Source: Massiliimalia massiliensis
GTDB lineage: Bacteria > Bacillota > Clostridia > Oscillospirales > Ruminococcaceae
Direction: 5' to 3'
NCBI RefSeq assembly: GCF_900155615.1
Contig: NZ_FUHT01000003.1
Coordinates: 868,001 to 932,000 of the forward strand
DNA: 64,000 nucleotides
How positions within the stretch are numbered: position 1 is the first letter of the stretch; every line of letters starts with the position of its first letter. Position numbers and translations under genes: made by a program. Below, piece by piece: positions 1-64,000 of the stretch. The notes below the pieces were generated by a model. The model saw nothing but the letters and a program-made list of their open reading frames with translations, made no database searches and was not told where the DNA came from.

Positions 1-1066
1 AACTTTTAGAATCATCATCATTATATTCATCTGAAATAAAGCAAGGATCTAATAATTGAGATGGCAGGATATGTCCTCGCAACATTTGTTCTGCCCGTTC
101 ATAGTATTCAGAAAAACCGGCTTTCCCCAAAAACAGGCAAACTTCTAACAAGTCACAGCTATCATTGATTTCTCCTACCAAATTTGTGCGATTTAAGTTT
201 TCGGTTACCCAACCGGTGTCGATCGCAATTTGATAAAATCCATTTTCCATAAATGCTTTTAACCGTTTAAACAGCAGCATGTCACCAGTGATATCCGCTA
301 ATAGGGCAATACCAGACAACATCGATGTTGTAGAATAAGGATGCATGGCAGTTCGATTGGGATCAAAAGAGCCATCCTCTAGAACAACAGTTTTTAATGC
401 GATATCAGCCAACTTACAAGCAAGAGTTAAAGCAGCAGAGCTGTAACTAATTTGATAATATCTGATCAATCCACCGATAAATCTTCCAAACGTATTGCAA
501 AAACGTGTCTGTTCTAAATCTCCGGTAAAAAGGCCTACACTTTTGGCGCCGGTTGCTTTCTCATAAGCAAATGAATCCCATTTTCCGTTTTCGAAATCAA
601 AATATTTTTCTACCGTCATAATGACGTCTTCTGCTATTGCAAGCGCACGAACGTCATGATCATAAAGATAGACGACCGTCAATCCAAAAAATGATTCACG
701 TAAGTTGCAGAGATCGACTTCTTTTTTCAATTCAAAAGTGTCTAAGTCAATGTTTGCCGGCAAATGAATTTGATTATCGTATACTTTGAAAACCCATTTT
801 TTTAACTTTTGAAATACAGTAGGATCTAATTCCATTCCTGTTACAAACTGAGAAAAAAACAAACTTTCCGCCCATCTTCCAGGACAGTGTCCACAACTCC
901 AGCTTGTGTGATGATAATTTCCGAACCGATTTCCGGTAACAATATTTTCAAAGTAAGGTAAATCATCATGTTTAGGATCATACCACTCACACATAGGGCT
1001 TTTAGCTTCCCGAATAGCCATATCTAAGTCATTCGCATTTGTCATAACATATTTTGGAAAATTCAT
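1..1066 (-). CDS. six-hairpin glycosidase-like protein, 3' end outside window
   Basis: I translated this from the ATG at 1066, which follows a GGGAGGAAATGTTT ribosome binding site. The frame stays open for 355 codons to the window edge, so the C-terminus is missing. The protein is soluble, with no signal peptide. It contains aromatic and acidic segments (HHTSWSCGHCPGRW early, GEINDSCDLLEVCLFLG late) that resemble (alpha/alpha)6-toroid glycosidases of the GH127/GH146 and related hypothetical families, where an E-x-C/D-D segment precedes a helix ending in RGHIL. It lies directly downstream of the two sugar permeases, 21 bases after the second one, and is probably cotranscribed. A role in breaking down the imported glycan is inferred from context. 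The family assignment is by general resemblance only. Confidence 0.55.
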   Translation of the reverse strand, partial: MNFPKYVMTNANDLDMAIREAKSPMCEWYDPKHDDLPYFENIVTGNRFGNYHHTSWSCGHCPGRWAESLFFSQFVTGMELDPTVFQKLKKWVFKVYDNQIHLPANIDLDTFELKKEVDLCNLRESFFGLTVVYLYDHDVRALAIAEDVIMTVEKYFDFENGKWDSFAYEKATGAKSVGLFTGDLEQTRFCNTFGRFIGGLIRYYQISYSSAALTLACKLADIALKTVVLEDGSFDPNRTAMHPYSTTSMLSGIALLADITGDMLLFKRLKAFMENGFYQIAIDTGWVTENLNRTNLVGEINDSCDLLEVCLFLGKAGFSEYYERAEQMLRGHILPSQLLDPCFISDEYNDDDSKS

Positions 1067-1087
1067 AAACATTTCCTCCCAACATCA

Positions 1088-1930
1088 TTAGCCTTTAACG
1101 GCACCTGAAGTCATTCCTTCTATAAATTTTTTTTGCAAAGCAATATATAAAATAATGATCGGACCTATAGCGATGGCTCCGGCGGTAAAAACACTGGCTA
1201 GATCCATAGAGTATTGAGAAACAAATTTATAAAATCGTGTGGATACTGTGCGGACATCATCTGTTGACAGATAAGTATTTGCCCACAAAAATTCATTCCA
1301 ACACTGTACAAAAACCAACAGCGCCACAGTGGAAAAAATCGGGCGAGCAATTGGCATTGTTACATACCATACTACGCTTACTTCACTGCATCCATCAATT
1401 TTCCCGGCCTCTTCCAATTCTTTTGGAATTCCAATTAGGTAAGTCCTCAATAACAAGAGATTGAAAGAAAGAAATATCGCCGAATAAATTATTATCATTG
1501 ATAATCTGGTATTTACAATGCCTAGTTTTGTAAATACGGTATAATTGGGGGTAATAAACAGAAATCCGGGTATGCTCATCCCTAAGGTAAAATAACCCAG
1601 AAAAAAGCTCTTGAAAGGAACATATAATTTTGCTAGCGCATAGGAAGCTAATCCCCCAAAGACTAAAATTACCAATACACAAGTAAATCCAATAGAGAAC
1701 GAACTAATAAAAGCGGAAGTATATCCACCCTTTTGCCAAGTTTCAATATAGTTTGAAAAGTCAAGTGAGGTGGGGATTCCTATTGGGAAATTTTTAATTT
1801 CCTTATCTGTTCGCAAGCTGTTTATAAACAGCATAATCAACGGAAAAATCTGAAAAGCAGTTATAAGAATCAAAAAAATATGTACCATAGGATTTGTTCG
1901 TTTTTGCTTTTCTATATAGCTTTTTTTCAC
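1088..1930 (-). CDS. carbohydrate ABC transporter permease, MalG type
   Basis: Inner-membrane permease subunit of a sugar importer, 280 aa with about six membrane segments. The cytoplasmic loop carries the EAA motif that contacts the ATPase (EEAGKIDGCSEVSVVWYVTMP). I chose the GTG at 1930. It follows GGAGGAATA and overlaps the stop of the upstream permease by one base (TAGTG). The longer frame reaching back to 2005 would run through the end of that gene. The protein ends in the family-typical EGMTSGAVKG. It pairs with the MalF-type subunit upstream and the binding protein at 2908-4251. No ATP-binding subunit is encoded nearby, as is common when a shared MsmX/MsmK ATPase serves several importers. 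Confidence 0.93.
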   Translation of the reverse strand: MKKSYIEKQKRTNPMVHIFLILITAFQIFPLIMLFINSLRTDKEIKNFPIGIPTSLDFSNYIETWQKGGYTSAFISSFSIGFTCVLVILVFGGLASYALAKLYVPFKSFFLGYFTLGMSIPGFLFITPNYTVFTKLGIVNTRLSMIIIYSAIFLSFNLLLLRTYLIGIPKELEEAGKIDGCSEVSVVWYVTMPIARPIFSTVALLVFVQCWNEFLWANTYLSTDDVRTVSTRFYKFVSQYSMDLASVFTAGAIAIGPIIILYIALQKKFIEGMTSGAVKG

Positions 1931-2835
1931 TATTCCTCCGCTCCTTTCCCCAGAATTCTCATTACTATGAAAGCAATTAATACTAAGGCACTTTGTATCA
2001 CACAAAGCGCACTGGCATAGCCAGAACGGAACATAGTAAACGAATTTTTATAAATCCAAGATGATAAAATCTCTGTTGCCTGACCTGGTCCGCCTTGTGT
2101 CATAGCCCAAATATAATCAAATGTTGTAAAACTCCACATGATTGACATCGAAATGATAAAAACAAAAGTAGGCTTAATTCCAGGCAATGTAACATACCAA
2201 AATTCTTGAATCTTGGTAGCCCCTTCAATCCTCACCGCTTCATACAAATCCTCATCGACCTGATGGAGAGCCGCCACAAAAAGCACCATTACAAATCCCC
2301 ACCAGTGCCAGTTGTCTACAAAAGCCACTGTGAATAACGCAATGTTAGGATCTCCCAACCACAAAATTTGTGATAATGAATCAAATCCTAGGGATTTAAA
2401 AATGATAGGAATTCCATAATAAGGATTGACAATAGATTCCCACAATTTCGCCGCAATGACAGCAGACAGTACATAGGGCATAAAAATCGCGGTTCTATAA
2501 AACATTTGTCCGTGCTTCAATCGAACTACCAAGGTAGCCACAAACAAACCGACAATTAATGGAACGATTAAAAAAATAAGCATCCAAATTAAATTATTTT
2601 TAAATGCAACCCAAACAACCTTATCTTCTGTGAAAATTTCTATAAAATTATTTAATCCAATAAACGTTGGAGATTTTAAGCCATTCCAATCATAAAATGA
2701 CATCACAAAAGTCGAAGCAGATGGAATCATAACAACGCATAAATGTAATAGTAGTGCGGGAAGGATAAAAATAAGCCCTATATATTTTCGTAAAAACGGT
2801 ATAGGTTTTTTATATCCTGATGATCTGTTCCGCAT
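1930..2835 (-). CDS. carbohydrate ABC transporter permease, MalF type
   Basis: First permease subunit, 301 aa. It starts with a basic cytoplasmic N-terminus followed by membrane helices (YIGLIFILPALLLHLCVVMI), and it has a late EAA loop (EDLYEAVRIEGATKIQEFWYVTLP). I chose the ATG at 2835 because the Shine-Dalgarno AAAAGGAG sits 8 bases upstream. A GTG three codons earlier falls inside that Shine-Dalgarno and is unlikely. It forms the channel with the downstream MalG-type subunit, with which it shares a one-base stop-start overlap implying coupled translation. It is separated from the binding-protein gene by a 27-bp inverted repeat that may lower its expression. Confidence 0.93.
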   Translation of the reverse strand: MRNRSSGYKKPIPFLRKYIGLIFILPALLLHLCVVMIPSASTFVMSFYDWNGLKSPTFIGLNNFIEIFTEDKVVWVAFKNNLIWMLIFLIVPLIVGLFVATLVVRLKHGQMFYRTAIFMPYVLSAVIAAKLWESIVNPYYGIPIIFKSLGFDSLSQILWLGDPNIALFTVAFVDNWHWWGFVMVLFVAALHQVDEDLYEAVRIEGATKIQEFWYVTLPGIKPTFVFIISMSIMWSFTTFDYIWAMTQGGPGQATEILSSWIYKNSFTMFRSGYASALCVIQSALVLIAFIVMRILGKGAEE

Positions 2836-2856
2836 ATTATTCACTCCTTTTAAGTT

Positions 2857-2883
2857 TCTAGCCGGACATAATGTCCGGCTAGA
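2857..2883 (-). promoter_or_regulatory. intercistronic stem-loop between binding protein and permeases
   Basis: Perfect 13-bp arms (TCTAGCCGGACAT and its complement) are separated by a single base, in the 72-bp gap between the binding-protein stop and the MalF-type start. There is no T-run after it, so it is not an obvious terminator. In similar operons such hairpins stabilise the upstream message, so the binding protein is made in excess over the permeases. That role is inferred. Confidence 0.6.
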
Positions 2884-2907
2884 AGCAAACGCATATCATA
2901 GTTTATA

Positions 2908-4251
2908 TTACGGAATAGTTGGAACAAGACCAGCCGCAATATCCTGATCAAGAACCTTTTGGGATTCTTCAGAGAATTCCTGAACAGTCATCTGCCCTAA
3001 AAATACTTTTTCTATATTATTGATTTGATACTCGTGTGTTGCTGTTGGCCAAAAAGTCCACTGGCAATATCCTACCATTTCAGGATTTTCTTCCAATTCA
3101 GCAAAGATATCTTTCATTTGTAATATCATAGGGTCAACATCTTCCGAAAAATCTTCAGTCGGGATATTTGTGCAGAAGGGGGACAAGCCTGCCTCAACAC
3201 CCTTGGCCATATTTTTGGTATCACGATAGACATAATCAATGTACTGTGCACATTCATCTTTCACTTCAGAAATAATGTTGATTGCTAAAGATCCTGCGCA
3301 TGCAATGGGCACAACTGCAGACTCTAAATTATCATTAAATTTAGGGTAGTAATCCATACCATAATCAAATGTGCAGTTTTGCTTCATTTGTCCAATCATA
3401 GCAGTAGTATGGAAGAAAATCGGACTCTTACCGCTATAATACAATGACTGTGAATCTTCATTAGAAATTGCATGAGTCTGTTTCTCGCCAATATAACCTC
3501 TCTGCCACCAATCGTTATACATTTCTATTGCTGCAACAAAATCTTCATCTGTATATTTTGCTTCTCCTGTAAGTAATTGTTTAACCCTGTCTCGACCACA
3601 ATAATTGCTATACCATAAAGACAATGCCCAGTCATTTCCCATTATAAAGCCTCCGGTATGATAGCAAATCGGGATTAAGCCTGCATCTTGCGCCTCTTGA
3701 CACATGGTTTCTAATTCGTTAACTGTTTTTGGCACTTCCCATCCATGCTCTTTCATTATGTCATTATTATGCCACATGATAATTGCTTCATACCAGTTTG
3801 GAATACTCATATATTTGCCATCTACTTTGCAGGCCTCTAACGCCCAATCAAACATAATCTCATCCCAATGATATTTTTCAACATATTCTGTCATATCAAC
3901 AAGTCTATCGCTGAAATTTCCAACCGAAGACGGTCCCTCTAATGTCATTAAGTCAGGCCCCTCACCGGCTGCCAGTTGAATTTTCAATACCTGTGTAATA
4001 TCAGGGGTGGGGATAAAGTTAACATCAATGTTAGGGTTTGCTTCTTCGAACGGTTTCACAAGATAATTTTCTACAGCTTCTATTTGATAATCTTGAGTAC
4101 TACGTCCGTCCATCCAATTTATCGTGATTTGTTCTCCGGTCGTTTTTTCTCCATTTGATGTGGAAGAATCATTATTATCGCCGCAGGCAGTAAAACAGCT
4201 GACTGTAGTTACTGTAACCAAAAACGCAGCCAAAATTGATTTTAATTTCAT
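2908..4251 (-). CDS. extracellular solute (sugar)-binding lipoprotein
   Basis: 447-aa family-1 solute-binding protein that captures the sugar outside the membrane. The N-terminus is a lipoprotein signal: basic start MKLK, a hydrophobic stretch, then the lipobox-like FTAC with Cys23 as the lipidated residue, followed by a Ser/Thr/Asn-rich linker. The body has typical family features such as LAAGEGPDLMTLEG and GKYMSIPNWYEAIIMWHN. The ATG at 4251 follows GGAGGTAGTTCA. It is the first gene of the minus-strand uptake operon, transcribed divergently from the YesM/YesN-type regulators, which probably control it. The ligand cannot be named from sequence; the aromatic-rich body fits an oligosaccharide. 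Confidence 0.92.
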   Translation of the reverse strand: MKLKSILAAFLVTVTTVSCFTACGDNNDSSTSNGEKTTGEQITINWMDGRSTQDYQIEAVENYLVKPFEEANPNIDVNFIPTPDITQVLKIQLAAGEGPDLMTLEGPSSVGNFSDRLVDMTEYVEKYHWDEIMFDWALEACKVDGKYMSIPNWYEAIIMWHNNDIMKEHGWEVPKTVNELETMCQEAQDAGLIPICYHTGGFIMGNDWALSLWYSNYCGRDRVKQLLTGEAKYTDEDFVAAIEMYNDWWQRGYIGEKQTHAISNEDSQSLYYSGKSPIFFHTTAMIGQMKQNCTFDYGMDYYPKFNDNLESAVVPIACAGSLAINIISEVKDECAQYIDYVYRDTKNMAKGVEAGLSPFCTNIPTEDFSEDVDPMILQMKDIFAELEENPEMVGYCQWTFWPTATHEYQINNIEKVFLGQMTVQEFSEESQKVLDQDIAAGLVPTIP

Positions 4252-4308
4252 TGAACTACCTCCTATTATTAAACTTGATTATGCATATACGGTACAGATC
4301 TCTACCTA

Positions 4309-4336
4309 TTAGATGATTTCGCTAAAAATCATCTAA
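4309..4336 (-). promoter_or_regulatory. inverted repeat just downstream of the uptake-operon promoter
   Basis: The arms TTAGATGATTT and AAATCATCTAA (11 bp, perfect) flank a 6-base centre. Given the promoter at 4348-4376 on the same strand, the repeat covers roughly +5 to +32 of the transcript. It could be an operator placed to block transcription or a 5' leader hairpin. It has no T-run and so is not a terminator. Confidence 0.5.
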
Positions 4337-4347
4337 TTTCTATGATA

Positions 4348-4376
4348 ATTATATTAATGAAATATAATTATTTCAA
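4348..4376 (-). promoter_or_regulatory. sigma-A-type promoter of the sugar uptake operon
   Basis: Read on the minus strand: TTGAAA (4376-4371), a 17-bp spacer, and a perfect TATAAT (4353-4348). It lies about 100 bp upstream of the binding-protein start in a very AT-rich intergenic region and is oriented toward that gene. Confidence 0.65.
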
Positions 4377-4503
4377 GTCTGTTTATTTATGTTTTTAATG
4401 TATAAAATTTTCAGATTTATAAAAAAAGTCAGAAATAATAGTTTCAACTGCAAATAAAAATTTAAAATTTTCAACAATGTAAATTTTTTCCAATATATTG
4501 TAT

Positions 4504-4532
4504 TTGATTTTTGGAGACTTGACCGTTACAAT
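4504..4532 (+). promoter_or_regulatory. promoter of the sensor kinase/response regulator operon
   Basis: TTGATT (4504-4509), a 17-bp spacer and TACAAT (4527-4532) are followed by a Shine-Dalgarno AGAAAGGA and the kinase GTG start at 4561. Together with the opposite promoter at 4348-4376 this accounts for the 309-bp divergent intergenic region. Confidence 0.55.
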
Positions 4533-4560
4533 AAAATATAAGAAAGGATTGTGATAGGCA

Positions 4561-6354
4561 GTGAGACCGTTTTCGAGATTTAAAATCACACTTAGATGGT
4601 ATTTAACGCTGGGTGTTACCAGTCTGATTATATTATCAGTTGCAACTTTTTTAATATTCCCCACACGCAAATATTTATCTTTATTTGAACAACAAACACA
4701 GGGATATGCAAACAATATTGCCAATCAAATAGCTGCAAATATTGCAGATACATTAACCGAAATCGATTTTAAAACGACAAATCTCATTAAGGAACCATTG
4801 ATATGGAATTTTCTAAAAAGAGATCTTTCTGATAAAGAAGCCAAACAACAATTTGAAATGATTATTTCTCAATATTTTAGTTCTACTGATTATTACTACA
4901 TAGATTCCATTGAAATCTACGGAAAAGAAGACTCCAGATTTTATTCTTACGGAAAGCTCAAGTCAAAAATTGACAATCCTTTTTCGAGCGCAGAATACAA
5001 ACAGGCAATCAATTATCCCCTACAGTTATGCTGGCTGGGATATAATCAGAAACTAGATTGCTTAGACACAGTCCGATTGATATATGATACTAATACATAT
5101 CAAGTCACTGGATTCATCGTTTTAAGATTCTCGCCAAACTATTTATATGATAAGGTATATACATCCAGTAAGGAGGAAAAATTTGACATATCAAATTTAA
5201 TCATTGTAAGCGAACAAAATACAATTTTAGGGGCGAAAAACAGCAGCCTTCTTGGAACGCTACTTCCTAATTATTCGATAGAAAAATTGGAAAAATCTTC
5301 CGGACTTTACCAGTATAAAAACAAGGTTATCAGTTATCACTTTCTGAAAGATAAAATTACAAAATATCCATATCGAAACTGGGTTGTACAAGTGGAAATA
5401 GAAAGAGATGTCTTATACAAAGAAATCAATCAAATTATATATTTCTCATATTTTATTGCATTTCTCATTGTCCTTCTCGGCATTTGGGGTGCCAGACTTG
5501 GTTCCTTTGTGGTTACAAAACCGATTGTAAATTTAGTTTTCGGCATGAAACAAGTGCAGGAGGGAAACTTAAAAACACAATGGACGACCAAATCCAGAAT
5601 CATTGAAATTAGTTTTTTAGGGCAGAGTTTTAATCAAATGTCCAGAAATCTAGATGAACTAATTGCCAAAGAATACCAGGAACAACTTCTGCTGAAGGAC
5701 CTGCAGTTGGAAAATTTGCAAGCTCAAATTAATCCACATTTTCTTTTTAATACACTACAGTTAATCAGTTGGACTGCCTCACAATATGAGGCTGAGGATG
5801 TGTGTAACATGATCTATAGCCTAAGTTATATGCTTGAGAAAGACCTTGAGCGGAAAGGAGATCATGTCAGTTGCTTAGAAGATGAAAGAACATATATTCA
5901 ACACTATGCTTATATCATTGATAATAAATATCAGGGAAGGATTCATATTGATTGCCATTTTCCACAAGAACTATTACAAGCTAAAATCCCCAAATTGATT
6001 CTCCAACCTTTTATTGAAAATTCTATTGTTCACGGACTGAGCGGTCAAACTAAATCTGGAATAGTTGACATCAGTGCAGTGCAAGAGCAGAAAAACCTAA
6101 TTATAACAATTAAAGATAATGGTGTGGGTATGGGGACTGAACAAATAGAACAGGTTTCCTCTGCAGAAGAATCAAAGGGGCACCATATTGCATTACAAAA
6201 TATTCAACATCGTATAAAAATACTTTATGGAGAAAAATATGGTTTTACTATTAACAGCCAGCCTTTTCATGGGACAGTTGTAACCATTAAAATTCCGTTA
6301 GAAATTATGCAAGGAGAAGAAAAAAATGATGAAGATATTGATTATCGAAGATGA
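4561..6354 (+). CDS. YesM-family sensor histidine kinase
   Basis: 597-aa membrane kinase. One membrane segment lies near residues 14-33 and an extracytoplasmic sensor region follows to about 290. A second segment lies at about 292-314, then HAMP to about 370. The His_kinase core carries the phosphoacceptor His393 in QAQINPHFLFNT. The ATPase has an N-box LQPFIENSIVHG (about 481-492) and a G-box KDNGVGMG (about 517-524). Kinases of this class sense extracellular sugars or glycans, often with a binding protein. The GTG at 4561 is the only start upstream of the first helix. The 3' end overlaps the response-regulator gene by 29 bp. It is divergent from the sugar ABC operon, its likely target. Confidence 0.92.
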   Translation: MRPFSRFKITLRWYLTLGVTSLIILSVATFLIFPTRKYLSLFEQQTQGYANNIANQIAANIADTLTEIDFKTTNLIKEPLIWNFLKRDLSDKEAKQQFEMIISQYFSSTDYYYIDSIEIYGKEDSRFYSYGKLKSKIDNPFSSAEYKQAINYPLQLCWLGYNQKLDCLDTVRLIYDTNTYQVTGFIVLRFSPNYLYDKVYTSSKEEKFDISNLIIVSEQNTILGAKNSSLLGTLLPNYSIEKLEKSSGLYQYKNKVISYHFLKDKITKYPYRNWVVQVEIERDVLYKEINQIIYFSYFIAFLIVLLGIWGARLGSFVVTKPIVNLVFGMKQVQEGNLKTQWTTKSRIIEISFLGQSFNQMSRNLDELIAKEYQEQLLLKDLQLENLQAQINPHFLFNTLQLISWTASQYEAEDVCNMIYSLSYMLEKDLERKGDHVSCLEDERTYIQHYAYIIDNKYQGRIHIDCHFPQELLQAKIPKLILQPFIENSIVHGLSGQTKSGIVDISAVQEQKNLIITIKDNGVGMGTEQIEQVSSAEESKGHHIALQNIQHRIKILYGEKYGFTINSQPFHGTVVTIKIPLEIMQGEEKNDEDIDYRR

Positions 6355-7897
6355 AGAAGGAATTAGGAATAATATGCGTACGGCTTACGACTGGGAACAA
6401 ATGGGGTGTGAATTATGCGGAATTGTTGCCAATGCGCTTGAAGCTGTAGAAATTTGCTTGACATATCATCCAAATTTGATCATTTCCGATATTGTTATGC
6501 CAGGGATTGACGGTCTTACATTCCTAAAATACATTAAAGAACGAAATCCAGATATTCATTTTATTATAATGACCGGACATCGTGAATTTGAGTATGCGAA
6601 AAATGCGGTGAATTTTGGAGCGGATGCCTTTATGCTTAAACCAATCCACTACCAAGAACTCGCTCAAATTATTCTGAAAATCAGTGCTGCACTTCGGAAT
6701 CAAAATGAAAAAGAGAGAAAACAATATGAAAAAGAAGGTGTCTTGCGAAATTTGTTAGAAGGCAGGCTTAACAACGAAATGAGCCCCGATAGTTCTGTAT
6801 ATTCTATACTTCAGAAATACCAAAATCCTTACTGCATCGCTGTTTTAGAACCGGATGGTGAGGCGTATTGCACTCCGCAATATATACAGGGGTTACTTTC
6901 TGTGTGTATTGATCTAAATGTTGGAGATAATTTCTATTTTTTAAAAATGAACTATGATCAGATTGTAGCTGTTATTTCTATTTCCTGTGGCATAGAAGAA
7001 TGGAAAAATTCGATATATGATTATTTTATAGTTCTGCAACAGCGGATTCAAGATATTCTTAAGATATCTGTTTCAATTGGAATCAGCGAGCCAATATCAG
7101 GACATCAGAATATGCAGGAAGGATATCTGCAGGCCAAAAAATCTCTTAGCAATCGTTTTTTTAGTGGGTTTAACAGCGTTCATTTTGCTGCCGGTGAAGA
7201 AGATGACGATTTTCCGGATTATTATCAAATACTTGATATACAACAATCACTTTTTGACCTATTACAATATTCCTATGGTGTTCATTTCACAGAGAAAATT
7301 GGTGATTTATTTGAACAAATGATCCAAAATCTCGGTCGAAATCGCTCATTCATTAAAAGTTCAATTTTAATACTGGTTACATTATGTGCAAAACACATCT
7401 TTAGTGAAAATAAGCGGCAAATGGCGTTATTCTTAGAACGTCATGCTAATTTTCAAGCGATTATATCCAGTGAAAATATGGATAACTTAAAAGGTGTGTT
7501 CCTCTCTGTTTTTTTGGATTTAAGCGAGTATATTTCTGTGAAAAAACACACAGATAAACAAATCATCATCGATCGTATTCTGCAATATATAGAGGATAAC
7601 TATGCTTCAAACATAAGCTTAAATGATGTTGCAAAAGTGGTATTTTTATCTCCAGGTTACCTGAGTTCTCTGATCCCAAGTATAACTGGGAATAATTTTA
7701 CTGAAATTTTGACACAAATCAGAATTAAGCATGCGATTGAACTGATGAAGCAGAGTCAGATAAAAAACAGTGTCATTGCGCATAAAGTTGGATTTAATCA
7801 ACCGCAATATTTTAGCCATGCTTTCAAAAAATTAACGGGGTATACCCCGACAGAATATCGGCAGACATATCTTACGAGTATTTCAAATCATCAATAA
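6326..7897 (+). CDS. YesN-family response regulator with AraC-type DNA-binding domain
   Basis: 523-aa regulator. The N-terminal receiver domain has the acidic pocket IIEDEE and phosphoacceptor Asp55 in LIISDIVMPG, with the conserved Lys near residue 110 (MLKPI). A long middle region of unknown fold follows. The C-terminal AraC/XylS pair of helix-turn-helix motifs spans about 412-515 (NDVAKVVFLSPGYLSSL and AHKVGFNQPQYFSHAFKKLTGYTPTEYR). The start at 6326 follows AAGGAGAAGAAAAAA. It should be phosphorylated by the overlapping YesM-type kinase and activate the divergent sugar uptake operon. That target is inferred from the arrangement. Confidence 0.93.
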   Translation: MMKILIIEDEEGIRNNMRTAYDWEQMGCELCGIVANALEAVEICLTYHPNLIISDIVMPGIDGLTFLKYIKERNPDIHFIIMTGHREFEYAKNAVNFGADAFMLKPIHYQELAQIILKISAALRNQNEKERKQYEKEGVLRNLLEGRLNNEMSPDSSVYSILQKYQNPYCIAVLEPDGEAYCTPQYIQGLLSVCIDLNVGDNFYFLKMNYDQIVAVISISCGIEEWKNSIYDYFIVLQQRIQDILKISVSIGISEPISGHQNMQEGYLQAKKSLSNRFFSGFNSVHFAAGEEDDDFPDYYQILDIQQSLFDLLQYSYGVHFTEKIGDLFEQMIQNLGRNRSFIKSSILILVTLCAKHIFSENKRQMALFLERHANFQAIISSENMDNLKGVFLSVFLDLSEYISVKKHTDKQIIIDRILQYIEDNYASNISLNDVAKVVFLSPGYLSSLIPSITGNNFTEILTQIRIKHAIELMKQSQIKNSVIAHKVGFNQPQYFSHAFKKLTGYTPTEYRQTYLTSISNHQ

Positions 7898-7961
7898 GCG
7901 AATAAAATGAAAAAGTTATTTCAAAACAACGATACAGGGAAAGAAAAACTTCAGAAAATGA

Positions 7962-8007
7962 GCAAACGGAGCTTCAGTCTGATTTTTCAGGCTGAAGCTC
8001 CGTTTGC
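7962..8007 (+). terminator. hairpin after the response regulator gene
   Basis: Perfect 16-bp arms (GCAAACGGAGCTTCAG and its complement) with a 14-base T-rich loop that contains a small inner stem. It starts 65 bp after the response regulator stop. No long T-run follows, so it may be a weak or processing-type 3' end. Confidence 0.6.
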
Positions 8008-8172
8008 ATTCTATGTGATTCAGTTTTTGATCCCCGACATCCATGGTAAACAGATTTTTAAAAATTCACCCCATAAAGCCCGTATGAATGCTGAAAAATG
8101 GAGTGACCTCTGTTTCGTTACTCCTTACTTTATATTATCATTATTCAATAAAATTGATCGTTTATTTCGTAT

Positions 8173-8214
8173 AAAAAAAGAAACCCTACGGTATGCAAAT
8201 TGATCACTGTAGGG
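8173..8214 (-). terminator. weak terminator-like hairpin downstream of the DUF2971 gene
   Basis: On the minus strand the six-base arms CCCTAC/GTAGGG enclose a 19-base loop and are followed by TTTCTTTTTTT. The position is right to end the transcript of the DUF2971 gene. The stem is short. Confidence 0.35.
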
Positions 8215-8356
8215 CTGTAAAGAGGGACTAAAAAAGATACCATACGTTTTTGGTCTGTGGGACTTGAACTTACGCATCTAAAAATCAAATTTAAATAAAC
8301 GCTAGTAGAAAAAGTTTCACTTACAACTTTAGAGAATAAGCCAAGTGACTTTAATT

Positions 8357-9441
8357 TTATTCATTATCTAAAAGCTCCATTAATTGATCGTGAATTACAT
8401 AATAATAACGCATATCTTCCGGTTCGTCATGATTAAAATTTTGATTAATTAAGTCTATTAGACTTTGAATAGCTATAGGTTGCGGAACAAGTTCATATTT
8501 ACCAATCATTGGTCGCATAATAGCAACTGGAATCTTATTTTTTTCTAAATACTCTAACAATTTTTTGTCTTCTTAATACTTTCTTTTGCATTACCACTTA
8601 ATTTGTTATCATTATAATAAAAAAATGGCTTTAAAAAATGATATCCAAATATTACACTGGATGGATCAGGAGCGCATAACGACATCCATTTTCCATTCTG
8701 ATTTAATGGCGCAAGCACCAATACTATGCGCCATTCTTGCTCATATTTCCATGCATTTGCTTTGTTGAGTGCCGCACACAATACAGCTGAATCTAACGAA
8801 TATTTGAAAACTTTATGATTTGTATCATCCAGTAAATCTTGTAAATTGACTGGCAAATCTGAATATGCAACGGGGAAAATAGAATGGCGTATTATAGATT
8901 CTTCACCCAATAAATTAAAATTATATTCAATGCATATTCCGGTATTAGATGCTGCATAGTGGGACCACATGAGCGTAGAATTATTTTGAGTCGAAAAGCA
9001 ACAAACAAAAGTATTAAGATAATCTAGTTCCCTAAATTTTAGACGAGATTCTTCTTTTAAATGTTTTTTCCATATGTCAACACAATAATCTTCTTCTAAC
9101 ATTTCAGGAAGTTTAGCCGATATTTGCTGCTTCTCTATTTTTTTCCATTCTTTTTGTGCAAAATCTCCTCTCTCTTTTAATGTGCCATATTGATGAAAGG
9201 CTCCATCAAATAAATCATTAAATTCTCCAATTCGAGTCGCAGATATTTGATTGTTAATTATATTATCAATTACATAATCTTCAATCCGAGTATATTTATA
9301 CAATGGCGGTAATATATCTGGGAAAAAATAGTCAAAATCTCCTGTTCCTACCGATAATCTATTGCTACTAAACTTACGAAACTCTATATCTTTAATTAAA
9401 TCAAGAAAAGTGACCATATTCTCCATCGTTTCATTCTTCAA
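8357..9441 (-). pseudogene. DUF2971 family protein, split by a frameshift in an A6 run
   Basis: Two adjacent frames together make one DUF2971 protein. Frame one (9441-8554) has the family marks LYKYTRIEDYVIDN, ATRIGEFNDLFDGAF and CCFSTQNNSTLMWSHYA...GICIEYNF, and stops after KESIKKTKNC. Frame two (8560-8357) continues as LEYLEKNKIPVAIMRPMIGKYELVPQPI, the expected C-terminal region. Adding one A to the six-A run at 8561-8566 joins them. The site reads A AAA AAT in the original frame, a slippery heptamer for -1 shifting, so true inactivation, programmed frameshifting and sequencing error are all possible. Possible starts are the TTG at 9441 or the ATG at 9426. DUF2971 genes often occur on mobile elements and in defence islands; their function is not established. 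Confidence 0.75.
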
Positions 9442-9531
9442 AGATTCCTATTAAAAAATATCCACTAAAATTACAATTTTATAAATATCATTTTTTGATA
9501 TACATGAATTTATTTTTACCATTCACTCTAA

Positions 9532-9831
9532 TTATCTTCTTAATCTTTTTACAACCTCGTGCCGTTTCTCAGGACTCATCCATACTTGAAAATCAAAAGC
9601 AATATCAGGATGCGCAAGTGTACCGCCGTTATTTCCTTGTTTGGAAATTATACCTATAGCATTTGTCTGTATAATCCATTTCTTTGCTGTTAAAGTGAAA
9701 GAGGGAAGATTGATTCGCTTGACCAAGTGGCTATATCCGTCTTCATTGTTTTCAGTCCTTGCCAGGTCAGTTAACAAGACAAAATCTTCACTATCAATTA
9801 CCGGATGGAGAAAAGACTCGATTTCTTTTTG
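9532..9831 (-). pseudogene. KilA-N domain protein relic with internal deletion
   Basis: The frame reads DSEDFVLLTDLARTENNEDG, which matches the N-terminal part of KilA-N domains (normally ISLTDIAKYKNSEDP). It then jumps to LPSFTLTAKKWIIQTNAIGI, GNNGGTLAHPDIAFDFQVW and SPEKRHEVVKRLRR, the C-terminal part. About 40 residues that usually lie between them (the NW-x-R...EFLGLWE segment) are absent. No ATG or GTG precedes the conserved part in frame. KilA-N proteins are DNA-binding proteins of phages and mobile elements. This copy is probably a non-functional remnant beside other mobile-element debris. Confidence 0.6.
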
Positions 9832-9860
9832 AAGACCTTGGATCGACTGTGTTTCTCTAT

Positions 9861-10010
9861 TTACTCTTCGTTCATGGTATCTATAAGCATATCCAATATC
9901 GCATCTGCCCTCTCCTGAGAAATACGCTCTTTTTTCACTAACCTCTCTAAAATTCTTTCATGTGTAATGGAATATGCCCATAGCACCTCTGCTCGTCTTT
10001 GTTCATCCAT
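9861..10010 (-). CDS. small acidic-basic helical protein, 49 aa, unknown
   Basis: A short frame starts at the ATG at 10010 and ends with TAA at 9861. The sequence MDEQRRAEVLWAYSITHERI... is charged, likely all-helical, and ends DMLIDTMNEE. The upstream Shine-Dalgarno is weak (GGACGGATACAAT). It sits between the KilA-N relic and the recombinase-like gene on the same strand. I do not recognise the family; small proteins of this kind commonly accompany phage or conjugative-element genes. Confidence 0.45.
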   Translation of the reverse strand: MDEQRRAEVLWAYSITHERILERLVKKERISQERADAILDMLIDTMNEE

Positions 10011-10073
10011 ATTGTATCCGTCCACAAAGTTATTTTTTATATTATAGCATATTTTTATGGGGTTTGATAGATA

Positions 10074-10700
10074 TTACAGATGAATGTCGAAGATATGTTC
10101 TAATTTAGGTATTAAAATAATTTCATCACAACTTATTTCAATACGCTCAAGGTAATTCTTTACCGTTACATCGTCAAATTTTTCTATTTCAAGGTAATTA
10201 CATATGATGTTCTTTATTTCGTTTTCTGAAATAGTATAAATATTTTGGCAGGTTGCCTGTCTTCCGTTATCCACTCTGTCCGCACATCGCCATACAATAT
10301 TGCCGTCTTTTCTTGTAATGCGCCGGTAATTTTTTCCGCACTCCCCGCAAACTAAAAGACCGCTCAGTACATCATTGGAGTTGTACCGAACGGTCTTTCG
10401 TTTATGATCAGAAGATTGGTTTGTCCTCTTTTGTTTTTCAAGCTGTGCTTTCACATATATTTCAGGAGAGACTATATGGGTGTATTTTTGATTGGATAAC
10501 AGATTATCAATAGCCTGAACAGTCCATTTATCTTTTCCTGATGGAGAAGCGATCTTTTCATGAAACAGATACGCTGCTATTCTGTTCAAACTCAGTCCCT
10601 CAAGATAGAGGTGATAGATCAGTAGGACTGTTTTTGCTTTTTCTTTGTTGATTCGGATTTCTCCGTTTATATCTTTCAAATATCCATACGGAATTATCAT
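10074..10700 (-). CDS. serine recombinase-like protein lacking the catalytic domain
   Basis: 208-aa protein carrying only the C-terminal half of a large serine recombinase. It has the Recombinase domain (PYGYLKDINGEIRINKEKA, YLEGLSLNRIAAYL, WTVQAIDNLLSNQKY) at about residues 2-80. A zinc ribbon follows at about 115-160 (LVCGECGKNYRR...WRCADR...ATCQN). The resolvase catalytic domain with its active serine is absent. The ATG at 10700 follows AAAGGAGCGAATGTT; the Shine-Dalgarno lies inside the longer frame, so the shorter start is right. Stand-alone proteins of this shape occur in clostridial elements next to full recombinases, so this could be a real accessory protein or a remnant. No complete integrase is in the window. 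Confidence 0.75.
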   Translation of the reverse strand: MIIPYGYLKDINGEIRINKEKAKTVLLIYHLYLEGLSLNRIAAYLFHEKIASPSGKDKWTVQAIDNLLSNQKYTHIVSPEIYVKAQLEKQKRTNQSSDHKRKTVRYNSNDVLSGLLVCGECGKNYRRITRKDGNIVWRCADRVDNGRQATCQNIYTISENEIKNIICNYLEIEKFDDVTVKNYLERIEISCDEIILIPKLEHIFDIHL

Positions 10701-10751
10701 AACATTCGCTCCTTTCAAACATGATTATTTTGATGTTTCACTTGACGTTAA

Positions 10752-10804
10752 AAAAGCTGCTTTTTTCAAACCTAAAAACTTTCATGTTTGAAACAGCAGC
10801 TTTT
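10752..10804 (-). terminator. rho-independent terminator (hairpin 1)
   Basis: AAAAGCTGCT pairs with AGCAGCTTTT and, inside, TTTCAAAC with GTTTGAAA, with a small bulge and a 14-base loop. On the minus strand the stem is followed by a T6 run. Confidence 0.65.
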
Positions 10805-10863
10805 CGTTCTATTTATAAATTTATCAGCAGATTTCTGCTCAAAATCGCATTTTTTACCTTAAA

Positions 10864-10910
10864 AATAGATAAACCTGTTTCATTTTATCTTTGAAACAGG
10901 TTTATCTATT
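10864..10910 (-). terminator. rho-independent terminator (hairpin 2)
   Basis: Perfect 19-bp arms (AATAGATAAACCTGTTTCA and its complement) with a 9-base loop. On the minus strand a T5 run follows. Confidence 0.6.
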
Positions 10911-10946
10911 CTGTGTTAGGACGTCACTCTGATAGCGGAATATATA

Positions 10947-10997
10947 TTTCTCACGGCTTTACTTTGCGGTTACGCTTAGAACGAAAGCCGTGAGAAA
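10947..10997. repeat. inverted repeat (hairpin 3)
   Basis: Perfect 14-bp arms TTTCTCACGGCTTT and AAAGCCGTGAGAAA around a 23-base centre. No T-run follows on either strand, so it is less like a terminator than its two neighbours. Confidence 0.6.
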
Positions 10998-11086
10998 ATG
11001 AGAATTTGCACCAGTTTGTTATAGAAATGTTCTTAAAAATGTCCATGTAAATAAGGTAATAAACAGTTATGCATAAATTTTGTTAT

Positions 11087-11296
11087 CTATACCATTTGTA
11101 GTGATGATATTTGTGCTAGTAGATAAGCATCCTTGTTGGAATTTTTAACTTCTAGTCGTTCTAGGATATGCTGTTCCGTTTCTGGACTCCAGTAAATCTT
11201 CAGCTTATTTTTAGTTCTAGTAATTGCCGTATAGAAAATATTATGAGTAATACGCTCTTCGGTTTCATTTGTAATAACAATTTTTACTGAATCATA
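11087..11296 (-). pseudogene. C-terminal fragment of a superfamily I (UvrD/RecD-like) helicase gene
   Basis: A 69-codon frame without a start codon, preceded by an in-frame stop at 11299-11297. It contains VKIVITNETEERITHNIFYTAITRTKNKLKIYWSPETEQHIL. The NIFYTAITRTKNKLKIYW segment is the motif VI region of superfamily I helicases of the AAA/RecD-like type (usual form FYTAITRAK). The rest of the helicase is gone. It therefore marks the end of a deletion that removed most of this gene. Confidence 0.65.
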
Positions 11297-11355
11297 TTAT
11301 ACCGATAGGTAAACCTTGGAATTAAGCTAAAACTTCCTGTTTTTTGTCAAAACCC

Positions 11356-11384
11356 TTGTTTTCGTTGATAGTTTATGCTACAAT
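11356..11384 (+). promoter_or_regulatory. promoter of the DUF4180 gene
   Basis: TTGTTT (11356-11361), 17-bp spacer, TACAAT (11379-11384). The ATG at 11375 overlaps the -10 box and so cannot be the start of the downstream gene, which supports the TTG at 11417. Confidence 0.55.
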
Positions 11385-11416
11385 ATAGCACAATTCTGTC
11401 AGAAGGAGGGATAATT

Positions 11417-11779
11417 TTGACTATTGAGAAAGTTGTGAGAAATAACACCGTCTGCGCCGTAGTGCACAGCGAAGATAAGGTAATAACAGATACTTCTTCT
11501 GCTCTTGACTTGTTAATGAGTGCAAAATATGAGGTAGGAACAAAGAATATTGTTATCAGTAAATCATTGATTGCCGATAATTTCTTCATTCTTAGCTCTG
11601 GATTTGCTGGCGAGATGCTTCAAAAATACATCAATTACGGTGGCCGTATCGCTATTTATGGCGATTATTCCCACTATACCAGTAAACCTTTGCACGATTT
11701 CATTTATGAAAGCAACAAGGGTAGCAACGTTTTCTTCGTGTCTACTCTTGAAGAAGCAGTTGAAAAACTTGCTAAATAA
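11417..11779 (+). CDS. DUF4180 domain-containing protein
   Basis: 120-aa protein that spans a full DUF4180 domain: SALDLLMSAKYEVGTKNIVISKSLIADNFF, then LSSGFAGEMLQKYINYGGRIAIYGDYS, and FIYESNKGSNVFFVSTLEEAVEKL. The start is the TTG at 11417, 6-7 bases after AAGGAGGG and just downstream of its own promoter. It is the only plus-strand gene of the island and is a complete transcription unit with promoter and terminator. The biochemical function of DUF4180 is not known to me. The fold looks like an alternating alpha/beta domain, with no catalytic motif I can name. Confidence 0.85.
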   Translation: MTIEKVVRNNTVCAVVHSEDKVITDTSSALDLLMSAKYEVGTKNIVISKSLIADNFFILSSGFAGEMLQKYINYGGRIAIYGDYSHYTSKPLHDFIYESNKGSNVFFVSTLEEAVEKLAK

Positions 11780-11797
11780 ATCTCACGTTCCATCTTG

Positions 11798-11826
11798 GCG
11801 AGTACTTATCGGGTACTCGCTTTTTT
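11798..11826 (+). terminator. rho-independent terminator of the DUF4180 gene
   Basis: GCGAGTAC and GTACTCGC (8 bp) with a 7-base loop, followed directly by T6. It starts 19 bp after the stop codon. Confidence 0.85.
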
Positions 11827-11845
11827 GGTTCTTTTAATGCTTAAT

Positions 11846-12149
11846 TCGTCCGGCTTTTCCCCCGGTCCACACCGTGCGTGCGACTTTCACCGCACACGGC
11901 GTTCCATCGTTTCACTTAATATCACTTTAACATCACAATTTTACAAGATTTCAGCATTTATTCGCCTTGAGGATTTTACTCTCGGCTGATTGCAGGTAAT
12001 CCTGCGAGTTCCCTTAAGTGATTAAGCTTTTTGAGTTGCTTGTCATTCAACTTGAGTAAACCCAAATAGAAATCTATTGTGCTTTTCTTCGTAGAATGTA
12101 CCAGTTTATGCACATCTTCCAGTATAAGCACAAGATTGTTATAACCGTC
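11846..12149 (-). mobile_element. 3' remnant of a group II intron
   Basis: On the minus strand, 11905-11869 folds into a hairpin of the domain V type: AACGCCGTGTGCGGTGAAAG then TCGCACGCACGGTGT, with the GTGAAAGTCGCAC core common to bacterial introns. Just upstream, codons 205-261 of the frame ending at 11976 read DGYNNLVLILEDVHKLVHST, then LGLLKLNDKQLKKLNHLREL and AGLPAI. That is the usual C-terminal HNH-endonuclease end of an intron-encoded reverse transcriptase. Reverse-transcriptase and maturase domains and the 5' half of the ribozyme are absent. A 5'-truncated copy from incomplete target-primed reverse transcription, or a later deletion, could both give this. The edges are approximate. 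Confidence 0.7.
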
Positions 12150-12761
12150 TTTTTTGTAGTATTCTAAAATGAATTTCTCGTATAATCGGCACATTCGCTG
12201 CTCATCTATGAAATCCATCAGTTTCACGGAGCCATCCGAGTTGGTCTGTAGAAGCCCTTTGATAACTAAGTAGCAGATAGAAATTAGCATCCGATACATC
12301 TGGTTATTCCGGTTGTATTGCTGACTCCAGTTTATCATATAAGGATCAAGTGTATCTACCTCACCAAAGAAAACCAGTAACTTGCGGAGTTCTTTTTTTC
12401 GGCTTTTCGCAATATCTGACCGGATAAGAAGTTCCATCGTTGTCTTAATGATTTGATTCAGGTAGGAATTGGTAGAGAAATCATCATAAGTACAAACCAT
12501 CTGACGTTTCAGCATAGTGCGAGCCTTAACGGATTCAGTTATCTCTATCCGGCCACGCAAAGCAGATAGTTGTTCGGAATGTTCAATGTATTCACGACTT
12601 ATTCCCTGTTTCAACTGCCTTGAGACACCTTTGGCTAATATCGCTGCGCAAAGATCTGCAATATTATCGAATTTTTCTGTCTGTATACTCTTGAATCCTT
12701 GCTCGTTTAAAACTTGGAAGGCGTATGAAAGCATATAGAAGATGTTCTTTATCGGTATCAA
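11976..12761 (-). pseudogene. mcrC: mcrC truncated and fused in frame to group II intron ORF tail
   Basis: Codons 1 to about 204 match the N-terminal part of McrC, the nuclease partner of McrB: IPIKNIFYMLSYAFQVLNE, LRGRIEITES, DDFSTNSYLNQIIK, YEKFILEYY. The C-terminal nuclease domain (METDI ... LIVDAKYY in Escherichia coli McrC, about 140 residues) is missing. In its place are some 57 residues from a group II intron protein. The TTG start at 12761 overlaps the mcrB stop (TTGA), as in a normal coupled mcrBC operon. Without the PD-(D/E)XK residues the product cannot cut DNA in the usual way, so I call it a pseudogene. Confidence 0.8.
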
Positions 12762-14239
12762 TTAATAGCACTCCTTAAATTGCTAACCCAGTTCTTCACC
12801 TTCGTCGGCTCATCAAACCAGTACTCCTCTAGCAGGGGGATAATCTCAAATTCGATAATTTCCGACAAAGTCTGGTCGGTAGCCTCTTTTAAATTACAGA
12901 AGTAACTATGGCCAATACAGAAGCCCTCACCGAGCGATTCATCGGCGGAGACTGCTTCGTTGAGCGTCTGAATCGTCGCAATCAGACGGTCAAACTTTAA
13001 GCTACCAAGGTTCTCTTGGTAATCTCTAAAACCTTTAGTTTCAAATCCCGGCAACATCCTATAGAAAGCAAAGCGCCTACGGAGTGCGTAGTCAAGCATC
13101 GCCAAGCTCCGGTCTGCCGTATTCATCATCCCGATAATATAAAGGTTTTTAGGAACGGAGAATTTCTCATTTGAGTATAGCAACTGCAAGCCAATGCCAC
13201 GTTTATCATTTTCAATCAACATAAACAGTTCACCGAAGATCTTGCTCAAGTTTCCACGGTTGATCTCATCAATGATAAAGAAATAATCATTCTCGCTGTC
13301 ATCCTGTGCCTTCTTGCAGAAATTGTAGAATGCACCAGCTTTTCGTTCGAAGCCGTTTTCGGTCGGACGATAGCCCATGATAAAGTCCTCGTAAGAATTA
13401 TCTCCGAACATCTCGGAGGTGAACTGCGACACAGAGGCTTCAAAGTCAAAGTACACGCAGTCTTCAATACAGCCCTCGTTATGGAGCTTGGCAATGCGGT
13501 TTGCTTCGGATTTGTAAATAGGCAGACTGATCCATTCCGCGCTGCCTTCGGTTTCATCGGCGCTGTTCACCGGAGCTTCCGCTACCTTTAAGCGAAAGGC
13601 AAACCACTCGGACGGCTTTTCTTCGGACGGAAGTGTCCTTCCGTCATAGATTTCCGGCAGTTCATATTCTCCGGCGACCACATAAAACCCATTCACAAAC
13701 ACACCGCCCTCGTTTTCTCTCTGCAGCTTTCCGATCTGCTTTTTATCCAGCAGATACAGGGCATTATCGGGAACACTGCTTACATCCTCATGCATATCGT
13801 TTTCGATAACAAACTCACCGAGCTGCTCATCATTGCCAACAGAAGCCGCAATCATAATCTCATCCAGCCCATAGGTGGTATTGATTAAATCCTTTATACT
13901 GATGATTTCGCCCTCATAGTTTTCGGGAATAATTCTGTCGATTACCGCCTGCAGCACAAGCTGTTCTTCAAAACCCAGGGAATCAAGCCTTTTGGCAAAG
14001 AAGTTCAGTTCGTCCAGCGTTGGAGAATCCAGACGGACATCTGCAAGCTCCGGTATAAGCTCGCAGTTCAGAATCGTGATTTCTCTGTATCCGTCTTTTC
14101 TGCCGGTATCCCTTGATTTTTGCAGAGCGTCACGGATTTCGTAATCCTCGGCTGGCAATCGAAGATCGGCGTAATAATATCCGTCCCGTCCGGGATATTC
14201 CGTTACCATTTCAATTGTCATCTGTTTTTTCATCTGCAT
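12758..14239 (-). pseudogene. mcrB: chimera: ArdA-like N-terminal region fused to McrB C-terminal GTPase half
   Basis: 493 codons in one frame. Residues 1-281 look like a conjugative-element accessory protein related to ArdA antirestriction proteins (ITILNCELIPELADVRLDSP, LDELNFFAKRLDSL, TYGLDEIMIAASVGNDEQLG, YEL-PEIYDG). Residues 282-493 match McrB from SYEDFIMGYRP onward: Walker B FFIIDEINRGNLSKIFGELF, the GMMNTADRSLAMLDYALRRRF segment and FCIGHSYFC near the end. The McrB DNA-binding domain and the Walker A loop that binds GTP are absent. The switch is abrupt, near position 13396. The better start is the ATG at 14233, 6 bases after GGAGGA; the ATG at 14239 touches the Shine-Dalgarno. The likely origin is a deletion joining two same-strand genes. 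Confidence 0.75.
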
Positions 14240-14248
14240 TCCTCCGTC

Positions 14249-14962
14249 CTACATGGACATGGTCGGCGCAATTGTTTCCTCCGGCCATTCGGTTTTCATT
14301 TGGAAATGCTCATCATGAAACAGATCTGAACGGATATATGTGATTTCCTGTCCGAGAAAATCCTCCGCGCTGATTTCAGAGCCTCCGATCATGAGGAATT
14401 TCAGCGTACCGTTTAGAAGCTGCTGTCCCTGTTCTGCTGACAGCCGGATATCTCCGTCCGGCGTTCGGATTTCCGCTTCAGATTTCGGGCATTCCATAAA
14501 AAATCCACGAAGGGTATTCCGCAGCTTTTCTTCCTCTGCTTCACGAATCGCCGCTTCCTTCAAAGCCTTGCAGACAAGGTCGCCGAAGCTGTCCTCGTCC
14601 ATACACATGGTTCTGAAACGGCTGCCGAAATCTGCAAGCAGGGAGAGGTCGCCGGCATAACAGAAAAATCCGCCTGCTTCGCAGTCAAAGCTGATTTTGC
14701 TGAGACTGGCATCGTTTTCAAAGGCTTTTTTGAACACAGATTCCCATTCGTATCCGCGGCCGTGTGTGTACAGTCCTCGTTCCTCTATGGAATCGCCAAT
14801 CTGCTCGGCGTATCGGTTGAAGACGCTCTGACCGAAGTCGGCATATTCTTTCGGTAAAAAAGAGAGCGGGAGACACAGGCTGAACTCTCCGTTTTCATGA
14901 TCTACGAGATAGAAGGGAGCATTGTCACGGTCAAATGCCTCGATTTTTTGTTTGTTATCCAT
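14249..14962 (-). CDS. conjugative-element accessory protein, 237 aa, unknown function
   Basis: Soluble acidic protein. I recognise no catalytic motif. The N-terminus (DNAPFYLVDHENGEFSLCLP) is beta-rich and the middle (HGRGYEWESVFKKAFE, FDCEAGGFFCYAGDLSLLADFG) resembles uncharacterised proteins of clostridial Tn1549-like elements. It ends in APTMSM, a form of the [ML]-x-M tail shared by five proteins of this block. The ATG at 14962 overlaps the methyltransferase stop by 8 bp and is preceded by AAAGGATG, so translation is coupled. It lies between the methyltransferase and the ArdA-like/McrB chimera. Confidence 0.75.
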   Translation of the reverse strand: MDNKQKIEAFDRDNAPFYLVDHENGEFSLCLPLSFLPKEYADFGQSVFNRYAEQIGDSIEERGLYTHGRGYEWESVFKKAFENDASLSKISFDCEAGGFFCYAGDLSLLADFGSRFRTMCMDEDSFGDLVCKALKEAAIREAEEEKLRNTLRGFFMECPKSEAEIRTPDGDIRLSAEQGQQLLNGTLKFLMIGGSEISAEDFLGQEITYIRSDLFHDEHFQMKTEWPEETIAPTMSM

Positions 14963-16076
14963 TGTTTTTCATCCTTTCAGTGATGTGGTATTCATCGTTG
15001 ATTTCCTTTATTTTTCGTCCGATAGCAGAAATGACGGGTACGCTCACTGCGTTTCCCGCCATTTTGTAGAGCCGACCGTCTTTCAGTCCGGTGACCTGCG
15101 CTTTATAGAATTGTTCGTCCGTAAAGCCCTGCAATCGCCAGCATTCTATGGGCATCAGTTTTCGGATTCTGCCGTGATGCACCACGCCGTGCCGGTCTTG
15201 TGCCGTTATTGTGAACATTGGTTCATCCGGTTCTTTTACCCGCCTGCCTTGCTGACGGACGGTTTCTCTGTCGGGTGTGAGGATTGCTCTCGGTGCATCG
15301 TCCTCCACCAACACGGCGGTATGCTCGCCACGGTGATTGCTCACTCCTGAATCCTGCCGCGCGGTAATGCACCTCGCATGGTCGGTGATTATGGGATTTG
15401 GATTCATATCGATGAAATACAGCCCCGTTTTACCGCCCCAGCCGCCCGAACCGGCGCATTGGGTGCAGGCTACTCCGCTTGGATCGTAGACGCGCTGTCC
15501 CTGCGGTCCGGGTATAAGTTCTTTGAGATTTTCCGCATTGCCGCTTGCGAGAGGAAATATCCTTCCGGCACATTCTGCTCCAAGACTTGCGACAATATAC
15601 AGCCTGCGCCGCTGCTGCGGGACTCCGAAATGCGCGCTGTTAAGCACACACCATTCGAGATGATACCCCAGCTCAACAAGCGCGGAGAAGATGGTATCAA
15701 GCGTCCGGCCGCCGTCATGCGATAACAGACCGGGGACATTTTCCAAAAGAAGAAATGCAGGGCGTTTTGCACGAGCGATTCGGGCAATCTCAAAGAAGAG
15801 AGTTCCTCTTGTATCGTCTGCAAATCCGAGCCGCTTTCCAGCAACCGAGAAGCTCTGGCATGGAAATCCTGCGCAGATGAGGTCGAGGTCGGACAGCTCG
15901 TTTGGATCAATGGTTTCAAAATACAGTTTTCCTCTCACGTCGTAGATGGCGTTGTACGCCTGATTTGCATATTTGTCTATTTCACAATGTCCGATGCATT
16001 CAAAGCCTCCGACAGCGGCAAGTCCGCTGCGGAAGCCGCCGATGCCCGCAAACATATCAAAAAATCGGATTATCAT
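14955..16076 (-). CDS. DNA (cytosine-5-)-methyltransferase
   Basis: 373-aa C5-cytosine methyltransferase of the Dcm/HhaI fold. Motifs in order: I (FAGIGGF, AdoMet binding), IV (GFPCQSFS, catalytic Cys near residue 75), VI (ENV), VIII (QQRRRLY), a target-recognition region at about 195-310 rich in Gly and Cys, then IX-X (IECWRLQGF, GNAVSVPV). All catalytic motifs are intact. No cognate restriction enzyme sits beside it, so it is probably an orphan that protects the element from host restriction. Its place among the accessory genes fits that role. The recognition sequence cannot be read from the protein. The ATG at 16076 has only a weak Shine-Dalgarno. Confidence 0.93.
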   Translation of the reverse strand: MIIRFFDMFAGIGGFRSGLAAVGGFECIGHCEIDKYANQAYNAIYDVRGKLYFETIDPNELSDLDLICAGFPCQSFSVAGKRLGFADDTRGTLFFEIARIARAKRPAFLLLENVPGLLSHDGGRTLDTIFSALVELGYHLEWCVLNSAHFGVPQQRRRLYIVASLGAECAGRIFPLASGNAENLKELIPGPQGQRVYDPSGVACTQCAGSGGWGGKTGLYFIDMNPNPIITDHARCITARQDSGVSNHRGEHTAVLVEDDAPRAILTPDRETVRQQGRRVKEPDEPMFTITAQDRHGVVHHGRIRKLMPIECWRLQGFTDEQFYKAQVTGLKDGRLYKMAGNAVSVPVISAIGRKIKEINDEYHITERMKNNG

Positions 16077-16113
16077 AAGACATCCGACCGTTCCTTATAT
16101 TTTTCTGTTCACC

Positions 16114-16611
16114 TCACATCTCCATACGAAAGCCGTTATCTTCATCTTCCGACTCATCCTCGTCAACTTCGTCTGTGGCTTCCTCGTTTTCGCTTTCTTC
16201 AGAAAGCCCTTCAAAATCGTCCACAGCGGCTGTTTCTTCCTGTTCGGATTCTTCTTCGCCCGGTTCTGAAAAGTCCTCCTGTGCCTCGGTTACGCCCTCA
16301 CGCTCGGTCTGTTCCCGTTCCAGCTCGTCCTCAATAAGACCGAGGATGAACTCCTTCTGCGTCATGTTGTTGCGCTGCAGATAATCCTTGATTTTCTGAA
16401 ATAAGGGTTCCGGTACCTTAAAGGCTACCGTTCTTGTGTTTTCCATACTCTTTCCTCCGTTCATTTGAAATTTGGGATGGAGTTCGTTATCCAAAGCCTG
16501 TGCAACGAATTCCGCCATCGTCATGCCATGTGTTTCTAAATACTGACGGACTTCTGCGTGAAGCTCCGCGTCGATTTTTACTGTGATCCCTTTCTTTTCT
16601 TCGTTAGGCAA
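16114..16611 (-). CDS. tandem ribbon-helix-helix-like protein with acidic tail
   Basis: About 165 aa. Two short segments each look like a ribbon-helix-helix unit: ITVKIDAELHAEVRQYLETH then MTMAEFVAQALDNEL at about residues 9-44, and RTVAFKVPEPLFQKIKDYLQ then MTQKEFILGLIEDEL at about 60-95. The last 65 residues are almost entirely Glu, Asp and Ser, then end NGFRMEM, the tail motif shared in this block. It may be a DNA-binding regulator or relaxosome accessory protein (MobC/ParG-like), with the acidic tail acting in protein contacts. The TTG at 16611 after GGTGAGG is favoured over the GTG at 16620. It overlaps the small gene upstream by 8 bp. Confidence 0.72.
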   Translation of the reverse strand: MPNEEKKGITVKIDAELHAEVRQYLETHGMTMAEFVAQALDNELHPKFQMNGGKSMENTRTVAFKVPEPLFQKIKDYLQRNNMTQKEFILGLIEDELEREQTEREGVTEAQEDFSEPGEEESEQEETAAVDDFEGLSEESENEEATDEVDEDESEDEDNGFRMEM

Positions 16612-16741
16612 TTTCCTCACCTCGTTTCATAAAATTTGTGATCGCTCTGATGATGATTTCTTCTGCAGTCACTTCTTCTTCGGCAGCGCACAGCAGAAGC
16701 CGATCCATCATTGCCTTGTCAAGTTTGATTTCAATATTCAA
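16604..16741 (-). CDS. small ribbon-helix-helix-like protein, 45 aa
   Basis: The start is the TTG at 16741, 6-7 bases after AGGAGG. Longer frames back to 16816 run into the end of the DUF4314 gene. The sequence (IEIKLDKAMMDRLLLCAAEE then VTAEEIIIRAITNFMKRGEE) has the strand-helix-helix pattern of Arc/CopG-type proteins, and it resembles the two units of the next gene. It is probably translationally coupled to that gene. It may be a repressor or a partner subunit. It lacks the [ML]-x-M tail. Confidence 0.6.
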   Translation of the reverse strand: MNIEIKLDKAMMDRLLLCAAEEEVTAEEIIIRAITNFMKRGEEIA

Positions 16742-16757
16742 GCGGTATCCTCCTGTG

Positions 16758-17765
16758 CTACATTCCCATAACAGGAGCATTGCCCTCGTCCGTATATTCA
16801 TTTTCCTCCGGCGCACGATCCCATGTCCACGAATGACTTCCGATGGGATAGAGATGCTCGATGTTACCGTTTATCAGATAGTCCTCACCCTCGAATGCTT
16901 CCACCGCATCATCATCGGGATATTTCACGGTATAGCTGTCATCTTCGGCGTCATAAGTCATTTGGCAGCCATTTTCATTAATATGCGCCATGATTTTATC
17001 TGCGGAAGCTTTTGAGAACAGCGGACATTCCCATCCGTTCCAGCTCCGGTCGGTTGCGTAACCCATGAAGGATTTATTATCGTCTGAGGTGAGGGCAACA
17101 AGCTTGCCGGAGACGCGGGGCAGTTTTTCCATTCTTTCCTCTAACAATTCTTTCTCTGTCAGCATTCTAAAGGAATCCCGTCCGGGAACGATGCCGAGCG
17201 TTCTGCCGTTATCCCATTGCATATGAAGAGTGCCCATATCATCAATAAAGCGAAGCGTTCCTCTTGTGCCGGACGGAACTGGAGCATAGGGATCATCCAT
17301 GCTGATGAGTTCCAGCCGTGTGCCGGGCGGATAGGTTTCTTTTGTGCGCTGCACCATGCGGCGCATTTTCTCATATTCGTTCAATTTGTTTTCCTCCGTT
17401 TTCGTTGTTTCTGTCATGCTGTTTTCGGGGCTGTAGACCTCCATCTCATACAGCAAGCTGCCATCGTTTTTCCGAGAGTTAAGCACCTTGACGGTTGTGC
17501 CGTCAAACAGATAACATCCTGCCTTTTCAAAATCCGAACGAAAGCCCTTGCCGTAATTACAGGCGGAAAGTCTGTGATTCGGCTGATCCTTGATTTTAGA
17601 ATAGAAAGCGTTTGTCTGCACCTCGGTCACCACACGGACAAGACCGATAAGGTCGGGGTAATTGCTGTGCGACAAGGCTTTGATCTCAGTACCGGGCTGA
17701 ATTGCTCTTTTTAATTCCGCAAGGCTTTTTATTCTCAATGGTTGTTTTTCGTCTTTTTTCTGCAT
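16758..17765 (-). CDS. DUF4314-containing conjugative-element protein
   Basis: 335 aa. The middle holds a DUF4314 domain at about residues 137-205 (TKETYPPGTRLELISMDDPY, GTRGTLRFIDDMGTLHMQWD, DSFRML), an SH3-like beta domain common in clostridial conjugative elements. The first 125 residues (LAELKRAIQPGTEIKALSHS...) form a second small domain I do not recognise. The C-terminal 120 residues (GKLVALTSDDNKSFMGYATD...) form a third. The protein ends APVMGM, the shared tail. The ATG at 17765 follows AAAGGAGCGCCT and is clearly better than the long frame to 17915. It is part of the same minus-strand operon. Confidence 0.8.
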   Translation of the reverse strand: MQKKDEKQPLRIKSLAELKRAIQPGTEIKALSHSNYPDLIGLVRVVTEVQTNAFYSKIKDQPNHRLSACNYGKGFRSDFEKAGCYLFDGTTVKVLNSRKNDGSLLYEMEVYSPENSMTETTKTEENKLNEYEKMRRMVQRTKETYPPGTRLELISMDDPYAPVPSGTRGTLRFIDDMGTLHMQWDNGRTLGIVPGRDSFRMLTEKELLEERMEKLPRVSGKLVALTSDDNKSFMGYATDRSWNGWECPLFSKASADKIMAHINENGCQMTYDAEDDSYTVKYPDDDAVEAFEGEDYLINGNIEHLYPIGSHSWTWDRAPEENEYTDEGNAPVMGM

Positions 17766-17775
17766 AGGCGCTCCT

Positions 17776-18186
17776 TTACATTCCCATTGTGTATCCGCCG
17801 TCGTGAGTGAATTCCTGATCGGAATACATTCCGATATATTCCTCAACCTTGCTTTGGATTTTCTCGTATTCCTGCATAGTGGGGCGGAAGCCGTACCATT
17901 TGGCTTCGCCGCCATTTTCCCATATATGCGGATCGTATCCGTTTTTCAGCCCGATAATATCGCGGAATAGAAAGGTTTCGCAGTCAATCTCTCCTTGCTG
18001 CCGGTTGATGATGGACAGCCGAAAACCGTTGTACTGGTTTGCAATGCCGGCGCTGATAAACCGAACCTTTGCCCGTAAATCACCGCCGATATCCGACACC
18101 ATTGATTTTCCTGAAAAAATGGTATCGGCTGAGAGGTTTTCGGACTCGCCGAATATCACCTTCAGCTCATGCTCAAAATAGCTCAT
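17776..18186 (-). CDS. conjugative-element accessory protein, 136 aa, unknown
   Basis: Small soluble protein starting MSYFEHELKVIFGES and rich in aromatics (HIWENGGEAKWYGFRPTMQE). No known motif is seen. It ends GYTMGM, a form of the tail shared in this block. The ATG at 18186 overlaps the end of the upstream gene by 4 bp (ATGA), so the two are co-translated. It lies 10 bp before the DUF4314 gene. The function is unknown; the neighbours suggest a role during or after conjugative transfer. Confidence 0.72.
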   Translation of the reverse strand: MSYFEHELKVIFGESENLSADTIFSGKSMVSDIGGDLRAKVRFISAGIANQYNGFRLSIINRQQGEIDCETFLFRDIIGLKNGYDPHIWENGGEAKWYGFRPTMQEYEKIQSKVEEYIGMYSDQEFTHDGGYTMGM

Positions 18187-18767
18187 TTCATGTCACCCCT
18201 CGCTGTAAAATGGATGGCACCGAGACCGAAGCGGCGGATTGCCATTGCGTTGCAGATGAGCGCGAACATCCTCGGCGGTACCAGCTCTCTGTCTGCAAGG
18301 TCGCTGACCGACAGATACTTTGTGCCGAGATACAAATCCTTTGCGGCGCAGAAAAGCGCATAGCTGTTTTCGTCTGTGCCATGCAGTCGGATTTCCTCAA
18401 AGCAGATGACATTCTCCACGGCACAGTTTTTAACCGACCTCCAAAGCATACAGTCTGCGGTCAGAAGGTAGAGGGCGGCCATGAGCGCATAGTTTTTCTT
18501 ATTCTTCTTCCTGACGGTATTTTCAAATTCCCGTCTGTGCTTTTCGTTTCTGTAATCCATAGGGTTACTCTCGCTTTCCTTCATATATTGCCTAAGCCGC
18601 CTTTGAAACGGCGGATGTCTTATTCCTGCAAGGGCTTCGATGAGAGAAGCTGTTCCGTCTTCCTCACCACAAAGGACAATAATGCCGTGTCCTCTCGGAC
18701 GGAAGTTCGGGATCATCTTCATGAGCTTTTCAATCTCATGAAGTGATGGGTTTTGTGTAAAATACAT
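18183..18767 (-). CDS. conjugative-element protein, 194 aa, DUF6075-like
   Basis: The second half (NEKHRREFENTVRKKNKKNY, LYLLTADCMLWRSVKN, LYLGTKYLSVSDLADRELV) resembles a family of helical proteins carried by clostridial conjugative elements that I associate with DUF6075; that label is tentative. The first 65 residues (FRPRGHGIIVLCGEEDGTASLIEA) look like a separate alpha/beta piece. No catalytic motif is seen. It ends RGDMK, without the shared tail. It is preceded by a hairpin terminator at 18795-18841, so it may begin a new transcript or depend on readthrough. Its stop overlaps the next start by 4 bp. Confidence 0.7.
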   Translation of the reverse strand: MYFTQNPSLHEIEKLMKMIPNFRPRGHGIIVLCGEEDGTASLIEALAGIRHPPFQRRLRQYMKESESNPMDYRNEKHRREFENTVRKKNKKNYALMAALYLLTADCMLWRSVKNCAVENVICFEEIRLHGTDENSYALFCAAKDLYLGTKYLSVSDLADRELVPPRMFALICNAMAIRRFGLGAIHFTARGDMK

Positions 18768-18794
18768 CTTTTTATTTCCTTTCTCTGTAAATAC

Positions 18795-18841
18795 AAAAAG
18801 CCCCCGGATTTTGAATACAGGAAAACAAAATCCGAGAGCTT
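18795..18841 (-). terminator. terminator downstream of the 218-aa gene
   Basis: On the minus strand AAGCTCTCGGATTTTG pairs with CAAAATCCGGGGGCTT (small mismatches) around a 12-base loop, followed by TTTTG. It lies just after the stop at 18855. Confidence 0.65.
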
Positions 18842-18854
18842 GAGGGAGTGTCGT

Positions 18855-19511
18855 TTACATATTCAGTTGTGGGGCATCTGCCTGTTCAAAGGACGGTGAT
18901 TCGTCTTCGAGCTTGGGATACCCATATTGGAGCTTTTCTTCGAGGGATTTCAGTTCCTGTTCCTGTTCGTAGGTCAGGCTTTCGCAGTTGTCCTGTGCAT
19001 ATGCGATGCAGCGATACAGGTTCGCCGCTTCATCCTCGGTGAACAGCCGATTTCGGTCAAGCAGACCGGAGCGGGTGATGAAGGCTTCTTTTACATAATC
19101 GAAATTCGGGGTGTAATCGCCGTGGGCAACAGAGGACTTATCGGCGCTTTGACGCCAAGTGGTAAACATGAAGCCATACTGCTCACTGTACATTCCGGCA
19201 AGAACGGTATCTCCGTATTCTGCCATTCTGCGGTATTCGGAAATATCGGAGATTTCCATCGGAGGCGCAGTTTCATACATTCTCACATACTCTCTGATTT
19301 TCGCCGCTTGCTCTTTCATATTTTCGAGTGCTGCTTTCCAATCGTCCGTCACGGTCTTATCTCCGTGATATCGAAGGAAAGCGTCCTCATTCTGAGAGCA
19401 GAGGGGAATGCCGCCATAGGACACCTCCAGCCGTTTGCTTTCTTCATTATATTGTCCGGTGCATTCGTATTCTGAAAGCTTTCGCAAAAGCTCCTGCTGA
19501 TATATGTTCAT
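18855..19511 (-). CDS. conjugative-element accessory protein, 218 aa, unknown
   Basis: Soluble protein with a helical N-terminus (NIYQQELLRKLSEYECTGQY), a central YRRMAEYGDTVLAGMY segment and a helical C-terminal third (DEAANLYRCIAYAQDN). It ends ADAPQLNM, the fifth instance of the shared tail. The ATG at 19511 follows AGGAGGTACAGTCA. It is the first gene of the minus-strand accessory block and lies about 240 bp from the tRNA-Leu gene, which probably marks the edge of the island. I recognise no function. Confidence 0.72.
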   Translation of the reverse strand: MNIYQQELLRKLSEYECTGQYNEESKRLEVSYGGIPLCSQNEDAFLRYHGDKTVTDDWKAALENMKEQAAKIREYVRMYETAPPMEISDISEYRRMAEYGDTVLAGMYSEQYGFMFTTWRQSADKSSVAHGDYTPNFDYVKEAFITRSGLLDRNRLFTEDEAANLYRCIAYAQDNCESLTYEQEQELKSLEEKLQYGYPKLEDESPSFEQADAPQLNM

Positions 19512-19554
19512 TGACTGTACCTCCTACACTGTTGTTGTGAATTTAGGCAAACAA

Positions 19555-19589
19555 AAAGGCGTATGGTTTTTTATCTTCCATACGCCTTT
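19555..19589 (-). terminator. terminator between tRNA-Leu and the accessory block
   Basis: Perfect 12-bp stem AAAGGCGTATGG / CCATACGCCTTT with an 11-base loop. On the minus strand it is followed by extra T residues. Confidence 0.65.
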
Positions 19590-19689
19590 CGGTGAAATAT
19601 TCGGTTTTGTCGGTTCAAGTCTTGTCAGAATAGGATTTTTGCTGTTTGGCATCTATAAAACCCTTGCTGAAAAACTTTCCCTGAAAATG

Positions 19690-19722
19690 CCGAAAAGCCT
19701 TGAAAAATCAAGGCTTTTCGGT
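19690..19722 (-). terminator. terminator of the tRNA-Leu gene
   Basis: CCGAAAAGCCTTGA and its complement form a 14-bp stem around 5 bases, 26 bp after the tRNA 3' end. The T-rich arm acts as the tail. Confidence 0.6.
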
Positions 19723-19748
19723 GGGGCATCTTTTTTGTTCCCCTTTTA

Positions 19749-19832
19749 TGGTGCGGCAAACGGGACTTGAACCCGTACGTCAAAGACACACGCCCCTCAA
19801 ACGTGCCTGTCTGCCTATTCCAGCACTGCCGC
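19749..19832 (-). tRNA. tRNA-Leu (anticodon GAG)
   Basis: On the minus strand the acceptor stem is GCGGCAG...TTGCCGC with discriminator A and an encoded CCA. The anticodon stem-loop is CACGT-TTGAGGG-GCGTG, so the anticodon is GAG. It has a long class II variable arm and the T-arm CGGGTTCAAGTCCCG. Leucine tRNA genes are common targets for integrating elements. Here the accessory-gene island begins about 240 bp downstream of the tRNA 3' end. Confidence 0.93.
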
Positions 19833-19989
19833 ATATTTAACGTGCTTTAATATTATAGCAATAGGATAGAATTTTGTCAATAGATTTCCTAGAAAAAATT
19901 GCGGGGTATCGAGAAATTGCTGGAAAGGCCAAGATTTTAACAGAAAGAAAAACGAAGAATGTCCAAAAAGTAAATCTTGTCAAAAAATC

Positions 19990-20019
19990 TTGTTATTTGT
20001 TGTTGGGTTATGGTATAAT
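19990..20019 (+). promoter_or_regulatory. promoter of the tmk gene cluster
   Basis: TTGTTA (19990-19995), 18-bp spacer, TATAAT (20014-20019) with a TG one base before it (extended -10). It accounts for the gap between the tRNA and tmk. Confidence 0.6.
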
Positions 20020-20141
20020 ATCATTGACCTTTTGCGTTCTTCTGGAAAAGGTTTAAAGAAGAGAGAATCGCTGTCATCTGATTAAAACGCTTTGTTTTTT
20101 CTCATGCTATGAATAAGGCGGCTAGGAAGGAAACTTGGAAA

Positions 20142-20807
20142 ATGCGGGGGAAACTGATTGTATTAGACGGGCTGGACGGCTCTGGAAAATCAACACAGGC
20201 ACAGCTTTTGGCTGACCGTCTGCTTGCGGAAAAAAGAAAAGTAGAATTACTTTCCTATCCGGACTACAGCCAGCCTTCCTCGACTTTGGTAAAAATGTAT
20301 CTGAATGGGGCTTTTTCAAAATCAGCGGATGGAGTTAACGCTTATGCGGCCTCTAGCTTTTACGCGGTCGACCGGTATGCAAGCTACATGCAATTCTGGA
20401 AAGAAAAGCTGGAAAACGGCTTTATTATGATTGCAAGCCGATATGTAAGTTCCAACGCAATCCATCAGATGGTAAAATTGCCGAAGGATGAGTGGGATAC
20501 GTTTCTGGATTGGCTGGAGGATTATGAATATCAAAAGCTTTCCTTGCCGAGACCTGACCGTGTGATTTTTCTGGATATGTCCCGCGCAGTAGCGGATCAA
20601 TTAATTCTGTCCCGGTACCATGGAGATGAAAGCAAAAAGGATATTCATGAACAAAATATGAGCTATCTGGAACAGTGTATGGAGTCAGCGCATTATGCCG
20701 CTGCAAAGAAAGGGTGGCAGGTGATCCGATGCTGTGATGGAGAACACCCTTTTCCGATTGAAGAGATAGCGCAAAAAATTATGTTAAGTGTAAAAGAGGT
20801 AATTTAG
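20142..20807 (+). CDS. tmk: thymidylate kinase
   Basis: 221-aa nucleoside monophosphate kinase that makes dTDP from dTMP using ATP. The P-loop LDGLDGSGKST is at the N-terminus. DRY (AVDRYAS) and SRYVSSNAIHQ in the middle are substrate-binding motifs. A lid region around RYHGDESKKD follows. The ATG at 20142 is preferred: it begins the conserved domain and has GGAAGGAAA upstream. An ATG at 20109 would add 11 basic residues and has no Shine-Dalgarno. It is the first gene of a plus-strand run of housekeeping genes and ends one base before the next start. Confidence 0.93.
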   Translation: MRGKLIVLDGLDGSGKSTQAQLLADRLLAEKRKVELLSYPDYSQPSSTLVKMYLNGAFSKSADGVNAYAASSFYAVDRYASYMQFWKEKLENGFIMIASRYVSSNAIHQMVKLPKDEWDTFLDWLEDYEYQKLSLPRPDRVIFLDMSRAVADQLILSRYHGDESKKDIHEQNMSYLEQCMESAHYAAAKKGWQVIRCCDGEHPFPIEEIAQKIMLSVKEVI

Positions 20808-20808
20808 T

Positions 20809-21702
20809 TTGATCGAGATTTCATTTAAACAGCCGACGATAGACGACCAGGAGCTTCTGGAACCGTATTTCCGCTCTGTGAAGGAGCTGAGCTGTGAAAT
20901 GACCTTTGCCAACCTGTTTTTATGGTCGGGTCATTATCATGGGGAATTTGCGATCGTGGATGATATGCTGGTGATTCGTGCCGGTGAAGGAACAGAGTAT
21001 TCCTTTGCCTATCCGATCGGAGTACATGACGCGGCGCCGGTAATAGAAAAGCTGATGGGTTACTGCAATGAGCAGGGAGTCCAGTTTCGTCTGCATGGCC
21101 TGACCAATGATAAGCGCGCTGACCTGGAGCAGGCTTTTCCCGGGAAATTTGAGTATATTTCTGACCGCGACAGCTTTGACTATATCTATCTTTCCGAGGA
21201 TTTGATTTCCCTGAAAGGGAAAAAATATCATGGGAAACGAAACCATATTAACCGTTTTAAGGAAGAAAATAACTGGAGTTATGAATCTATTACCAGAGAA
21301 AATATGGGCGAATGCATGGATTTTGCCCTGGAATGGTGCAAACAGAACGGATGCGACGATCACGGCCGTCTGGCTGAGATTTGCGTAATCAGGAATTCCT
21401 TCCGGTATTTTGAAAGGCTTGGCCTGGTTGGAGGGCTTTTACGGGTTGACGGCAAGCTGGTGGCGTTTACAATCGGGGAAGCAATGAATGAAGACGTGTT
21501 TGTTGTCCATATCGAAAAGGCTTATTCCGATGTGAACGGTGCCTATCCGACGATCAATCAGGAATTTATTGCACATGAAGCCAGTCAGTACCGGTATATC
21601 AACAGAGAAGAGGATCTGGGGATTGAAGGCCTGCGAAAGGCAAAGCTTTCCTATCGCCCTGTCATCCTGCTGGAGGAATATCGGGCAGAACTGAAACAAT
21701 AA
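20809..21702 (+). CDS. DUF2156 / phosphatidylglycerol lysyltransferase-like GNAT protein
   Basis: 297 aa. It matches the soluble acyltransferase-like domain of the LPG-synthase C-terminal family: an N-terminal FANLFLWSGHY, DRDSFDYIYLSEDLISLKGK then KRNHINRF, and a C-terminal GNAT-like core with FTIGEAM, AYPTINQEF and a YINREEDLGIEGLRKAKLSY end. Such proteins transfer aminoacyl or related groups, but the substrate of this stand-alone form is not known. The start is the TTG at 20809 after AGAGGT, one base from the tmk stop. It is cotranscribed with tmk and a second GNAT protein. Confidence 0.85.
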   Translation: MIEISFKQPTIDDQELLEPYFRSVKELSCEMTFANLFLWSGHYHGEFAIVDDMLVIRAGEGTEYSFAYPIGVHDAAPVIEKLMGYCNEQGVQFRLHGLTNDKRADLEQAFPGKFEYISDRDSFDYIYLSEDLISLKGKKYHGKRNHINRFKEENNWSYESITRENMGECMDFALEWCKQNGCDDHGRLAEICVIRNSFRYFERLGLVGGLLRVDGKLVAFTIGEAMNEDVFVVHIEKAYSDVNGAYPTINQEFIAHEASQYRYINREEDLGIEGLRKAKLSYRPVILLEEYRAELKQ

Positions 21703-21717
21703 ACAGGAGGAATTCAA

Positions 21718-22569
21718 GTGGAGATCAGGCGGGCAGGGATTAACGATCTGGACGGAATCACAGCCCTCTGGAAAAGCTGCTTTGGCGATGAGGGCGGTTA
21801 TCTGGCGTTTTACCTTTCCCGGGCTTACCGTCCGGAATGGGTTTGGCTGGTTATGGACGGGAGACTTCCTGTGTCGATGATGACTCTGATGCCGTGTGTG
21901 GAATGGGTGGATGGAAGGGAAAAACAGGGAACCTATGTTTATGCTGTCGCTACTCTTCCTGATTACCGTCATCGTGGTCTGATGACTTTATTGCATGACC
22001 GGGCAGAGCAGGCATGCCGCCGGAATGGCAGCAGCTTTATGACGCTGGTGCCTGCTGAGCCGTCCTTATTTGCAATGTACCGGAAGCTTGGCTATGAGAC
22101 CTGCGCCTGGTTGTATTACGGAAAAATTGAGAAAAAAGGCAGCCGGGAAACACCGACACAGTTTGCGCCAGCTGCACGGCCGGAGTTTACAAGGCTGAGA
22201 GAAACATTTCTTCAGCAGTTTCCGGTTTCTGCTGCTCTTTCTGTGAATGATTTCTGCTATACCTTTGAGGAATTGTCCGTAGCAGGATATGAAACCGCTA
22301 TGGCGGTGAATGATTTGGGCGCCGGATATCTGGTGTACCGCCTGGAAGAGGGCCAAACGCTTTTGATCCGGGAAAGCAATCTGCCCCGGCTGGCACTGGA
22401 AACGGCTGCCTTGTCTTTGGCAGGCAAGACCAATGCGGAGTCTATTGTGATCAAAACAGCAGAGCCGTGGTTCAGGCCGGCAGAAAAACGTCCCTTTGCA
22501 ATGATGAAACGGCTTGATACAGAACATGCGGACAAGCCTTACTATATGAACCTGATGCTGGATGATTAG
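21718..22569 (+). CDS. GNAT family N-acetyltransferase
   Basis: 283 aa, GTG start after AGGAGGAATTCAA. The N-terminal half is a GNAT domain: IRRAGINDLDGITALWKSCF, then the acetyl-CoA-binding segment VATLPDYRHRGLMTLLHDRA and AMYRKLGYETCAWLYYG. The C-terminal half (VNDLGAGYLVYRLEEGQTLL...) resembles the second domain of Eis-type multi-domain acetyltransferases, but it is shorter. The substrate is unknown. Its neighbours are a DUF2156 protein and a DJ-1 family protein in one operon. Confidence 0.88.
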   Translation: MEIRRAGINDLDGITALWKSCFGDEGGYLAFYLSRAYRPEWVWLVMDGRLPVSMMTLMPCVEWVDGREKQGTYVYAVATLPDYRHRGLMTLLHDRAEQACRRNGSSFMTLVPAEPSLFAMYRKLGYETCAWLYYGKIEKKGSRETPTQFAPAARPEFTRLRETFLQQFPVSAALSVNDFCYTFEELSVAGYETAMAVNDLGAGYLVYRLEEGQTLLIRESNLPRLALETAALSLAGKTNAESIVIKTAEPWFRPAEKRPFAMMKRLDTEHADKPYYMNLMLDD

Positions 22570-22587
22570 GAAATGGAGGAAGACATT

Positions 22588-23127
22588 TTGATCTATTTGT
22601 TTTTGGCGAACGGATTTGAGGAAGTGGAAGCGCTGACCCCGCTGGATTATCTCAGGCGCTGTGAGCTTCCGGTTAAAACAGTAGCTGTGGAAAATCGCCT
22701 GGTAACCGGTTCCCACCAGATTACTGTGATGGCTGATCTGCTGATGAGCGATTTGAAGCCTCAAGAAACTGAGATGATTATCCTGCCGGGCGGCATGCCT
22801 GGGACGCTGAATCTTGAAAAATCACAGGGTGTTCAGGAAATGATTGACCACTGTGCGAAGCAGGGCAAATACATCGCTGCAATCTGTGCCGCTCCGTCTA
22901 TTCTGGGGCACAAGGGACTTTTAAACGGGAAGAAAGCAACCTGCTATGTAGGATTTGAAGACCAGCTTCTCGGTGCGGAATATACTGAAGAGCCAGTAGT
23001 ACAGGATGGAAATATCATCACTGCGCGCGGTGCCGGGACAGCAAACCAGTTTGCCTTTCGGCTTGCCGAAATCCTCTGCGGACGGGAACGCGCCGAAACA
23101 TTAAAGGCAGGAATTCTATGGGAGTAG
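22588..23127 (+). CDS. DJ-1/PfpI family protein
   Basis: 179 aa, DJ-1 superfamily (YajL/ThiJ-like). It has the conserved Glu in NGFEEVEALTPLD, the nucleophile-elbow Cys in AAICAAPSILG, and a late ARGAGTANQFAF loop. Members act as glyoxalase III/deglycases or chaperones. The start is the TTG at 22588, 7 bases after GGAGG; the ATG at 22573 overlaps that Shine-Dalgarno and would add five non-conserved residues. It overlaps the next gene by 10 bp. The exact reaction cannot be told from sequence. Confidence 0.9.
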   Translation: MIYLFLANGFEEVEALTPLDYLRRCELPVKTVAVENRLVTGSHQITVMADLLMSDLKPQETEMIILPGGMPGTLNLEKSQGVQEMIDHCAKQGKYIAAICAAPSILGHKGLLNGKKATCYVGFEDQLLGAEYTEEPVVQDGNIITARGAGTANQFAFRLAEILCGRERAETLKAGILWE

Positions 23128-23726
23128 ATATCAGGGGATATAAAAATAAACTTCGGAAAAAATACCGCGGCTATCGGGAGACTTTGTCTCCGGAAGAAAA
23201 ACGGCAGTTGGACGACCGGATTTTTGACCGGCTGTCTGAATCTAGCTTCCTTGCGCGGGCTGATACGGTATTATGTTTTGTCTCTACCGCAGTAGAGGTG
23301 GACACCCATCGCCTGATCCACTATTGCTGGCGCAACGGGAAACGGGTAGCGGTACCCAGATGCCTGAATGATAAGGGAAAGATGGATTTTTTCCTGATCA
23401 CCTCATGGGAGGATATGGAACGGGGAAGGTTTTCGCTGCTGGAGCCAAACCTTTCGCAGTGTGAAAAATGGGTAAATACAGACCGTTCCGTCTGTATTGT
23501 CCCGGGTTTTTCTTTTGATCATCAGGGCTTTCGCCTAGGGTTTGGAAAAGGATATTATGACCGGTTTTTATCCTCCTATCAGGGAGTTAAAATCGGGATT
23601 TGTTATCATAAATGTATCGCTTATCATCTTCCAAAGGGAAGATATGATGTTCCGGTTGATTTTTTGGTAACCGAAAAATCAATTCGGAAGATCAAAAGAA
23701 CGGATGAATTGGAGGCAAGGAAATGA
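23118..23726 (+). CDS. 5-formyltetrahydrofolate cyclo-ligase
   Basis: 202-aa enzyme that converts 5-formyl-THF to 5,10-methenyl-THF with ATP. Conserved parts are the basic N-terminus KNKLRKKYRGYRETLSPEE, VDTHRLIHYCWRNGKRVAVP and the nucleotide-binding stretch VPGFSFDHQGFRLGFGKGYYDRFL, followed by VPVDFLVTE. The length is normal for the family. It overlaps the DJ-1 gene upstream and the mltG start downstream (ATGA), so the three are translated together. Confidence 0.93.
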   Translation: MGVDIRGYKNKLRKKYRGYRETLSPEEKRQLDDRIFDRLSESSFLARADTVLCFVSTAVEVDTHRLIHYCWRNGKRVAVPRCLNDKGKMDFFLITSWEDMERGRFSLLEPNLSQCEKWVNTDRSVCIVPGFSFDHQGFRLGFGKGYYDRFLSSYQGVKIGICYHKCIAYHLPKGRYDVPVDFLVTEKSIRKIKRTDELEARK

Positions 23727-25063
23727 GCAAAGAGCCAATGCAATATGACGACCTGCATTTTGGAGCTCCTCAGGAAGGTGAGGAGCCTGTTATGCCGCCT
23801 CAGCCGGCAGAACCGCCGGCTGAGGCAGAAGAACCGGAACAGCCGCAGACTCAGCGGTTTGTGCTGAATCTTCCCGATGAGGCGCTGAGTGAATTCGGGG
23901 ATTCTCAGCAGCCTACATATGAGCAGGAGCCGCCGGCCGTTCTGCCGGAAAATGGTGGAAAAAAGAAGAAAAAGCGGAAAAAACGCAAATATGTGAAGGA
24001 AAAGATTTCTCCGGTCCGGATGACCCTGAAAATTATTCTTGCTCTTTTGATCCTGGCCTTTGCTGTGGGGATTGCCGCCGGAGGCGTTTGGGTGGTCAAG
24101 GATGTAATGGGCTTTAAGGACAGCGATGAGATCATTGAGGTCAGTGTAGAGCCGAATGATACGGTAACGGACGTTGCGAATAAAATGGAGGATGCTGGTG
24201 TCATCGAGTCGGCTTTTCTGTTCCGTGCTTATATCCATTATGCGACGGAAGGGATTACCGTCAATTTCGGTAAATATCCTCTGCGGGCTTCTATGTCCTA
24301 CTCCGACCTGATAAACGTACTGGAAGAATACGCGGATCAGAGCAATGTTGCCCGCCGTATCACCATTAAAGAAGGCGCGACGGTAGAAGAAATCGCCCAG
24401 ATCATGCAGGACAATATGATCTGCACCAAGGAGGATTTTATCGACGAGGTGAATAACGGAGAGTTTAAGGCGAGCTTTGTCACAGCATTGGATGATACCA
24501 AGGATCTGCGCCCGTACCGTTTGGAAGGATATCTCTTCCCGGATACGAACGACTATTATATTGGTTCTGACGCGCATGATGTTGTTTCCAAAATGTTGGT
24601 AAACTTTGATAAGAGATTTACCTCAGAGATGCGGACAAAGGCAAAACAGATGGGGTACAGCATCGACGAAATCATGACGATGGCCTCGATTATCCAGGCC
24701 GAGGCTACGCCTGAGGAAATGGCAAATGTAGCCGGCGTTTACTGGAATCGTCTGAAAAACACTAAGACCTTCCCGAAAATGCAGTCTGACCCGACCACCC
24801 TGTATGCGGAAAATGTATTAAAACCGCTTGGGGTTTCCCAGGAAATTCTGGACGGCTACAATACCTATGCCAGCGAGGGGCTTCCGACCGGGCCGATCAA
24901 TAATCCAGGATTGGAGGCAATCGAAGCGGTTTTGAATCCGACCGAGAGCAATTACTATTTCTTCCTGAGCACAAAGGACGGATCAAGATTCTACTATGCG
25001 GAAACCTATGATGAGCACAAGCAAAACATCAAAAAGGCCGGACTGGATGAAAGCTTAGGTTAA
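23723..25063 (+). CDS. mltG: endolytic transglycosylase MltG
   Basis: 446-aa membrane-anchored lytic transglycosylase that cuts nascent peptidoglycan and sets glycan strand length. It has an acidic, Pro-rich cytoplasmic N-terminus, a basic KKKKRKKRKYVKEK stretch, then one membrane segment (about 97-125), a LysM-like region, and the YceG catalytic domain with Glu327 in MASIIQAEA and the motifs VAGVYWNRL, MQSDPTTLYA, YNTYASEGLPTGPINNPG. The ATG overlaps the cyclo-ligase stop (ATGA). In Bacillus subtilis the homologue yrrL precedes the U32 genes yrrN/yrrO; the same order is kept here. Confidence 0.95.
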   Translation: MSKEPMQYDDLHFGAPQEGEEPVMPPQPAEPPAEAEEPEQPQTQRFVLNLPDEALSEFGDSQQPTYEQEPPAVLPENGGKKKKKRKKRKYVKEKISPVRMTLKIILALLILAFAVGIAAGGVWVVKDVMGFKDSDEIIEVSVEPNDTVTDVANKMEDAGVIESAFLFRAYIHYATEGITVNFGKYPLRASMSYSDLINVLEEYADQSNVARRITIKEGATVEEIAQIMQDNMICTKEDFIDEVNNGEFKASFVTALDDTKDLRPYRLEGYLFPDTNDYYIGSDAHDVVSKMLVNFDKRFTSEMRTKAKQMGYSIDEIMTMASIIQAEATPEEMANVAGVYWNRLKNTKTFPKMQSDPTTLYAENVLKPLGVSQEILDGYNTYASEGLPTGPINNPGLEAIEAVLNPTESNYYFFLSTKDGSRFYYAETYDEHKQNIKKAGLDESLG

Positions 25064-25128
25064 GCCTAAGCGGAAAATAGCAGTAATAAAAAAGACCTGC
25101 AGGCGGACAGCCCGCAGGAGTTATCCGG

Positions 25129-25163
25129 GGCCTGCTGCAAAAGAAATCGTTTTGCAGCAGGCC
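25129..25163 (+). terminator. hairpin after mltG
   Basis: Perfect 14-bp stem GGCCTGCTGCAAAA / TTTTGCAGCAGGCC with a 7-base loop. The downstream T content is low, so termination may be partial. Confidence 0.55.
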
Positions 25164-25203
25164 TTCGGCTGTTTTGATAAAGACAGAAAGGAAGGAACAG
25201 CAT

Positions 25204-26427
25204 ATGCTTCAAAAACCGGAAGTGCTGGCGCCGGTCGGGGATTTCGAGCGCCTTATCAGCGCTGTGCAGTATGGCGCAGATGCAGTGTATCTGGGAGGAA
25301 AGGCATTTGGGATGCGTGCCACCCCGGCTAATTTTGATGAGGAAGAACTAAAGCGGGCGGTGGAGTATGCGCATAAACATGGCGTAAAGGTGTACCTCAC
25401 CTGCAATACTCTGCCGCGCAACCATGAAATTGAATATTTTCCAGACTATATCCGGTATGCAGAGCAGATTGGGATCGACGCCTGTATTGCCAATGATATT
25501 GGTGTCTTGATGATGCTTAAGGAGCATGCTCCCGGAATGGAAATCCATATTTCTACCCAGGCGGGAATCGTCAATTACCAGACGGCCCGCGCCTTTTATG
25601 AATTGGGAGCGAAACGGGTAGTGCTGGCAAGGGAACTCTCTCTGGAAGAGGTGGCGCAAATCCGGGAAAAAACGCCGCCGGAGCTGGAGATTGAGGTTTT
25701 TGTCCATGGAGCGATGTGCATGTCTGTATCCGGGCGGTGCCTGATCTCCAATTACTTGGTGGACAGGGACGCAGACCGCGGGGAATGTGCGCAGCCGTGC
25801 CGGTGGGGATACCATCTGGTGGAGGAAAAACGTCCGGGGCAATATTACCCTGTTTTCGAGGATGAAGCGGGCTCTTACATCCTCAACGCAAAAGACCTGT
25901 GTATGATCGAATACATTGACAAATTGGCAAAGGCTGGAGTGACCAGCCTGAAAATAGAAGGCCGGGCGAAATCCGCTTATTATGTCGCGGTTGTAACCAA
26001 TGCATACCGGTGCGCGGTCGACCAGTTCTGGAACGACCCGGAGCATTTCAATCTGGAGCCGTGGCTGCTGGAAGAGGTAAAAAAGGTGAGCCACCGGCGC
26101 TATTCCACGGGGTTTTATTTTGGCAAGCCGGATCAGTACTATGAAAACGGCGGATATCTGCGGGAATATGATGTAGTTGCAGTGGTGGATGCCTGTGAGA
26201 ACGGCTGGATGCATGCTACGCAGAAAAATAAGCTGAGCATCGGGGAGGAAGTAGAGATTCTCTCGCCGAGGGCAAAGCCGGTTGTTATGAAAATTGAATC
26301 CCTGTTCGATGATGAAGGGAATCCGGTGGATAGTACGCCGCACCCTCATATGAGATTCCGGATTCAGACAGAAGTTGTTGTCCCGCCGGGTTCTATGATC
26401 CGAAAGGCAAGAAAAGACGGCGAATAA
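25204..26427 (+). CDS. U32 family protein (tRNA/rRNA hydroxylation-type, formerly peptidase U32)
   Basis: 407 aa. The N-terminal TIM-barrel-like domain (VLAPVGDFERLISAVQYGAD AVYLGG) is followed by the family cysteine clusters GAMCMSVSGRCLIS and GECAQPCRWGYHL, then LNAKDLCMIEYI and KIEGRAKSAYYVA, and a C-terminal beta domain. Members once called collagenase-like peptidases include TrhP (5-hydroxyuridine in tRNA) and RlhA (23S rRNA). The two-gene form next to mltG in Bacillus corresponds to TrhP, which is the best guess here. The ATG at 25204 follows AAAGGAAGGA. Confidence 0.88.
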   Translation: MLQKPEVLAPVGDFERLISAVQYGADAVYLGGKAFGMRATPANFDEEELKRAVEYAHKHGVKVYLTCNTLPRNHEIEYFPDYIRYAEQIGIDACIANDIGVLMMLKEHAPGMEIHISTQAGIVNYQTARAFYELGAKRVVLARELSLEEVAQIREKTPPELEIEVFVHGAMCMSVSGRCLISNYLVDRDADRGECAQPCRWGYHLVEEKRPGQYYPVFEDEAGSYILNAKDLCMIEYIDKLAKAGVTSLKIEGRAKSAYYVAVVTNAYRCAVDQFWNDPEHFNLEPWLLEEVKKVSHRRYSTGFYFGKPDQYYENGGYLREYDVVAVVDACENGWMHATQKNKLSIGEEVEILSPRAKPVVMKIESLFDDEGNPVDSTPHPHMRFRIQTEVVVPPGSMIRKARKDGE

Positions 26428-26445
26428 AATAGCGGAGTGATAGGA

Positions 26446-27087
26446 ATGAGAATTTGGAAAAAGCCCCTGGGCATGCTGGCAGCAAACTGCTATCTGGTCG
26501 CTTCTGAGGCAAAAAATGCCGCGGTAATTGACCCGGGCGGCGATGCGGATGTGATTATGGATACGCTGCGGGAGGAAGGTCTCACACTGAAGATGATCCT
26601 GCTGACCCATGGCCATTTTGACCATATTGGCGGGCTGTTTGGCCTGCATAATGCGTTTCCGGATATCCCGGTTTATATCCAGCAGGAGGACGGAGAGATG
26701 CTGGCTGACCCGGTGAAAAATTTGAGCCGGGAGATGGGGTTTTCTTGTCAGCCAGTCAGGGAATATGTCCCGCTTCAGGATGGAGATACCTTGTCTCTGG
26801 ATGAGCTGACAGTAAAATTGATCCATACGCCGGGGCATTCCAGAGGGTCGTCCGTTTATATCATTGGGGAGGATTTATTCAGCGGAGATACTCTGTTCCG
26901 CGGCAGTATGGGCCGGCATGATTTTTACGGCGGAGATTACCAGACACTGATCAATTCCTTGAAAAAGCTTGCCGCACTCCCCGGGGATTATCAGGTTCAT
27001 CCCGGGCATGACCAGGACACCACATTAAATTACGAACGGAATACCAATCCCTATTTAGGAATGATGAGCTATGACGATTATCTGTAA
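26446..27087 (+). CDS. MBL-fold metallo-hydrolase (glyoxalase II-like)
   Basis: 213 aa with the full metal-binding set: THGHFDHIGG, TPGHSRGSS, the FSGDTLFRGSMGR Asp, and the last His in HPGHDQDTT. The length and motif spacing fit the YcbL/GloB-like branch that hydrolyses thioesters, but the substrate is not certain. The ATG at 26446 has a Shine-Dalgarno (GCGGAG) 8 bases upstream, while the GTG at 26437 overlaps it. It overlaps the hemZ start by 17 bp. Confidence 0.9.
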   Translation: MRIWKKPLGMLAANCYLVASEAKNAAVIDPGGDADVIMDTLREEGLTLKMILLTHGHFDHIGGLFGLHNAFPDIPVYIQQEDGEMLADPVKNLSREMGFSCQPVREYVPLQDGDTLSLDELTVKLIHTPGHSRGSSVYIIGEDLFSGDTLFRGSMGRHDFYGGDYQTLINSLKKLAALPGDYQVHPGHDQDTTLNYERNTNPYLGMMSYDDYL

Positions 27088-28549
27088 CCGGCACAAATTT
27101 CAATACGAGGTGGAGTGCATCTGCAAGGTGTTTTTCCCCTGCACCCTGTTTGGACATGAATATGATACCAATGACTTTGACCGGGATGACCTGGTGATTA
27201 CCCGGCTTAAGAAGGGAGGAAGCCATACCTTTCTGCTTGCAGTTCTGAAATGGAACGGGAAGGTATATCATGCACACCGTGTAGTGGAAAACAACAGGGC
27301 GGAAAAACAGCATTGTGAGGAGCAGCTCTGCACCGCGCTTTATGAAATCCTTACCCGTGCGACCGGAGTAAAGGTAAAATGGGGAATTATGACCGGGGTT
27401 CGGCCGGTAAAATTTATGATCTATCTGATGAAGCAGGGGATGGATGCACAGTCTATCCGCCGGGAATTTCAGGAACGTTATCTTGTCTCTGACCAGAAAA
27501 TCAGCCTGATGGAGAAAACTGCGCGAAACCAGATTGAAATTCTGCGTTCCTCCCGGGAAAATTCCTACAGCCTTTATATTTCGATCCCCTTCTGTCCGTC
27601 GCGGTGCAGCTACTGCTCATTTGTCTCAAGCTCGATTGCGGGACAGAAGGCACGAAAGCTGATCCAGCCCTATGTGGATCGGCTCTGTGAGGAGCTGCGC
27701 TATATGGCAAAGATGGCGGATACAATTGGACTGCGGCTGGAAAGTATTTATATTGGCGGAGGAACGCCTACCACCCTGTCAGCAGAGCAGCTAAAGCAGT
27801 TGACAGACGTTGTGCGGGAAAAGCTTTTGTGCGGTACAGTCAGGGAATATACGATTGAGGCCGGACGGGCGGACACGATTACACGGGAAAAGCTGGCTGT
27901 TATTGCCGGGGCAGGCGCGACAAGAATCAGCATCAACCCACAGACCTTTAATGACGAGGTATTGGCCATTATTGGCAGAAAACATACGGCCCAGCAGGTC
28001 TTGGATTGCTATCAGATGGCGAGAGAGATGGGCTTTGAGGATATTAATATGGATTTCATTGCCGGTTTGCCGGGCGATACACCGGAAAGCTTTCAGCACA
28101 CTATCCAGCTTGCCACTGAGCTTGCTCCGACTAATATCACCGTACATACCCTGTCCCTAAAGCGATCGTCCTCTCTTTATACAGTCGACGGGCTGGATGA
28201 GAGGATGAAACAGGTCAAGACTGGGGAAATGGTAGATTATGCTTATGAAACCCTGAGCCAACATGGCTATGAGCCGTATTATCTCTACAGGCAGAAAAAT
28301 ACATTACACAATCTCGAAAACGTCGGATATTGCAAAAAAGGTTATGAGGGGCTGTATAATATTTTCATCATGGAGGAGCGCCATACGATCCTGGCGGCGG
28401 GCGCCGGCGGTGTGACAAAGCTGATCCGGCCGGGACATGATAAGGTGCAGAGGATTTTTAACTATAAATATCCGTTTGAATATCTGGACGGTTTTTCGGA
28501 AATATTAAAACGAAAAGAAGCTGTTTTTACCTTTTATGGGAAAAATTAA
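27071..28549 (+). CDS. hemZ: coproporphyrinogen III dehydrogenase HemZ-type radical SAM protein
   Basis: 492 aa. An N-terminal region of about 165 residues typical of HemZ, including KWGIMTGVRPVKF, is followed by the radical SAM domain with Cys175, Cys179 and Cys182 in CPSRCSYCSF, the GGGTPTTL loop, and a HemN-like C-terminal part (YYLYRQKNTLHNLENVGY). HemZ proteins are oxygen-independent coproporphyrinogen dehydrogenase homologues. Biochemical proof of that activity is limited, so haem synthesis is inferred. The ATG at 27071 overlaps the MBL hydrolase gene. It is the last gene of this plus-strand run. Confidence 0.92.
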   Translation: MTIICNRHKFQYEVECICKVFFPCTLFGHEYDTNDFDRDDLVITRLKKGGSHTFLLAVLKWNGKVYHAHRVVENNRAEKQHCEEQLCTALYEILTRATGVKVKWGIMTGVRPVKFMIYLMKQGMDAQSIRREFQERYLVSDQKISLMEKTARNQIEILRSSRENSYSLYISIPFCPSRCSYCSFVSSSIAGQKARKLIQPYVDRLCEELRYMAKMADTIGLRLESIYIGGGTPTTLSAEQLKQLTDVVREKLLCGTVREYTIEAGRADTITREKLAVIAGAGATRISINPQTFNDEVLAIIGRKHTAQQVLDCYQMAREMGFEDINMDFIAGLPGDTPESFQHTIQLATELAPTNITVHTLSLKRSSSLYTVDGLDERMKQVKTGEMVDYAYETLSQHGYEPYYLYRQKNTLHNLENVGYCKKGYEGLYNIFIMEERHTILAAGAGGVTKLIRPGHDKVQRIFNYKYPFEYLDGFSEILKRKEAVFTFYGKN

Positions 28550-28559
28550 TAAAATCACA

Positions 28560-28588
28560 TTGAATTTTTCATGAGCATTCGTTATAAT
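28560..28588 (+). promoter_or_regulatory. promoter of the zinc-ribbon protein gene
   Basis: TTGAAT (28560-28565), exact 17-bp spacer, TATAAT (28583-28588). It lies 36 bp before the start codon at 28624. Confidence 0.65.
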
Positions 28589-28623
28589 AATTTTATAAGC
28601 GCCATAGAAAGGGTGATTAAGTC

Positions 28624-29034
28624 ATGAATATGGATGAGGTTTTTGAAAAAGCGAAAGACGCTGTGAATATCGCGGCGAAAAAGACTGAGGAAGTTGTCAA
28701 TATTTCTAAGCTTAAGCTGGAGACAGTCAAGGTGAATAACGAAATTAAATCGTTATATGAAAAGCTTGGGCGCAGTGTTTACCAGTCCAGGGGAAAGAGC
28801 GGAAATTCCAATGAGGATACTGTTCACTCATTATGTGAGGAAATTGATGAGCTGCTCTCTAAGCTTGACGCACTGAATAAGGAGATCGCGGAGCTAAAGA
28901 ACGTGACAGTTTGTCCGGGCTGCGGACAGAATAATCCAAAGGAAAATGTCTATTGTTCGAAATGCGGCGCGCGGATCAAAGAAGAGGTTGGCTTTGATGC
29001 AGAGGTTTCTGCAGAGGAAGAATCAGAGGAATAA
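28624..29034 (+). CDS. coiled-coil protein with C-terminal zinc ribbon
   Basis: 136 aa. Residues 1-95 are a charged heptad-like helix (KLKLETVKVNNEIKSLYEKL and EEIDELLSKLDALNKEIAEL). A zinc ribbon CPGCG...CSKCG follows at about 97-115, then an acidic tail. This layout is common in small clostridial proteins of unknown function, including one group often near cell-envelope genes. It has its own promoter and a strong terminator, so it is monocistronic. I cannot assign a role. Confidence 0.82.
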   Translation: MNMDEVFEKAKDAVNIAAKKTEEVVNISKLKLETVKVNNEIKSLYEKLGRSVYQSRGKSGNSNEDTVHSLCEEIDELLSKLDALNKEIAELKNVTVCPGCGQNNPKENVYCSKCGARIKEEVGFDAEVSAEEESEE

Positions 29035-29040
29035 TATAAA

Positions 29041-29073
29041 AACCCGGTTTGGCGTTTGCCAAACCGGGTTTTT
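29041..29073. terminator. bidirectional terminator
   Basis: Perfect 13-bp stem AACCCGGTTTGGC / GCCAAACCGGGTT with a GTTT loop; T-rich on both strands. It lies between convergent genes. Confidence 0.88.
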
Positions 29074-29091
29074 ATTGCAATCCATGATACC

Positions 29092-30252
29092 TTAAACATA
29101 GTTGCACACCCTTGCAATCGCGGTTTCCACCATCCCCAGGGCTTCTGCTTTGGACAATTTTCCGTTCGCAATTTCAATCAGCTCTACCAGCAGTTCCTGT
29201 GTCAGCCGGGGCATAGAGCCGCTTTCATAAATGGCCGGACTGGCGTCAAAATCAATATTGTCCTCCATTTTTGCATAGGTCAGTTTATTTCCGGTGATTT
29301 TTATTACCGGCGCAATGGGATTTCCAGTCGGAGTGCCGCGCCCGGTTGTAAATACCACAACCTGAGCGCCGCCTGCGATCATCCCGGCGACGGAGGAAGG
29401 ATCGTTTCCGGGCGTATCCATGACGACAAGCCCGGTTGTTTCGATCTGCTTGGCATAATCGTAAACCGCCATAATCGGGCGGTGTCCGCCCTTGTGGATG
29501 CATCCGAGCGATTTTTCTTCGAGAGTGGTAATTCCGCCCGCCTTGTTTCCTGGAGATGGATTTCCGGCCCGTACCTCTTCTCCGACGAGCTGCAGCGATT
29601 TCTCATAACGGTGGATGATATCAAACAGCCGGTCATGGATTTCCCTGTTTGCCGCCCGTTTTGCCAGGATATGCTCTGCACCGATAAATTCTGTCGTTTC
29701 GCTCAGAATAGAAGCTGCGCCTTCATCCACCAGAAGGTCGCTGAGCTGGCCCACGAGTGGATTCGCGGCAAGCCCGCTTGTTGGGTCAGAGCCGCCGCAT
29801 TCCGTTCCGACAATCAACCGGGACAATGGACAAGGCTGCCTCTGCAGCAGGCCCGCCTGCCTGACCATTTCCTGCGCCAGGCGCACCACCTGCTCAACTG
29901 CTTTGATTGTTCCGCCCGCTTCCTGGATAATCACCTTTTGAAGCGGCTTGCTGGTTCGCTCCCGTACTGCTGCTTCCACCAGATCCATCTGGCAGTTTTC
30001 ACATCCAAGCGACACAATTACCGTACCGTATACATTGGGGTTTGCCGCGTAGCCTGCCATGACATCCATAGTAAGCTGCTGGTCGGCTTTGACCTGGGAG
30101 CAGCCGTTTTGATTGTGGAAGGTCACAGCTCCCTGCACCTGGGAAGCGGCAATTCGTGAAACGTCTGCTGCACAGACGCTTGCCGGCAAAATAAACACAT
30201 GATTACGGATGCCGACCCGTCCGTCCGGCCTGAGATAACCTAAAAACTCCAT
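29092..30252 (-). CDS. UxaA family dehydratase, large (C-terminal) subunit
   Basis: 386 aa matching the altronate dehydratase/galactarate dehydratase C-terminal domain: GYLRPDGRVGIRNHVFILP at the start, NGCSQ, LGCENCQ, VGTECGGSDPTSGLAANP and MDTPGNDPSSVAGMIAGG. These enzymes are metal-dependent sugar-acid dehydratases. The related sulfolactate lyase SuyB has the same fold, so the substrate is uncertain. The partner small subunit is encoded 6 bp upstream. Sugar-acid use would fit the aldolase/dehydratase genes at 35.5-38.2 kb. Confidence 0.88.
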   Translation of the reverse strand: MEFLGYLRPDGRVGIRNHVFILPASVCAADVSRIAASQVQGAVTFHNQNGCSQVKADQQLTMDVMAGYAANPNVYGTVIVSLGCENCQMDLVEAAVRERTSKPLQKVIIQEAGGTIKAVEQVVRLAQEMVRQAGLLQRQPCPLSRLIVGTECGGSDPTSGLAANPLVGQLSDLLVDEGAASILSETTEFIGAEHILAKRAANREIHDRLFDIIHRYEKSLQLVGEEVRAGNPSPGNKAGGITTLEEKSLGCIHKGGHRPIMAVYDYAKQIETTGLVVMDTPGNDPSSVAGMIAGGAQVVVFTTGRGTPTGNPIAPVIKITGNKLTYAKMEDNIDFDASPAIYESGSMPRLTQELLVELIEIANGKLSKAEALGMVETAIARVCNYV

Positions 30253-30258
30253 CCTGTT

Positions 30259-30552
30259 TTACCCCCGATCATCCAGGTTCTCCCGGACGCTGATGACATT
30301 ATGCTCGTGCACGTGCGCCCCGGCTGGGATAAACGCTCCCGCCTCGCCGATATGCTCACCGTATTTGACGATTTTCTCACCCTTTGCGATATCATGTACG
30401 GCAAATTTGTGATAGATAGTGATATTTTCTATCACAGTTATCCTGCAGGGTGTTCCGTCAGGCAGGACATAACAGGCCGCTTCACCCTTTGGGATCGGCT
30501 CAATGGCAACGGCAACATTATCCTCCGGCTCGATAATCATGGCATTGTTCAT
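30259..30552 (-). CDS. UxaA family dehydratase, small SAF-domain subunit
   Basis: 97-aa SAF domain (NVAVAIEPIPKGEAACYVLP, KFAVHDIAKGEKIVKYGEHI and AGAHVHEHNV), the N-terminal domain of altronate dehydratase as a separate protein. It forms the active enzyme with the downstream large subunit. The ATG at 30552 follows GAGGGAGTAATC. A split small/large arrangement also occurs in SuyAB sulfolactate lyase. Confidence 0.88.
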   Translation of the reverse strand: MNNAMIIEPEDNVAVAIEPIPKGEAACYVLPDGTPCRITVIENITIYHKFAVHDIAKGEKIVKYGEHIGEAGAFIPAGAHVHEHNVISVRENLDDRG

Positions 30553-30622
30553 GATTACTCCCTCTCTTCGCTTGTATTTTTGTTTTTATCATAACACAAA
30601 TCGATCAAAACAAAGTTTTGAC

Positions 30623-30720
30623 GGCCGTAAAACGGCCATGCTGCAAAGCGGCATGATTTGTTGTTGCAATATAAAGCAGGCAACGCTATCGCGCTGCCAA
30701 AGCCTCATAATATGAGGCTT
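30623..30720. repeat. short palindromes upstream of the dehydratase genes
   Basis: GGCCGT-aaa-ACGGCC at 30623-30637 and AAGCCTCATA-a-TATGAGGCTT at 30700-30720. They lie in the 270-bp gap upstream of the minus-strand dehydratase pair and may be operators or transcript hairpins. Confidence 0.4.
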
Positions 30721-30781
30721 CTGAATGCAGGGCATTTGGTTTGCTTTTATTATAGCATATCAAAGGATAAAACGAGATCAA

Positions 30782-30812
30782 CCCCTCAGCAGGATTCATC
30801 TCCGCTGAGGGG
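30782..30812 (-). terminator. hairpin after the ECF S component gene
   Basis: CCCCTCAGC / GCTGAGGGG (9 bp) with a 13-base loop, just after the stop at 30823. The T-run is poor. Confidence 0.5.
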
Positions 30813-30822
30813 TGAAGCTGTT

Positions 30823-31464
30823 TTATAACAACATTCCCTTTTTTCGGAAAACGGCAATCAGCGGCCGTGCGACCAGGGTCGCAATTGCAGCGGCCACAAT
30901 GGCCTCCAGCACGCCGTTGACGGCGATCACACCGCCGATTACCTTTAACAGCGTATCAAAGGCAATTTCCTTTGCAGCCGCGTATTCTTTTCCGAAGAAG
31001 AGATAGATCCCTCCCATTACCAGGATGGTGTTGGTCAGAGATCCGCCGATTCCCGCTGCAATACAGGCAAATATCCTGGTTTTATCCACCTTTTGAATCC
31101 ATTGGAATAACAGTCCCGCGACTACACCGATCAAAATTCGCGGAACAAAGCAGATAATCAGGCTGCAAAAATTCCCCTGTGTATTGCCAAGCTGGTAAAA
31201 CGGGGTGAATACAAACGCAGTGACGCCGCCGTTGATGGTATTGGTAATCAGACTGGTCAGCCCAAAGACAAATCCCAGAAGAGCGCCTACCCTTGGCCCT
31301 AGCAGAATTGCTCCGATAATTACCGGAATATGGATTGTAGTGGCGCGGATGGTCGGAGTCAATGGGATGTAGCCCAAAAACGGAACCATTGCCATCACAA
31401 CCATAATTGCAATCAATAAGGAAACCTGTACTAGCTTGACTGTGGAACGTGTTTGATTTGACAT
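30823..31464 (-). CDS. ECF transporter S component, pantothenate type
   Basis: 213-aa integral membrane protein of six helices, with the conserved PLTPTIRATTIHIPVIIGAILLG-type region and GALLGFVFGLTSLITNTINGG. It resembles PanT, the substrate-binding subunit for pantothenate that works with the shared ECF ATPase and T modules, which are not encoded beside it. The ATG at 31464 follows GGAGGTTTTTAC. Its neighbour is a CoaX-like gene, which strengthens the pantothenate reading. The specificity is inferred. Confidence 0.82.
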   Translation of the reverse strand: MSNQTRSTVKLVQVSLLIAIMVVMAMVPFLGYIPLTPTIRATTIHIPVIIGAILLGPRVGALLGFVFGLTSLITNTINGGVTAFVFTPFYQLGNTQGNFCSLIICFVPRILIGVVAGLLFQWIQKVDKTRIFACIAAGIGGSLTNTILVMGGIYLFFGKEYAAAKEIAFDTLLKVIGGVIAVNGVLEAIVAAAIATLVARPLIAVFRKKGMLL

Positions 31465-31518
31465 GTAAAAACCTCCTGCTGCTGTTCCCAAGAATTGGGA
31501 TACAGTGCTTAATTTCGG

Positions 31519-32286
31519 CTATTGCTTTTTGTTTTTCAGATAGATGTAATACAGCCCCTTTAAAACCAGATGGGGATCAGACACAAACGGCGTATCGCAG
31601 TATGGAATGATATCCTGTGCGTGCTGGCCTGTTGCAAGAAAGACCGGTAATCCGGAAAGCTGTGCCGCAAAGCGGGCGCACATTCCGTCGATCATCGAAG
31701 CGGTACCGTAAATCAATCCGGAACGCATGGAAGCGGCTGTATTGGTCCCGATAACAGCCTGCGGCGGTTCAATAGAAGCCTGCGGAAGCTGTGCCGCACA
31801 TTGATGGAGCGCCTCCAGCGACACCTGTACACCGGCTGCAATAGCAGTACCGCAGAAAACCCCGTTTCCGTCAATCGCGGAAAAGGTAGTCGCTGTCCCC
31901 AATGACACAATAACAGAAGGCGTCTGATATTCCCTTACGGCACAGGCTGCCGCGCAGACAAAGTCTGTTCCCAGGGTAGCGGTACTGACCTTTAGGTTCA
32001 GCCCGGTTTTTACTCCTGCGGAAACTAGCAGAGGCTCAGTATGGAATAACAGACGGCATGCTTGCTTGAGCTTTGGCGTAAGCATTGGGACTACGCTTGC
32101 CAGAATTATCCCGTCAATTTTTATCAATGGGATATGGGACAGGGTCAAAATCTGCTGGAAAGAGGCTGCATATTCAAATTCTGTTGCATTTGGAGATGCG
32201 GCGATTGACGCGGAAAAAGATAGTCTGTCGTCATCAAACACGCCAAATGTGATAATGGTATTTTCGATATTTACTGTTAAAACCAT
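31519..32286 (-). CDS. CoaX-like (type III pantothenate kinase) protein with lost active-site residues
   Basis: 255 aa, normal length and fold for CoaX, aligned along its whole length (VSAGVKTGLNLKV, SLGTATTFSAID, LVLKGLYYIYLKN). Key residues are changed. The DxGNT phosphate loop reads N6-I-E8-N-T, the GADR segment reads GTDF, and the catalytic Asp of DFGTATT is Ser128 (SLGTATT). GGxIxPG reads CGTAIAAG and ATGG reads ATGQ. It is therefore probably not an active kinase. It could be a pseudoenzyme that regulates or senses something linked to the adjacent pantothenate-type transporter. The ATG at 32286 follows GAAAGAGGCAGAATT and gives the family-typical N-terminus. Confidence 0.85.
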   Translation of the reverse strand: MVLTVNIENTIITFGVFDDDRLSFSASIAASPNATEFEYAASFQQILTLSHIPLIKIDGIILASVVPMLTPKLKQACRLLFHTEPLLVSAGVKTGLNLKVSTATLGTDFVCAAACAVREYQTPSVIVSLGTATTFSAIDGNGVFCGTAIAAGVQVSLEALHQCAAQLPQASIEPPQAVIGTNTAASMRSGLIYGTASMIDGMCARFAAQLSGLPVFLATGQHAQDIIPYCDTPFVSDPHLVLKGLYYIYLKNKKQ

Positions 32287-32416
32287 AATTCTGCCTCTTT
32301 CCGATGGAATACAAAAAAACAATTGCCATCTTTTATTATAAACAATCCACCTTCCTTTGACAAGTATTTCCGCCTTAGTTTGCACATATAATGCAAGGGA
32401 AAGGATGGGGTATAGA

Positions 32417-33463
32417 ATGAAGCAGTGGATGCGGGAAACTGTCGCTTTTGTCCTGATCTTATTGATAGCAGTAACAGGAATTGCCTGTTTTTATCCGGAG
32501 AAGGCAGTCCCGGCAGAAGGATATATCACCTGGGCGGGATTTGATGTTCCGGTGGAGGCTATGCAGAAGGCGGGACAGGCGGACATTGACAGCTATCAGG
32601 AGGAAAACCATGTGGACTGGGTGGAAAGTCTGGCATGCCTTGCTGTCCAATACGGGGGGAATTGGAAGCAGTATCGGGGAAAAGACCTTGACGGGATTAT
32701 CCAGAAGGCAAAAGCTGGAACCTTACCTGAAGAACAGGCAAAATCAAATAAAAAAGGGTATACTTATTATGAAAATGTTTATCGCGCTGTACTGGACGGG
32801 TTCATCGGAGAATACCAGCATGAGCTGATTGGGGAGGATGGAGAGTCCACCATAGTTTCCGATTATGGGGTAAAGGTCTTTTCTCCTATTGCGGGCGGAT
32901 ACGGATATAACCATTATGATGATTTTGGCGCCGGAAGAAGCTATGGGTTTCGCAGAAACCATCTGGGAAACGATTTGCTGGGAAATGTCGGAACGCCGAT
33001 TATCGCAGTGGAGAGCGGTGTGATCGAGGCGATGGGCTGGAATGAATTCGGAGGCTGGCGGATCGGCATCAGAAGCCTGGATCAAAAAAGATATTATTAT
33101 TATGCCCATCTTCGCAGCGGACACCCATATGTATTTTCCCGGTCTGTCGGAGATACGGTACAGGCTGGGGATGTAATTGGGTATCTTGGGATGACCGGAT
33201 ATTCCTCCAAAGAGGATACCAATGGGATGACAAAGCCTCATCTCCACTTTGGCATGGAGCTTATCTTTGATGAATCGCAAAAGGAATCCGACCAGGAAAT
33301 TTGGATCAACGTTTATGAAATTGTAAAATTTTTATCCAAACATCGCAGCGCTGTTTGCAAGGACGAAAAAACGGGAGAGTATGTCAGGCAATCCGCCTAT
33401 TATGATTCGAGTCTGGAAAACAGCGAATCGTTATGCTATAATGAAGATGAAACCTCTGGCTGA
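32417..33463 (+). CDS. membrane-anchored M23 family metallopeptidase
   Basis: 348 aa. A signal anchor (VAFVLILLIAVTGIACFY) is followed by an extracytoplasmic region and a C-terminal LytM/M23 domain with the zinc ligands HLGND and HLHFG. M23 enzymes cut peptide cross-bridges of peptidoglycan; both metal motifs are intact here. The ATG at 32417 follows AAAGGATGGGG. Divergent from the CoaX-like gene and monocistronic. A role in envelope remodelling or sporulation is possible, but nothing in the context decides between them. Confidence 0.9.
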   Translation: MKQWMRETVAFVLILLIAVTGIACFYPEKAVPAEGYITWAGFDVPVEAMQKAGQADIDSYQEENHVDWVESLACLAVQYGGNWKQYRGKDLDGIIQKAKAGTLPEEQAKSNKKGYTYYENVYRAVLDGFIGEYQHELIGEDGESTIVSDYGVKVFSPIAGGYGYNHYDDFGAGRSYGFRRNHLGNDLLGNVGTPIIAVESGVIEAMGWNEFGGWRIGIRSLDQKRYYYYAHLRSGHPYVFSRSVGDTVQAGDVIGYLGMTGYSSKEDTNGMTKPHLHFGMELIFDESQKESDQEIWINVYEIVKFLSKHRSAVCKDEKTGEYVRQSAYYDSSLENSESLCYNEDETSG

Positions 33464-33479
33464 GACGACAATAAGTAAA

Positions 33480-33507
33480 ATTCCCTCTGAGAGTTTCAGA
33501 GGGAATT
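33480..33507. terminator. bidirectional terminator
   Basis: AATTCCCTCTGA / TCAGAGGGAATT stem around 4 bases, between the convergent M23 and small membrane protein genes. Confidence 0.7.
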
Positions 33508-33511
33508 AAGC

Positions 33512-33697
33512 CTATTTCATCATATAGGACATGTTCTCCATGACGGTGCCGACTGTTTTCAGCGCTTTGCCTGTATTGCGGCGAAGGGTTTTTGCAGTAG
33601 AATTTGTGTGGCCTTTATGGTTGATGACATAGGCAGCAGTACCGACTACTGCACCTGCAGCAAGCCCGGTAATCCAGGGATTCATGTGTTTTTTCAT
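33512..33697 (-). CDS. small YtxH-like membrane protein, 61 aa
   Basis: One hydrophobic segment near the N-terminus (ITGLAAGAVVGTAAYVI) is followed by a basic amphipathic helix (AKTLRRNTGKALKTVG) and a Met-rich end. The shape is that of small YtxH-type proteins of Bacillota, whose function is poorly defined. The ATG at 33697 follows GGAGGCGGTATTTG; a TTG one codon earlier is less likely. Monocistronic, ending at a shared terminator. Confidence 0.7.
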   Translation of the reverse strand: MKKHMNPWITGLAAGAVVGTAAYVINHKGHTNSTAKTLRRNTGKALKTVGTVMENMSYMMK

Positions 33698-33835
33698 CAA
33701 ATACCGCCTCCAATATTAAAATTACAGGAAAAAATCCTGCACCATTATTATTTGTGCTTGGGGAATATTTATTGAGGCGAGATTCTGGCAAAATTTTTGT
33801 CAGATTGCGGAAAATGAAGTGAAGGGGAAATCAAA

Positions 33836-34699
33836 ATGTTAAAAAGACCCGCGCGTGTGGCGGCGATCCATGATCTTTCCGGCTTTGGACGATGCTCCTT
33901 AACGGTCATCCTGCCGCTTTTGTCTGTAATGGGCGTTCAGGCAGTTCCAGTGCCGACTGCTGTCCTTTCTACCCATACCGGCGGTTTTCAGAATATTGTG
34001 ACCCGAGATTTGAGCGATTATATTATTCCGGCATTGGAGCAGTATAAAAAGGAAAAAATTGGATTTGAATGTATTTATACTGGTTTTTTAGCTTCGGAAA
34101 AGCAGATTGACGACTGCCTGAAGTTTATGGAGGCATATCCGGAGGCAGTGGTGTTTGTCGACCCGGTCATGGGCGACCATGGAAAAATGTACCGCACCTA
34201 TACCAAGGCAATGTGCGAAAGAATGCGGGAACTGGTGCATAAAGCGGATATTATTACACCGAATCCGACGGAAATGAGCCTGCTGTTAAACGAGCCGTAT
34301 GACCCCCGCCCTCTGACACACCAGCAGTTTAAAACAAAGCTGCTGCGCCTGAGCGAGCTTGGGCCGTCTACTGTGATTGTAACAGGGGTGGAGCTGGCAG
34401 ATATGACGATCAACAATGTCGGCTATGACCGGGAGCACAACACCTTCTGGCGGGTGAAGTGCAGCTATGTGCCGGTCAGCTATCCGGGCACCGGAGATAT
34501 CTTTGCCAGTATTGTAGTGGCGTCAGTACTGAAAGGGGACAGCCTTCCAATTGCAATGGAACGGGCGACCCGCTTTCTGGAGCTGGCGATCAAAACGACC
34601 TTCAGCTACAGCACCGATACGAGATACGGCGTGCTGCTGGAGCAGTCGCTGCCATGGCTCTGCAAAGAGCAGATTCTTGACCACTATGAGGTACTTTAG
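33836..34699 (+). CDS. pyridoxamine/pyridoxal kinase
   Basis: 287-aa ribokinase-fold kinase that phosphorylates vitamin B6 vitamers. Family marks: IHDLSGFGRCSLTVILP at the N-terminus, THTGGFQN, VDPVMGDHGKMY, ITPNPTEMSLLL and the catalytic GTGD in YPGTGDIFAS. The length and motif set match PdxK/PdxY-type pyridoxamine kinases of Clostridia. The ATG at 33836 follows GAAGGGGAAATCAAA. Monocistronic, with a terminator that also covers the end of the convergent cbiK gene. The cobD product of this window needs PLP, but no direct link is implied. Confidence 0.9.
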   Translation: MLKRPARVAAIHDLSGFGRCSLTVILPLLSVMGVQAVPVPTAVLSTHTGGFQNIVTRDLSDYIIPALEQYKKEKIGFECIYTGFLASEKQIDDCLKFMEAYPEAVVFVDPVMGDHGKMYRTYTKAMCERMRELVHKADIITPNPTEMSLLLNEPYDPRPLTHQQFKTKLLRLSELGPSTVIVTGVELADMTINNVGYDREHNTFWRVKCSYVPVSYPGTGDIFASIVVASVLKGDSLPIAMERATRFLELAIKTTFSYSTDTRYGVLLEQSLPWLCKEQILDHYEVL

Positions 34700-34718
34700 T
34701 TAAAACGATGCAGAAGAA

Positions 34719-34744
34719 GCGGAGCAGGTTTATACCTGCTCCGC
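34719..34744. terminator. terminator shared by pyridoxamine kinase and cbiK genes
   Basis: GCGGAGCAGGT / ACCTGCTCCGC (11 bp) with a TTAT loop and a CTCTTTT tail on the plus strand. The last codons and stop of cbiK lie within it. Confidence 0.75.
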
Positions 34745-35509
34745 CTCTTTTAAATGCCGGATAAATATTTCCCCGATTTGTTCCAGTTCACCCAGCCCGG
34801 TTAAAATCGGGAGGGTATGGAATCCGCTTGCCTCTAGGATTGACTTCCAGGAGTCAGGCGATTCGCCGGCCAGATCGTTTTTTGCATGGTCTCCGGCTAC
34901 AATCATAAACGGCATCAGATAGACGGTTTTAATTCCGCGTGTTTTTAGACGGGAAAGGATATATTCAATACCCGGAAAGCCGTCCACCGTTCCCACATAG
35001 ACATGCTCCTCGCCAAGAAAACGAAAGGTATTTTCAAGCTGACAGTAAGCAGCGTTCGCGAAATGGGGCGTCCCGTGTCCCATCAGCACGATTGCTTCTT
35101 CATCTGTCCGAAACGGAATCATAGAACAGATAGCCTGTGCTGATTCCTCGTAGTCAGCCTGTGCTGACAGCAATGGCCGGCTGATTTGGAAGGTTGAAAA
35201 GGACTCGCGATAGGTTAGCAGCTCCGCCGCCATCTTTTCATATTCAATGCCGGGGATAACGTGCAATGTCTGGCAGAGAACGGATTCATAGCCGTTCTGC
35301 ACCAGCTCATCCATCACCTCTGCCGGGGTCTTAATGACAAGATTTTGCTCTTCCGCAAGCTTACGGATTACAATCCGGGAGGTGAAAGCGCGGAAGATAT
35401 CCACATTTTCCATTGAGGCGGAAATGTTTTTTTCCAGATGTTCAATCGCACCTAGTGCGTCTAAATGGGCAGTGCCAAAGCTGATAAAAACCAATGCGCG
35501 TTTTGTCAT
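34730..35509 (-). CDS. cbiK: sirohydrochlorin cobaltochelatase CbiK
   Basis: 259-aa class II chelatase that inserts cobalt into sirohydrochlorin at the start of the anaerobic cobalamin route. Metal and catalytic residues by comparison with Salmonella CbiK: Glu89 ([10 protein letters not shown]), His145 (MGHGTPH) and His208 (AGDHAKNDL), all present. It lies away from the main cob operon, as the last gene of a dapA-like/ilvD-like operon, and its ATG overlaps the ilvD-like stop (ATGA). AAGGGAG precedes it. A signal peptide, seen in periplasmic forms, is absent, so it is cytoplasmic. Confidence 0.93.
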
Positions 35510-37233
35510 ATGCCTGCTCCCTTCATAGCGGATTCAGCAGAATCAGTATATCGTTTGAAAATTCCTTTGCGCAGCTCAGGGCGCTTGAGCACCACGGTCT
35601 GTTTTCTCTGCCTCAGGATTGTGTCGATTTCTTCCTTTGTTTTCTCAGTCCCGTCTGTTCCAACTAGGGAAAGGGTACGGTTTGGGATATCGTATTCGAT
35701 CAGGTCCCGGTCCTGCAAATAGGCGATAGGGCCTCCGCGCGCGGCTTCCGGAGAAATGTGTCCGATACATGCGCCGCGGGTAGCTCCGGAAAACCTTCCG
35801 TCGGTCAGCAGGGAAACCGTTCCGTTTAGCCTGGGATCGCAGACGATCGCTTCCGTAGTCATCAGCATCTCCGGCATACCGGAGCCGCGCGGCCCCTCAT
35901 ACCGGATGACCAGGATTTCATCCGGATGGATATTGCCGTTTACGACCGCGCTGTAGCAGTCCTCCTCACAGTCAAAAACCCGCGCGAGGCCCTTGTGCCG
36001 CCGCATCTCCGGCTTTACCGCCGAATACTTAATGACTGAGCCATCCGGCGCGATATTGCCCTTTAGGATAGCAATTGATCCGGTTTCCTGGATTTCGTCC
36101 AATGGGGTTAATAAATCCTTCCGGGCTAAGCCGTAATTGTGCAGATATCCGAGATATCGTTCAAAATAACCGTTTTGCTCCAGTTCGTCCAGGTTTTCCC
36201 GCAGGGTTTTTCCGGTAATGGTAAGTACATCAAGGTGCAGGAAATCCCGCAGCATCCATTGTACCATAGGAATCCCGCCGGCAAACCAGAAAGCCTCGGT
36301 GACCTGGGTTCCGCTCGGATAGATGTTAGCAATATGGGGAATTTTATGGTTGATTTCATCGAAGAGCTCAATCGGAAGAGAAAGTCCCAGCTCTGCTGCA
36401 ATGGAGGGGAGATGAAGCGTTGCGTTCGTCGAACCGCCGATTGCGCTGTGAACCATGACGGCGTTTTCAAATGCCTCCATTGTCATAATATCAGAAGCGG
36501 TAATCCCTTTGCGTGCGAGCTCCATCACGGCAATTCCGGCGTTGCGCGCCCATTGGCCGATATCCCGCATCGTTGCCGGGATGAGCGCGGCGCCGGGCAG
36601 TGTCAATCCAAGCGCTTCGGCCATGCACTGCATGGTAGAGGCCGTCCCCAGAAACTGGCAGGCGCCGGCTGAAGGGCATCCGGTCAGCTTATAGTCGGCA
36701 ATTTCACGCTGGGTGATATTGTCTTTCTGCTTTTGCCGCAGGGAAATGTCTCCCGCCTTGATCGAGGTAGACATGTCCGGTCCCGGACGCATGCTCCCGC
36801 CCGGAACAATGACGGTCGGCAGGTCGAGCCGGGCCGCCGCTTTCAGATGCGCGGGGACTGATTTGTCGCAGGAGGACAAAAGCACAAGCCCGTCCCAGGG
36901 ATTAACCCTTCCATGAAGCTCCACCATGTCGGTTAACACCTCACGGGAAGCAAGAATATAATTCATTCCATTGTGTCCCTGGGCACAGCCGTCGCAGATA
37001 TCAGTCGCGTGAAATCCGGCGGGTTTTCCGCCGGATTCATATACGCCGATCTTTACCTGTTCTGAAAGCTGGTTGAGGTGGATGCTGCCGGGGTGGCTGT
37101 CCCCGTAAACGTCCTCTACCAAAATTTGGAGCTTTGTGAGATCTGAGTAAGTCCAGCCGGTTCCGAGCTGAAGCGCGTCGAACTGTGCCCATAAAAGCCG
37201 TTCCTTTGCGCTGTGTGATACATCATTTGTCAT
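35506..37233 (-). CDS. IlvD/Edd family dehydratase, probably sugar-acid type
   Basis: 575 aa with the iron-sulfur cysteine motifs [24 protein letters not shown] and [16 protein letters not shown], and a late [20 protein letters not shown]. The family includes dihydroxy-acid dehydratase and sugar-acid dehydratases. The CQFLGTAST form and [10 protein letters not shown] resemble the YjhG/YagF xylonate-type branch more than biosynthetic IlvD, and the dapA-like aldolase upstream (16 bp) fits a dehydrate-then-cleave pathway for an aldonic acid. The exact substrate is uncertain. The downstream cbiK gene overlaps by 4 bp. Confidence 0.82.
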
Positions 37234-37249
37234 ATTGCAGCTCTCTTTC

Positions 37250-38152
37250 CTATTCTGCCGGAAAAATCCCGGCCTGGGTCAGGATAGTTCTGACCTGCTC
37301 CTTCTGTGCGCTGCTGAGGGGTTCAAACGGCGCGGCCGGCATGTCGCAAACGCCGAGCACCAAAGAAACCGCATATTTCACAACAGCGATTGACTGTGCG
37401 GAAACAGAGGATAAGCCCATTAAAATACCGATTTTTTTCTGGCACTCCGCAGCCAGATCCATATCGCCTGTCTGATACGCCTGATAGAGCTTGGCATAAA
37501 GAGATGGAGTAAAATTTGAGTAGGCACCGATGATCCCATTCCCTCCGTTCAGCAGGTTGAGCAGAAAATATTCGTCCCATCCTGTGAAGGTGATAAAGCC
37601 GGGGTAATCCGGCCGGATGTCGGTCAGGAAGGTACGGGTATGGCCATAGTCGTTAATGGTATCCTTGACGCCGACAATGGTCGGGCAATCCTTTAAAATC
37701 CGTTTGACCAGGGGTGTGTTCAGGGAGATTCCCGTTCGGTCAGGGAAGTTATAAAACAAGACTGGAGTATCGGACGCATGGGAAACAGTATAGTAGTAGT
37801 GATACAGTGCGTTATCGTCCAGCGCGACATAATACGGAGAGACCACCAGCGCGCCGTCCGCACCGGCTTCTCCTACAAATTTGGTGAACCGGGCGGCCTC
37901 GCGTTCGTCCGTATGGCCGGTACCGACCAGAAGAGGGACGCGATGGTTTACGGCTTTTACGGCAAAGGTGACAAATTCCCTGCGTTCCTGTTCGGTAAAG
38001 GCAAAAAATTCGCCGCAGGTTCCCAGGATCAAAATGCCGTTGACGCCGCTGTCAATCAGAAAATCGATCAGCTTCTGATTCGCGCCGAAATCGATCCGGC
38101 GGTTTTCATCCAGCAGGGTAGTCATGGGCGGGACAACACCTCTGATGTTCAT
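37250..38152 (-). CDS. DapA-like aldolase (2-keto-3-deoxy sugar-acid type likely)
   Basis: 300-aa class I aldolase of the dihydrodipicolinate synthase superfamily. It has the Schiff-base Lys in IVGVKDT, the Tyr in FYNFPDRTG, and [11 protein letters not shown] for the carboxylate-binding loop. The neighbouring IlvD/Edd dehydratase suggests a YagE/KDG-type aldolase acting on the dehydrated sugar acid rather than lysine biosynthesis. The ATG at 38152 follows GGAGGAATTGCT. It is the first gene of the three-gene operon that ends with cbiK. Confidence 0.85.
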
Positions 38153-38170
38153 AGCAATTCCTCCCGATCT

Positions 38171-39346
38171 TTATTTTAAACTCAAAATGTCCACGTTGGG
38201 GTCTGTATCCTTTGCATAATCCACATTGTCCAAGCGGAAGCCGAACATCCGGTAAAAATCTTCCCAATATCCATCAATATCAGCTGCCTGTTCAATATTT
38301 TCGTCACAGATGGTCTTCCACACCTTCATTACTTCGTCCTGTACCTGCGGGAGCATTTCCAGATCATCCAGCCGGATCATCCCTTCTTCATCGGTTTCCA
38401 CACTGTCCTTCTGGAGCTTGTCATGATAGAGGCGGTACATCTGTTCGATGCAGCCCTCGTGATTGCCCTGCTCCTTCATGATTTTGTATAGGACGGTGAT
38501 ATAAAGCGGCACAATCGGAATAGCCGCGCTGGATTGGGTTACCAGCGCTTTGTTGACGGAAATATAGGCTTCAATGCCGAGCTGTCCTGAAATTTCCTTT
38601 GAAGTCTGGAAGAGATGATTTTTCGCCATCCCAATTGAACCGTTGGTATACATCGGGTGGGTGAGCTCCGGCCCGATATAGGAATAGGCGACAGTCACGG
38701 CGCTGTCTTCTATCGCATCGGCCTCTTTCAGCGCCTTGATCCAGTCCATCCAATCCTCGCCGCCCATTACCTTGACGGTATTGGCGATTTCTTCTTCTGT
38801 AGCAGGAGGAATTGTAACGTCGGATACCTTTCTGGAGGCCAGGTCAATGGTCTTATTGGTGTAGGACTCGCCGGTGGTTTTTAATACGGAGGAATAAACG
38901 GTTCCGTCCTCCATAGTGCGGCGGGGCGCCGCCAGGCTGTAGATTACCATATCCACTTTGCCGAGATCCTGTTTGATCAGAGCGATTGTTTCTTCCTTTA
39001 CCGCGTGGGAAAAAGCGTCTCCATTGATGGTTTTTGCATATAGCCCTTCCTCATGGGCGAATTCTTCCAGTGCGGCAGTGTTATACCAGCCTGCGCTCGC
39101 GGTTCGTTTTCCGGAAGCTGGTTTGTCGAAAATAATACCGATGGTAGCGGCTTTTCCGGAAAACGCCATGGAAATCCGGGAAGCAAGCCCATAGCCTGCG
39201 CTTGCGCCAATAACAAGCACTTTTTGGGCACTGTCAATCGCGGGCTGGCTTTTGACATATTCTATCTGTCTCCGGACATTTTCCCTGCATCCTTCCGGAT
39301 GCGCGGTGGTGCAGATAAAGCCTCTGGTTTTTGGTTCTATGATCAT
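38171..39346 (-). CDS. fabV: FabV-type enoyl-ACP reductase / trans-2-enoyl-CoA reductase
   Basis: 391 aa, start MIIEPKTRGFICTTAHPEGC, the typical FabV/TER N-terminus. NAD-binding VLVIGASAGYGLASRI lies at about residues 39-55. The catalytic Tyr and Lys are spaced Y-x8-K (YTNGSIGMAK) as in FabV. It reduces enoyl thioesters, either in fatty acid synthesis or as TER in butyrate-type fermentation; sequence alone does not separate the two. The ATG at 39346 follows AAAGGATGGTAAACAC. A single gene, with no obvious partner. Confidence 0.92.
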   Translation of the reverse strand: MIIEPKTRGFICTTAHPEGCRENVRRQIEYVKSQPAIDSAQKVLVIGASAGYGLASRISMAFSGKAATIGIIFDKPASGKRTASAGWYNTAALEEFAHEEGLYAKTINGDAFSHAVKEETIALIKQDLGKVDMVIYSLAAPRRTMEDGTVYSSVLKTTGESYTNKTIDLASRKVSDVTIPPATEEEIANTVKVMGGEDWMDWIKALKEADAIEDSAVTVAYSYIGPELTHPMYTNGSIGMAKNHLFQTSKEISGQLGIEAYISVNKALVTQSSAAIPIVPLYITVLYKIMKEQGNHEGCIEQMYRLYHDKLQKDSVETDEEGMIRLDDLEMLPQVQDEVMKVWKTICDENIEQAADIDGYWEDFYRMFGFRLDNVDYAKDTDPNVDILSLK

Positions 39347-39470
39347 GTGTTTACCATCCTTTTTCCATATAATCAAGATATTCCAATTATACCAGATTAC
39401 AGAAACCGGTGCAACCGAACCACAAAAATAAACAGGAAATTTACAGATTTTGCAAGGAAATGCTGTTTCG

Positions 39471-40322
39471 TTATTTCAGAAGGGAACGAATCGTCTTCCG
39501 GGCCTTGGAGATGGTTGCTGCCGTGATATCGACATCGAGATGATCCTTTTTTGCAAGAATTTCCATGAGATGGGCCATCCTGGGGAGACGGAGATTCACC
39601 TCCCGGAGTCTTTCCTTTTGCCGAAACAGCTCCTCCGGCGTACCATGCAGTGCGACTTTTCCATGATCGAGCACATAGGCAAAGTCGCAGTAGAGTGGGA
39701 CAAGGTCAATGTCGTGGGTAGCAAGCAGGAAGGTGATCTCCTGTTCTTCCCGTATTTTCAGCATAAGCTTTAGAATCTCGCTCACACCGGAAGGGTCTAA
39801 GCCGGCAGTCGGCTCGTCAAGGATAATGACGTCCGGTTTCATTACCAGCACTCCCGCAATTGCCGCCCGCTTTTTCTGTCCAAAGCTGAGCGCGTGGGTC
39901 GGCGCGTGCAAAAATTCGCGGATACCGGTCTGTTCTACCGCTTCGTCAACACGCCGTTTCATTTCCTGCTCCGGCAGTTTTAGATTCACTGCGCCATAGG
40001 AAACATCCTTTAAAACACTGGCGGAAAAAAGCTGGTCATTCGGATCCTGAAAGACGATCCCGACCCGCCTGCGCAGCGCGGCGATTCCTTTTTTATCATA
40101 AATCACAGGCTGTCCGTCAAAGAACACCTCTCCGGAATCCGGGGTCAGCACGCCGTTCAGATTCAAAAAATAGGTTGATTTACCGGCGCCGTTCCCACCC
40201 AGAAAAGCCGTAATTTTTCCTTTTGGGATCACTGTATTAATATTGTCCAGGGAGTTCGACTCTCCGTCATAGGAGTAACAAAGCTTCTTTGTTTCAATAA
40301 TAGGCTGAAAATTTGTGTTCAT
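39471..40322 (-). CDS. cbiO: cobalt ECF transporter ATP-binding protein CbiO
   Basis: 283-aa ABC ATPase. It has Walker A GGNGAGKST, Q-loop FQDPNDQLF, signature SFGQKKRAAIAG, Walker B VIILDEPTAGLD and an H-loop His (ATHDID). It powers the CbiMNQO cobalt importer. The ATG at 40322 follows AGGAGGAAATTAGG and overlaps the cbiQ stop (ATGA). It is the last gene of the minus-strand cbiMNQO operon, under control of the riboswitch at about 42.4-42.5 kb. The C-terminal 40 residues (MAHLMEILAKKDHLDVDITA) are unremarkable. Confidence 0.95.
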   Translation of the reverse strand: MNTNFQPIIETKKLCYSYDGESNSLDNINTVIPKGKITAFLGGNGAGKSTYFLNLNGVLTPDSGEVFFDGQPVIYDKKGIAALRRRVGIVFQDPNDQLFSASVLKDVSYGAVNLKLPEQEMKRRVDEAVEQTGIREFLHAPTHALSFGQKKRAAIAGVLVMKPDVIILDEPTAGLDPSGVSEILKLMLKIREEQEITFLLATHDIDLVPLYCDFAYVLDHGKVALHGTPEELFRQKERLREVNLRLPRMAHLMEILAKKDHLDVDITAATISKARKTIRSLLK

Positions 40323-41110
40323 CCTAATTTCCTCCTGAGCATAAATTCTGCAAGCGCCGCTGCGCCCAGAACCAGGCAGAACGCCAGGGTATAGCCATAC
40401 CATTTTTTGGAGGGCGCGTAGGTCTCCTGTAAGGCGTTTAGATCCCCTTCAAAGCCACGGGCTTCCAGTGCGGCACAGATCCGGCCGCAGCGGGAATAGG
40501 CGCGGAAGAACAGGGTACCGATCAGTGTTCCGGCCGACTGGATCGATTGCCTGAGGCCCCGGTATCCCAGCCTTGCCTCCTGTGCAGTTTTCATCCGAGC
40601 GGCTTCCTCCCAGATAACAAAAATATACCGGTAGATCAGTTCCATCAGCGAAACCAGGACGCCCGGCAGGGGGCTGCCGCGCAGACATTGGAATAGACTG
40701 GTCATCGGGGTGTTGAAGGAAAGGAAATACATACAGCAAACCGCACCGAGCGCAGTGGAACAAAGCCGGATTCCCTGAAACAGGGAATCCGGGCTGATGC
40801 CATATTGGTATTGTCCGATGGTAACACCGGCAAGCAAGGACTCTCCCGCCGGATAGCGGCTGATAAAAATTGTAAGCGTGCCAATCAGGAGAAACCCACA
40901 GGGAATCAGCAGGAAATGCAAATACCGTTTTAGGGTTAGCCCGGTCAACATGCAGGTTAACGCCGCCATAGCGAACAGGGTGATCAGCCCGGCCGCAATG
41001 CTCCTTGTCCCGATGCAGAGACAGAGCGGGAAAAGGGAAAAGCAGAGCTTTCCCTTGGGATCAAGCCGCGCAATCCGGGAGGAATAAGCAATTTTATCAA
41101 TCTGATTCAT
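40319..41110 (-). CDS. cbiQ: cobalt ECF transporter transmembrane protein CbiQ
   Basis: 263-aa membrane coupling subunit with about five helices. The conserved cytoplasmic motifs that contact CbiO are ARMKTAQEARLGY and the RAYSRCGRICAALEARGF region (A-R-G type). The ATG at 41110 follows GGAAGGGCACC; a longer frame back to 41179 would run through cbiN. It lies between cbiN and cbiO, overlapping both ends slightly, as in other cbiMNQO operons. Confidence 0.93.
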   Translation of the reverse strand: MNQIDKIAYSSRIARLDPKGKLCFSLFPLCLCIGTRSIAAGLITLFAMAALTCMLTGLTLKRYLHFLLIPCGFLLIGTLTIFISRYPAGESLLAGVTIGQYQYGISPDSLFQGIRLCSTALGAVCCMYFLSFNTPMTSLFQCLRGSPLPGVLVSLMELIYRYIFVIWEEAARMKTAQEARLGYRGLRQSIQSAGTLIGTLFFRAYSRCGRICAALEARGFEGDLNALQETYAPSKKWYGYTLAFCLVLGAAALAEFMLRRKLG

Positions 41111-41408
41111 GGTGCCCTTCCGCCGTCTTTTTATCTTTTGATTTTGCCGTAATCCGTCCCAGAACAAAACCGACGACACCGGCGCCGATTGCTGCCTGGA
41201 GCGCGAACAGCAGGGATTCTATTTCACCGCTTGCCGGTTCCAGGAGCGTTTCAAACCACGGCTTGTAATCCGGATCGATTTCTGTGATTGCCGCTTCGGC
41301 TTCTCCGTCCGCTCCGCCAAATTCGGCGTTTGGGAGCACCAGCAATGGGATAACCGTAATAATGACGACGGCAAGGATCAAAATTAAATTTTTCTTCCAA
41401 AGTTTCAT
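41097..41408 (-). CDS. cbiN: cobalt transport protein CbiN
   Basis: 103 aa. Two membrane helices (NLILILAVVIITVIPLLVLP and LQAAIGAGVVGFVLGRI) flank a loop with the conserved EIDPDYKPWFETLLEPASGE sequence typical of CbiN. It activates CbiM for cobalt loading. It overlaps the cbiQ start by 14 bp and lies 32 bp after cbiM. Confidence 0.95.
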   Translation of the reverse strand: MKLWKKNLILILAVVIITVIPLLVLPNAEFGGADGEAEAAITEIDPDYKPWFETLLEPASGEIESLLFALQAAIGAGVVGFVLGRITAKSKDKKTAEGHHESD

Positions 41409-41440
41409 GATAGCTGACTTCCTTTCTATGTAACAGCAGA

Positions 41441-42187
41441 TTATAAAGCGTGGAGAGATTCCAGCTCTTTGCGGCTGTACTTGACCAGAACATTGTAGAT
41501 CACTACGGTCAAAAGTCCTTCGCAGATTGCGAGCGGAATTTGTGTAACCGCAAAAATGCCGGCAAATTTAGAGAAGGATGCGAGGAAGCCGCCGGTCGGA
41601 TCGGGATGATCCAAAGCGAGCTGAACAGAGGTGACAAGATAGGTGAACAAATCTCCCAGCGCAGCGGCAAAAAACACCGCGATTCCGGATGACACACCGA
41701 GCTTCTTACATAGCTTGAACACACCGAATGAAACAAGCGGCCCCGCGATCGCCATGGAGAAGGTATTGGCTCCCAGCGTACTCAATCCCCCATGCGCGAG
41801 TAAAAGCGCCTGGAAGAGCAGAATAATAACGCCAATTACAGACATGGCAGACGGCCCGAACAGGACAGCGCCAAGCCCTACCCCGGTCGGATGGGAGCAG
41901 CTCCCGCTGACAGAAGGGATTTTTAATGCTGAAAGGACAAACGCAAACGCGCCGCACATCGCGAGCAGCACCAGGTTTTTGGAGGATTGCTTAACCGATT
42001 TGGAGATAGAGAAAAAGCCCCATACGACAAACGGAACACAGACAACGCCCCAGGCTATCGCCCAGCCGGGGTTGAGATATCCCTCCATAATATGCATGGC
42101 GGATGCCTGCGGAGAGAAAAAGAGGGCCGCGCATAGTACGGCCGAGGCGGAAACAAGGATTTTTTGCAGTTTTGTTGTTTTCATCAT
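41441..42187 (-). CDS. cbiM: cobalt ECF transporter substrate-specific subunit CbiM
   Basis: 248 aa. A signal sequence ([21 protein letters not shown]) ends just before [12 protein letters not shown]; in CbiM the processed N-terminal Met-His binds Co(II). Several membrane helices follow, with the conserved [19 protein letters not shown] and [18 protein letters not shown] motifs. It is the first gene of the cobalt uptake operon. Upstream on the same strand are a terminator hairpin and a cobalamin riboswitch, so uptake should fall when cobalamin is plentiful. Start at 42187 (or the Met one codon later) after AAAGGGG. Confidence 0.95.
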
Positions 42188-42222
42188 AAAAACAACCCCT
42201 TTCTATTATGATTGTGCACACG

Positions 42223-42254
42223 AAAAAAGAAGCCCGAAAATATCTTCGGGCTTC
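42223..42254 (-). terminator. riboswitch-controlled attenuator upstream of cbiM
   Basis: On the minus strand GAAGCCCGAA / TTCGGGCTTC (10 bp, 6-base loop) is followed by T6. It lies between the cobalamin riboswitch and the cbiM start. Confidence 0.88.
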
Positions 42255-42384
42255 CCTGCAATACGAAACACCGGCAGGGAGAAAGATCCCTGTCAGGCTG
42301 TGATGCAGACTATACCCTTCATACACTGTGAAGTTACAGCCATCCGCAAAGCGGAGCATAACGGCAGATATCCCGACTAAAACT

Positions 42385-42520
42385 TCATCGTTGGCTTTCG
42401 CCTTCCCGGATTGGATAAAATCCAGTGGCTTGCAGGCTTGTCCCCGCGTGAAAGCCTCCTCAGTTCATACGGTAGCAGGACTGTCCGGGATTCGCACCCG
42501 AGTTCCCTTTTAAGAAAATA
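42385..42520 (-). ncRNA. cobalamin riboswitch upstream of cbiMNQO
   Basis: Minus-strand leader with the class hallmarks in order: AAAGGGAACTCGGGTGCGAA then TCCCGGAC, GTCCTGCTACCGTA, a GGAGG element, the B12 box AGCCACTGG, and GGGAAGGC. The expression platform is the terminator at 42223-42254. Binding of adenosylcobalamin should favour termination. Limits are approximate; further helices continue to about 42260. Confidence 0.88.
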
Positions 42521-42592
42521 GGGATATTCTCCCATATTTCACCGTTATTCAACATAAATAGTTTGGAACTGTTTTCGTTTTTTCGCAATTTT

Positions 42593-42621
42593 AGTGTAGC
42601 ATAGGCGGTTTTTCTTGTCAA
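42593..42621 (-). promoter_or_regulatory. promoter of the cbiMNQO operon
   Basis: Read on the minus strand: TTGACA (42621-42616), 17-bp spacer, TACACT (42598-42593). Its -35 box is only 30 bp from the -35 box of the divergent cob promoter. Confidence 0.7.
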
Positions 42622-42651
42622 TGAGGAAAGGGCCTTTTCCAGAACTATTTC

Positions 42652-42680
42652 TTGACAGCCAAACCCGGATAAGCTACAAT
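42652..42680 (+). promoter_or_regulatory. promoter of the cobalamin biosynthesis operon
   Basis: A perfect TTGACA (42652-42657), 17-bp spacer, TACAAT (42675-42680), followed at once by the riboswitch leader. Confidence 0.75.
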
Positions 42681-42694
42681 AAGGCTTAGAAAAG

Positions 42695-42845
42695 AACTAT
42701 GGGCAAAATACGGGGAAGTCAGGTGGGAATCCTGCGCAAGTCCGTTACTGTATCCTGCTTTATGCAGCAAGCCAGATTGCCGGGCCTGATAGTTTCACAG
42801 CTTTGCGGTCAACCGAAGCCTGTGGAGAAGACAAACGGCTTCTTA
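42695..42845 (+). ncRNA. cobalamin riboswitch upstream of the cob operon
   Basis: Leader with ACGGGGAAGTCAGGTGGGAA then TCCTGCGC, GTCCGTTACTGTA, the box AAGCCAGATTGCC and distal helices through about 42845. It is followed by an intrinsic terminator at 42852-42886. The B12 box differs from that of the divergent riboswitch (AGCCAGA against AGCCACTG). Confidence 0.85.
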
Positions 42846-42851
42846 CAAATG

Positions 42852-42886
42852 ACTCCATTCGGTGATGATCCTGAATGGAGTTTTTT
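42852..42886 (+). terminator. riboswitch-controlled attenuator upstream of cbiD
   Basis: ACTCCATTC / GAATGGAGT (9 bp, 12-base loop) runs into T6. It is placed between the riboswitch and the first gene of the operon. Confidence 0.88.
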
Positions 42887-42945
42887 CAATGGGAGACCGG
42901 CACTTTTGATCCTTGGGAAGGAAAGGGAGCTTTGCTTGGCAAAGC

Positions 42946-44103
42946 ATGGGCCAAATCATGGATTATTTTTTAGATCAAACCCGCCCAAATCTCCGGTACG
43001 GCTATACGACCGGAACCTGCGCCGCACTGGCGGCGAAGGCGGCGGCGCAGATGCTGCTGTCCGGACAGGCAGTTTCTTCTGTCGCGGTAAAAACACCGAA
43101 GGGCGTTGTGATTACTGCACAACCGGAGGACATCGCAAGAGAACCTGACAGAGTTTCCTGCGCCGTCAGAAAAGACAGTGGGGATGATCCGGATATTACT
43201 GATGGCATTCTGGTTTACGCCTCTGTCCTTTATAAGGATGGCGGCGGGATCACGGTCGAAGGCGGAAATGGTGTTGGACGGGTAACAAGAGAGGGCTTAT
43301 CCTGTCCTGTCGGGAGCGCCGCCATCAACCCTCAGCCCAGAAAGCAGATTATCCAGGCTGTAACGGAAGCGGCGGAGGAATTTGGCTGTTTATGCGGGTT
43401 TGAGGTGATTATCTCAGTACCGGGAGGAGAACGTCTTGCGAAAAAGACCTTTAACCCCCGGCTGGGAATTGAGGGGGGGATTTCGATTCTGGGTACCAGC
43501 GGGATTGTGGAGCCAATGAGCGATGCCGCCCTGCTTGAATCGATCCGTCTTGAGATCAGTGTATTACATGCGGCGGGACATCAAACGCTGTTAATGACGC
43601 CTGGAAATTATGGTGAAACCTTTGCGTCTGAAACACTCAGCCTGACCGGTGCGCCCATGTTCCAGTGCAGCAATTTCATTGGGGATACGCTGGATATGCT
43701 GCGGCAGGCAGATATCCGGTCTGTCCTGCTGGTAGGGCATATCGGAAAGCTGGTGAAGCTTGCTGGGGGAATGATGAACACCCACTCGAAATACGGGGAT
43801 TGCCGGCTGGAATTGATGAGCGTTTATGCAGTGCTTTCAGGCGCGGGACGGGAAACGGCAGAAGCGGTGATGGATTGTATTACAACCGAGGCGGCGCTTT
43901 CCGTGCTGGAGCAGGCAGGATGGCTGAAGGAAACGATATCCCGCGTGATGAGGGCGATAGAAGCGCAGCTGACAAGGCGCGCGGGATCGGTTGCGGTTGG
44001 CGTGGTGATGTTTGCTAAGCCCTATGGATTGCTTGGAAAGACTGAAAACGCCGATCTGCTGATCGAAGAATTAAAGAAAGAACAAGGGAAAGGAAATAGA
44101 TAA
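42946..44103 (+). CDS. cbiD: cobalt-precorrin-5B C1-methyltransferase CbiD
   Basis: 385 aa from the ATG at 42946; the ATG at 42958 is also possible. It methylates C1 of the corrin ring in the anaerobic pathway. Signature parts: RYGYTTGTCAALAAKAA near the N-terminus, VGRVTREGLSCPVGSAAINP, GTSGIVEPMS, LLVGHIGKLVKLAGGMMNTHS. The ribosome binding site is not clear; GGGAGC lies about 15 bases before the chosen ATG. First gene of the long cob operon, just after the riboswitch and attenuator. Its stop abuts the cbiL start. Confidence 0.93.
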   Translation: MGQIMDYFLDQTRPNLRYGYTTGTCAALAAKAAAQMLLSGQAVSSVAVKTPKGVVITAQPEDIAREPDRVSCAVRKDSGDDPDITDGILVYASVLYKDGGGITVEGGNGVGRVTREGLSCPVGSAAINPQPRKQIIQAVTEAAEEFGCLCGFEVIISVPGGERLAKKTFNPRLGIEGGISILGTSGIVEPMSDAALLESIRLEISVLHAAGHQTLLMTPGNYGETFASETLSLTGAPMFQCSNFIGDTLDMLRQADIRSVLLVGHIGKLVKLAGGMMNTHSKYGDCRLELMSVYAVLSGAGRETAEAVMDCITTEAALSVLEQAGWLKETISRVMRAIEAQLTRRAGSVAVGVVMFAKPYGLLGKTENADLLIEELKKEQGKGNR

Positions 44104-44796
44104 ATGCAGGGGAAATTATATGGAATCGGGGTTGGGCCGGGCGATCCGGAGCTGGTGACCCTAAAAGCGGCGCGGCTGATGCGAGAATGCGACGTAGTTG
44201 GGATGATCGCGGCAAATGGAGAGAAACAGACCGCGTTTGAAATAGCGAGAAAGGCTGTCCCGGAAATTGAATCCAAGGAACAGCTCTTGATCGACATACC
44301 GATGTCCCGTGACCCAGAAGTGACCGGACGAAACCGAGACCGGGCAGGCGAAAAGATAAAAGCAGTGCTGGCGCAGGGAAAAGACGTCGCGTTTTTGACG
44401 CTGGGTGATCCGACTGTTTATTCAACGTATCTTTATCTGCATGACCGGGTGGTACAATCAGGGTTCCAGGCGGAGATTGTCCCTGGAGTCACCTCTTTCT
44501 GCGCGGCTGCAGCGGCACTGGGAACCAGCCTGGCAGAAGGGGATCAGCCGCTTACCATCATTCCCGGCTCTTATGCATGTACCGAAACGATGCTGAAAGC
44601 TCCAGGAAACAAGATTTTAATGAAAACGGGACGAGCTTTCGAACAGGTAAAGGCCCTGCTTCGGGAGAACGGGCTGGAGAAGAAAACACAGCTAGTAGAG
44701 CGATGCGGGATGGAAGGAGAGCGGGTCTGCCGTTCAGTGGAGGAAGTGACAGAGCCCCCGCATTATTTTTCCATTCTGCTGGTAAAACCTGAATAG
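44104..44796 (+). CDS. cbiL: cobalt-precorrin-2 C20-methyltransferase CbiL
   Basis: 230-aa SAM-dependent uroporphyrin/corrin methylase fold: GIGVGPGDPELVTLKAARL at the N-terminus, FLTLGDPTVYSTYLYL, and VPGVTSFCAAAAALGTSLAE. It methylates C20 of (cobalt-)precorrin-2. AAAGGA lies ahead of the ATG, and the gene begins on the base after the cbiD stop. Next in pathway terms is CbiH, encoded further along. The length is standard. Confidence 0.93.
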   Translation: MQGKLYGIGVGPGDPELVTLKAARLMRECDVVGMIAANGEKQTAFEIARKAVPEIESKEQLLIDIPMSRDPEVTGRNRDRAGEKIKAVLAQGKDVAFLTLGDPTVYSTYLYLHDRVVQSGFQAEIVPGVTSFCAAAAALGTSLAEGDQPLTIIPGSYACTETMLKAPGNKILMKTGRAFEQVKALLRENGLEKKTQLVERCGMEGERVCRSVEEVTEPPHYFSILLVKPE

Positions 44797-44814
44797 AAAG
44801 GGATGGGTGGCAAG

Positions 44815-45576
44815 ATGGTTTATTTTGTGGGTGCGGGCTGCGGAGCGCCGGACTTAATTACGGTACGGGGAGACCGGCTGCTGCGCCGGGCTGATGTGAT
44901 AATTTATGCGGGATCACTGGTAAACCCAGAGCTTTTGACAACAGCTAAAACTAGCTGCGAAATTTATAACAGCGCCGTTATGACGCTCGAAGAGGTCGTT
45001 GAAGTTATGAGGCAGGCGGAACAGGAGGAAAAGCTGACAGTACGGCTGCATACCGGAGACCCTTGTCTTTATGGGGCGATCCGCGAGCAGATGGATCTTT
45101 TGGAGGAATTGGGAATCAGCTATGAAATTGTGCCGGGGGTCAGCTCCTTCTGCGGCGCGGCCGCGGCGGTTAAGGCTGAATACACCCTGCCGGACGTTTC
45201 GCAGACTGTGATCATCAGCCGGATGGCCGGGAGAACTCCAGTCCCGGACCGGGAAGAAATAGCCCGGCTGGCAGAACACCAGGCGACGATGGTACTGTTT
45301 TTGAGCACGGGACTGCTGGAAGATTTGAGCGTGCAGCTGCTCCGGGGAGGATACTCGGAGGATACCCCGGCGGCGCTTGTCTATAAAGCGAGCTGGCCGG
45401 ACGAAAAGGTCTGCCGCTGTACGGTGGGAACCCTGCTTCAGACGGCGAAAGAGAATAAAATCAGCAAAACGGCGCTCGTTTTGGTCGGGCGTTTTCTGGG
45501 AGACGAGTATCAGAGATCAAAGCTTTATGACCCCGGATTCTCCCATGAATTCCGAAAGGCGGAAAACGGAAACTAG
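44815..45576 (+). CDS. cbiF: cobalt-precorrin-4 C11-methyltransferase CbiF
   Basis: 253 aa from the ATG at 44815; an in-frame ATG at 44803 is less well spaced from AAAGGGATGGG. Methylase fold with VYFVGAGCGAPDLITVRG, YAGSLVNPELL, LHTGDPCLYGAIREQMDLL, VPGVSSFCGAAAAVKAEYTL, and SRMAGRTPVP, the last specific to CbiF/CobM. It transfers a methyl group to C11 before ring deacylation by CbiG, encoded next. Confidence 0.94.
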   Translation: MVYFVGAGCGAPDLITVRGDRLLRRADVIIYAGSLVNPELLTTAKTSCEIYNSAVMTLEEVVEVMRQAEQEEKLTVRLHTGDPCLYGAIREQMDLLEELGISYEIVPGVSSFCGAAAAVKAEYTLPDVSQTVIISRMAGRTPVPDREEIARLAEHQATMVLFLSTGLLEDLSVQLLRGGYSEDTPAALVYKASWPDEKVCRCTVGTLLQTAKENKISKTALVLVGRFLGDEYQRSKLYDPGFSHEFRKAENGN

Positions 45577-45618
45577 GCGGAAAGGATGCTGTGCGGCAGC
45601 AGGGCAACAGGTAGAATC

Positions 45619-46632
45619 ATGAAACTGGCTGGGATTGCTTTTACGGGAAAAGGAAAAGCGCTCCTGGAGCGGATTTCCAGTCTGCTGCAGGAGGATACGC
45701 TGGATTGTTATCAGATAGGCGGCACAGAGGAAAGGCTTGCCGTGCCGGATATAGACCGGTTTGCACAGAAAGGGTTTGCAGAATATGACGGGCTTCTTTT
45801 TGTCGGTGCGTGCGGAATTGCAGTGCGCGCGGTTGCGCCTTACGTGGAGTCAAAGTTAACCGATCCGGCGGTGGTTGTGCTGGACGAGCGAGGGGAATAT
45901 GCGGTGCCGGTACTGTCCGGCCATCTCGGCGGCGCTAACCGTCTGGCAAAAACGCTTGCGGATTTGATTGCGGCCCAGGCTGTGATCACGACGGCCACTG
46001 ATATTAACGGAATGTTCGCTGTCGACGTCTGGGCAAAGGAACAGGGGCTTTCCATTATTACGCCGAAGGCGATCCGGGCGGTTTCATCTGCGGTGCTCTC
46101 TGGGAGAGAGATTGGATTTGATTCGGATTTCCCCTATACCGGCAATCTGCCCGCACAGCTTACAGAGAAAAAAGCAGGGGCGCTGGGTCTCTGCGTGTCA
46201 GCTAAAATCAGACATCCCTTTGCGGTTACCCTGTTGTGCGTACCCCGAACCGTCACGATTGGAATCGGCTGCCGGAAAGGGATCGCGGAGGAACTGCTGG
46301 AGCAGGCCATATGTCAAAGGCTGGAGCAGGAGAATATTCCGCTAGCGGCGGTAGAGCAGGTATGCTCGATTGATCGGAAAAAGGAGGAACCGGCAATCTT
46401 GGCCTTTTGCCGGAAATACCGTCTCCCCTTTTGCTGCTATACGGCGGACGAGCTCAGCAGCGCGCCGGGAGAATTCCGGCCATCCGCGTTTGTGCAGAAA
46501 ACGGTTGGAGTGGATAACGTCTGTGAACGGGCGGCGATACTGGGAAGCGGCGGTCGGCTGATTCTATCTAAAACGGTGGAAAACGGCGTGACAATCGCCG
46601 CGGCAACAAGAAATTTTCAGCTAACTTTTTAA
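45619..46632 (+). CDS. cbiG: cobalt-precorrin-5A hydrolase CbiG
   Basis: 337 aa from the ATG at 45619 (AGGTAGAATC upstream). It opens the lactone of cobalt-precorrin-5A and releases acetaldehyde. N-terminal CbiG domain AFTGKGKALLERI, central VGACGIAVRAVAPYVESKLTDPAVVV then VLSGHLGGANRLAKTLADLI, and the C-terminal CobE-like domain (GIGCRKGIAEELLEQAI, VCSIDRKKEEPAI). It lies between cbiF and cbiH, in the usual order. Confidence 0.93.
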   Translation: MKLAGIAFTGKGKALLERISSLLQEDTLDCYQIGGTEERLAVPDIDRFAQKGFAEYDGLLFVGACGIAVRAVAPYVESKLTDPAVVVLDERGEYAVPVLSGHLGGANRLAKTLADLIAAQAVITTATDINGMFAVDVWAKEQGLSIITPKAIRAVSSAVLSGREIGFDSDFPYTGNLPAQLTEKKAGALGLCVSAKIRHPFAVTLLCVPRTVTIGIGCRKGIAEELLEQAICQRLEQENIPLAAVEQVCSIDRKKEEPAILAFCRKYRLPFCCYTADELSSAPGEFRPSAFVQKTVGVDNVCERAAILGSGGRLILSKTVENGVTIAAATRNFQLTF

Positions 46633-46648
46633 GAGATAGGATGTTTGG

Positions 46649-47389
46649 ATGGGAGAATTATTGATTGTAGGGCTCGGCCCGGGCGGACGTGCCGGCATGA
46701 CCGAAGAAGCTTACGAGGCGTTGGATCGCAGTGAGGTGATTGTAGGATATCCGGTATATCTCGATCAGATCCGCGCTGATTTTCCGGGAAAACGGTATTT
46801 GGACACCCCGATGCGCCAGGAGGAAAAAAGGTGCAGAATGGCGATAGAAGAAGCACTTTCCGGATATACGGTTTCACTGGTTTGCAGTGGGGACGCTGGG
46901 GTTTATGGTATGGCAGGGCTTGCGCTGGAGCTTTCGGAGGAATACCCGCCGCTTGAGGTGCGGGTGATCAGCGGGGTGACGGCGGCCTGTTCCGGCGCCG
47001 CTGTGCTGGGCGCGCCTTTGATGCATGATTTCGCGGTGATCAGCCTGAGCGATCTGCTTACACCGTGGGAGTTGATTGAAAAACGGCTTTTGTGTGCTGC
47101 GGAGGCGGACTTTTCCATCTGTTTATATAATCCGTCAAGCAAAAAACGGAAGGACTATTTGAAGCGCGCCTGTGAAATCATCCTTTCCCGGCGTTCGGGA
47201 AATACGGTGTGCGGAATTGTCCGGCAAATCGGAAGGGATGGGGAATCAAAACGAATTCTGCTCCTTTCCGAATTACAGGATACAGAAGTGGATATGTTTA
47301 CGACAGTATTTATCGGAAATTCAAAAACCAAGCAGATCGGTGAATTTATGGTAACGCCCAGAGGCTACCGGATCGGAAAGGAAAGTTAG
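46649..47389 (+). CDS. cbiH: cobalt-precorrin-3 (precorrin-3B) C17-methyltransferase CbiH
   Basis: 246-aa methylase that adds the C17 methyl and drives ring contraction. Motifs: IVGLGPGGRAGMTEEAYEAL, VGYPVYLDQI, VCSGDAGVYGMAGLALEL, VISGVTAACSGAAVLGAPLMHDFAVISLSDLLTPW, and YNPSSKKRKDYL, all typical of CbiH/CobJ. It starts 16 bp after cbiG and ends one base before the cbiJ fusion gene. Confidence 0.94.
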   Translation: MGELLIVGLGPGGRAGMTEEAYEALDRSEVIVGYPVYLDQIRADFPGKRYLDTPMRQEEKRCRMAIEEALSGYTVSLVCSGDAGVYGMAGLALELSEEYPPLEVRVISGVTAACSGAAVLGAPLMHDFAVISLSDLLTPWELIEKRLLCAAEADFSICLYNPSSKKRKDYLKRACEIILSRRSGNTVCGIVRQIGRDGESKRILLLSELQDTEVDMFTTVFIGNSKTKQIGEFMVTPRGYRIGKES

Positions 47390-47390
47390 G

Positions 47391-48611
47391 ATGGCGAAGC
47401 TGCTTGTATTTGCCGGGACGACAGAGGGACGCGAGCTCGCGCAGGCCCTGTGCCGCCATGGCTTTGAGGTGGTGGCCAGTACTGCGACAGAATATGGCGC
47501 GCAGCTTTTCCCGGAATCGGACGGGCTGACCGTATGGCCTCATCGGATGACAGAACAGCAGATGACGGATCGCCTGCTGGATGAACCGTTTGAAGCTGTA
47601 ATTGATGCGACCCATCCTTATGCGCAGGAGGCAACCCGGAATATCAGGAATGCCTGTCTGAAAGCCGGCGTGCCTTATTACCGTTTGGTACGGGAGGAGG
47701 AAGCGGCGGAGGATGCCGTTTATCTTTCCTCGTCCCGGGAAGCGGCAGAATATCTGGCGGGAACCAGCGGCGCGGTTTTTCTTACAACCGGGACGAAGGA
47801 ACTGAAGCTTTTTTCTGTGCTGCCTGATTTTGCAGAACGGTTTTATGCGAGGGTACTGCCCTTTGAAGAATCAATCCGTGCCTGTACGGAATGCGGATTA
47901 ACCGGGAAACACATTTTTGCAATGCAGGGACCTTTTTCCAGGGAGATGAACCGGGCGATGCTGTCTCAGACAGAAGCCGCTTATCTGGTTACAAAATCTT
48001 CCGGGAAGGCCGGCGGCTTTTCGGAAAAGCTGCAGGCCGCGAAGGAACTCGGCGTGACTGTGCTGGTGATTGGGCGGCCGGAGCAGGAGGAAGGCTATTC
48101 CCTTCCTGAACTGCTGGCGCGGTTTGGAATCGAGGAACCGTGCAGAGAGGAGAAACAGGATTACTTTCCGTTTTACCTCCCTGTCAGGAATCAGCGGGTG
48201 CTGATCGTCGGGGCCGGCAGGATTGCATGCCGGAGAATCAAAACGCTCAGCCGGTTTTCCTGCCGGCTGATTGTCCGTGCCTTGGCTGTCCCGGAGGAAA
48301 TCAGGGAGCTTGCGGAGGAATGGCAGGAGTCGGCGTTTGAGGTATCGGAATGTAATGGGATGGATTATGTGCTAGCGGCTACAGACGATCCGCAGCTCAA
48401 CCATGAGATCGTATCCTACTGCCGAAAGCGGAAGATTCCGGTAAACCGCGCGGACAGCAAAGAAGAATGCGATTTTTATTTTCCCGCTGTAATTGTAGAA
48501 GAACCATTGGTCGTCTCGGTCTGTGCGGGAGGAAAAGGCCATCATCAGGTAAAACGGGCAGCGGATTATTTCCGCAGGACTGCCCGGCTTTGGAAGGAAA
48601 GGGAAAGGTGA
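47391..48611 (+). CDS. cbiJ: fusion of precorrin-6A reductase CbiJ and a CysG_N/Met8-type dehydrogenase
   Basis: 406 aa, two enzymes in one chain. Residues 1 to about 255 are CbiJ: LLVFAGTTEGRELAQAL, VIDATHPYAQEATRNI, LTTGTKELKLF, MQGPFSREMN, TKSSGKAGGFSEKLQAA. Residues about 268-400 are a precorrin-2 dehydrogenase domain: VLIVGAGRIACRRIKTL, LAATDDPQLNHEI, VNRADSKEECDFYFPA. The dehydrogenase makes sirohydrochlorin, the CbiK substrate; CbiJ acts late on the corrin ring. The usual STGGKSP of chelatase-competent CysG reads CAGGKGHH, so chelation is unlikely. The next start overlaps the stop (GTGA). Confidence 0.88.
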   Translation: MAKLLVFAGTTEGRELAQALCRHGFEVVASTATEYGAQLFPESDGLTVWPHRMTEQQMTDRLLDEPFEAVIDATHPYAQEATRNIRNACLKAGVPYYRLVREEEAAEDAVYLSSSREAAEYLAGTSGAVFLTTGTKELKLFSVLPDFAERFYARVLPFEESIRACTECGLTGKHIFAMQGPFSREMNRAMLSQTEAAYLVTKSSGKAGGFSEKLQAAKELGVTVLVIGRPEQEEGYSLPELLARFGIEEPCREEKQDYFPFYLPVRNQRVLIVGAGRIACRRIKTLSRFSCRLIVRALAVPEEIRELAEEWQESAFEVSECNGMDYVLAATDDPQLNHEIVSYCRKRKIPVNRADSKEECDFYFPAVIVEEPLVVSVCAGGKGHHQVKRAADYFRRTARLWKERER

Positions 48612-49480
48612 ATGCCTTGAAGCCAATCAAACAGCCCAGTCAAATCCGGACGGAATCCCCGGAGCTTCAAGTGCTGCTGCTCTTGGAACCGGATCGTTTT
48701 CCGAGGCTCGGCAAAGAACTGTCTGCTCGTCAGATTCCGTCAATACGACTTTCTCTGACCGAGACGAAACCGATCAAGCATAATACCTTGTTATGGCAGG
48801 CGGTCTGCCAGATCAAACAGTATGACTGGGCGCTCTTTTTTGGGAGTGAGGAGACAGAAACCTTTTTTTCTATGCTCGCCTGCCGGAAAATTGATGTCCG
48901 GGGACTGGGACACCTGAAACTGGCTGCGGCCAGCCGGGGCGCGGAACAGTCGCTTGTTAAGCGCGGCCTGTTCCCGGCCTGTGCTGTTGGAAAGGAAGAT
49001 AAGCGATTTTCAGAACGGCTGCTGCAGGCAGTGTGTCCAAAGGAGCGCCTGCTGATCCCATACGGAAGGCTGGCCGATGAACGGTGCCTTCAGAAGCTCT
49101 CGGCTGCCGGAGTCGCTTATGACTGTGTGCCCTTGTTTCAGACAGTTTGGAGCGGCGAACGTCTGCCGGAAATTTGGAAAAGGGTGGTTATCGTGACGGA
49201 TAATCCGGTGAACCTTGACCGGCTGGCACAGGAAATCAGCGCGCAGCAGAGGGAACACGCTGTGATTCTCTGCCTCTCGGAGGCTGTGCAGAAAAAGGCA
49301 AAACAAATGGGGCTTTGTGCAGTATTGCCGGGGAAATATACCTGTCCGGCAATAATAGCGGCAATCATGTCTATAGGAGGAGCGGCGGATGAGAAAGAGA
49401 ACCATTTATCTGGTAGGAGCGGGGATGGGAAATCTGTCCGGTCTGACCGGAGCGGCGAACAGCGCAATAGCAGAAAGTGA
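48608..49480 (+). CDS. hemD: uroporphyrinogen-III synthase-like protein (HemD)
   Basis: 290 aa from the GTG at 48608, which overlaps the cbiJ stop. The pattern fits a divergent uroporphyrinogen-III synthase: two alpha/beta halves, ALFFGSEETETFFSML, LLIPYGRLADERCLQKLSAAG, YDCVPLFQTVW and VVIVTDNPVNLDRLAQEI. This enzyme closes and inverts ring D to supply the tetrapyrrole precursor. The last 30 or so residues lie in a 92-bp overlap with cbiET and are of low complexity; the functional domain seems to end near IIAAIMSIGG. The assignment rests on context and weak similarity. Confidence 0.65.
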   Translation: MNALKPIKQPSQIRTESPELQVLLLLEPDRFPRLGKELSARQIPSIRLSLTETKPIKHNTLLWQAVCQIKQYDWALFFGSEETETFFSMLACRKIDVRGLGHLKLAAASRGAEQSLVKRGLFPACAVGKEDKRFSERLLQAVCPKERLLIPYGRLADERCLQKLSAAGVAYDCVPLFQTVWSGERLPEIWKRVVIVTDNPVNLDRLAQEISAQQREHAVILCLSEAVQKKAKQMGLCAVLPGKYTCPAIIAAIMSIGGAADEKENHLSGRSGDGKSVRSDRSGEQRNSRK

Positions 49481-50600
49481 CATTCTGTTTGGCGCCAAAC
49501 GGCTTCTTGATTCAATCGCGCCGGCGGGAAAACAAGCTGTTGCGGTGTATCAGCCTCAGGAGATCAAAGCGGCTCTGTCCGGCCTGCCTGAGACGAAGGT
49601 AGCTGCTGTCCTGCTGTCTGGGGATATTGGGTTTTACAGTGGTGCAAAGCGGATTGTAGAAGCTTTCCCGGAAGACAATATCATTGGAATCCCCGGCCTG
49701 AGCTCATTGCAGTATTTTTGCGCCAAAGAGAAAAAGGCGTGGGAAACGGTTCGTCTGATCAGCCTTCATGGCAGACGGGAAAACCTGATTTCAGCTCTTC
49801 GCCGGTATCCTGAGATTTTTCTGCTGACCGGCGGCGAGCAAACTGTTTCGAGTGTGTGCAGGCGTTTGGCGCAATATGGATGCGGTGATGCTTTCGTACG
49901 GATCGGTGAAAACCTTTCTTCTGCGGAGGAGCGAATTTTTCGCGGACGGGCAGAGGAATTTTGCAGCCTTGAGACGGCTTCGCTTTCGGTCATGCTGATC
50001 GAACAGAAGGACTTTCACCCCTCCGTAGTAACGCCGGGCCTGCCCGACCGCCTGTTTGAACGCGGGAATGTGCCGATGACCAAAAGCGAGGTACGGAGCG
50101 TTACCCTGTCGAGGCTTCGGTTGCGCCCAGGGGATATTGTTTATGACATCGGCGCGGGAACCGGCTCTGTATCGGTAGAGGCGGCGCTCCAGGCGGAGAA
50201 CGGCGCAGTTTATGCGGTGGAATGCCGGGATACGGCACTGGAGCTGATTGAGAAAAACAAGCTGAAATTTGGCTGTGAAAATATAACGGTGGTTGCCGGG
50301 AAAGCGCCGGAGGCGCTGGAAGGATTGCCGGCGCCTGATCGTGTATTTCTTGGAGGAACCTCCGGACAGACGGAAGAAATATTAACGCGGCTGGTCGACC
50401 GCTCTGGTTCGTTCCGTGTGGTGGCTAACGCTGTGACAGTAGAAACTCTTTCCCATACTCTTTCTGTTCTGGAAAAACTGGGCTTTCAGGAAATTGAGGC
50501 TGTGCAAATTGCGGTAACGCCTTTGGAAAAAAGAGGGCGTTACCATATGATGAGTGCGCAAAACCCGGTATTTGTAATCAGTGCGGATTGGGAACGGTGA
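49389..50600 (+). CDS. cbiET: precorrin-6Y C5,15-methyltransferase (decarboxylating), CbiE-CbiT fusion
   Basis: 403 aa. N-terminal CbiE methylase (residues 1 to about 205): IYLVGAGMGNLSGLTGAA, LFGAKRLLDSI, LLSGDIGFYSG, IPGLSSLQYFCA, SLHGRRENLI. C-terminal CbiT (about 212-400): PMTKSEVRSVTLSRLRLRPG, the AdoMet loop VYDIGAGTGSVSVEAAL, and VFLGGTSGQTEEIL. It methylates C5 and C15 and removes the acetate side chain. It overlaps the end of the hemD-like frame; AGGAGGAGCGGCGG precedes the ATG. Confidence 0.94.
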   Translation: MRKRTIYLVGAGMGNLSGLTGAANSAIAESDILFGAKRLLDSIAPAGKQAVAVYQPQEIKAALSGLPETKVAAVLLSGDIGFYSGAKRIVEAFPEDNIIGIPGLSSLQYFCAKEKKAWETVRLISLHGRRENLISALRRYPEIFLLTGGEQTVSSVCRRLAQYGCGDAFVRIGENLSSAEERIFRGRAEEFCSLETASLSVMLIEQKDFHPSVVTPGLPDRLFERGNVPMTKSEVRSVTLSRLRLRPGDIVYDIGAGTGSVSVEAALQAENGAVYAVECRDTALELIEKNKLKFGCENITVVAGKAPEALEGLPAPDRVFLGGTSGQTEEILTRLVDRSGSFRVVANAVTVETLSHTLSVLEKLGFQEIEAVQIAVTPLEKRGRYHMMSAQNPVFVISADWER

Positions 50601-50623
50601 TTAAAGAAAGGATGTGTTTGGGC

Positions 50624-52003
50624 ATGCGGTTATCCTCTCCGCGCTTTTTGCTTACTGCTCCGGCAAGCGGGAACGGCAAGACTACCCTTGCCTGCGCAGT
50701 GCTGCAGGCCTTTGTGAATCGTGGAATCCCGGCGGCTTCTTTTAAATGCGGGCCGGATTTTATCGATCCGATGTTCCACAGCCGGGCAATCGGCACGCCG
50801 AGCTATCAGCTTGATTCCTTTTTCATGAACCGGGAACAGCTAGCCAGTTCACTGCTTCGTCATTCCTCCGGGCGCAGGATTTCTGTGCTGGAGGGAGCAA
50901 TGGGATATTATGACGGGATTGCCGGTACTACGACCAAGGCGAGCGCTTACGAAGTGGCGCGGCTGACCAAGACGCCGGTTGTGCTGGTGGTAGACTGCAA
51001 GAAAGCGAGCGTTTCGATTCTTGCACTCCTGTTCGGTTTTCTGTCATTCCGGGATGATTCGGCGATTGCAGGCGTGATCCTGAACCGTTTGTCCGCTTCC
51101 CGGTATTCCGAGATGAAAGCACTGATTGAGTCGAACCTCCCGGTGAAGGTTTACGGCTTTCTGCCGCCAATGGAGAACTGCAGCTTTGAGAGCCGTTATC
51201 TGGGCCTGGTACAGGCAGGTGAAATGGAGGGCATCGGCCAGAAGCTGCAAACGCTTGCGGCGCAGGCGGAGAAAAGCATTGACCTGGATGGGCTTCTCCG
51301 TCTGGGGGATACGGCGCCGCCTGTCGAGACGCAGCCGGTATCCCTAAAGCCGGCTGCAGGACGTCCGGTGATTGCTGTTGCAAGGGATGAAGCCTTTTCT
51401 TTTTATTATCAGGATAATCTTGACCTGCTTGCCGCCGGCGGCGCGGAATTGCGGTATTTTTCTCCTCTGCGCGACCGTATTCTCCCGCCCGAAGCGGACG
51501 GCCTGCTGCTGGGCGGCGGATATCCGGAGCTGTTTGCACAAACGCTCTCGGAGAACCATACTATGCGGGAAAGCATTTTGGCGGCTGTCAACGATGGGAT
51601 GCCCTGCATTGCGGAATGCGGTGGCTTTCTGTATCTCTGTGAAGAGCTGGAAGACGCGCAGGGAATTTCGCTTCCAATGGTGGGGGCAATTTCGGCCAGG
51701 GGTTTTGGAACCCATCGGCTGGGACGCTTTGGATACGTCTCCCTGACTGCACAGAAAGATAACCTGCTGTGCCGGGAGGGAGAGCAGATTCGGGGACATG
51801 AATTTCACTATTGGGACTGCAGCGACTGCGGGAACAGCTTTTTAGCGGTAAAACCGGTGCGGGACACATCCTGGGAATGCGTTCATACAACGCAGACTCT
51901 ATATGCGGGATTTCCGCATCTTTCCTTTGTCTCTAATCCATCTGCGGTACAACGGTTTTTGAGGAAATGTGTACATTTTCGGAAAAGGAAGGAACAAGAA
52001 TGA
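50624..52003 (+). CDS. cbiA: cobyrinic acid a,c-diamide synthase CbiA
   Basis: 459 aa from the ATG at 50624 (AAAGGATGTGTTTGGGC upstream). It amidates the a and c side chains with glutamine and ATP. The N-terminal P-loop domain has LTAPASGNGKTTLACAVLQAF and FKCGPDFIDPMFH. The C-terminal class I glutaminase-like domain has LGGGYPELFA, the Cys in IAECGGFLYLCEEL, and GHEFHYWDC. The stop overlaps the cobT start (ATGA). Confidence 0.95.
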   Translation: MRLSSPRFLLTAPASGNGKTTLACAVLQAFVNRGIPAASFKCGPDFIDPMFHSRAIGTPSYQLDSFFMNREQLASSLLRHSSGRRISVLEGAMGYYDGIAGTTTKASAYEVARLTKTPVVLVVDCKKASVSILALLFGFLSFRDDSAIAGVILNRLSASRYSEMKALIESNLPVKVYGFLPPMENCSFESRYLGLVQAGEMEGIGQKLQTLAAQAEKSIDLDGLLRLGDTAPPVETQPVSLKPAAGRPVIAVARDEAFSFYYQDNLDLLAAGGAELRYFSPLRDRILPPEADGLLLGGGYPELFAQTLSENHTMRESILAAVNDGMPCIAECGGFLYLCEELEDAQGISLPMVGAISARGFGTHRLGRFGYVSLTAQKDNLLCREGEQIRGHEFHYWDCSDCGNSFLAVKPVRDTSWECVHTTQTLYAGFPHLSFVSNPSAVQRFLRKCVHFRKRKEQE

Positions 52004-53055
52004 TTTCATTGCAGGAAACGCTTCAGCGGATTCAGCCGGCTGATCAAAGGAGCGGGGAGCTTTCAAAAAAAAGATGGGACAGCATCGCAAAGCCGCTGGG
52101 AAGCTTGGGGCTGTTAGAGGAAGCCGTGGTTCGGATTTCTTCCGTACAGGGCACGGCGGACTGTCGGATTGACAAAAGAGCAGTGCTGATTTTCTGCGCG
52201 GATAACGGTGTGGTTTGCGAGGGCGTAACTCAGTGTGACAGCAGCGTTACCGCGGTTGTTGCCGGGAATTTTTTATCGGGCGACACCAGCGTTTGCATCA
52301 TGGCCGGGCTGGCAGGCGCCGATATCATACCGGTGGATATTGGGATGAATGCAGATGTTCCCGGCATGATTTCTCTCAAGCCCCGGTATGGAACCGGCAA
52401 TATTGCCAGGGAACCTGCAATGAGCCGGCAGGAGGCCGTCCGGGCAGTGGAAGCCGGGATTGAGATGGTAAGAAGACTTTCCGAGGAAGGATATCAACTG
52501 ATTGCTACAGGAGAAATGGGAATCGGCAATACTACCACCAGCAGTGCGGTAGCGTCTGCATTGACTGGACTTTCAGTCCGGGAGATGACCGGACGAGGAG
52601 CCGGACTGTCTTCAGCGGGGCTTGTGAAAAAGCAGACTGCGATCCGGCAGGCGCTGGAGCTGCATCGGCCTGACCCGGAGGATGTCGTCGGCGTGCTGGC
52701 AAAGGTAGGTGGCTTAGATCTTGCGGGATTAACCGGAGCCTTTTTAGGATGCGCGGCATTGAAAATTCCTGCTGTGATTGACGGATTCATCTCAGCTACC
52801 GCCGCCTTATGCGCGGTTCGGCTTTGCCCGGCGGCTGGGGAATACCTGTTGGCTTCCCATCAGTCGGGAGAGCCGGCAAGCAGAATAATCATGGAAGAAC
52901 TGGGCCTTTCTCCATTCCTGGACGCAGGGATGAGACTGGGCGAGGGTACGGGAGCAGTTGCCGCCCTGCCGGTTTTGGATATGTCACTTGCGGTTTACCG
53001 CAGGATGAGCACCTTTGAGGAGATTGAAATCGAGGCGTATCAGCCTTTAACATAG
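52000..53055 (+). CDS. cobT: nicotinate-nucleotide--dimethylbenzimidazole phosphoribosyltransferase CobT
   Basis: 351 aa from the ATG at 52000, overlapping cbiA. It activates the lower-ligand base by making alpha-ribazole phosphate. Motifs: RWDSIAKPLGSLGLLEEAVVRI, IFCADNGVVCEGVTQ, TGEMGIGNTTTSSAVA, GRGAGLSS, VIDGFISATAALCA and the catalytic Glu in RLGEGTGAVAALPVLDM. The base it uses (DMB or another benzimidazole or purine) cannot be told from this; no bzaABCDE or bluB genes are in the window. Confidence 0.95.
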   Translation: MISLQETLQRIQPADQRSGELSKKRWDSIAKPLGSLGLLEEAVVRISSVQGTADCRIDKRAVLIFCADNGVVCEGVTQCDSSVTAVVAGNFLSGDTSVCIMAGLAGADIIPVDIGMNADVPGMISLKPRYGTGNIAREPAMSRQEAVRAVEAGIEMVRRLSEEGYQLIATGEMGIGNTTTSSAVASALTGLSVREMTGRGAGLSSAGLVKKQTAIRQALELHRPDPEDVVGVLAKVGGLDLAGLTGAFLGCAALKIPAVIDGFISATAALCAVRLCPAAGEYLLASHQSGEPASRIIMEELGLSPFLDAGMRLGEGTGAVAALPVLDMSLAVYRRMSTFEEIEIEAYQPLT

Positions 53056-53069
53056 AAGGAGCGGGGCAG

Positions 53070-53597
53070 ATGTTTCTATTGGTGACAGGCGGGGCGGCCA
53101 GCGGAAAATCAGAATACGCGGAACAGCGCGCGATGCAGGCTGCAGCGCCGCGCGTTTATCTTGCAACCATGGAACCGTTTGGAGCAGAGGCGCAGAGGCG
53201 GATTCACCGCCATCGAAGGCTGCGGGCGGAGAAGGGCTTTTTGACAATCGAATGCCCAGTAGACATCCGGTCAGTGGGACTGCCGGAAAAAAGCACAGTA
53301 CTTTTGGAATGCCTTTCCAACCTTGCGGCAAATGAATTCTTTTCATCGGCGGGGGCTGGCAGGGAGAGGGCGGAAGAAACAATTTTTTCCGGGATCGGAA
53401 GTTTGCTCAGCCGGACGGAGGATCTGATTGTCGTGACCAACGAGCTGTTTTCTGACGGGACGGCCTATGATTCCTCTGTGATGGAGTATCTCCGGCTGTT
53501 GGGGAAACTAAATCAAAAGCTGGCCGGGATTGCGGACGAAGTAGTTGAGGTCGTCTGCGGCATTCCGGTCATATGTGAAGAAGGGAAAGAGCTATGA
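53070..53597 (+). CDS. cobU: adenosylcobinamide kinase / adenosylcobinamide-phosphate guanylyltransferase CobU
   Basis: 175 aa. P-loop TGGAASGKSEYAEQRA at the N-terminus, the His/Arg segment RIHRHRRLRAEKG that carries the guanylated His in CobU, VLLECLSNLAANEFF, and VVTNELFSDGTAYDSSVMEY near the end, in place of the usual NEVGxGIVP motif. It phosphorylates adenosylcobinamide and transfers GMP. It overlaps cobS by 4 bp. A second, shorter CobU-like gene lies just after cobS. Confidence 0.9.
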   Translation: MFLLVTGGAASGKSEYAEQRAMQAAAPRVYLATMEPFGAEAQRRIHRHRRLRAEKGFLTIECPVDIRSVGLPEKSTVLLECLSNLAANEFFSSAGAGRERAEETIFSGIGSLLSRTEDLIVVTNELFSDGTAYDSSVMEYLRLLGKLNQKLAGIADEVVEVVCGIPVICEEGKEL

Positions 53598-54373
53598 GAC
53601 TATGGGAATCCTTTAAAATAGCGTTTGCAATGTATTCTGTTCTGCCGATACCAGATGTAAAATGGGAAGAAAAGAATATGCGGTATGCCTTCTGCTTTTT
53701 TCCTCTGATCGGGCTGGTGGTCGGCGGGGCGCTGTCCCTGTGGCTCTGGCTGAGCCATTTGCTGGAATTAGGCGGACTGCTGACCGCAGTGGTAGCAGTT
53801 TCGGTTCCGATACTGCTGACTGGCGGAATCCATCTTGACGGCTTCTGCGATACTTCGGACGCACTCGCTTCCCGTCAACCGCCGGAGAGAAAGCTGGAAA
53901 TTCTGAAAGATTCCCATGTCGGCGCCTTTGCAGTGATTGCAGTCGGGATTTATTTGCTGCTGACCGCCGGCTTATGGGAAGAATACCGTTTTACCGTTTC
54001 CTCCATGGGGGTGTTATGGTGTGGTTTTGTCCTGTCGCGTGCGCTCAGCGGCTGGAGCTCGGTCTCATTTCCGCCTTCTAAAAACAGCGGATTGCTCCGC
54101 AGCTTTTCTGACGCGGCGCAGAAACAGGCTGTCAGGCTTTCCTCCGTTTTGTTTATTCTGCTTTCTCTGGCTGGGATGGTTCTTTTTGACTGGATCGCGG
54201 CGGTATGCGTCGCTGTTTTGGTGTTTTTACTGCTGTTTTTTTATTACTGGATGGCCAAACGGCAATTTGGCGGTGTCAGCGGGGATTTGGCGGGCTATTT
54301 TCTGACGCTGTGCGAATGGGTTGTATTACTGGGCGTGGTTGTTGCCCAGGGCGTTGAGCGGTTAGCGGTTTGA
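53594..54373 (+). CDS. cobS: adenosylcobinamide-GDP ribazoletransferase CobS
   Basis: 259-aa integral membrane cobalamin synthase, with many helices and the conserved GGIHLDGFCDTSDAL and KLEILKDSHVGAFAVIAVGIYLLL segments. It joins adenosylcobinamide-GDP with alpha-ribazole (phosphate) to give adenosylcobalamin (phosphate). The N-terminus SFKIAFAMYSVLPIP is typical. The ATG overlaps the cobU stop. After it comes an 80-bp gap before the small CobU-like gene. Confidence 0.93.
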   Translation: MRLWESFKIAFAMYSVLPIPDVKWEEKNMRYAFCFFPLIGLVVGGALSLWLWLSHLLELGGLLTAVVAVSVPILLTGGIHLDGFCDTSDALASRQPPERKLEILKDSHVGAFAVIAVGIYLLLTAGLWEEYRFTVSSMGVLWCGFVLSRALSGWSSVSFPPSKNSGLLRSFSDAAQKQAVRLSSVLFILLSLAGMVLFDWIAAVCVAVLVFLLLFFYYWMAKRQFGGVSGDLAGYFLTLCEWVVLLGVVVAQGVERLAV

Positions 54374-54451
54374 TTCCTTGGCGGCGGAGCCATCGCCGCT
54401 CATTTGGCTATGTCAAAACCGTACAATTCCAAGAAAGGAATGATCATAGCA

Positions 54452-54844
54452 ATGAAACTGATAATTGGCGGAATGGCGCAGGGAAAAAAGGAATATGCCT
54501 GCAAAGCGTTCTGTTTGAGAGCGGATCAGGTTTTGGACGGGGCGGTATTGCCGCTTGAGCAGAGAGACGGCATTGCCGCGCTGGAACATCTGGAATTGCT
54601 GGTACGCAGGCTATTAGACAGAAATATGGATCCCTGTGCATGGCTGGAAGTCCTTTGCCGGGATAATCCTGATATTGTTCTCCTCTGCCGGGAGGTCGGC
54701 TGCGGCGTTGTACCGGTTTTACAGGAAGAACGGGACTTTCGGGAAGCAGTCGGGCGGGTTTGCTGCCTGTTGGCAAAACAGGCCGAAGCGGTTATCCGCG
54801 TTCAATGCGGACTGGGAATGGTGCTGAAGGGAGAATTGCTGTGA
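54452..54844 (+). CDS. short CobU-like protein (second cobinamide kinase homologue)
   Basis: 130 aa. It keeps a P-loop-like start LIIGGMAQGKKEYACKAF and the C-terminal CobU region IVLLCREVGCGVVPVLQEER then DFREAVGRVCCLLAKQAEA, including EVGxGVVP, but lacks most of the central part with the guanylated His. It may be a kinase-only form or may complement the first CobU, whose own EVGxG motif is replaced. The ATG at 54452 gives the P-loop at residues 4-12; the Shine-Dalgarno AAGAAAGGA is somewhat far. It overlaps the phosphatase gene (GTGA). Confidence 0.75.
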   Translation: MKLIIGGMAQGKKEYACKAFCLRADQVLDGAVLPLEQRDGIAALEHLELLVRRLLDRNMDPCAWLEVLCRDNPDIVLLCREVGCGVVPVLQEERDFREAVGRVCCLLAKQAEAVIRVQCGLGMVLKGELL

Positions 54845-55455
54845 GAATCTGTTTGATCCGGCATGGGAAAACAGCCGGAAACGTGAAACGGCAGTATATC
54901 GGGAGAAGAACGGATGAACCGCTGTGTGAAGAGGGCAGACAGGAGTTGATCCGTTTTTATCAGGCTGGACGCTATCCAAAGGCAGAGGCCGTAATCGTTA
55001 GTCCGATGAAACGCTGTATTGAAACTGCAGAGCTTTTATACTCCGGACAGAAAATGATTTTATGCGAGGGGTTGGTTGAGACGGATTTCGGAAGCTTTGA
55101 GGGGAAAACCTATGAAGAATTAAAGGATCAGCCGGCCTATCGGCATTTTTTGGAGAGCGGCGGCGAGCTTCCCTTCCCAGGCGGAGAAACCAAGGAGGAA
55201 ATGGCCTTCCGCGTGACTGCCGCGTTTTGGAAAACGGTGAAAACCCTGCAAAAGGAGGACTGCGGATCTGCAGTATTTCTGTTCCACGGCGGCCCGATCA
55301 TGGCTGTGATGTCCTCGTTGATTCCGGAGTCCGGATTTTATGACTGGCAATGCCCAAGCGGCGATGGATGGGAATTCTTGCTTTCAGACTCTGCCAGGTC
55401 TGCCGGCCAGGTTGTCCGGCTGTCCGGGAAGGAGGAAAAACAGTGCAGCTTTTAG
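54841..55455 (+). CDS. cobC: histidine phosphatase, alpha-ribazole phosphatase CobC
   Basis: 204 aa from the GTG at 54841 (AAGGGAG upstream). Phosphoglycerate-mutase-like fold with the RHG motif LIRHGKTAGN, VSPMKRCIETAELL, ETDFGSFEGKTYEEL and the late VFLFHGGPIMAVMSSL with the second His. Its position in the cob operon points to alpha-ribazole-5'-phosphate or adenosylcobalamin-5'-phosphate as substrate. Overlaps at both ends show coupled translation. Confidence 0.88.
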   Translation: MRICLIRHGKTAGNVKRQYIGRRTDEPLCEEGRQELIRFYQAGRYPKAEAVIVSPMKRCIETAELLYSGQKMILCEGLVETDFGSFEGKTYEELKDQPAYRHFLESGGELPFPGGETKEEMAFRVTAAFWKTVKTLQKEDCGSAVFLFHGGPIMAVMSSLIPESGFYDWQCPSGDGWEFLLSDSARSAGQVVRLSGKEEKQCSF

Positions 55456-56429
55456 GCTATTCGTTTCTGTCGCTGGTATGCGGCTTTTTTCTGGATCTTT
55501 TGTTGGGAGACCCTCACTGGATGCCCCATCCGGTACGGTTAATTGGCTGGCTGATCGAGCGGCTGGAATCGGTTCTGCGCCGGTGGTTTCCGGCGGCTGA
55601 AAGGGGAGAATGGGCGGCAGGTATCTGTCTGGTTCTGCTGACCCTATATTGTTCGGTAGCTGTGCCTGGACTGCTTTTATGGATCGGCTGGCTGATTCAT
55701 CCGCTGTGTTTTTTTGTTCTGGAAAGTGTGATGTGCTATCAGATCCTTGCAGTTACATCGCTGCGCAGGGAGAGCATGAAGGTGTATGCCTGTCTGCGGC
55801 AGGGAAACCTTTCCGGCGCCAAGGAAGCGGTTTCCCAAATTGTCGGAAGAGATGTAGAGTCTTTAGACGAAGCGGGTGTAATTCGCGCGGCGGTTGAAAC
55901 GGTAGCGGAAAACGCCTCGGACGGCGTTGCCGCACCGCTTTTCTATCTCGCTTTGGGCGGGGCGCCGCTTGGCTTTTTTTATAAGGCGGTCAATACGCTT
56001 GATTCTATGGTCGGATATAAAAATGACCGGTATCTGAATTTTGGGCGCGCGGCTGCCAAAACAGACGATGTAATGAATTTTTTGCCCGCGCGCATCTGTG
56101 CCTGGCTGATGATCCTCTGCAGCGGACCGGCAGGTCTCGACGCCAAGCATGCTTTCGCTGTTTTCCGGCGCGACAGGTTTTCACACGCGAGTCCGAACAG
56201 CGCGCAGACGGAATCGGTCTGTGCCGGCGCACTGCATATCCGTCTGGCAGGAGACGCTTATTATTTTGGAAGGCTTTTAAAGAAACCATATATCGGCGAT
56301 AATGACCGGCCTGTCTGTCAAGAGGATATCCGGCGAGCGAACCGGCTGATGCTTTGGACAGCCGTTGCCGCGTTCCTGCTTGCCCTGGGCTGGCGCGGAC
56401 TTTATTTTTGGTTAGGAGGCCTGCTATGA
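55443..56429 (+). CDS. cbiB: adenosylcobinamide-phosphate synthase CbiB
   Basis: 328-aa membrane protein that attaches aminopropanol phosphate to adenosylcobyric acid. Motifs: FFLDLLLGDPHWMPHPVRLIG, VGRDVESLDEAGVIRAAVETVAENASDGVAAPLFYLALG-type region, and NTLDSMVGYKNDRYLNFGRA. The GTG at 55443 follows GGAGGAAAAACA; longer frames run into cobC. The stop overlaps the cobD ATG. Confidence 0.94.
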   Translation: MQLLGYSFLSLVCGFFLDLLLGDPHWMPHPVRLIGWLIERLESVLRRWFPAAERGEWAAGICLVLLTLYCSVAVPGLLLWIGWLIHPLCFFVLESVMCYQILAVTSLRRESMKVYACLRQGNLSGAKEAVSQIVGRDVESLDEAGVIRAAVETVAENASDGVAAPLFYLALGGAPLGFFYKAVNTLDSMVGYKNDRYLNFGRAAAKTDDVMNFLPARICAWLMILCSGPAGLDAKHAFAVFRRDRFSHASPNSAQTESVCAGALHIRLAGDAYYFGRLLKKPYIGDNDRPVCQEDIRRANRLMLWTAVAAFLLALGWRGLYFWLGGLL

Positions 56430-57463
56430 GGGTGCATGGTGGGGATACACTGGGGTATTCAGATATTGTGTTGGATTTTTCCATTAACGTGAACCCATTA
56501 GGGATGCCGCAGGCGGTAAAAGAGGCGGCGAAAAAAGCAGTGGATTTCTGTGGGGAATATCCTGATTTTCGTTGCCGGGAATTAAAAAAAGCAATATCAG
56601 AACATTATGAAATTCCGGAAAATCAGATTCTCTGCGGAAACGGAGCGTCCGATCTGATCTTTCGTCTGGTACAGGCAATTAAGCCTAAAAAGGCGTTGCT
56701 GCCCTGTCCTACCTTTTCAGAATACGAAACCGCATTAAGGGGAGCTGGGTGTGAGATTATTTTTCTGCCTTTGCTGAGGGAGAATGACTTTTTGCCGGAT
56801 GATTCCCTGCTGGAAGCGTTGGACTGCGGCGCAGACCTTCTGTTTTTCTGCAATCCGAACAATCCGACCGGGCAGTATGTGGACAGGCGCTTTATCAAAC
56901 GACTGGCTGAAGCGTGCCGGGAAAAGAGAATTACACTCTGCCTGGATGAATGCTTTGCGGAATTTTTAGAGGAATATGACCTTGTTTCCGCGCTTCCTCT
57001 GATCTCAGATTTTCCGAACCTGTTTATCCTGCGGGCGTTTACCAAAACCTATGCAATGGCTGGACTCAGGCTCGGATGGGCGGCCTGTGCGGATCAAGCC
57101 CTGGTTTGTGGCGCGGAGGCATCCGGAGCGTGCTGGAATGTGTCGATTCCGGCTCAGAAAGCGGGGATTGCGGCGCTGAAAGAAACTGAATTTTTGGAGA
57201 AAAGCAGAAAGCTTGTGACGAATGAACGGAAGTGGATGAAACAGGAACTAACAAAACTGGGGCTTAAAGTGACTGGTTCTCATGCAAATTACCTGTTTTT
57301 CCGCAGCAGCTCTGCCCGCCTTAAGGAAGAAATGGCGCTGCGGCATATCCTGATCCGGGATTGCCGGGATTATCATGGGCTGGATGAATATGATTACCGG
57401 GTTGCTGTAAAAAACCATCCGGAAAATATACAGTTAATGGATGCACTAACCCAGTGCAAATGA
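56426..57463 (+). CDS. cobD: threonine-phosphate decarboxylase CobD
   Basis: 345-aa PLP-dependent class I/II aminotransferase-fold enzyme that makes (R)-1-amino-2-propanol phosphate from L-threonine phosphate. Conserved: HGGDTLGY and LDFSINVNPLGMP at the start, FCNPNNPTGQYV, LDECFAEF and the PLP Lys in AFTKTYAMAGLRLGW. Start ATG at 56426, 6 bases after GGAGG. It supplies the substrate of CbiB, encoded just before it. Confidence 0.93.
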   Translation: MRVHGGDTLGYSDIVLDFSINVNPLGMPQAVKEAAKKAVDFCGEYPDFRCRELKKAISEHYEIPENQILCGNGASDLIFRLVQAIKPKKALLPCPTFSEYETALRGAGCEIIFLPLLRENDFLPDDSLLEALDCGADLLFFCNPNNPTGQYVDRRFIKRLAEACREKRITLCLDECFAEFLEEYDLVSALPLISDFPNLFILRAFTKTYAMAGLRLGWAACADQALVCGAEASGACWNVSIPAQKAGIAALKETEFLEKSRKLVTNERKWMKQELTKLGLKVTGSHANYLFFRSSSARLKEEMALRHILIRDCRDYHGLDEYDYRVAVKNHPENIQLMDALTQCK

Positions 57464-57481
57464 TAGAAAGCAGGGACAAAG

Positions 57482-58960
57482 ATGGCAAAAGCAATTATGA
57501 TACAGGGAACGACCTCAAATGCCGGAAAGAGCTTTGTAGCGGCGGGAATCTGCCGGATTCTCAAGCAGGACGGCTACCGGGTCGCGCCCTTTAAGTCCCA
57601 GAACATGGCGCTGAATTCCTTTATCACCCGGGAGGGAATGGAAATGGGGCGTGCGCAGGTGATGCAGGCGGAAGCAGCAGGGATAGAACCCAGCGTGCTG
57701 ATGAACCCGATTCTGCTCAAGCCGACCAACGATGTCGGTTCACAGGTGATCGTCAACGGCGAGGTGCTGGGAAATATGAAGGCCGCGGATTATTTCCGGT
57801 ATAAAAAAAGGCTGATTCCGGATATTATGAGGGCCTATCAGCGTTTGTCGGAAGAATATGATATCATTGTAATTGAAGGGGCAGGGAGTCCTGCTGAAAT
57901 CAACCTCAAGCAGGATGATATCGTCAATATGGGAATGGCAAAGCTGGCGGATGCACCGGTGCTGCTGGTGGGGGATATTGACCGGGGAGGAGTATTTGCC
58001 TCTCTTTATGGAACCGCCGCGCTGCTTGAACCGGATGAGCGGAGGATAATCAAGGGTCTGGTTATTAATAAGTTCCGGGGCGATCCGGAAATCCTGAAAC
58101 CAGGGCTGTCGATGCTGGAAAATCTGACAAATATCCCGGTAGCGGGGGTGATTCCCTATCTGCCGGTTGATGTAGATGATGAGGACAGCCTTTCTGAGCG
58201 GCTCGAGCAGAAGCAGGGACATGGAATCTGCGATATTGCTGCGATCCGTTTTCCGAGGATCTCTAATTTTACTGATCTCAATGCGCTCGAACGGTTGGAC
58301 GGTGTGTCAGTGCGGTATATCACGTCGGCAAAGGAATGGGGAGAGCCTGACCTTGTGGTGCTGCCAGGTACCAAAAATACAATGGGCGACCTGAAATGGA
58401 TGCGGGAAAACGGCCTGGAAGCAAAGATACTCAAATATGCTTCCTCAGGAAGACCGGTCTTTGGAATCTGCGGAGGCTATCAGATGATGGGTCAAGCGCT
58501 CAGCGATCCGGAGCAGGTAGAAGAAGGCGGTACCCTGCGGGGAATGGGCCTCTTCCCGGGCAGGACTGTCTTTGGACAGGAAAAGGTGCGCGGACAGGTT
58601 TCGGGAACCTTCGGGGCGCTGGAAGGAATATTCTGCACCCTGAGCGGAAAAGCGTTTCGCGGGTATGAAATCCATATGGGACAGACCTGCTGGGATACGC
58701 CTCCTATCCCGCTCACAAGCATTGGCGGGGCAAACAGAGGAAATCTGTACGGAAGCTATATCCACGGGATCTTTGACCGGCCTGAAATCGCGCAGGCGGT
58801 GGTTACCGCTTTGTTGAAAGAAAAGGGCGTATCGTATTGTCCGGGACAGGAAATCGATGAGGCCGCTTACCGGGAACGGCAGTATGACCTCCTGGCGGAA
58901 GGAATTCGCGGCGGGCTTGACATGGAGCTGTTTTACCATATAATGGAGGAAGGAATATGA
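57482..58960 (+). CDS. cbiP: cobyric acid synthase CbiP
   Basis: 492 aa. It amidates the b, d, e and g side chains with glutamine and ATP. N-terminal [52 protein letters not shown]-type segment, [15 protein letters not shown]. The C-terminal glutaminase domain has [11 protein letters not shown] with the nucleophile Cys, GYEIHMGQT and GSYIHGIFD. The ATG lies 18 bp after cobD. The stop overlaps the adenosyltransferase start (ATGA). Confidence 0.95.
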
Positions 58961-59475
58961 AACAGGGATTAATCCATCTTTACGCAGGAGATGGGAAAGG
59001 AAAGACAACCGCTGCGGTTGGGCTGGCAGTCCGGGCCGAGGGAAATGGGCTGCGCGTTTGGTTTTTGCAGTTTATGAAGGGAAGGACGAGCGGGGAAATC
59101 AGCGTTCTGAAACAGCTTCCGGGCTGTACTGTACGGCGGGGGAGCTGCACAAAATTCTCCTTCCAGATGACAGAAAAGGAAAAACAGACAGTAAAATCCG
59201 AGCAGGACAGCCTGCTTCAGGAAGCAGTGAGGCAGGCAGGCCTAACTGATCTTTTGATCTTGGATGAGGTGCTGTCTGCGGTTCAAACGGGGCTGTTATC
59301 CGAAGAACCGCTCCGGGAGTTTCTGAAGAACAAACCCGCACATCTGGAGCTAGTGATGACCGGCAGGGATCCAAAACCCTATATGATAGAAGCGGCGGAC
59401 TATTATTCTGAAATAGTTAAGAAAAAGCATCCGTTTGACCAAGGAATTACGGCGAGGAAGGGAATTGAAGAATGA
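58957..59475 (+). CDS. cobO: cob(I)yrinic acid a,c-diamide adenosyltransferase (CobA/CobO/BtuR type)
   Basis: 172 aa. P-loop [20 protein letters not shown], then [34 protein letters not shown] and [34 protein letters not shown]-type end, all typical of the CobA/BtuR family. It adds the upper adenosyl ligand. The ATG overlaps cbiP, and the stop overlaps cbiC. Confidence 0.94.
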
Positions 59476-60143
59476 AATTGGAACGGCATCTGCCAATGGA
59501 AATTGAACAGCGCAGCTTTGAGATTATTTCGGCTGAGATGGGGGAAACCTCTTTTCATGACTGGGAGCTTCCTATTGTAAAACGGGTTATTCATACGACC
59601 GCAGACTTTGATTATGTCAAAAATATAGTCTTTACCCATGGGGCGGCTGAAAAGGGAATCCAGACACTGCGGGAGGGCGCTGCTATTGTGACCGATACAA
59701 ACATGGCAAAGGCCGGAATCAATAAAAAAGCGCTGGAACGTTTGTCCGGACGGGTAGAGTGCTTTATGGCGGACAGCGATGTGGCGGAAACGGCAAGGAA
59801 GCGGCAGACTACCCGCGCCGCAGTGAGCATGGAAAAGGCGTCGTCCTTAAAAGGGCCGCTGATCTTTGCCATCGGGAATGCGCCTACTGCCTTGGTTAAG
59901 CTCTATGAGCTGATGGAAAAGCAAATCGTTTCTCCGGCGCTGGTGATTGGCGTGCCGGTCGGCTTTGTCAATGTGGTAGAAGCGAAAGAGCTGATTCTAA
60001 AAAGCGATGTTCCTTGTATTGTAGCAAGGGGAAGAAAGGGCGGAAGCAATGTCGCGGCGGCGATTATAAACGCCATGCTATATCAGCTGGGGCGGGAAGA
60101 GCAGGAGACGGCACATCCCGCCGGAGAGAGGAGAGGTAGATGA
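59472..60143 (+). CDS. cbiC: cobalt-precorrin-8 methylmutase CbiC
   Basis: 223 aa. It moves the C11 methyl to C12 to form cobyrinic acid. The catalytic His is in IVKRVIHTTADFDYV. Other marks are IVTDTNMAKAGINKKAL, GNAPTALVKLYELME, GVPVGFVNVVEAKE and ARGRKGGSNVAAAIINAML. It is the last cobalamin gene of the operon. The stop overlaps the lysozyme start, so readthrough into that gene is expected. Confidence 0.94.
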   Translation: MKLERHLPMEIEQRSFEIISAEMGETSFHDWELPIVKRVIHTTADFDYVKNIVFTHGAAEKGIQTLREGAAIVTDTNMAKAGINKKALERLSGRVECFMADSDVAETARKRQTTRAAVSMEKASSLKGPLIFAIGNAPTALVKLYELMEKQIVSPALVIGVPVGFVNVVEAKELILKSDVPCIVARGRKGGSNVAAAIINAMLYQLGREEQETAHPAGERRGR

Positions 60144-60874
60144 TGAAAAAACGCGCTGTTTGCACATCCCTTGTTTTCCTTGCGTGCCTTATATTCCTGA
60201 TTCCGGCTATGCTCTATTTTGGAGTGATACAGCCAAACCGGATGACGGCGAAACAGTTTCCGATCCATGGGGTTGATGTATCCTCTTATCAGGGCGAGAT
60301 TGATTGGGGCGTCCTGGCGGAGGAAGGGATTTCCTTTGCCTATATCAAGGCAACCGAGGGCAGCGGCTTTACTGACCAGCGTTTTGCGGAAAACTGGAAG
60401 CAGGCTTCCGAAACCGGCCTAAAGATTGGCGCGTATCATTTTTTCAGCTATGACAGCAGTGGGAAAACCCAGGCGGAAAATTTTATCCGTACTGTTCCGA
60501 AGCTTCCGGGAATGCTCCCGCCCGTGATTGACGTGGAATTTTATGGGGACAAGGAACAAAACCCACCGGAAAGGGAAGATGTGGATAAGCTGCTCAAGGA
60601 ACTGGTCGGGGAACTGGAAGCGTATTACGGAATGAAGCCGGTTCTTTATGCAACGGAAAAATCCTATCGAATGTATCTGAAGGGAGATTATCAGGAATGT
60701 CCGATTTGGATTCGGGATATCTGGAAGCGGCCGGTGCTGCATGACCGGGAGCATTGGACCTTCTGGCAGTATTCTTCCAGGGAAAGACTCAGGGGTTATC
60801 AGGGAAAAGAGGAATATATCGACAAAAATGTATTTTATGGTACTGCAGAAGAATGGGAACAAGAATTTTGCTGA
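60140..60874 (+). CDS. GH25 family lysozyme-like protein
   Basis: 244 aa. An N-terminal signal anchor (VFLACLIFLIPAMLYFGVI) is followed by a GH25 domain with GVDVSSYQGEIDW, FAYIKATEGSGF, AYHFFSYD, the catalytic acidic pair in PPVIDVEF, and WTFWQYSSRERLRGY. It cleaves peptidoglycan between MurNAc and GlcNAc. Its ATG overlaps the cbiC stop, which places it at the 3' end of the cob transcript even though no functional link is evident. No terminator separates them. Confidence 0.9.
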   Translation: MMKKRAVCTSLVFLACLIFLIPAMLYFGVIQPNRMTAKQFPIHGVDVSSYQGEIDWGVLAEEGISFAYIKATEGSGFTDQRFAENWKQASETGLKIGAYHFFSYDSSGKTQAENFIRTVPKLPGMLPPVIDVEFYGDKEQNPPEREDVDKLLKELVGELEAYYGMKPVLYATEKSYRMYLKGDYQECPIWIRDIWKRPVLHDREHWTFWQYSSRERLRGYQGKEEYIDKNVFYGTAEEWEQEFC

Positions 60875-60890
60875 ATTTTTCCCGGCTTTT

Positions 60891-60931
60891 GTAACCCGGT
60901 TACAGAATGAGCCTGCAAAAATGGTTATAAT
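60891..60931 (+). promoter_or_regulatory. promoter and palindrome upstream of the thioredoxin gene
   Basis: A perfect palindrome GTAACCCGGTTAC (60891-60903) touches a possible -35 (TTACAG, 60900-60905). TATAAT lies at 60926-60931, 20 bp further on. The long spacer plus a palindrome over the -35 suggests control by an activator or repressor. Confidence 0.45.
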
Positions 60932-60963
60932 AAACGTAACAAGAAAGAAAAGGAGCGATTGGA

Positions 60964-61275
60964 ATGTCAGTTGTAACAATTACAAAAGAAAATTTTGAAC
61001 AGGAAGTATTAAAGGCTGAACAAACTGTTTTGGTTGATTTTTGGGCGAGCTGGTGCATGCCCTGCAAGATGCTCTCTCCGGTCGTTGATGAGATAGCGAA
61101 CGAGGAAGATAATGTCAAGGTCTGCAAAATTAATATTGATGATGAACCGGAACTTGCGCAGAAATTCCGCGTGATGAGCATCCCGACCCTGGCCGTTTTT
61201 CGTGACGGGCAGTTGGTGGATACCTCTGTCGGCGTGAAGCCAAAAGGCGCGATTGTCGACATGATCAAAAAGTAA
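60964..61275 (+). CDS. trxA: thioredoxin with CMPC active site
   Basis: 103-aa thioredoxin fold: LVDFWASWCMPCKMLSPVVDEIA, then the cis-Pro segment SIPTLAVFRDGQLV. The active site is WCMPC rather than WCGPC, which should alter redox potential or partner choice. It is preceded by AAGGAGCGATTGGA. A reductase-like flavoprotein is encoded 0.8 kb away on the other strand, with a Crp/Fnr regulator between them. Confidence 0.93.
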   Translation: MSVVTITKENFEQEVLKAEQTVLVDFWASWCMPCKMLSPVVDEIANEEDNVKVCKINIDDEPELAQKFRVMSIPTLAVFRDGQLVDTSVGVKPKGAIVDMIKK

Positions 61276-61282
61276 GGAAATC

Positions 61283-61335
61283 TAAGGCTAAAAAGGCCGC
61301 CGCCACAAATTGTGGCGGCGGCCTTTTTAGCCTTA
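61283..61335. terminator. bidirectional terminator between trxA and the Crp/Fnr gene
   Basis: A nearly uninterrupted 26-bp inverted repeat (GGCTAAAAAGGCCGCCGCCA core) with a one-base centre and T-rich flanks on both strands. It overlaps the stop of the Crp/Fnr gene. Confidence 0.88.
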
Positions 61336-62010
61336 TTTTGCAAGCCGGTAGAGCTTTTCCGGGTTGATAATCTGCACTGCGCCGCGGGAAAGGGAGACGA
61401 TTCCCTCGTTCGCGAAATATTTGAGCATCCTTGTGACAACCTCCCGCGCGCTTCCCGTATATTTAGCGATCTGCTCATGGGTCATCCGGATAATGCCGTT
61501 CTCTGCTTTGGAAAGCTCACCGGCCAAGAAGGTGGCAAGGCGTTTGTCAAAGCTCATAAAGAGAATCTGCTGCATCGCCCACATAACGTCGGAAAACCGG
61601 ATTGTCAAAAGCTGGTACTCAAACGCCTGAGCATAGATGTTTTCCTGGGTCAGCCGGCTGAATACCGGAGCCGGGATCAGATAGCCCTCTGATTTAGTTT
61701 CTGCCTCCACAAAAACGTCAAAGGTAATTTCCTTGAGAATACAGGAAGCGGTCAAAAGGCAAAGATCACCTCCGGCCAGCCGGTAAAGGGTGATGTCCCG
61801 CCCGTCCTCTGAAAGCAGGTAGCTTCTGATTCGCCCGCTTTTCAGCAGAAGCACGCCGATACAGTCAAGCGCTCCGCGATGAAGCTGTTCTTCCTTTTCA
61901 TAGGTCACCGGGAAGGTGTTCTGAAGCAAGAGCTGCTGCTGCTCGGGACTAAGCCTTTCCCAAAACGGAAAAAACTGTTTCAATACAGGAATAGAATCAA
62001 AAGAACCCAT
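61333..62010 (-). CDS. Crp/Fnr family transcriptional regulator
   Basis: 225 aa. N-terminal cyclic-nucleotide-binding-like domain (GVLLLKSGRIRSYLLSEDGR then DLCLLTASCILKEITFDVF, with a conserved Cys) and C-terminal winged helix (MTHEQIAKYTGSAREVVTRM). This subgroup is frequent in anaerobic Clostridia near redox genes. No four-Cys Fnr cluster is visible at the N-terminus, so it is not a classical oxygen sensor. Its neighbours trxA and the reductase-like gene make a redox role likely. It is convergent with trxA and is followed upstream by the reductase-like gene on the same strand. Confidence 0.88.
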   Translation of the reverse strand: MGSFDSIPVLKQFFPFWERLSPEQQQLLLQNTFPVTYEKEEQLHRGALDCIGVLLLKSGRIRSYLLSEDGRDITLYRLAGGDLCLLTASCILKEITFDVFVEAETKSEGYLIPAPVFSRLTQENIYAQAFEYQLLTIRFSDVMWAMQQILFMSFDKRLATFLAGELSKAENGIIRMTHEQIAKYTGSAREVVTRMLKYFANEGIVSLSRGAVQIINPEKLYRLAK

Positions 62011-62031
62011 AGATTATGCCTCTTTTCTAGA

Positions 62032-62895
62032 CTATGATTGCTGTTTCCGGATAAACTTGATCAGCTCTGTCGCAGCCTTTGCGCCTTCGTAGACCGCCTT
62101 GGAAATTTGGAGCAATCCCCCGGTACAGTCTCCGGCGGCATATAAGCCGGGAATATTGGTCGCCATATTTTCATCCACAATGATCCGGCTGCCCTCTGTG
62201 AGCGCGCCGATTTTTTTGGCAAGGTCGGTGCTTCCGGCAATGCCGTATGCGATGAACACGCCATTGACAGGGAATATTTCACCGTCTGTGGTACGAACGG
62301 CTTCTACGGCTTCCGTACCCACGATCTCGTCTATCCTCTGTGTATTGACCTTGATTGAATCAGGAATCTCTGCCTGGAGCGCCTGCCCATCGGTAAACAG
62401 GGTTACAGAATGAACGACCGGCAGCAGTTCCAGGGCCTCATGCAGTGCGTACTCTCCGTTTCCCAGCACGGCGACGTCCTTGCCGCGGTGGAAAAATGCA
62501 TCGCAGACCGCGCAGTAGCTGACACCTTTATGCTCCAGTTCCGTCAGTCCCTTGATTTTTGGGGCTTTCCGGGAAGAACCGGTTGCGAGGATAATCCCGT
62601 CTGCCGGATATTTGTTTGCGGTTGTCAGCACCGTCAGCTTTTCCTCAAAGGTGATGCCGACGACCTCTTCCTCCAGTACGGTGACGCCTAGCCGCTTGGC
62701 GCCTGCCAGCCCGGCCTGCTCCAATTCTGGGCCGGAAATGGGCTGGGCGAACCCATAATAGTTTTCAATTTTTTCGGTTTTTGATAAGGCGCCGCCGCCA
62801 TTACTAAGAATTGTTGTTTCAATTCCCGCACGCTGGGTATAAAGGGAAGCGGACACTCCGGCAGGGCCGGAGCCGATAATCACAATATTTGCCAT
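62032..62895 (-). CDS. thioredoxin reductase-like flavoprotein without the NADPH signature
   Basis: 287 aa from the ATG at 62895. FAD-binding GSGPAGVSASLYTQRAG, the redox pair Cys128/Cys131 in CAVCDAFF, and the late ATNIPGLYAAGDCTGG are all present. The second nucleotide domain has GNGEYALHEAL instead of GGGDSA, and the HRRxxxR segment that binds the NADPH 2'-phosphate is replaced by LFTDGQALQAE. That pattern recalls the ferredoxin-dependent (FFTR) or deeply branching reductases of clostridia. Its partner is probably the CMPC thioredoxin nearby. Confidence 0.85.
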   Translation of the reverse strand: MANIVIIGSGPAGVSASLYTQRAGIETTILSNGGGALSKTEKIENYYGFAQPISGPELEQAGLAGAKRLGVTVLEEEVVGITFEEKLTVLTTANKYPADGIILATGSSRKAPKIKGLTELEHKGVSYCAVCDAFFHRGKDVAVLGNGEYALHEALELLPVVHSVTLFTDGQALQAEIPDSIKVNTQRIDEIVGTEAVEAVRTTDGEIFPVNGVFIAYGIAGSTDLAKKIGALTEGSRIIVDENMATNIPGLYAAGDCTGGLLQISKAVYEGAKAATELIKFIRKQQS

Positions 62896-62975
62896 CTTGC
62901 TAACCATCCTTTCTGCTTTCAGGATAACAGAATTCGGGGAACTGTTCTGTGACGGCCTCACATAATATAACCGGT

Positions 62976-63830
62976 TCAGGATTCCGCATGCATCATTTTT
63001 TTGATTGCTTCCGCCTTTGCCATGGCATCTGCATACCCTAAACGGTAGGCTGCCTTCAGCTTTTCGGCATCCTTCTCCAGCCGGGAAAGCCCTAAAGATT
63101 CACTCGGCCGCAGTACAATTGCCTGCCCGTCAGTTTCCAATCTGTCGATGTAAGCGAGGGTATCATTGTAAAGCTGATGGCGCGCAGCCAAAAGCGCAAC
63201 CAGCTTTGGGTAGCGGCGGTATTTCAGCTTTGCGAGCAGTGCCGCCTTGGAAGGCTGCTTTTGATATCCTTTTGGCTGAGTTAGGATAATGACGTTTCTA
63301 TCATTGCCGTCCTGCATGGATTTTTTGATTGGAATTGGATCGGAAATCCCGCCATCCAGGAATTTTTTTCCGTCATATTCTACCATGGGGGAAACATACG
63401 GCAGCCAGCTCGAGGCTTTGACAATGTCCATCTTTTCCTTTAACCCATCCAGCATATAATAAGCAGGAGCTCCTTTGACACAGTCGGTAACGCCTGCAAA
63501 CAACTGAATCCCGCTGTTTTCATAGGCGTCGTAGTCAAATGGGTAAAGCTCTTCCGGCATTTTGCGGAACAGCATATCCTCGCTGAAAATAGATCCTTTG
63601 GTGATCAGGTTTTTTAGCCCGTAGTATTCCGGGTCATTGCAGTGCTCAATATTAATCGCGGCACTTCGTCCCTTCTGATTTGACAAATAGGAAACCGCGT
63701 TGCATACCCCGGCCGACACGCCGATCACATAGGGGATTTTTATCTTCTCATCCAGAAATGCGTCCAGCGCGCCGGAGGTGTAAACTCCGCGGAGGCCGCC
63801 GCCTTCCAGGACCAGTCCAACTTGGCTCAT
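62976..63830 (-). CDS. patatin-like phospholipase family protein
   Basis: 284 aa. Oxyanion loop LVLEGGGLRGVYTSGAL, the nucleophile elbow GVSAG (Ser at about residue 39), and the catalytic Asp in FLDGGISDPIP; all parts of the Ser-Asp dyad are present. There is no signal peptide, so it is a cytoplasmic lipid hydrolase of the YjjU/RssA type. The C-terminal 60 residues are helical and basic. The ATG at 63830 is preceded by a Shine-Dalgarno (GGAGGTTAGCAA). The substrate is not known. The 170 bp beyond it to the window end hold its AT-rich upstream region. Confidence 0.9.
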   Translation of the reverse strand: MSQVGLVLEGGGLRGVYTSGALDAFLDEKIKIPYVIGVSAGVCNAVSYLSNQKGRSAAINIEHCNDPEYYGLKNLITKGSIFSEDMLFRKMPEELYPFDYDAYENSGIQLFAGVTDCVKGAPAYYMLDGLKEKMDIVKASSWLPYVSPMVEYDGKKFLDGGISDPIPIKKSMQDGNDRNVIILTQPKGYQKQPSKAALLAKLKYRRYPKLVALLAARHQLYNDTLAYIDRLETDGQAIVLRPSESLGLSRLEKDAEKLKAAYRLGYADAMAKAEAIKKMMHAES

Positions 63831-64000
63831 TTGCTAACCTCCTTAAGCTTGTAATAATTTTATTATATCCTCTTTTGCGGGAAGACGCAACTTTTTATCT
63901 GCAATTGAAAAACTGTCACTTTTTGCTTTTTTGGTTTAAGAAATTGCGTATTTCACGAAAAATACTATACAAATTCATACGCGTCCCCTATAATAAAATC

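Follow-up and report, generated by a model that had tools for sequence, protein, structure and literature searches.

In Mycobacterium tuberculosis, CoaX is described in the available text of PMC12288473 as a trimer of dimers that does not function as a dimeric kinase and that binds Dop. Without pantothenate it enhances depupylation of PanB, and pantothenate inhibits this effect (PMC12288473). The protein is reported to be inactive as a kinase, with a second pantothenate kinase (PanK) in the genome (available part of PMC7770189). In apicomplexans, PanK1 and PanK2 are heteromeric, and a paralogue that looks non-functional has an essential role (PMC8366970, text available in part); the same source treats the retention of several PanKs, some apparently non-functional, as an open question. 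High-affinity pantothenate uptake by PanU is described for Bacillus subtilis in the accessible part of PMC11487621. Two further papers (PMC6593275; PMC12570885) were consulted in part. A degenerate CoaX linked to a pantothenate transporter gene was not described in the openly licensed literature searched.

The window analysed here is a stretch of 64,000 nucleotides from Massiliimalia massiliensis (G000:C2:868001-932000), whose genome comprises 2.84 Mb and is 99.75% complete. It contains a CoaX-like gene, coaX2, and directly downstream on the same strand, 54 bp past the coaX2 stop, a panT gene. The features of this locus are as follows.

31519 to 32286, minus strand: degenerate CoaX2 (pseudo type III pantothenate kinase), ATG at 32286, TAG ending at 31519, 255 aa.
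32294 to 32299, minus strand: Shine-Dalgarno-like AAGAGG, 7 nt 5' of the coaX2 ATG at 32286, by direct reading.
30823 to 31464, minus strand: ECF S component of PanT type, starting with ATG at 31464; in the ORF list, its frame begins with TTG at 31491.
31472 to 31477, minus strand: panT Shine-Dalgarno AGGAGG, inside the gap between coaX2 and panT, by direct reading.

CoaX2 matched PF03309 (Pan_kinase) over its full length with 172 bits (Pfam cut-off 24.7). Its membership of this family was assigned by homology and by an ASKHA fold resembling solved type III pantothenate kinases (PanK-III). The protein fell below the NCBIfam equivalog cut-off for "type III pantothenate kinase" (best 204.3 vs 233, NF009855), and the only NCBIfam cut-off that it passed was that of the broad subfamily TIGR00671 (157.1 vs 58.2). 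By sequence, the nearest solved structure was B. anthracis CoaX (E 9.2e-44). An AlphaFold model built from 69 sequences had a pLDDT of 96.2 and was matched to solved PanK-III structures with Z of 30-33.5 (for 2h3g: Z 33.5, rmsd 1.3, 246 residues). Fold and length are therefore kept in full, as an earlier reading of the DNA had proposed from the sequence only. That reading had also postulated selection on the protein. Compared with M. timonensis, CoaX2 had dN 0.24 and dN/dS ~0.06, a ratio that is only rough because dS is near saturation, and which indicates purifying selection with strong constraint. For the same genome pair, the neighbouring S component gave a dN/dS of 0.08, and CoaX1 (see below) a dN of 0.14, below the 0.24 of CoaX2, with dS saturated. 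Judged by these values, CoaX2 is a constrained protein and not a decaying one.

Active-site residues were numbered according to the T. maritima PanK-III sequence. The motifs quoted in the sequence-only reading (VNIENT, GTDF, SLGTATT and GTAIAAG) were confirmed. Among the residues expected of an active type III pantothenate kinase, the P-loop Asp D6 is replaced by N, Gly8 by E and the DxGT Asp D125 by S (S128 of the protein), and the third loop reads TGQ for TGG. The GADR Asp D105 is present (D108 of the protein, in GTDF), and the GTATT Thr residues are still in place. We take D105 to be the catalytic base at pantothenate, D125 the monovalent cation site, and D6 together with the glycine loops to serve ATP and metal handling. 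The earlier claim of a near-complete replacement of the catalytic residues thus holds for D6, Gly8 and D125 and is too strong as a whole, because D105 is retained. The change from GADR to GTDF had also been counted as a sign of inactivity. Loss of Arg106 was rejected as such a mark, since it is also missing from most intact CoaX2 proteins for which no other PanK was found in the genome: in these 85 proteins, residue 106 is L in 53, R in 12, M in 10, Q in 3, I in 3, F in 3 and V in 1. The diagnostic change is the loss of D6, Gly8 and D125. M. timonensis and two other genomes of the genus likewise lack D6 and D125, and sequencing error was therefore ruled out as the cause.

The panT product matched PF12822 (ECF_trnsprt) with 88.9 bits, and its only sequence matches in the PDB were 4rfs_S (9.5e-19) and 6zg3_C (8.9e-16), both of which we take to be PanT proteins. 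By this domain and the match to solved PanT chains, the neighbour is a PanT-type S component, in agreement with the pantothenate-type ECF S component named from the sequence. coaX2 and panT form one apparent operon, presumably read as a single transcript. An EcfT/CbiQ match in the window was considered as a PanT module and rejected, as it adjoins CbiM- and CbiO-like ORFs and was taken as part of a cobalt transporter. These CbiO-, CbiQ- and CbiM-like ORFs lie at 39471-42187 of the window (assigned by eye except CbiQ), with CbiK nearby at 34730-35509. Downstream of panT, at 29092-30552 on the minus strand, a split altronate/galactarate dehydratase is encoded by separate SAF-domain and GD_AH ORFs.

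Elsewhere in the genome, and not near an S component, an intact CoaX1 is encoded at G000:C2:74458-75210, with the motifs VDIGNT, GADRL and VDFGTATN and ~33% identity to CoaX2. In the same genome, no CoaA was found above cut-off, CoaW was not recognised and PanC was not found; CoaBC was full (448 bits), and the one close PanT-like S component was that adjoining coaX2. The search for an intact coaX or coaA, which had been proposed as a check, thus returned CoaX1 and no CoaA above cut-off. According to the sequence-only reading, CoaX2 would have to be the active enzyme if the genome had no other pantothenate kinase; this situation does not apply, since CoaX1 is intact. As CoaX1, CoaBC and a PanT-like gene are present and PanC was not found, import of pantothenate and its phosphorylation by CoaX1 would be expected. 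The absence of PanC indirectly supports the predicted transport of pantothenate by the neighbouring S component.

The CoaX sample was drawn from 61 relatives and 158 family genomes. A match was present in 172 genomes, of which 166 were taken, giving 220 rows. Six of the 172 genomes with a match (G082, G129, G137, G156, G186 and G190) were left out before counting. In G028, a weak second match to PF03309 was likewise left out of tree and counts, as was the 3' fragment of the frameshifted CoaX2 of G016. Another 80 loci were used for the motif list and kept out of the statistics. In the tree of 220 rows, CoaX1 formed a clade of 34 rows (support 100) with all three Asp residues in 34/34 and linkage to an S component in 0/34. 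The remaining 186 rows are referred to as CoaX2. Intact CoaX2 was linked to an S component in 98/137 rows, CoaX2 missing at least one Asp, though never D6 and D125 together, in 11/20, and CoaX2 without D6 and D125 in 21/29. For four of the eight unlinked rows in the last group, less than 900 bp was examined on one side. Because no PanK other than an intact CoaX2 was found in 85 genomes, CoaX2 as a group probably has kinase activity and is coupled to uptake. Three genomes (G007, G014 and G016) have a PanT-like protein and no panT-linked CoaX2; CoaX2 is therefore not required for transport. The CoaX2 of G016 (L066) is split over two overlapping frames by a frameshift, in a genome that also encodes an intact CoaX1, and is a real pseudogene.

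Within CoaX2, the window protein belongs to a clade of 21 members (support 74); the inner nodes leading toward it have supports of 99, 96, 11, 96 and 92. An S component (panT) adjoins 20 of the 21 members, and another intact PanK is present for 20 of 21, G010 being the exception to both. Seven members are intact and 14 are degenerate, and 13 of the 14 adjoin an S component. A phylogeny had been proposed to show whether the degenerate form is a clade and always adjoins the transporter; the form falls within a clade beside a PanT-type S component in 20/21 cases. D6 was lost in 14 members, D125 in 13 and D105 in none. Positions that are conserved in other intact CoaX2 and eroded in the 14 degenerate members include D6, G8, N11, G127, T128 and G216, with Gly8 changed to Asp or Glu in nine of them. 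Fixed or nearly fixed positions include G103, D105, T179, TGL, L163-P164 and framework glycines. From this distribution, the ATP/cation side appears lost and the pantothenate side kept; the conserved scaffold residues could be structural and not ligand-binding.

Other departures from the canonical motifs were also seen. L013, L028, L184, L186 and L190, from five genera, share a signature in which the P-loop reads HxDN(R/Q/S) and GTATT is replaced by (A/T)(G/A)A(T/V)T; this suggests a new fixed function and not drift. A different degenerate type (L035, L040, L054, L198, L216, L218, L221 and L222) carries N at position 6, E or in one case D at position 105, and DTA(L/I)(S/T) where GTATT would be expected; it is panT-linked in 3/8 cases. 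One genome (G161) carries three CoaX copies (L194, L213 and L217), two of which, one degenerate and one intact, lie beside their own S components. Tandem coaX2 genes with one copy adjoining an S component were found at L038 (G033), L234 (G141) and L237 (G154). In each pair, D105 alone is replaced in exactly one copy (by G, N and N, respectively), with D6 and D125 kept, the reverse of the window pattern; these pairs are candidates for a possible heterodimeric PanK.

Loss of the Asp residues was compared with kinase redundancy. A CoaX without D6 and D125 was present in 28/66 genomes with multiple PanKs vs 1/100 genomes with a single PanK, the exception being an 83%-complete MAG (G010) in which a PanT-like gene was also not found. 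Restricted to genomes at least 90% complete, the counts were 27/62 and 0/97. Fisher tests, which ignore shared ancestry, gave p values of 1e-12 to 1e-13. On the tree, the state with both Asp lost corresponds to ~9 parsimony changes. Independent tree pairs for this state mostly pointed in the predicted direction, but were underpowered (5 pairs, median p 0.5); for loss of any Asp, modest support was obtained (9 pairs, median p 0.031). At least one Asp was lost in 17/24 CoaX2 rows alongside CoaX1 vs 32/162 rows without CoaX1. CoaW matches in 21 genomes were below the TIGR00555 cut-off; nine of the 21 were rechecked, and 9/9 were above the Pfam Fumble cut-off. When five of these nine were also compared with NCBIfam, the best match was type II pantothenate kinase in 5/5, above its cut-off in 1/5.

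Six rows combined a lost Asp with no other PanK (G004, G070, G086, G136, G148 and G010). These single-CoaX genomes were examined as counter-examples and set aside: CoaBC was not above cut-off in three, and one is the incomplete MAG. In G004 (L020), G070 (L297) and G086 (L294), the sole CoaX has D125 changed to S and CoaBC was not above cut-off, so that phosphorylation of pantothenate may be unneeded there. These organisms perhaps depend on CoA precursors from further along the pathway, and their CoaX may have been repurposed or come under relaxed constraint. G136 (L228) and G148 (L227) have a divergent CoaX (local-profile scores of 193 and 202 bits) that has lost D6 and adjoins split, divergent CoaC/CoaB ORFs.

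A pantothenate-binding regulator is the reading of the window protein that best fits the apparent loss of ATP handling and the apparent retention of the vitamin pocket, together with the panT linkage and continued selection. We assign a probability of roughly 55% to CoaX2 being a catalytically dead, pantothenate-binding paralogue of PanK-III, its likeliest role being that of a cytosolic, pantothenate-responsive regulator of supply. Loss of kinase activity, pantothenate binding and the regulatory target are each inferred. The role of pantothenate sensor or regulator suggested in the sequence-only reading is thus supported in part: it fits the loss of the ATP/cation side and retention of the pantothenate side, with M. 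tuberculosis CoaX as precedent. In this role, the ligand state of CoaX2 would report internal pantothenate, and the protein would act on uptake via the neighbouring ECF-PanT; the CoaX1 kinase would be a less likely target. Since PanC was not found in this organism, control would fall on import. More tentatively, pseudo-CoaX2 might act as a pantothenate-gated valve that, on binding pantothenate inside the cell, would directly inhibit or release ECF-PanT, a possible mechanism to which we give clearly less weight. Its logic would be comparable to that of GlnK on AmtB.

Other explanations were weighed against the regulator. CoaX2 might serve a heteromeric pantothenate kinase as its regulatory or structural subunit, with the working active site supplied by a paired CoaX1. 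Coexistence with another intact PanK in 20/21 clade members would agree with this, as would the PanK1/PanK2 precedent of P. falciparum and T. gondii (PMC8366970, available in part) and the tandem pairs of G033, G141 and G154, in which exactly one copy is without D105. However, CoaX1 and CoaX2 of the window organism are only distantly alike (~33% identical), the linkage is to panT and is absent from all 34 CoaX1 rows, and the degenerate copies of G024, G045, G049, G126 and G168 coexist only with type II CoaW. A heteromeric kinase is thus considered unlikely. Slightly less probable still is that CoaX2 remains a kinase, either through relocated acids (E8 or D8 replacing D6) or on another substrate. 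An acid at position 8 occurs in 12/40 rows without D6 vs 2/180 rows with D6, D105 and the Thr residues of GTATT remain in the window protein, and the sole CoaX of G004, G070 and G086 (D125 to S), without CoaBC above cut-off, indicates that a change of substrate may occur in the family. Against this, all 34 CoaX1 rows have Asp at positions 6 and 125, no single-PanK genome at least 90% complete (0/97) has lost both, and an acid in the P-loop would presumably repel the phosphates of ATP. The window genome itself has CoaBC, and pantothenate is therefore the expected route.

The doubts are of similar size for a passive store or delivery protein that keeps imported pantothenate near PanT and takes no part in signalling. 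The same anatomy (a retained vitamin side, a lost ATP side and panT as neighbour) would suit such a protein as well as a regulator, but a stoichiometric sink requires high abundance, and the precedent of M. tuberculosis CoaX is regulatory. The reading that can be discounted most readily, and that was already disfavoured, is a decaying remnant of a redundant kinase, present only through recency. Loss of Asp does track PanK redundancy, and G016 has a frameshifted CoaX2 plus an intact CoaX1. The window gene, in contrast, has an open frame with a dN/dS of ~0.06 (dS near saturation) and a full-length predicted fold, and its degeneration is common to 14 clade members, of which 13 adjoin an S component. 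A pantothenate-responsive regulator is thus retained as the preferred reading of CoaX2.

The relatives form a natural gradation, from intact CoaX2 as sole kinase through intact CoaX2 together with CoaX1 to CoaX2 without the ATP-side residues that is still panT-linked. The sensor hypothesis is therefore directly testable in a few cloneable proteins. If it is true, uptake of vitamin B5 would be under feedback control in gut anaerobes unable to synthesise it, and a CoaX-based pantothenate sensor would have had a second, independent origin. Were the valve also true, an ECF transporter would have a cytosolic feedback regulator derived from a former kinase, which would have originated more than once in Clostridia, convergently with the M. 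tuberculosis CoaX sensor. For annotation, the presence of a CoaX gene should not be equated with the presence of a pantothenate kinase.

Canonical PanK-III (B. anthracis 2h3g, Z 33.5; T. maritima 3bex/3bf1/3bf3, Z ~30) resembles the window CoaX2 in fold and length. These enzymes and the CoaX1 of the same genome share D105 and the scaffold glycines with it, whereas D6, G8 and D125 are replaced in CoaX2 and TGG is changed to TGQ; CoaX2 is panT-linked and CoaX1 is not (0/34). Intact CoaX2 of related Clostridia has the same S-component gene order (98/137) and mostly a non-Arg residue 106, but keeps the three Asp residues and is the sole PanK in 85 sampled genomes. The apicomplexan PanK1/PanK2 are type II PanKs, whereas CoaX2 is of the type III family. 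On the transport side, the window PanT resembles the ECF PanT structures in matching the solved S chains 4rfs_S and 6zg3_C; for ECF PanT and B. subtilis PanU, no cytosolic CoaX-type regulator is described in the available parts of the literature examined. M. tuberculosis CoaX (PDB 9b78, 9b79, 9cku) superposes on the window model with Z 31.7 and rmsd 1.6 over 250 residues. Both proteins combine degenerate nucleotide loops (in M. tuberculosis G8 to R, GTATT altered, TGG to TGH) with a retained D105. In contrast to the window protein, M. tuberculosis CoaX keeps D6 and D125 and acts with Dop on the biosynthetic PanB, whereas the window gene adjoins a transporter gene in a genome in which PanC was not found. 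M. tuberculosis CoaX is of a different lineage, and the likeness would therefore be convergent. A non-kinase, pantothenate-responsive CoaX is already known; what is new here is a transporter-linked pseudo-PanK variant.
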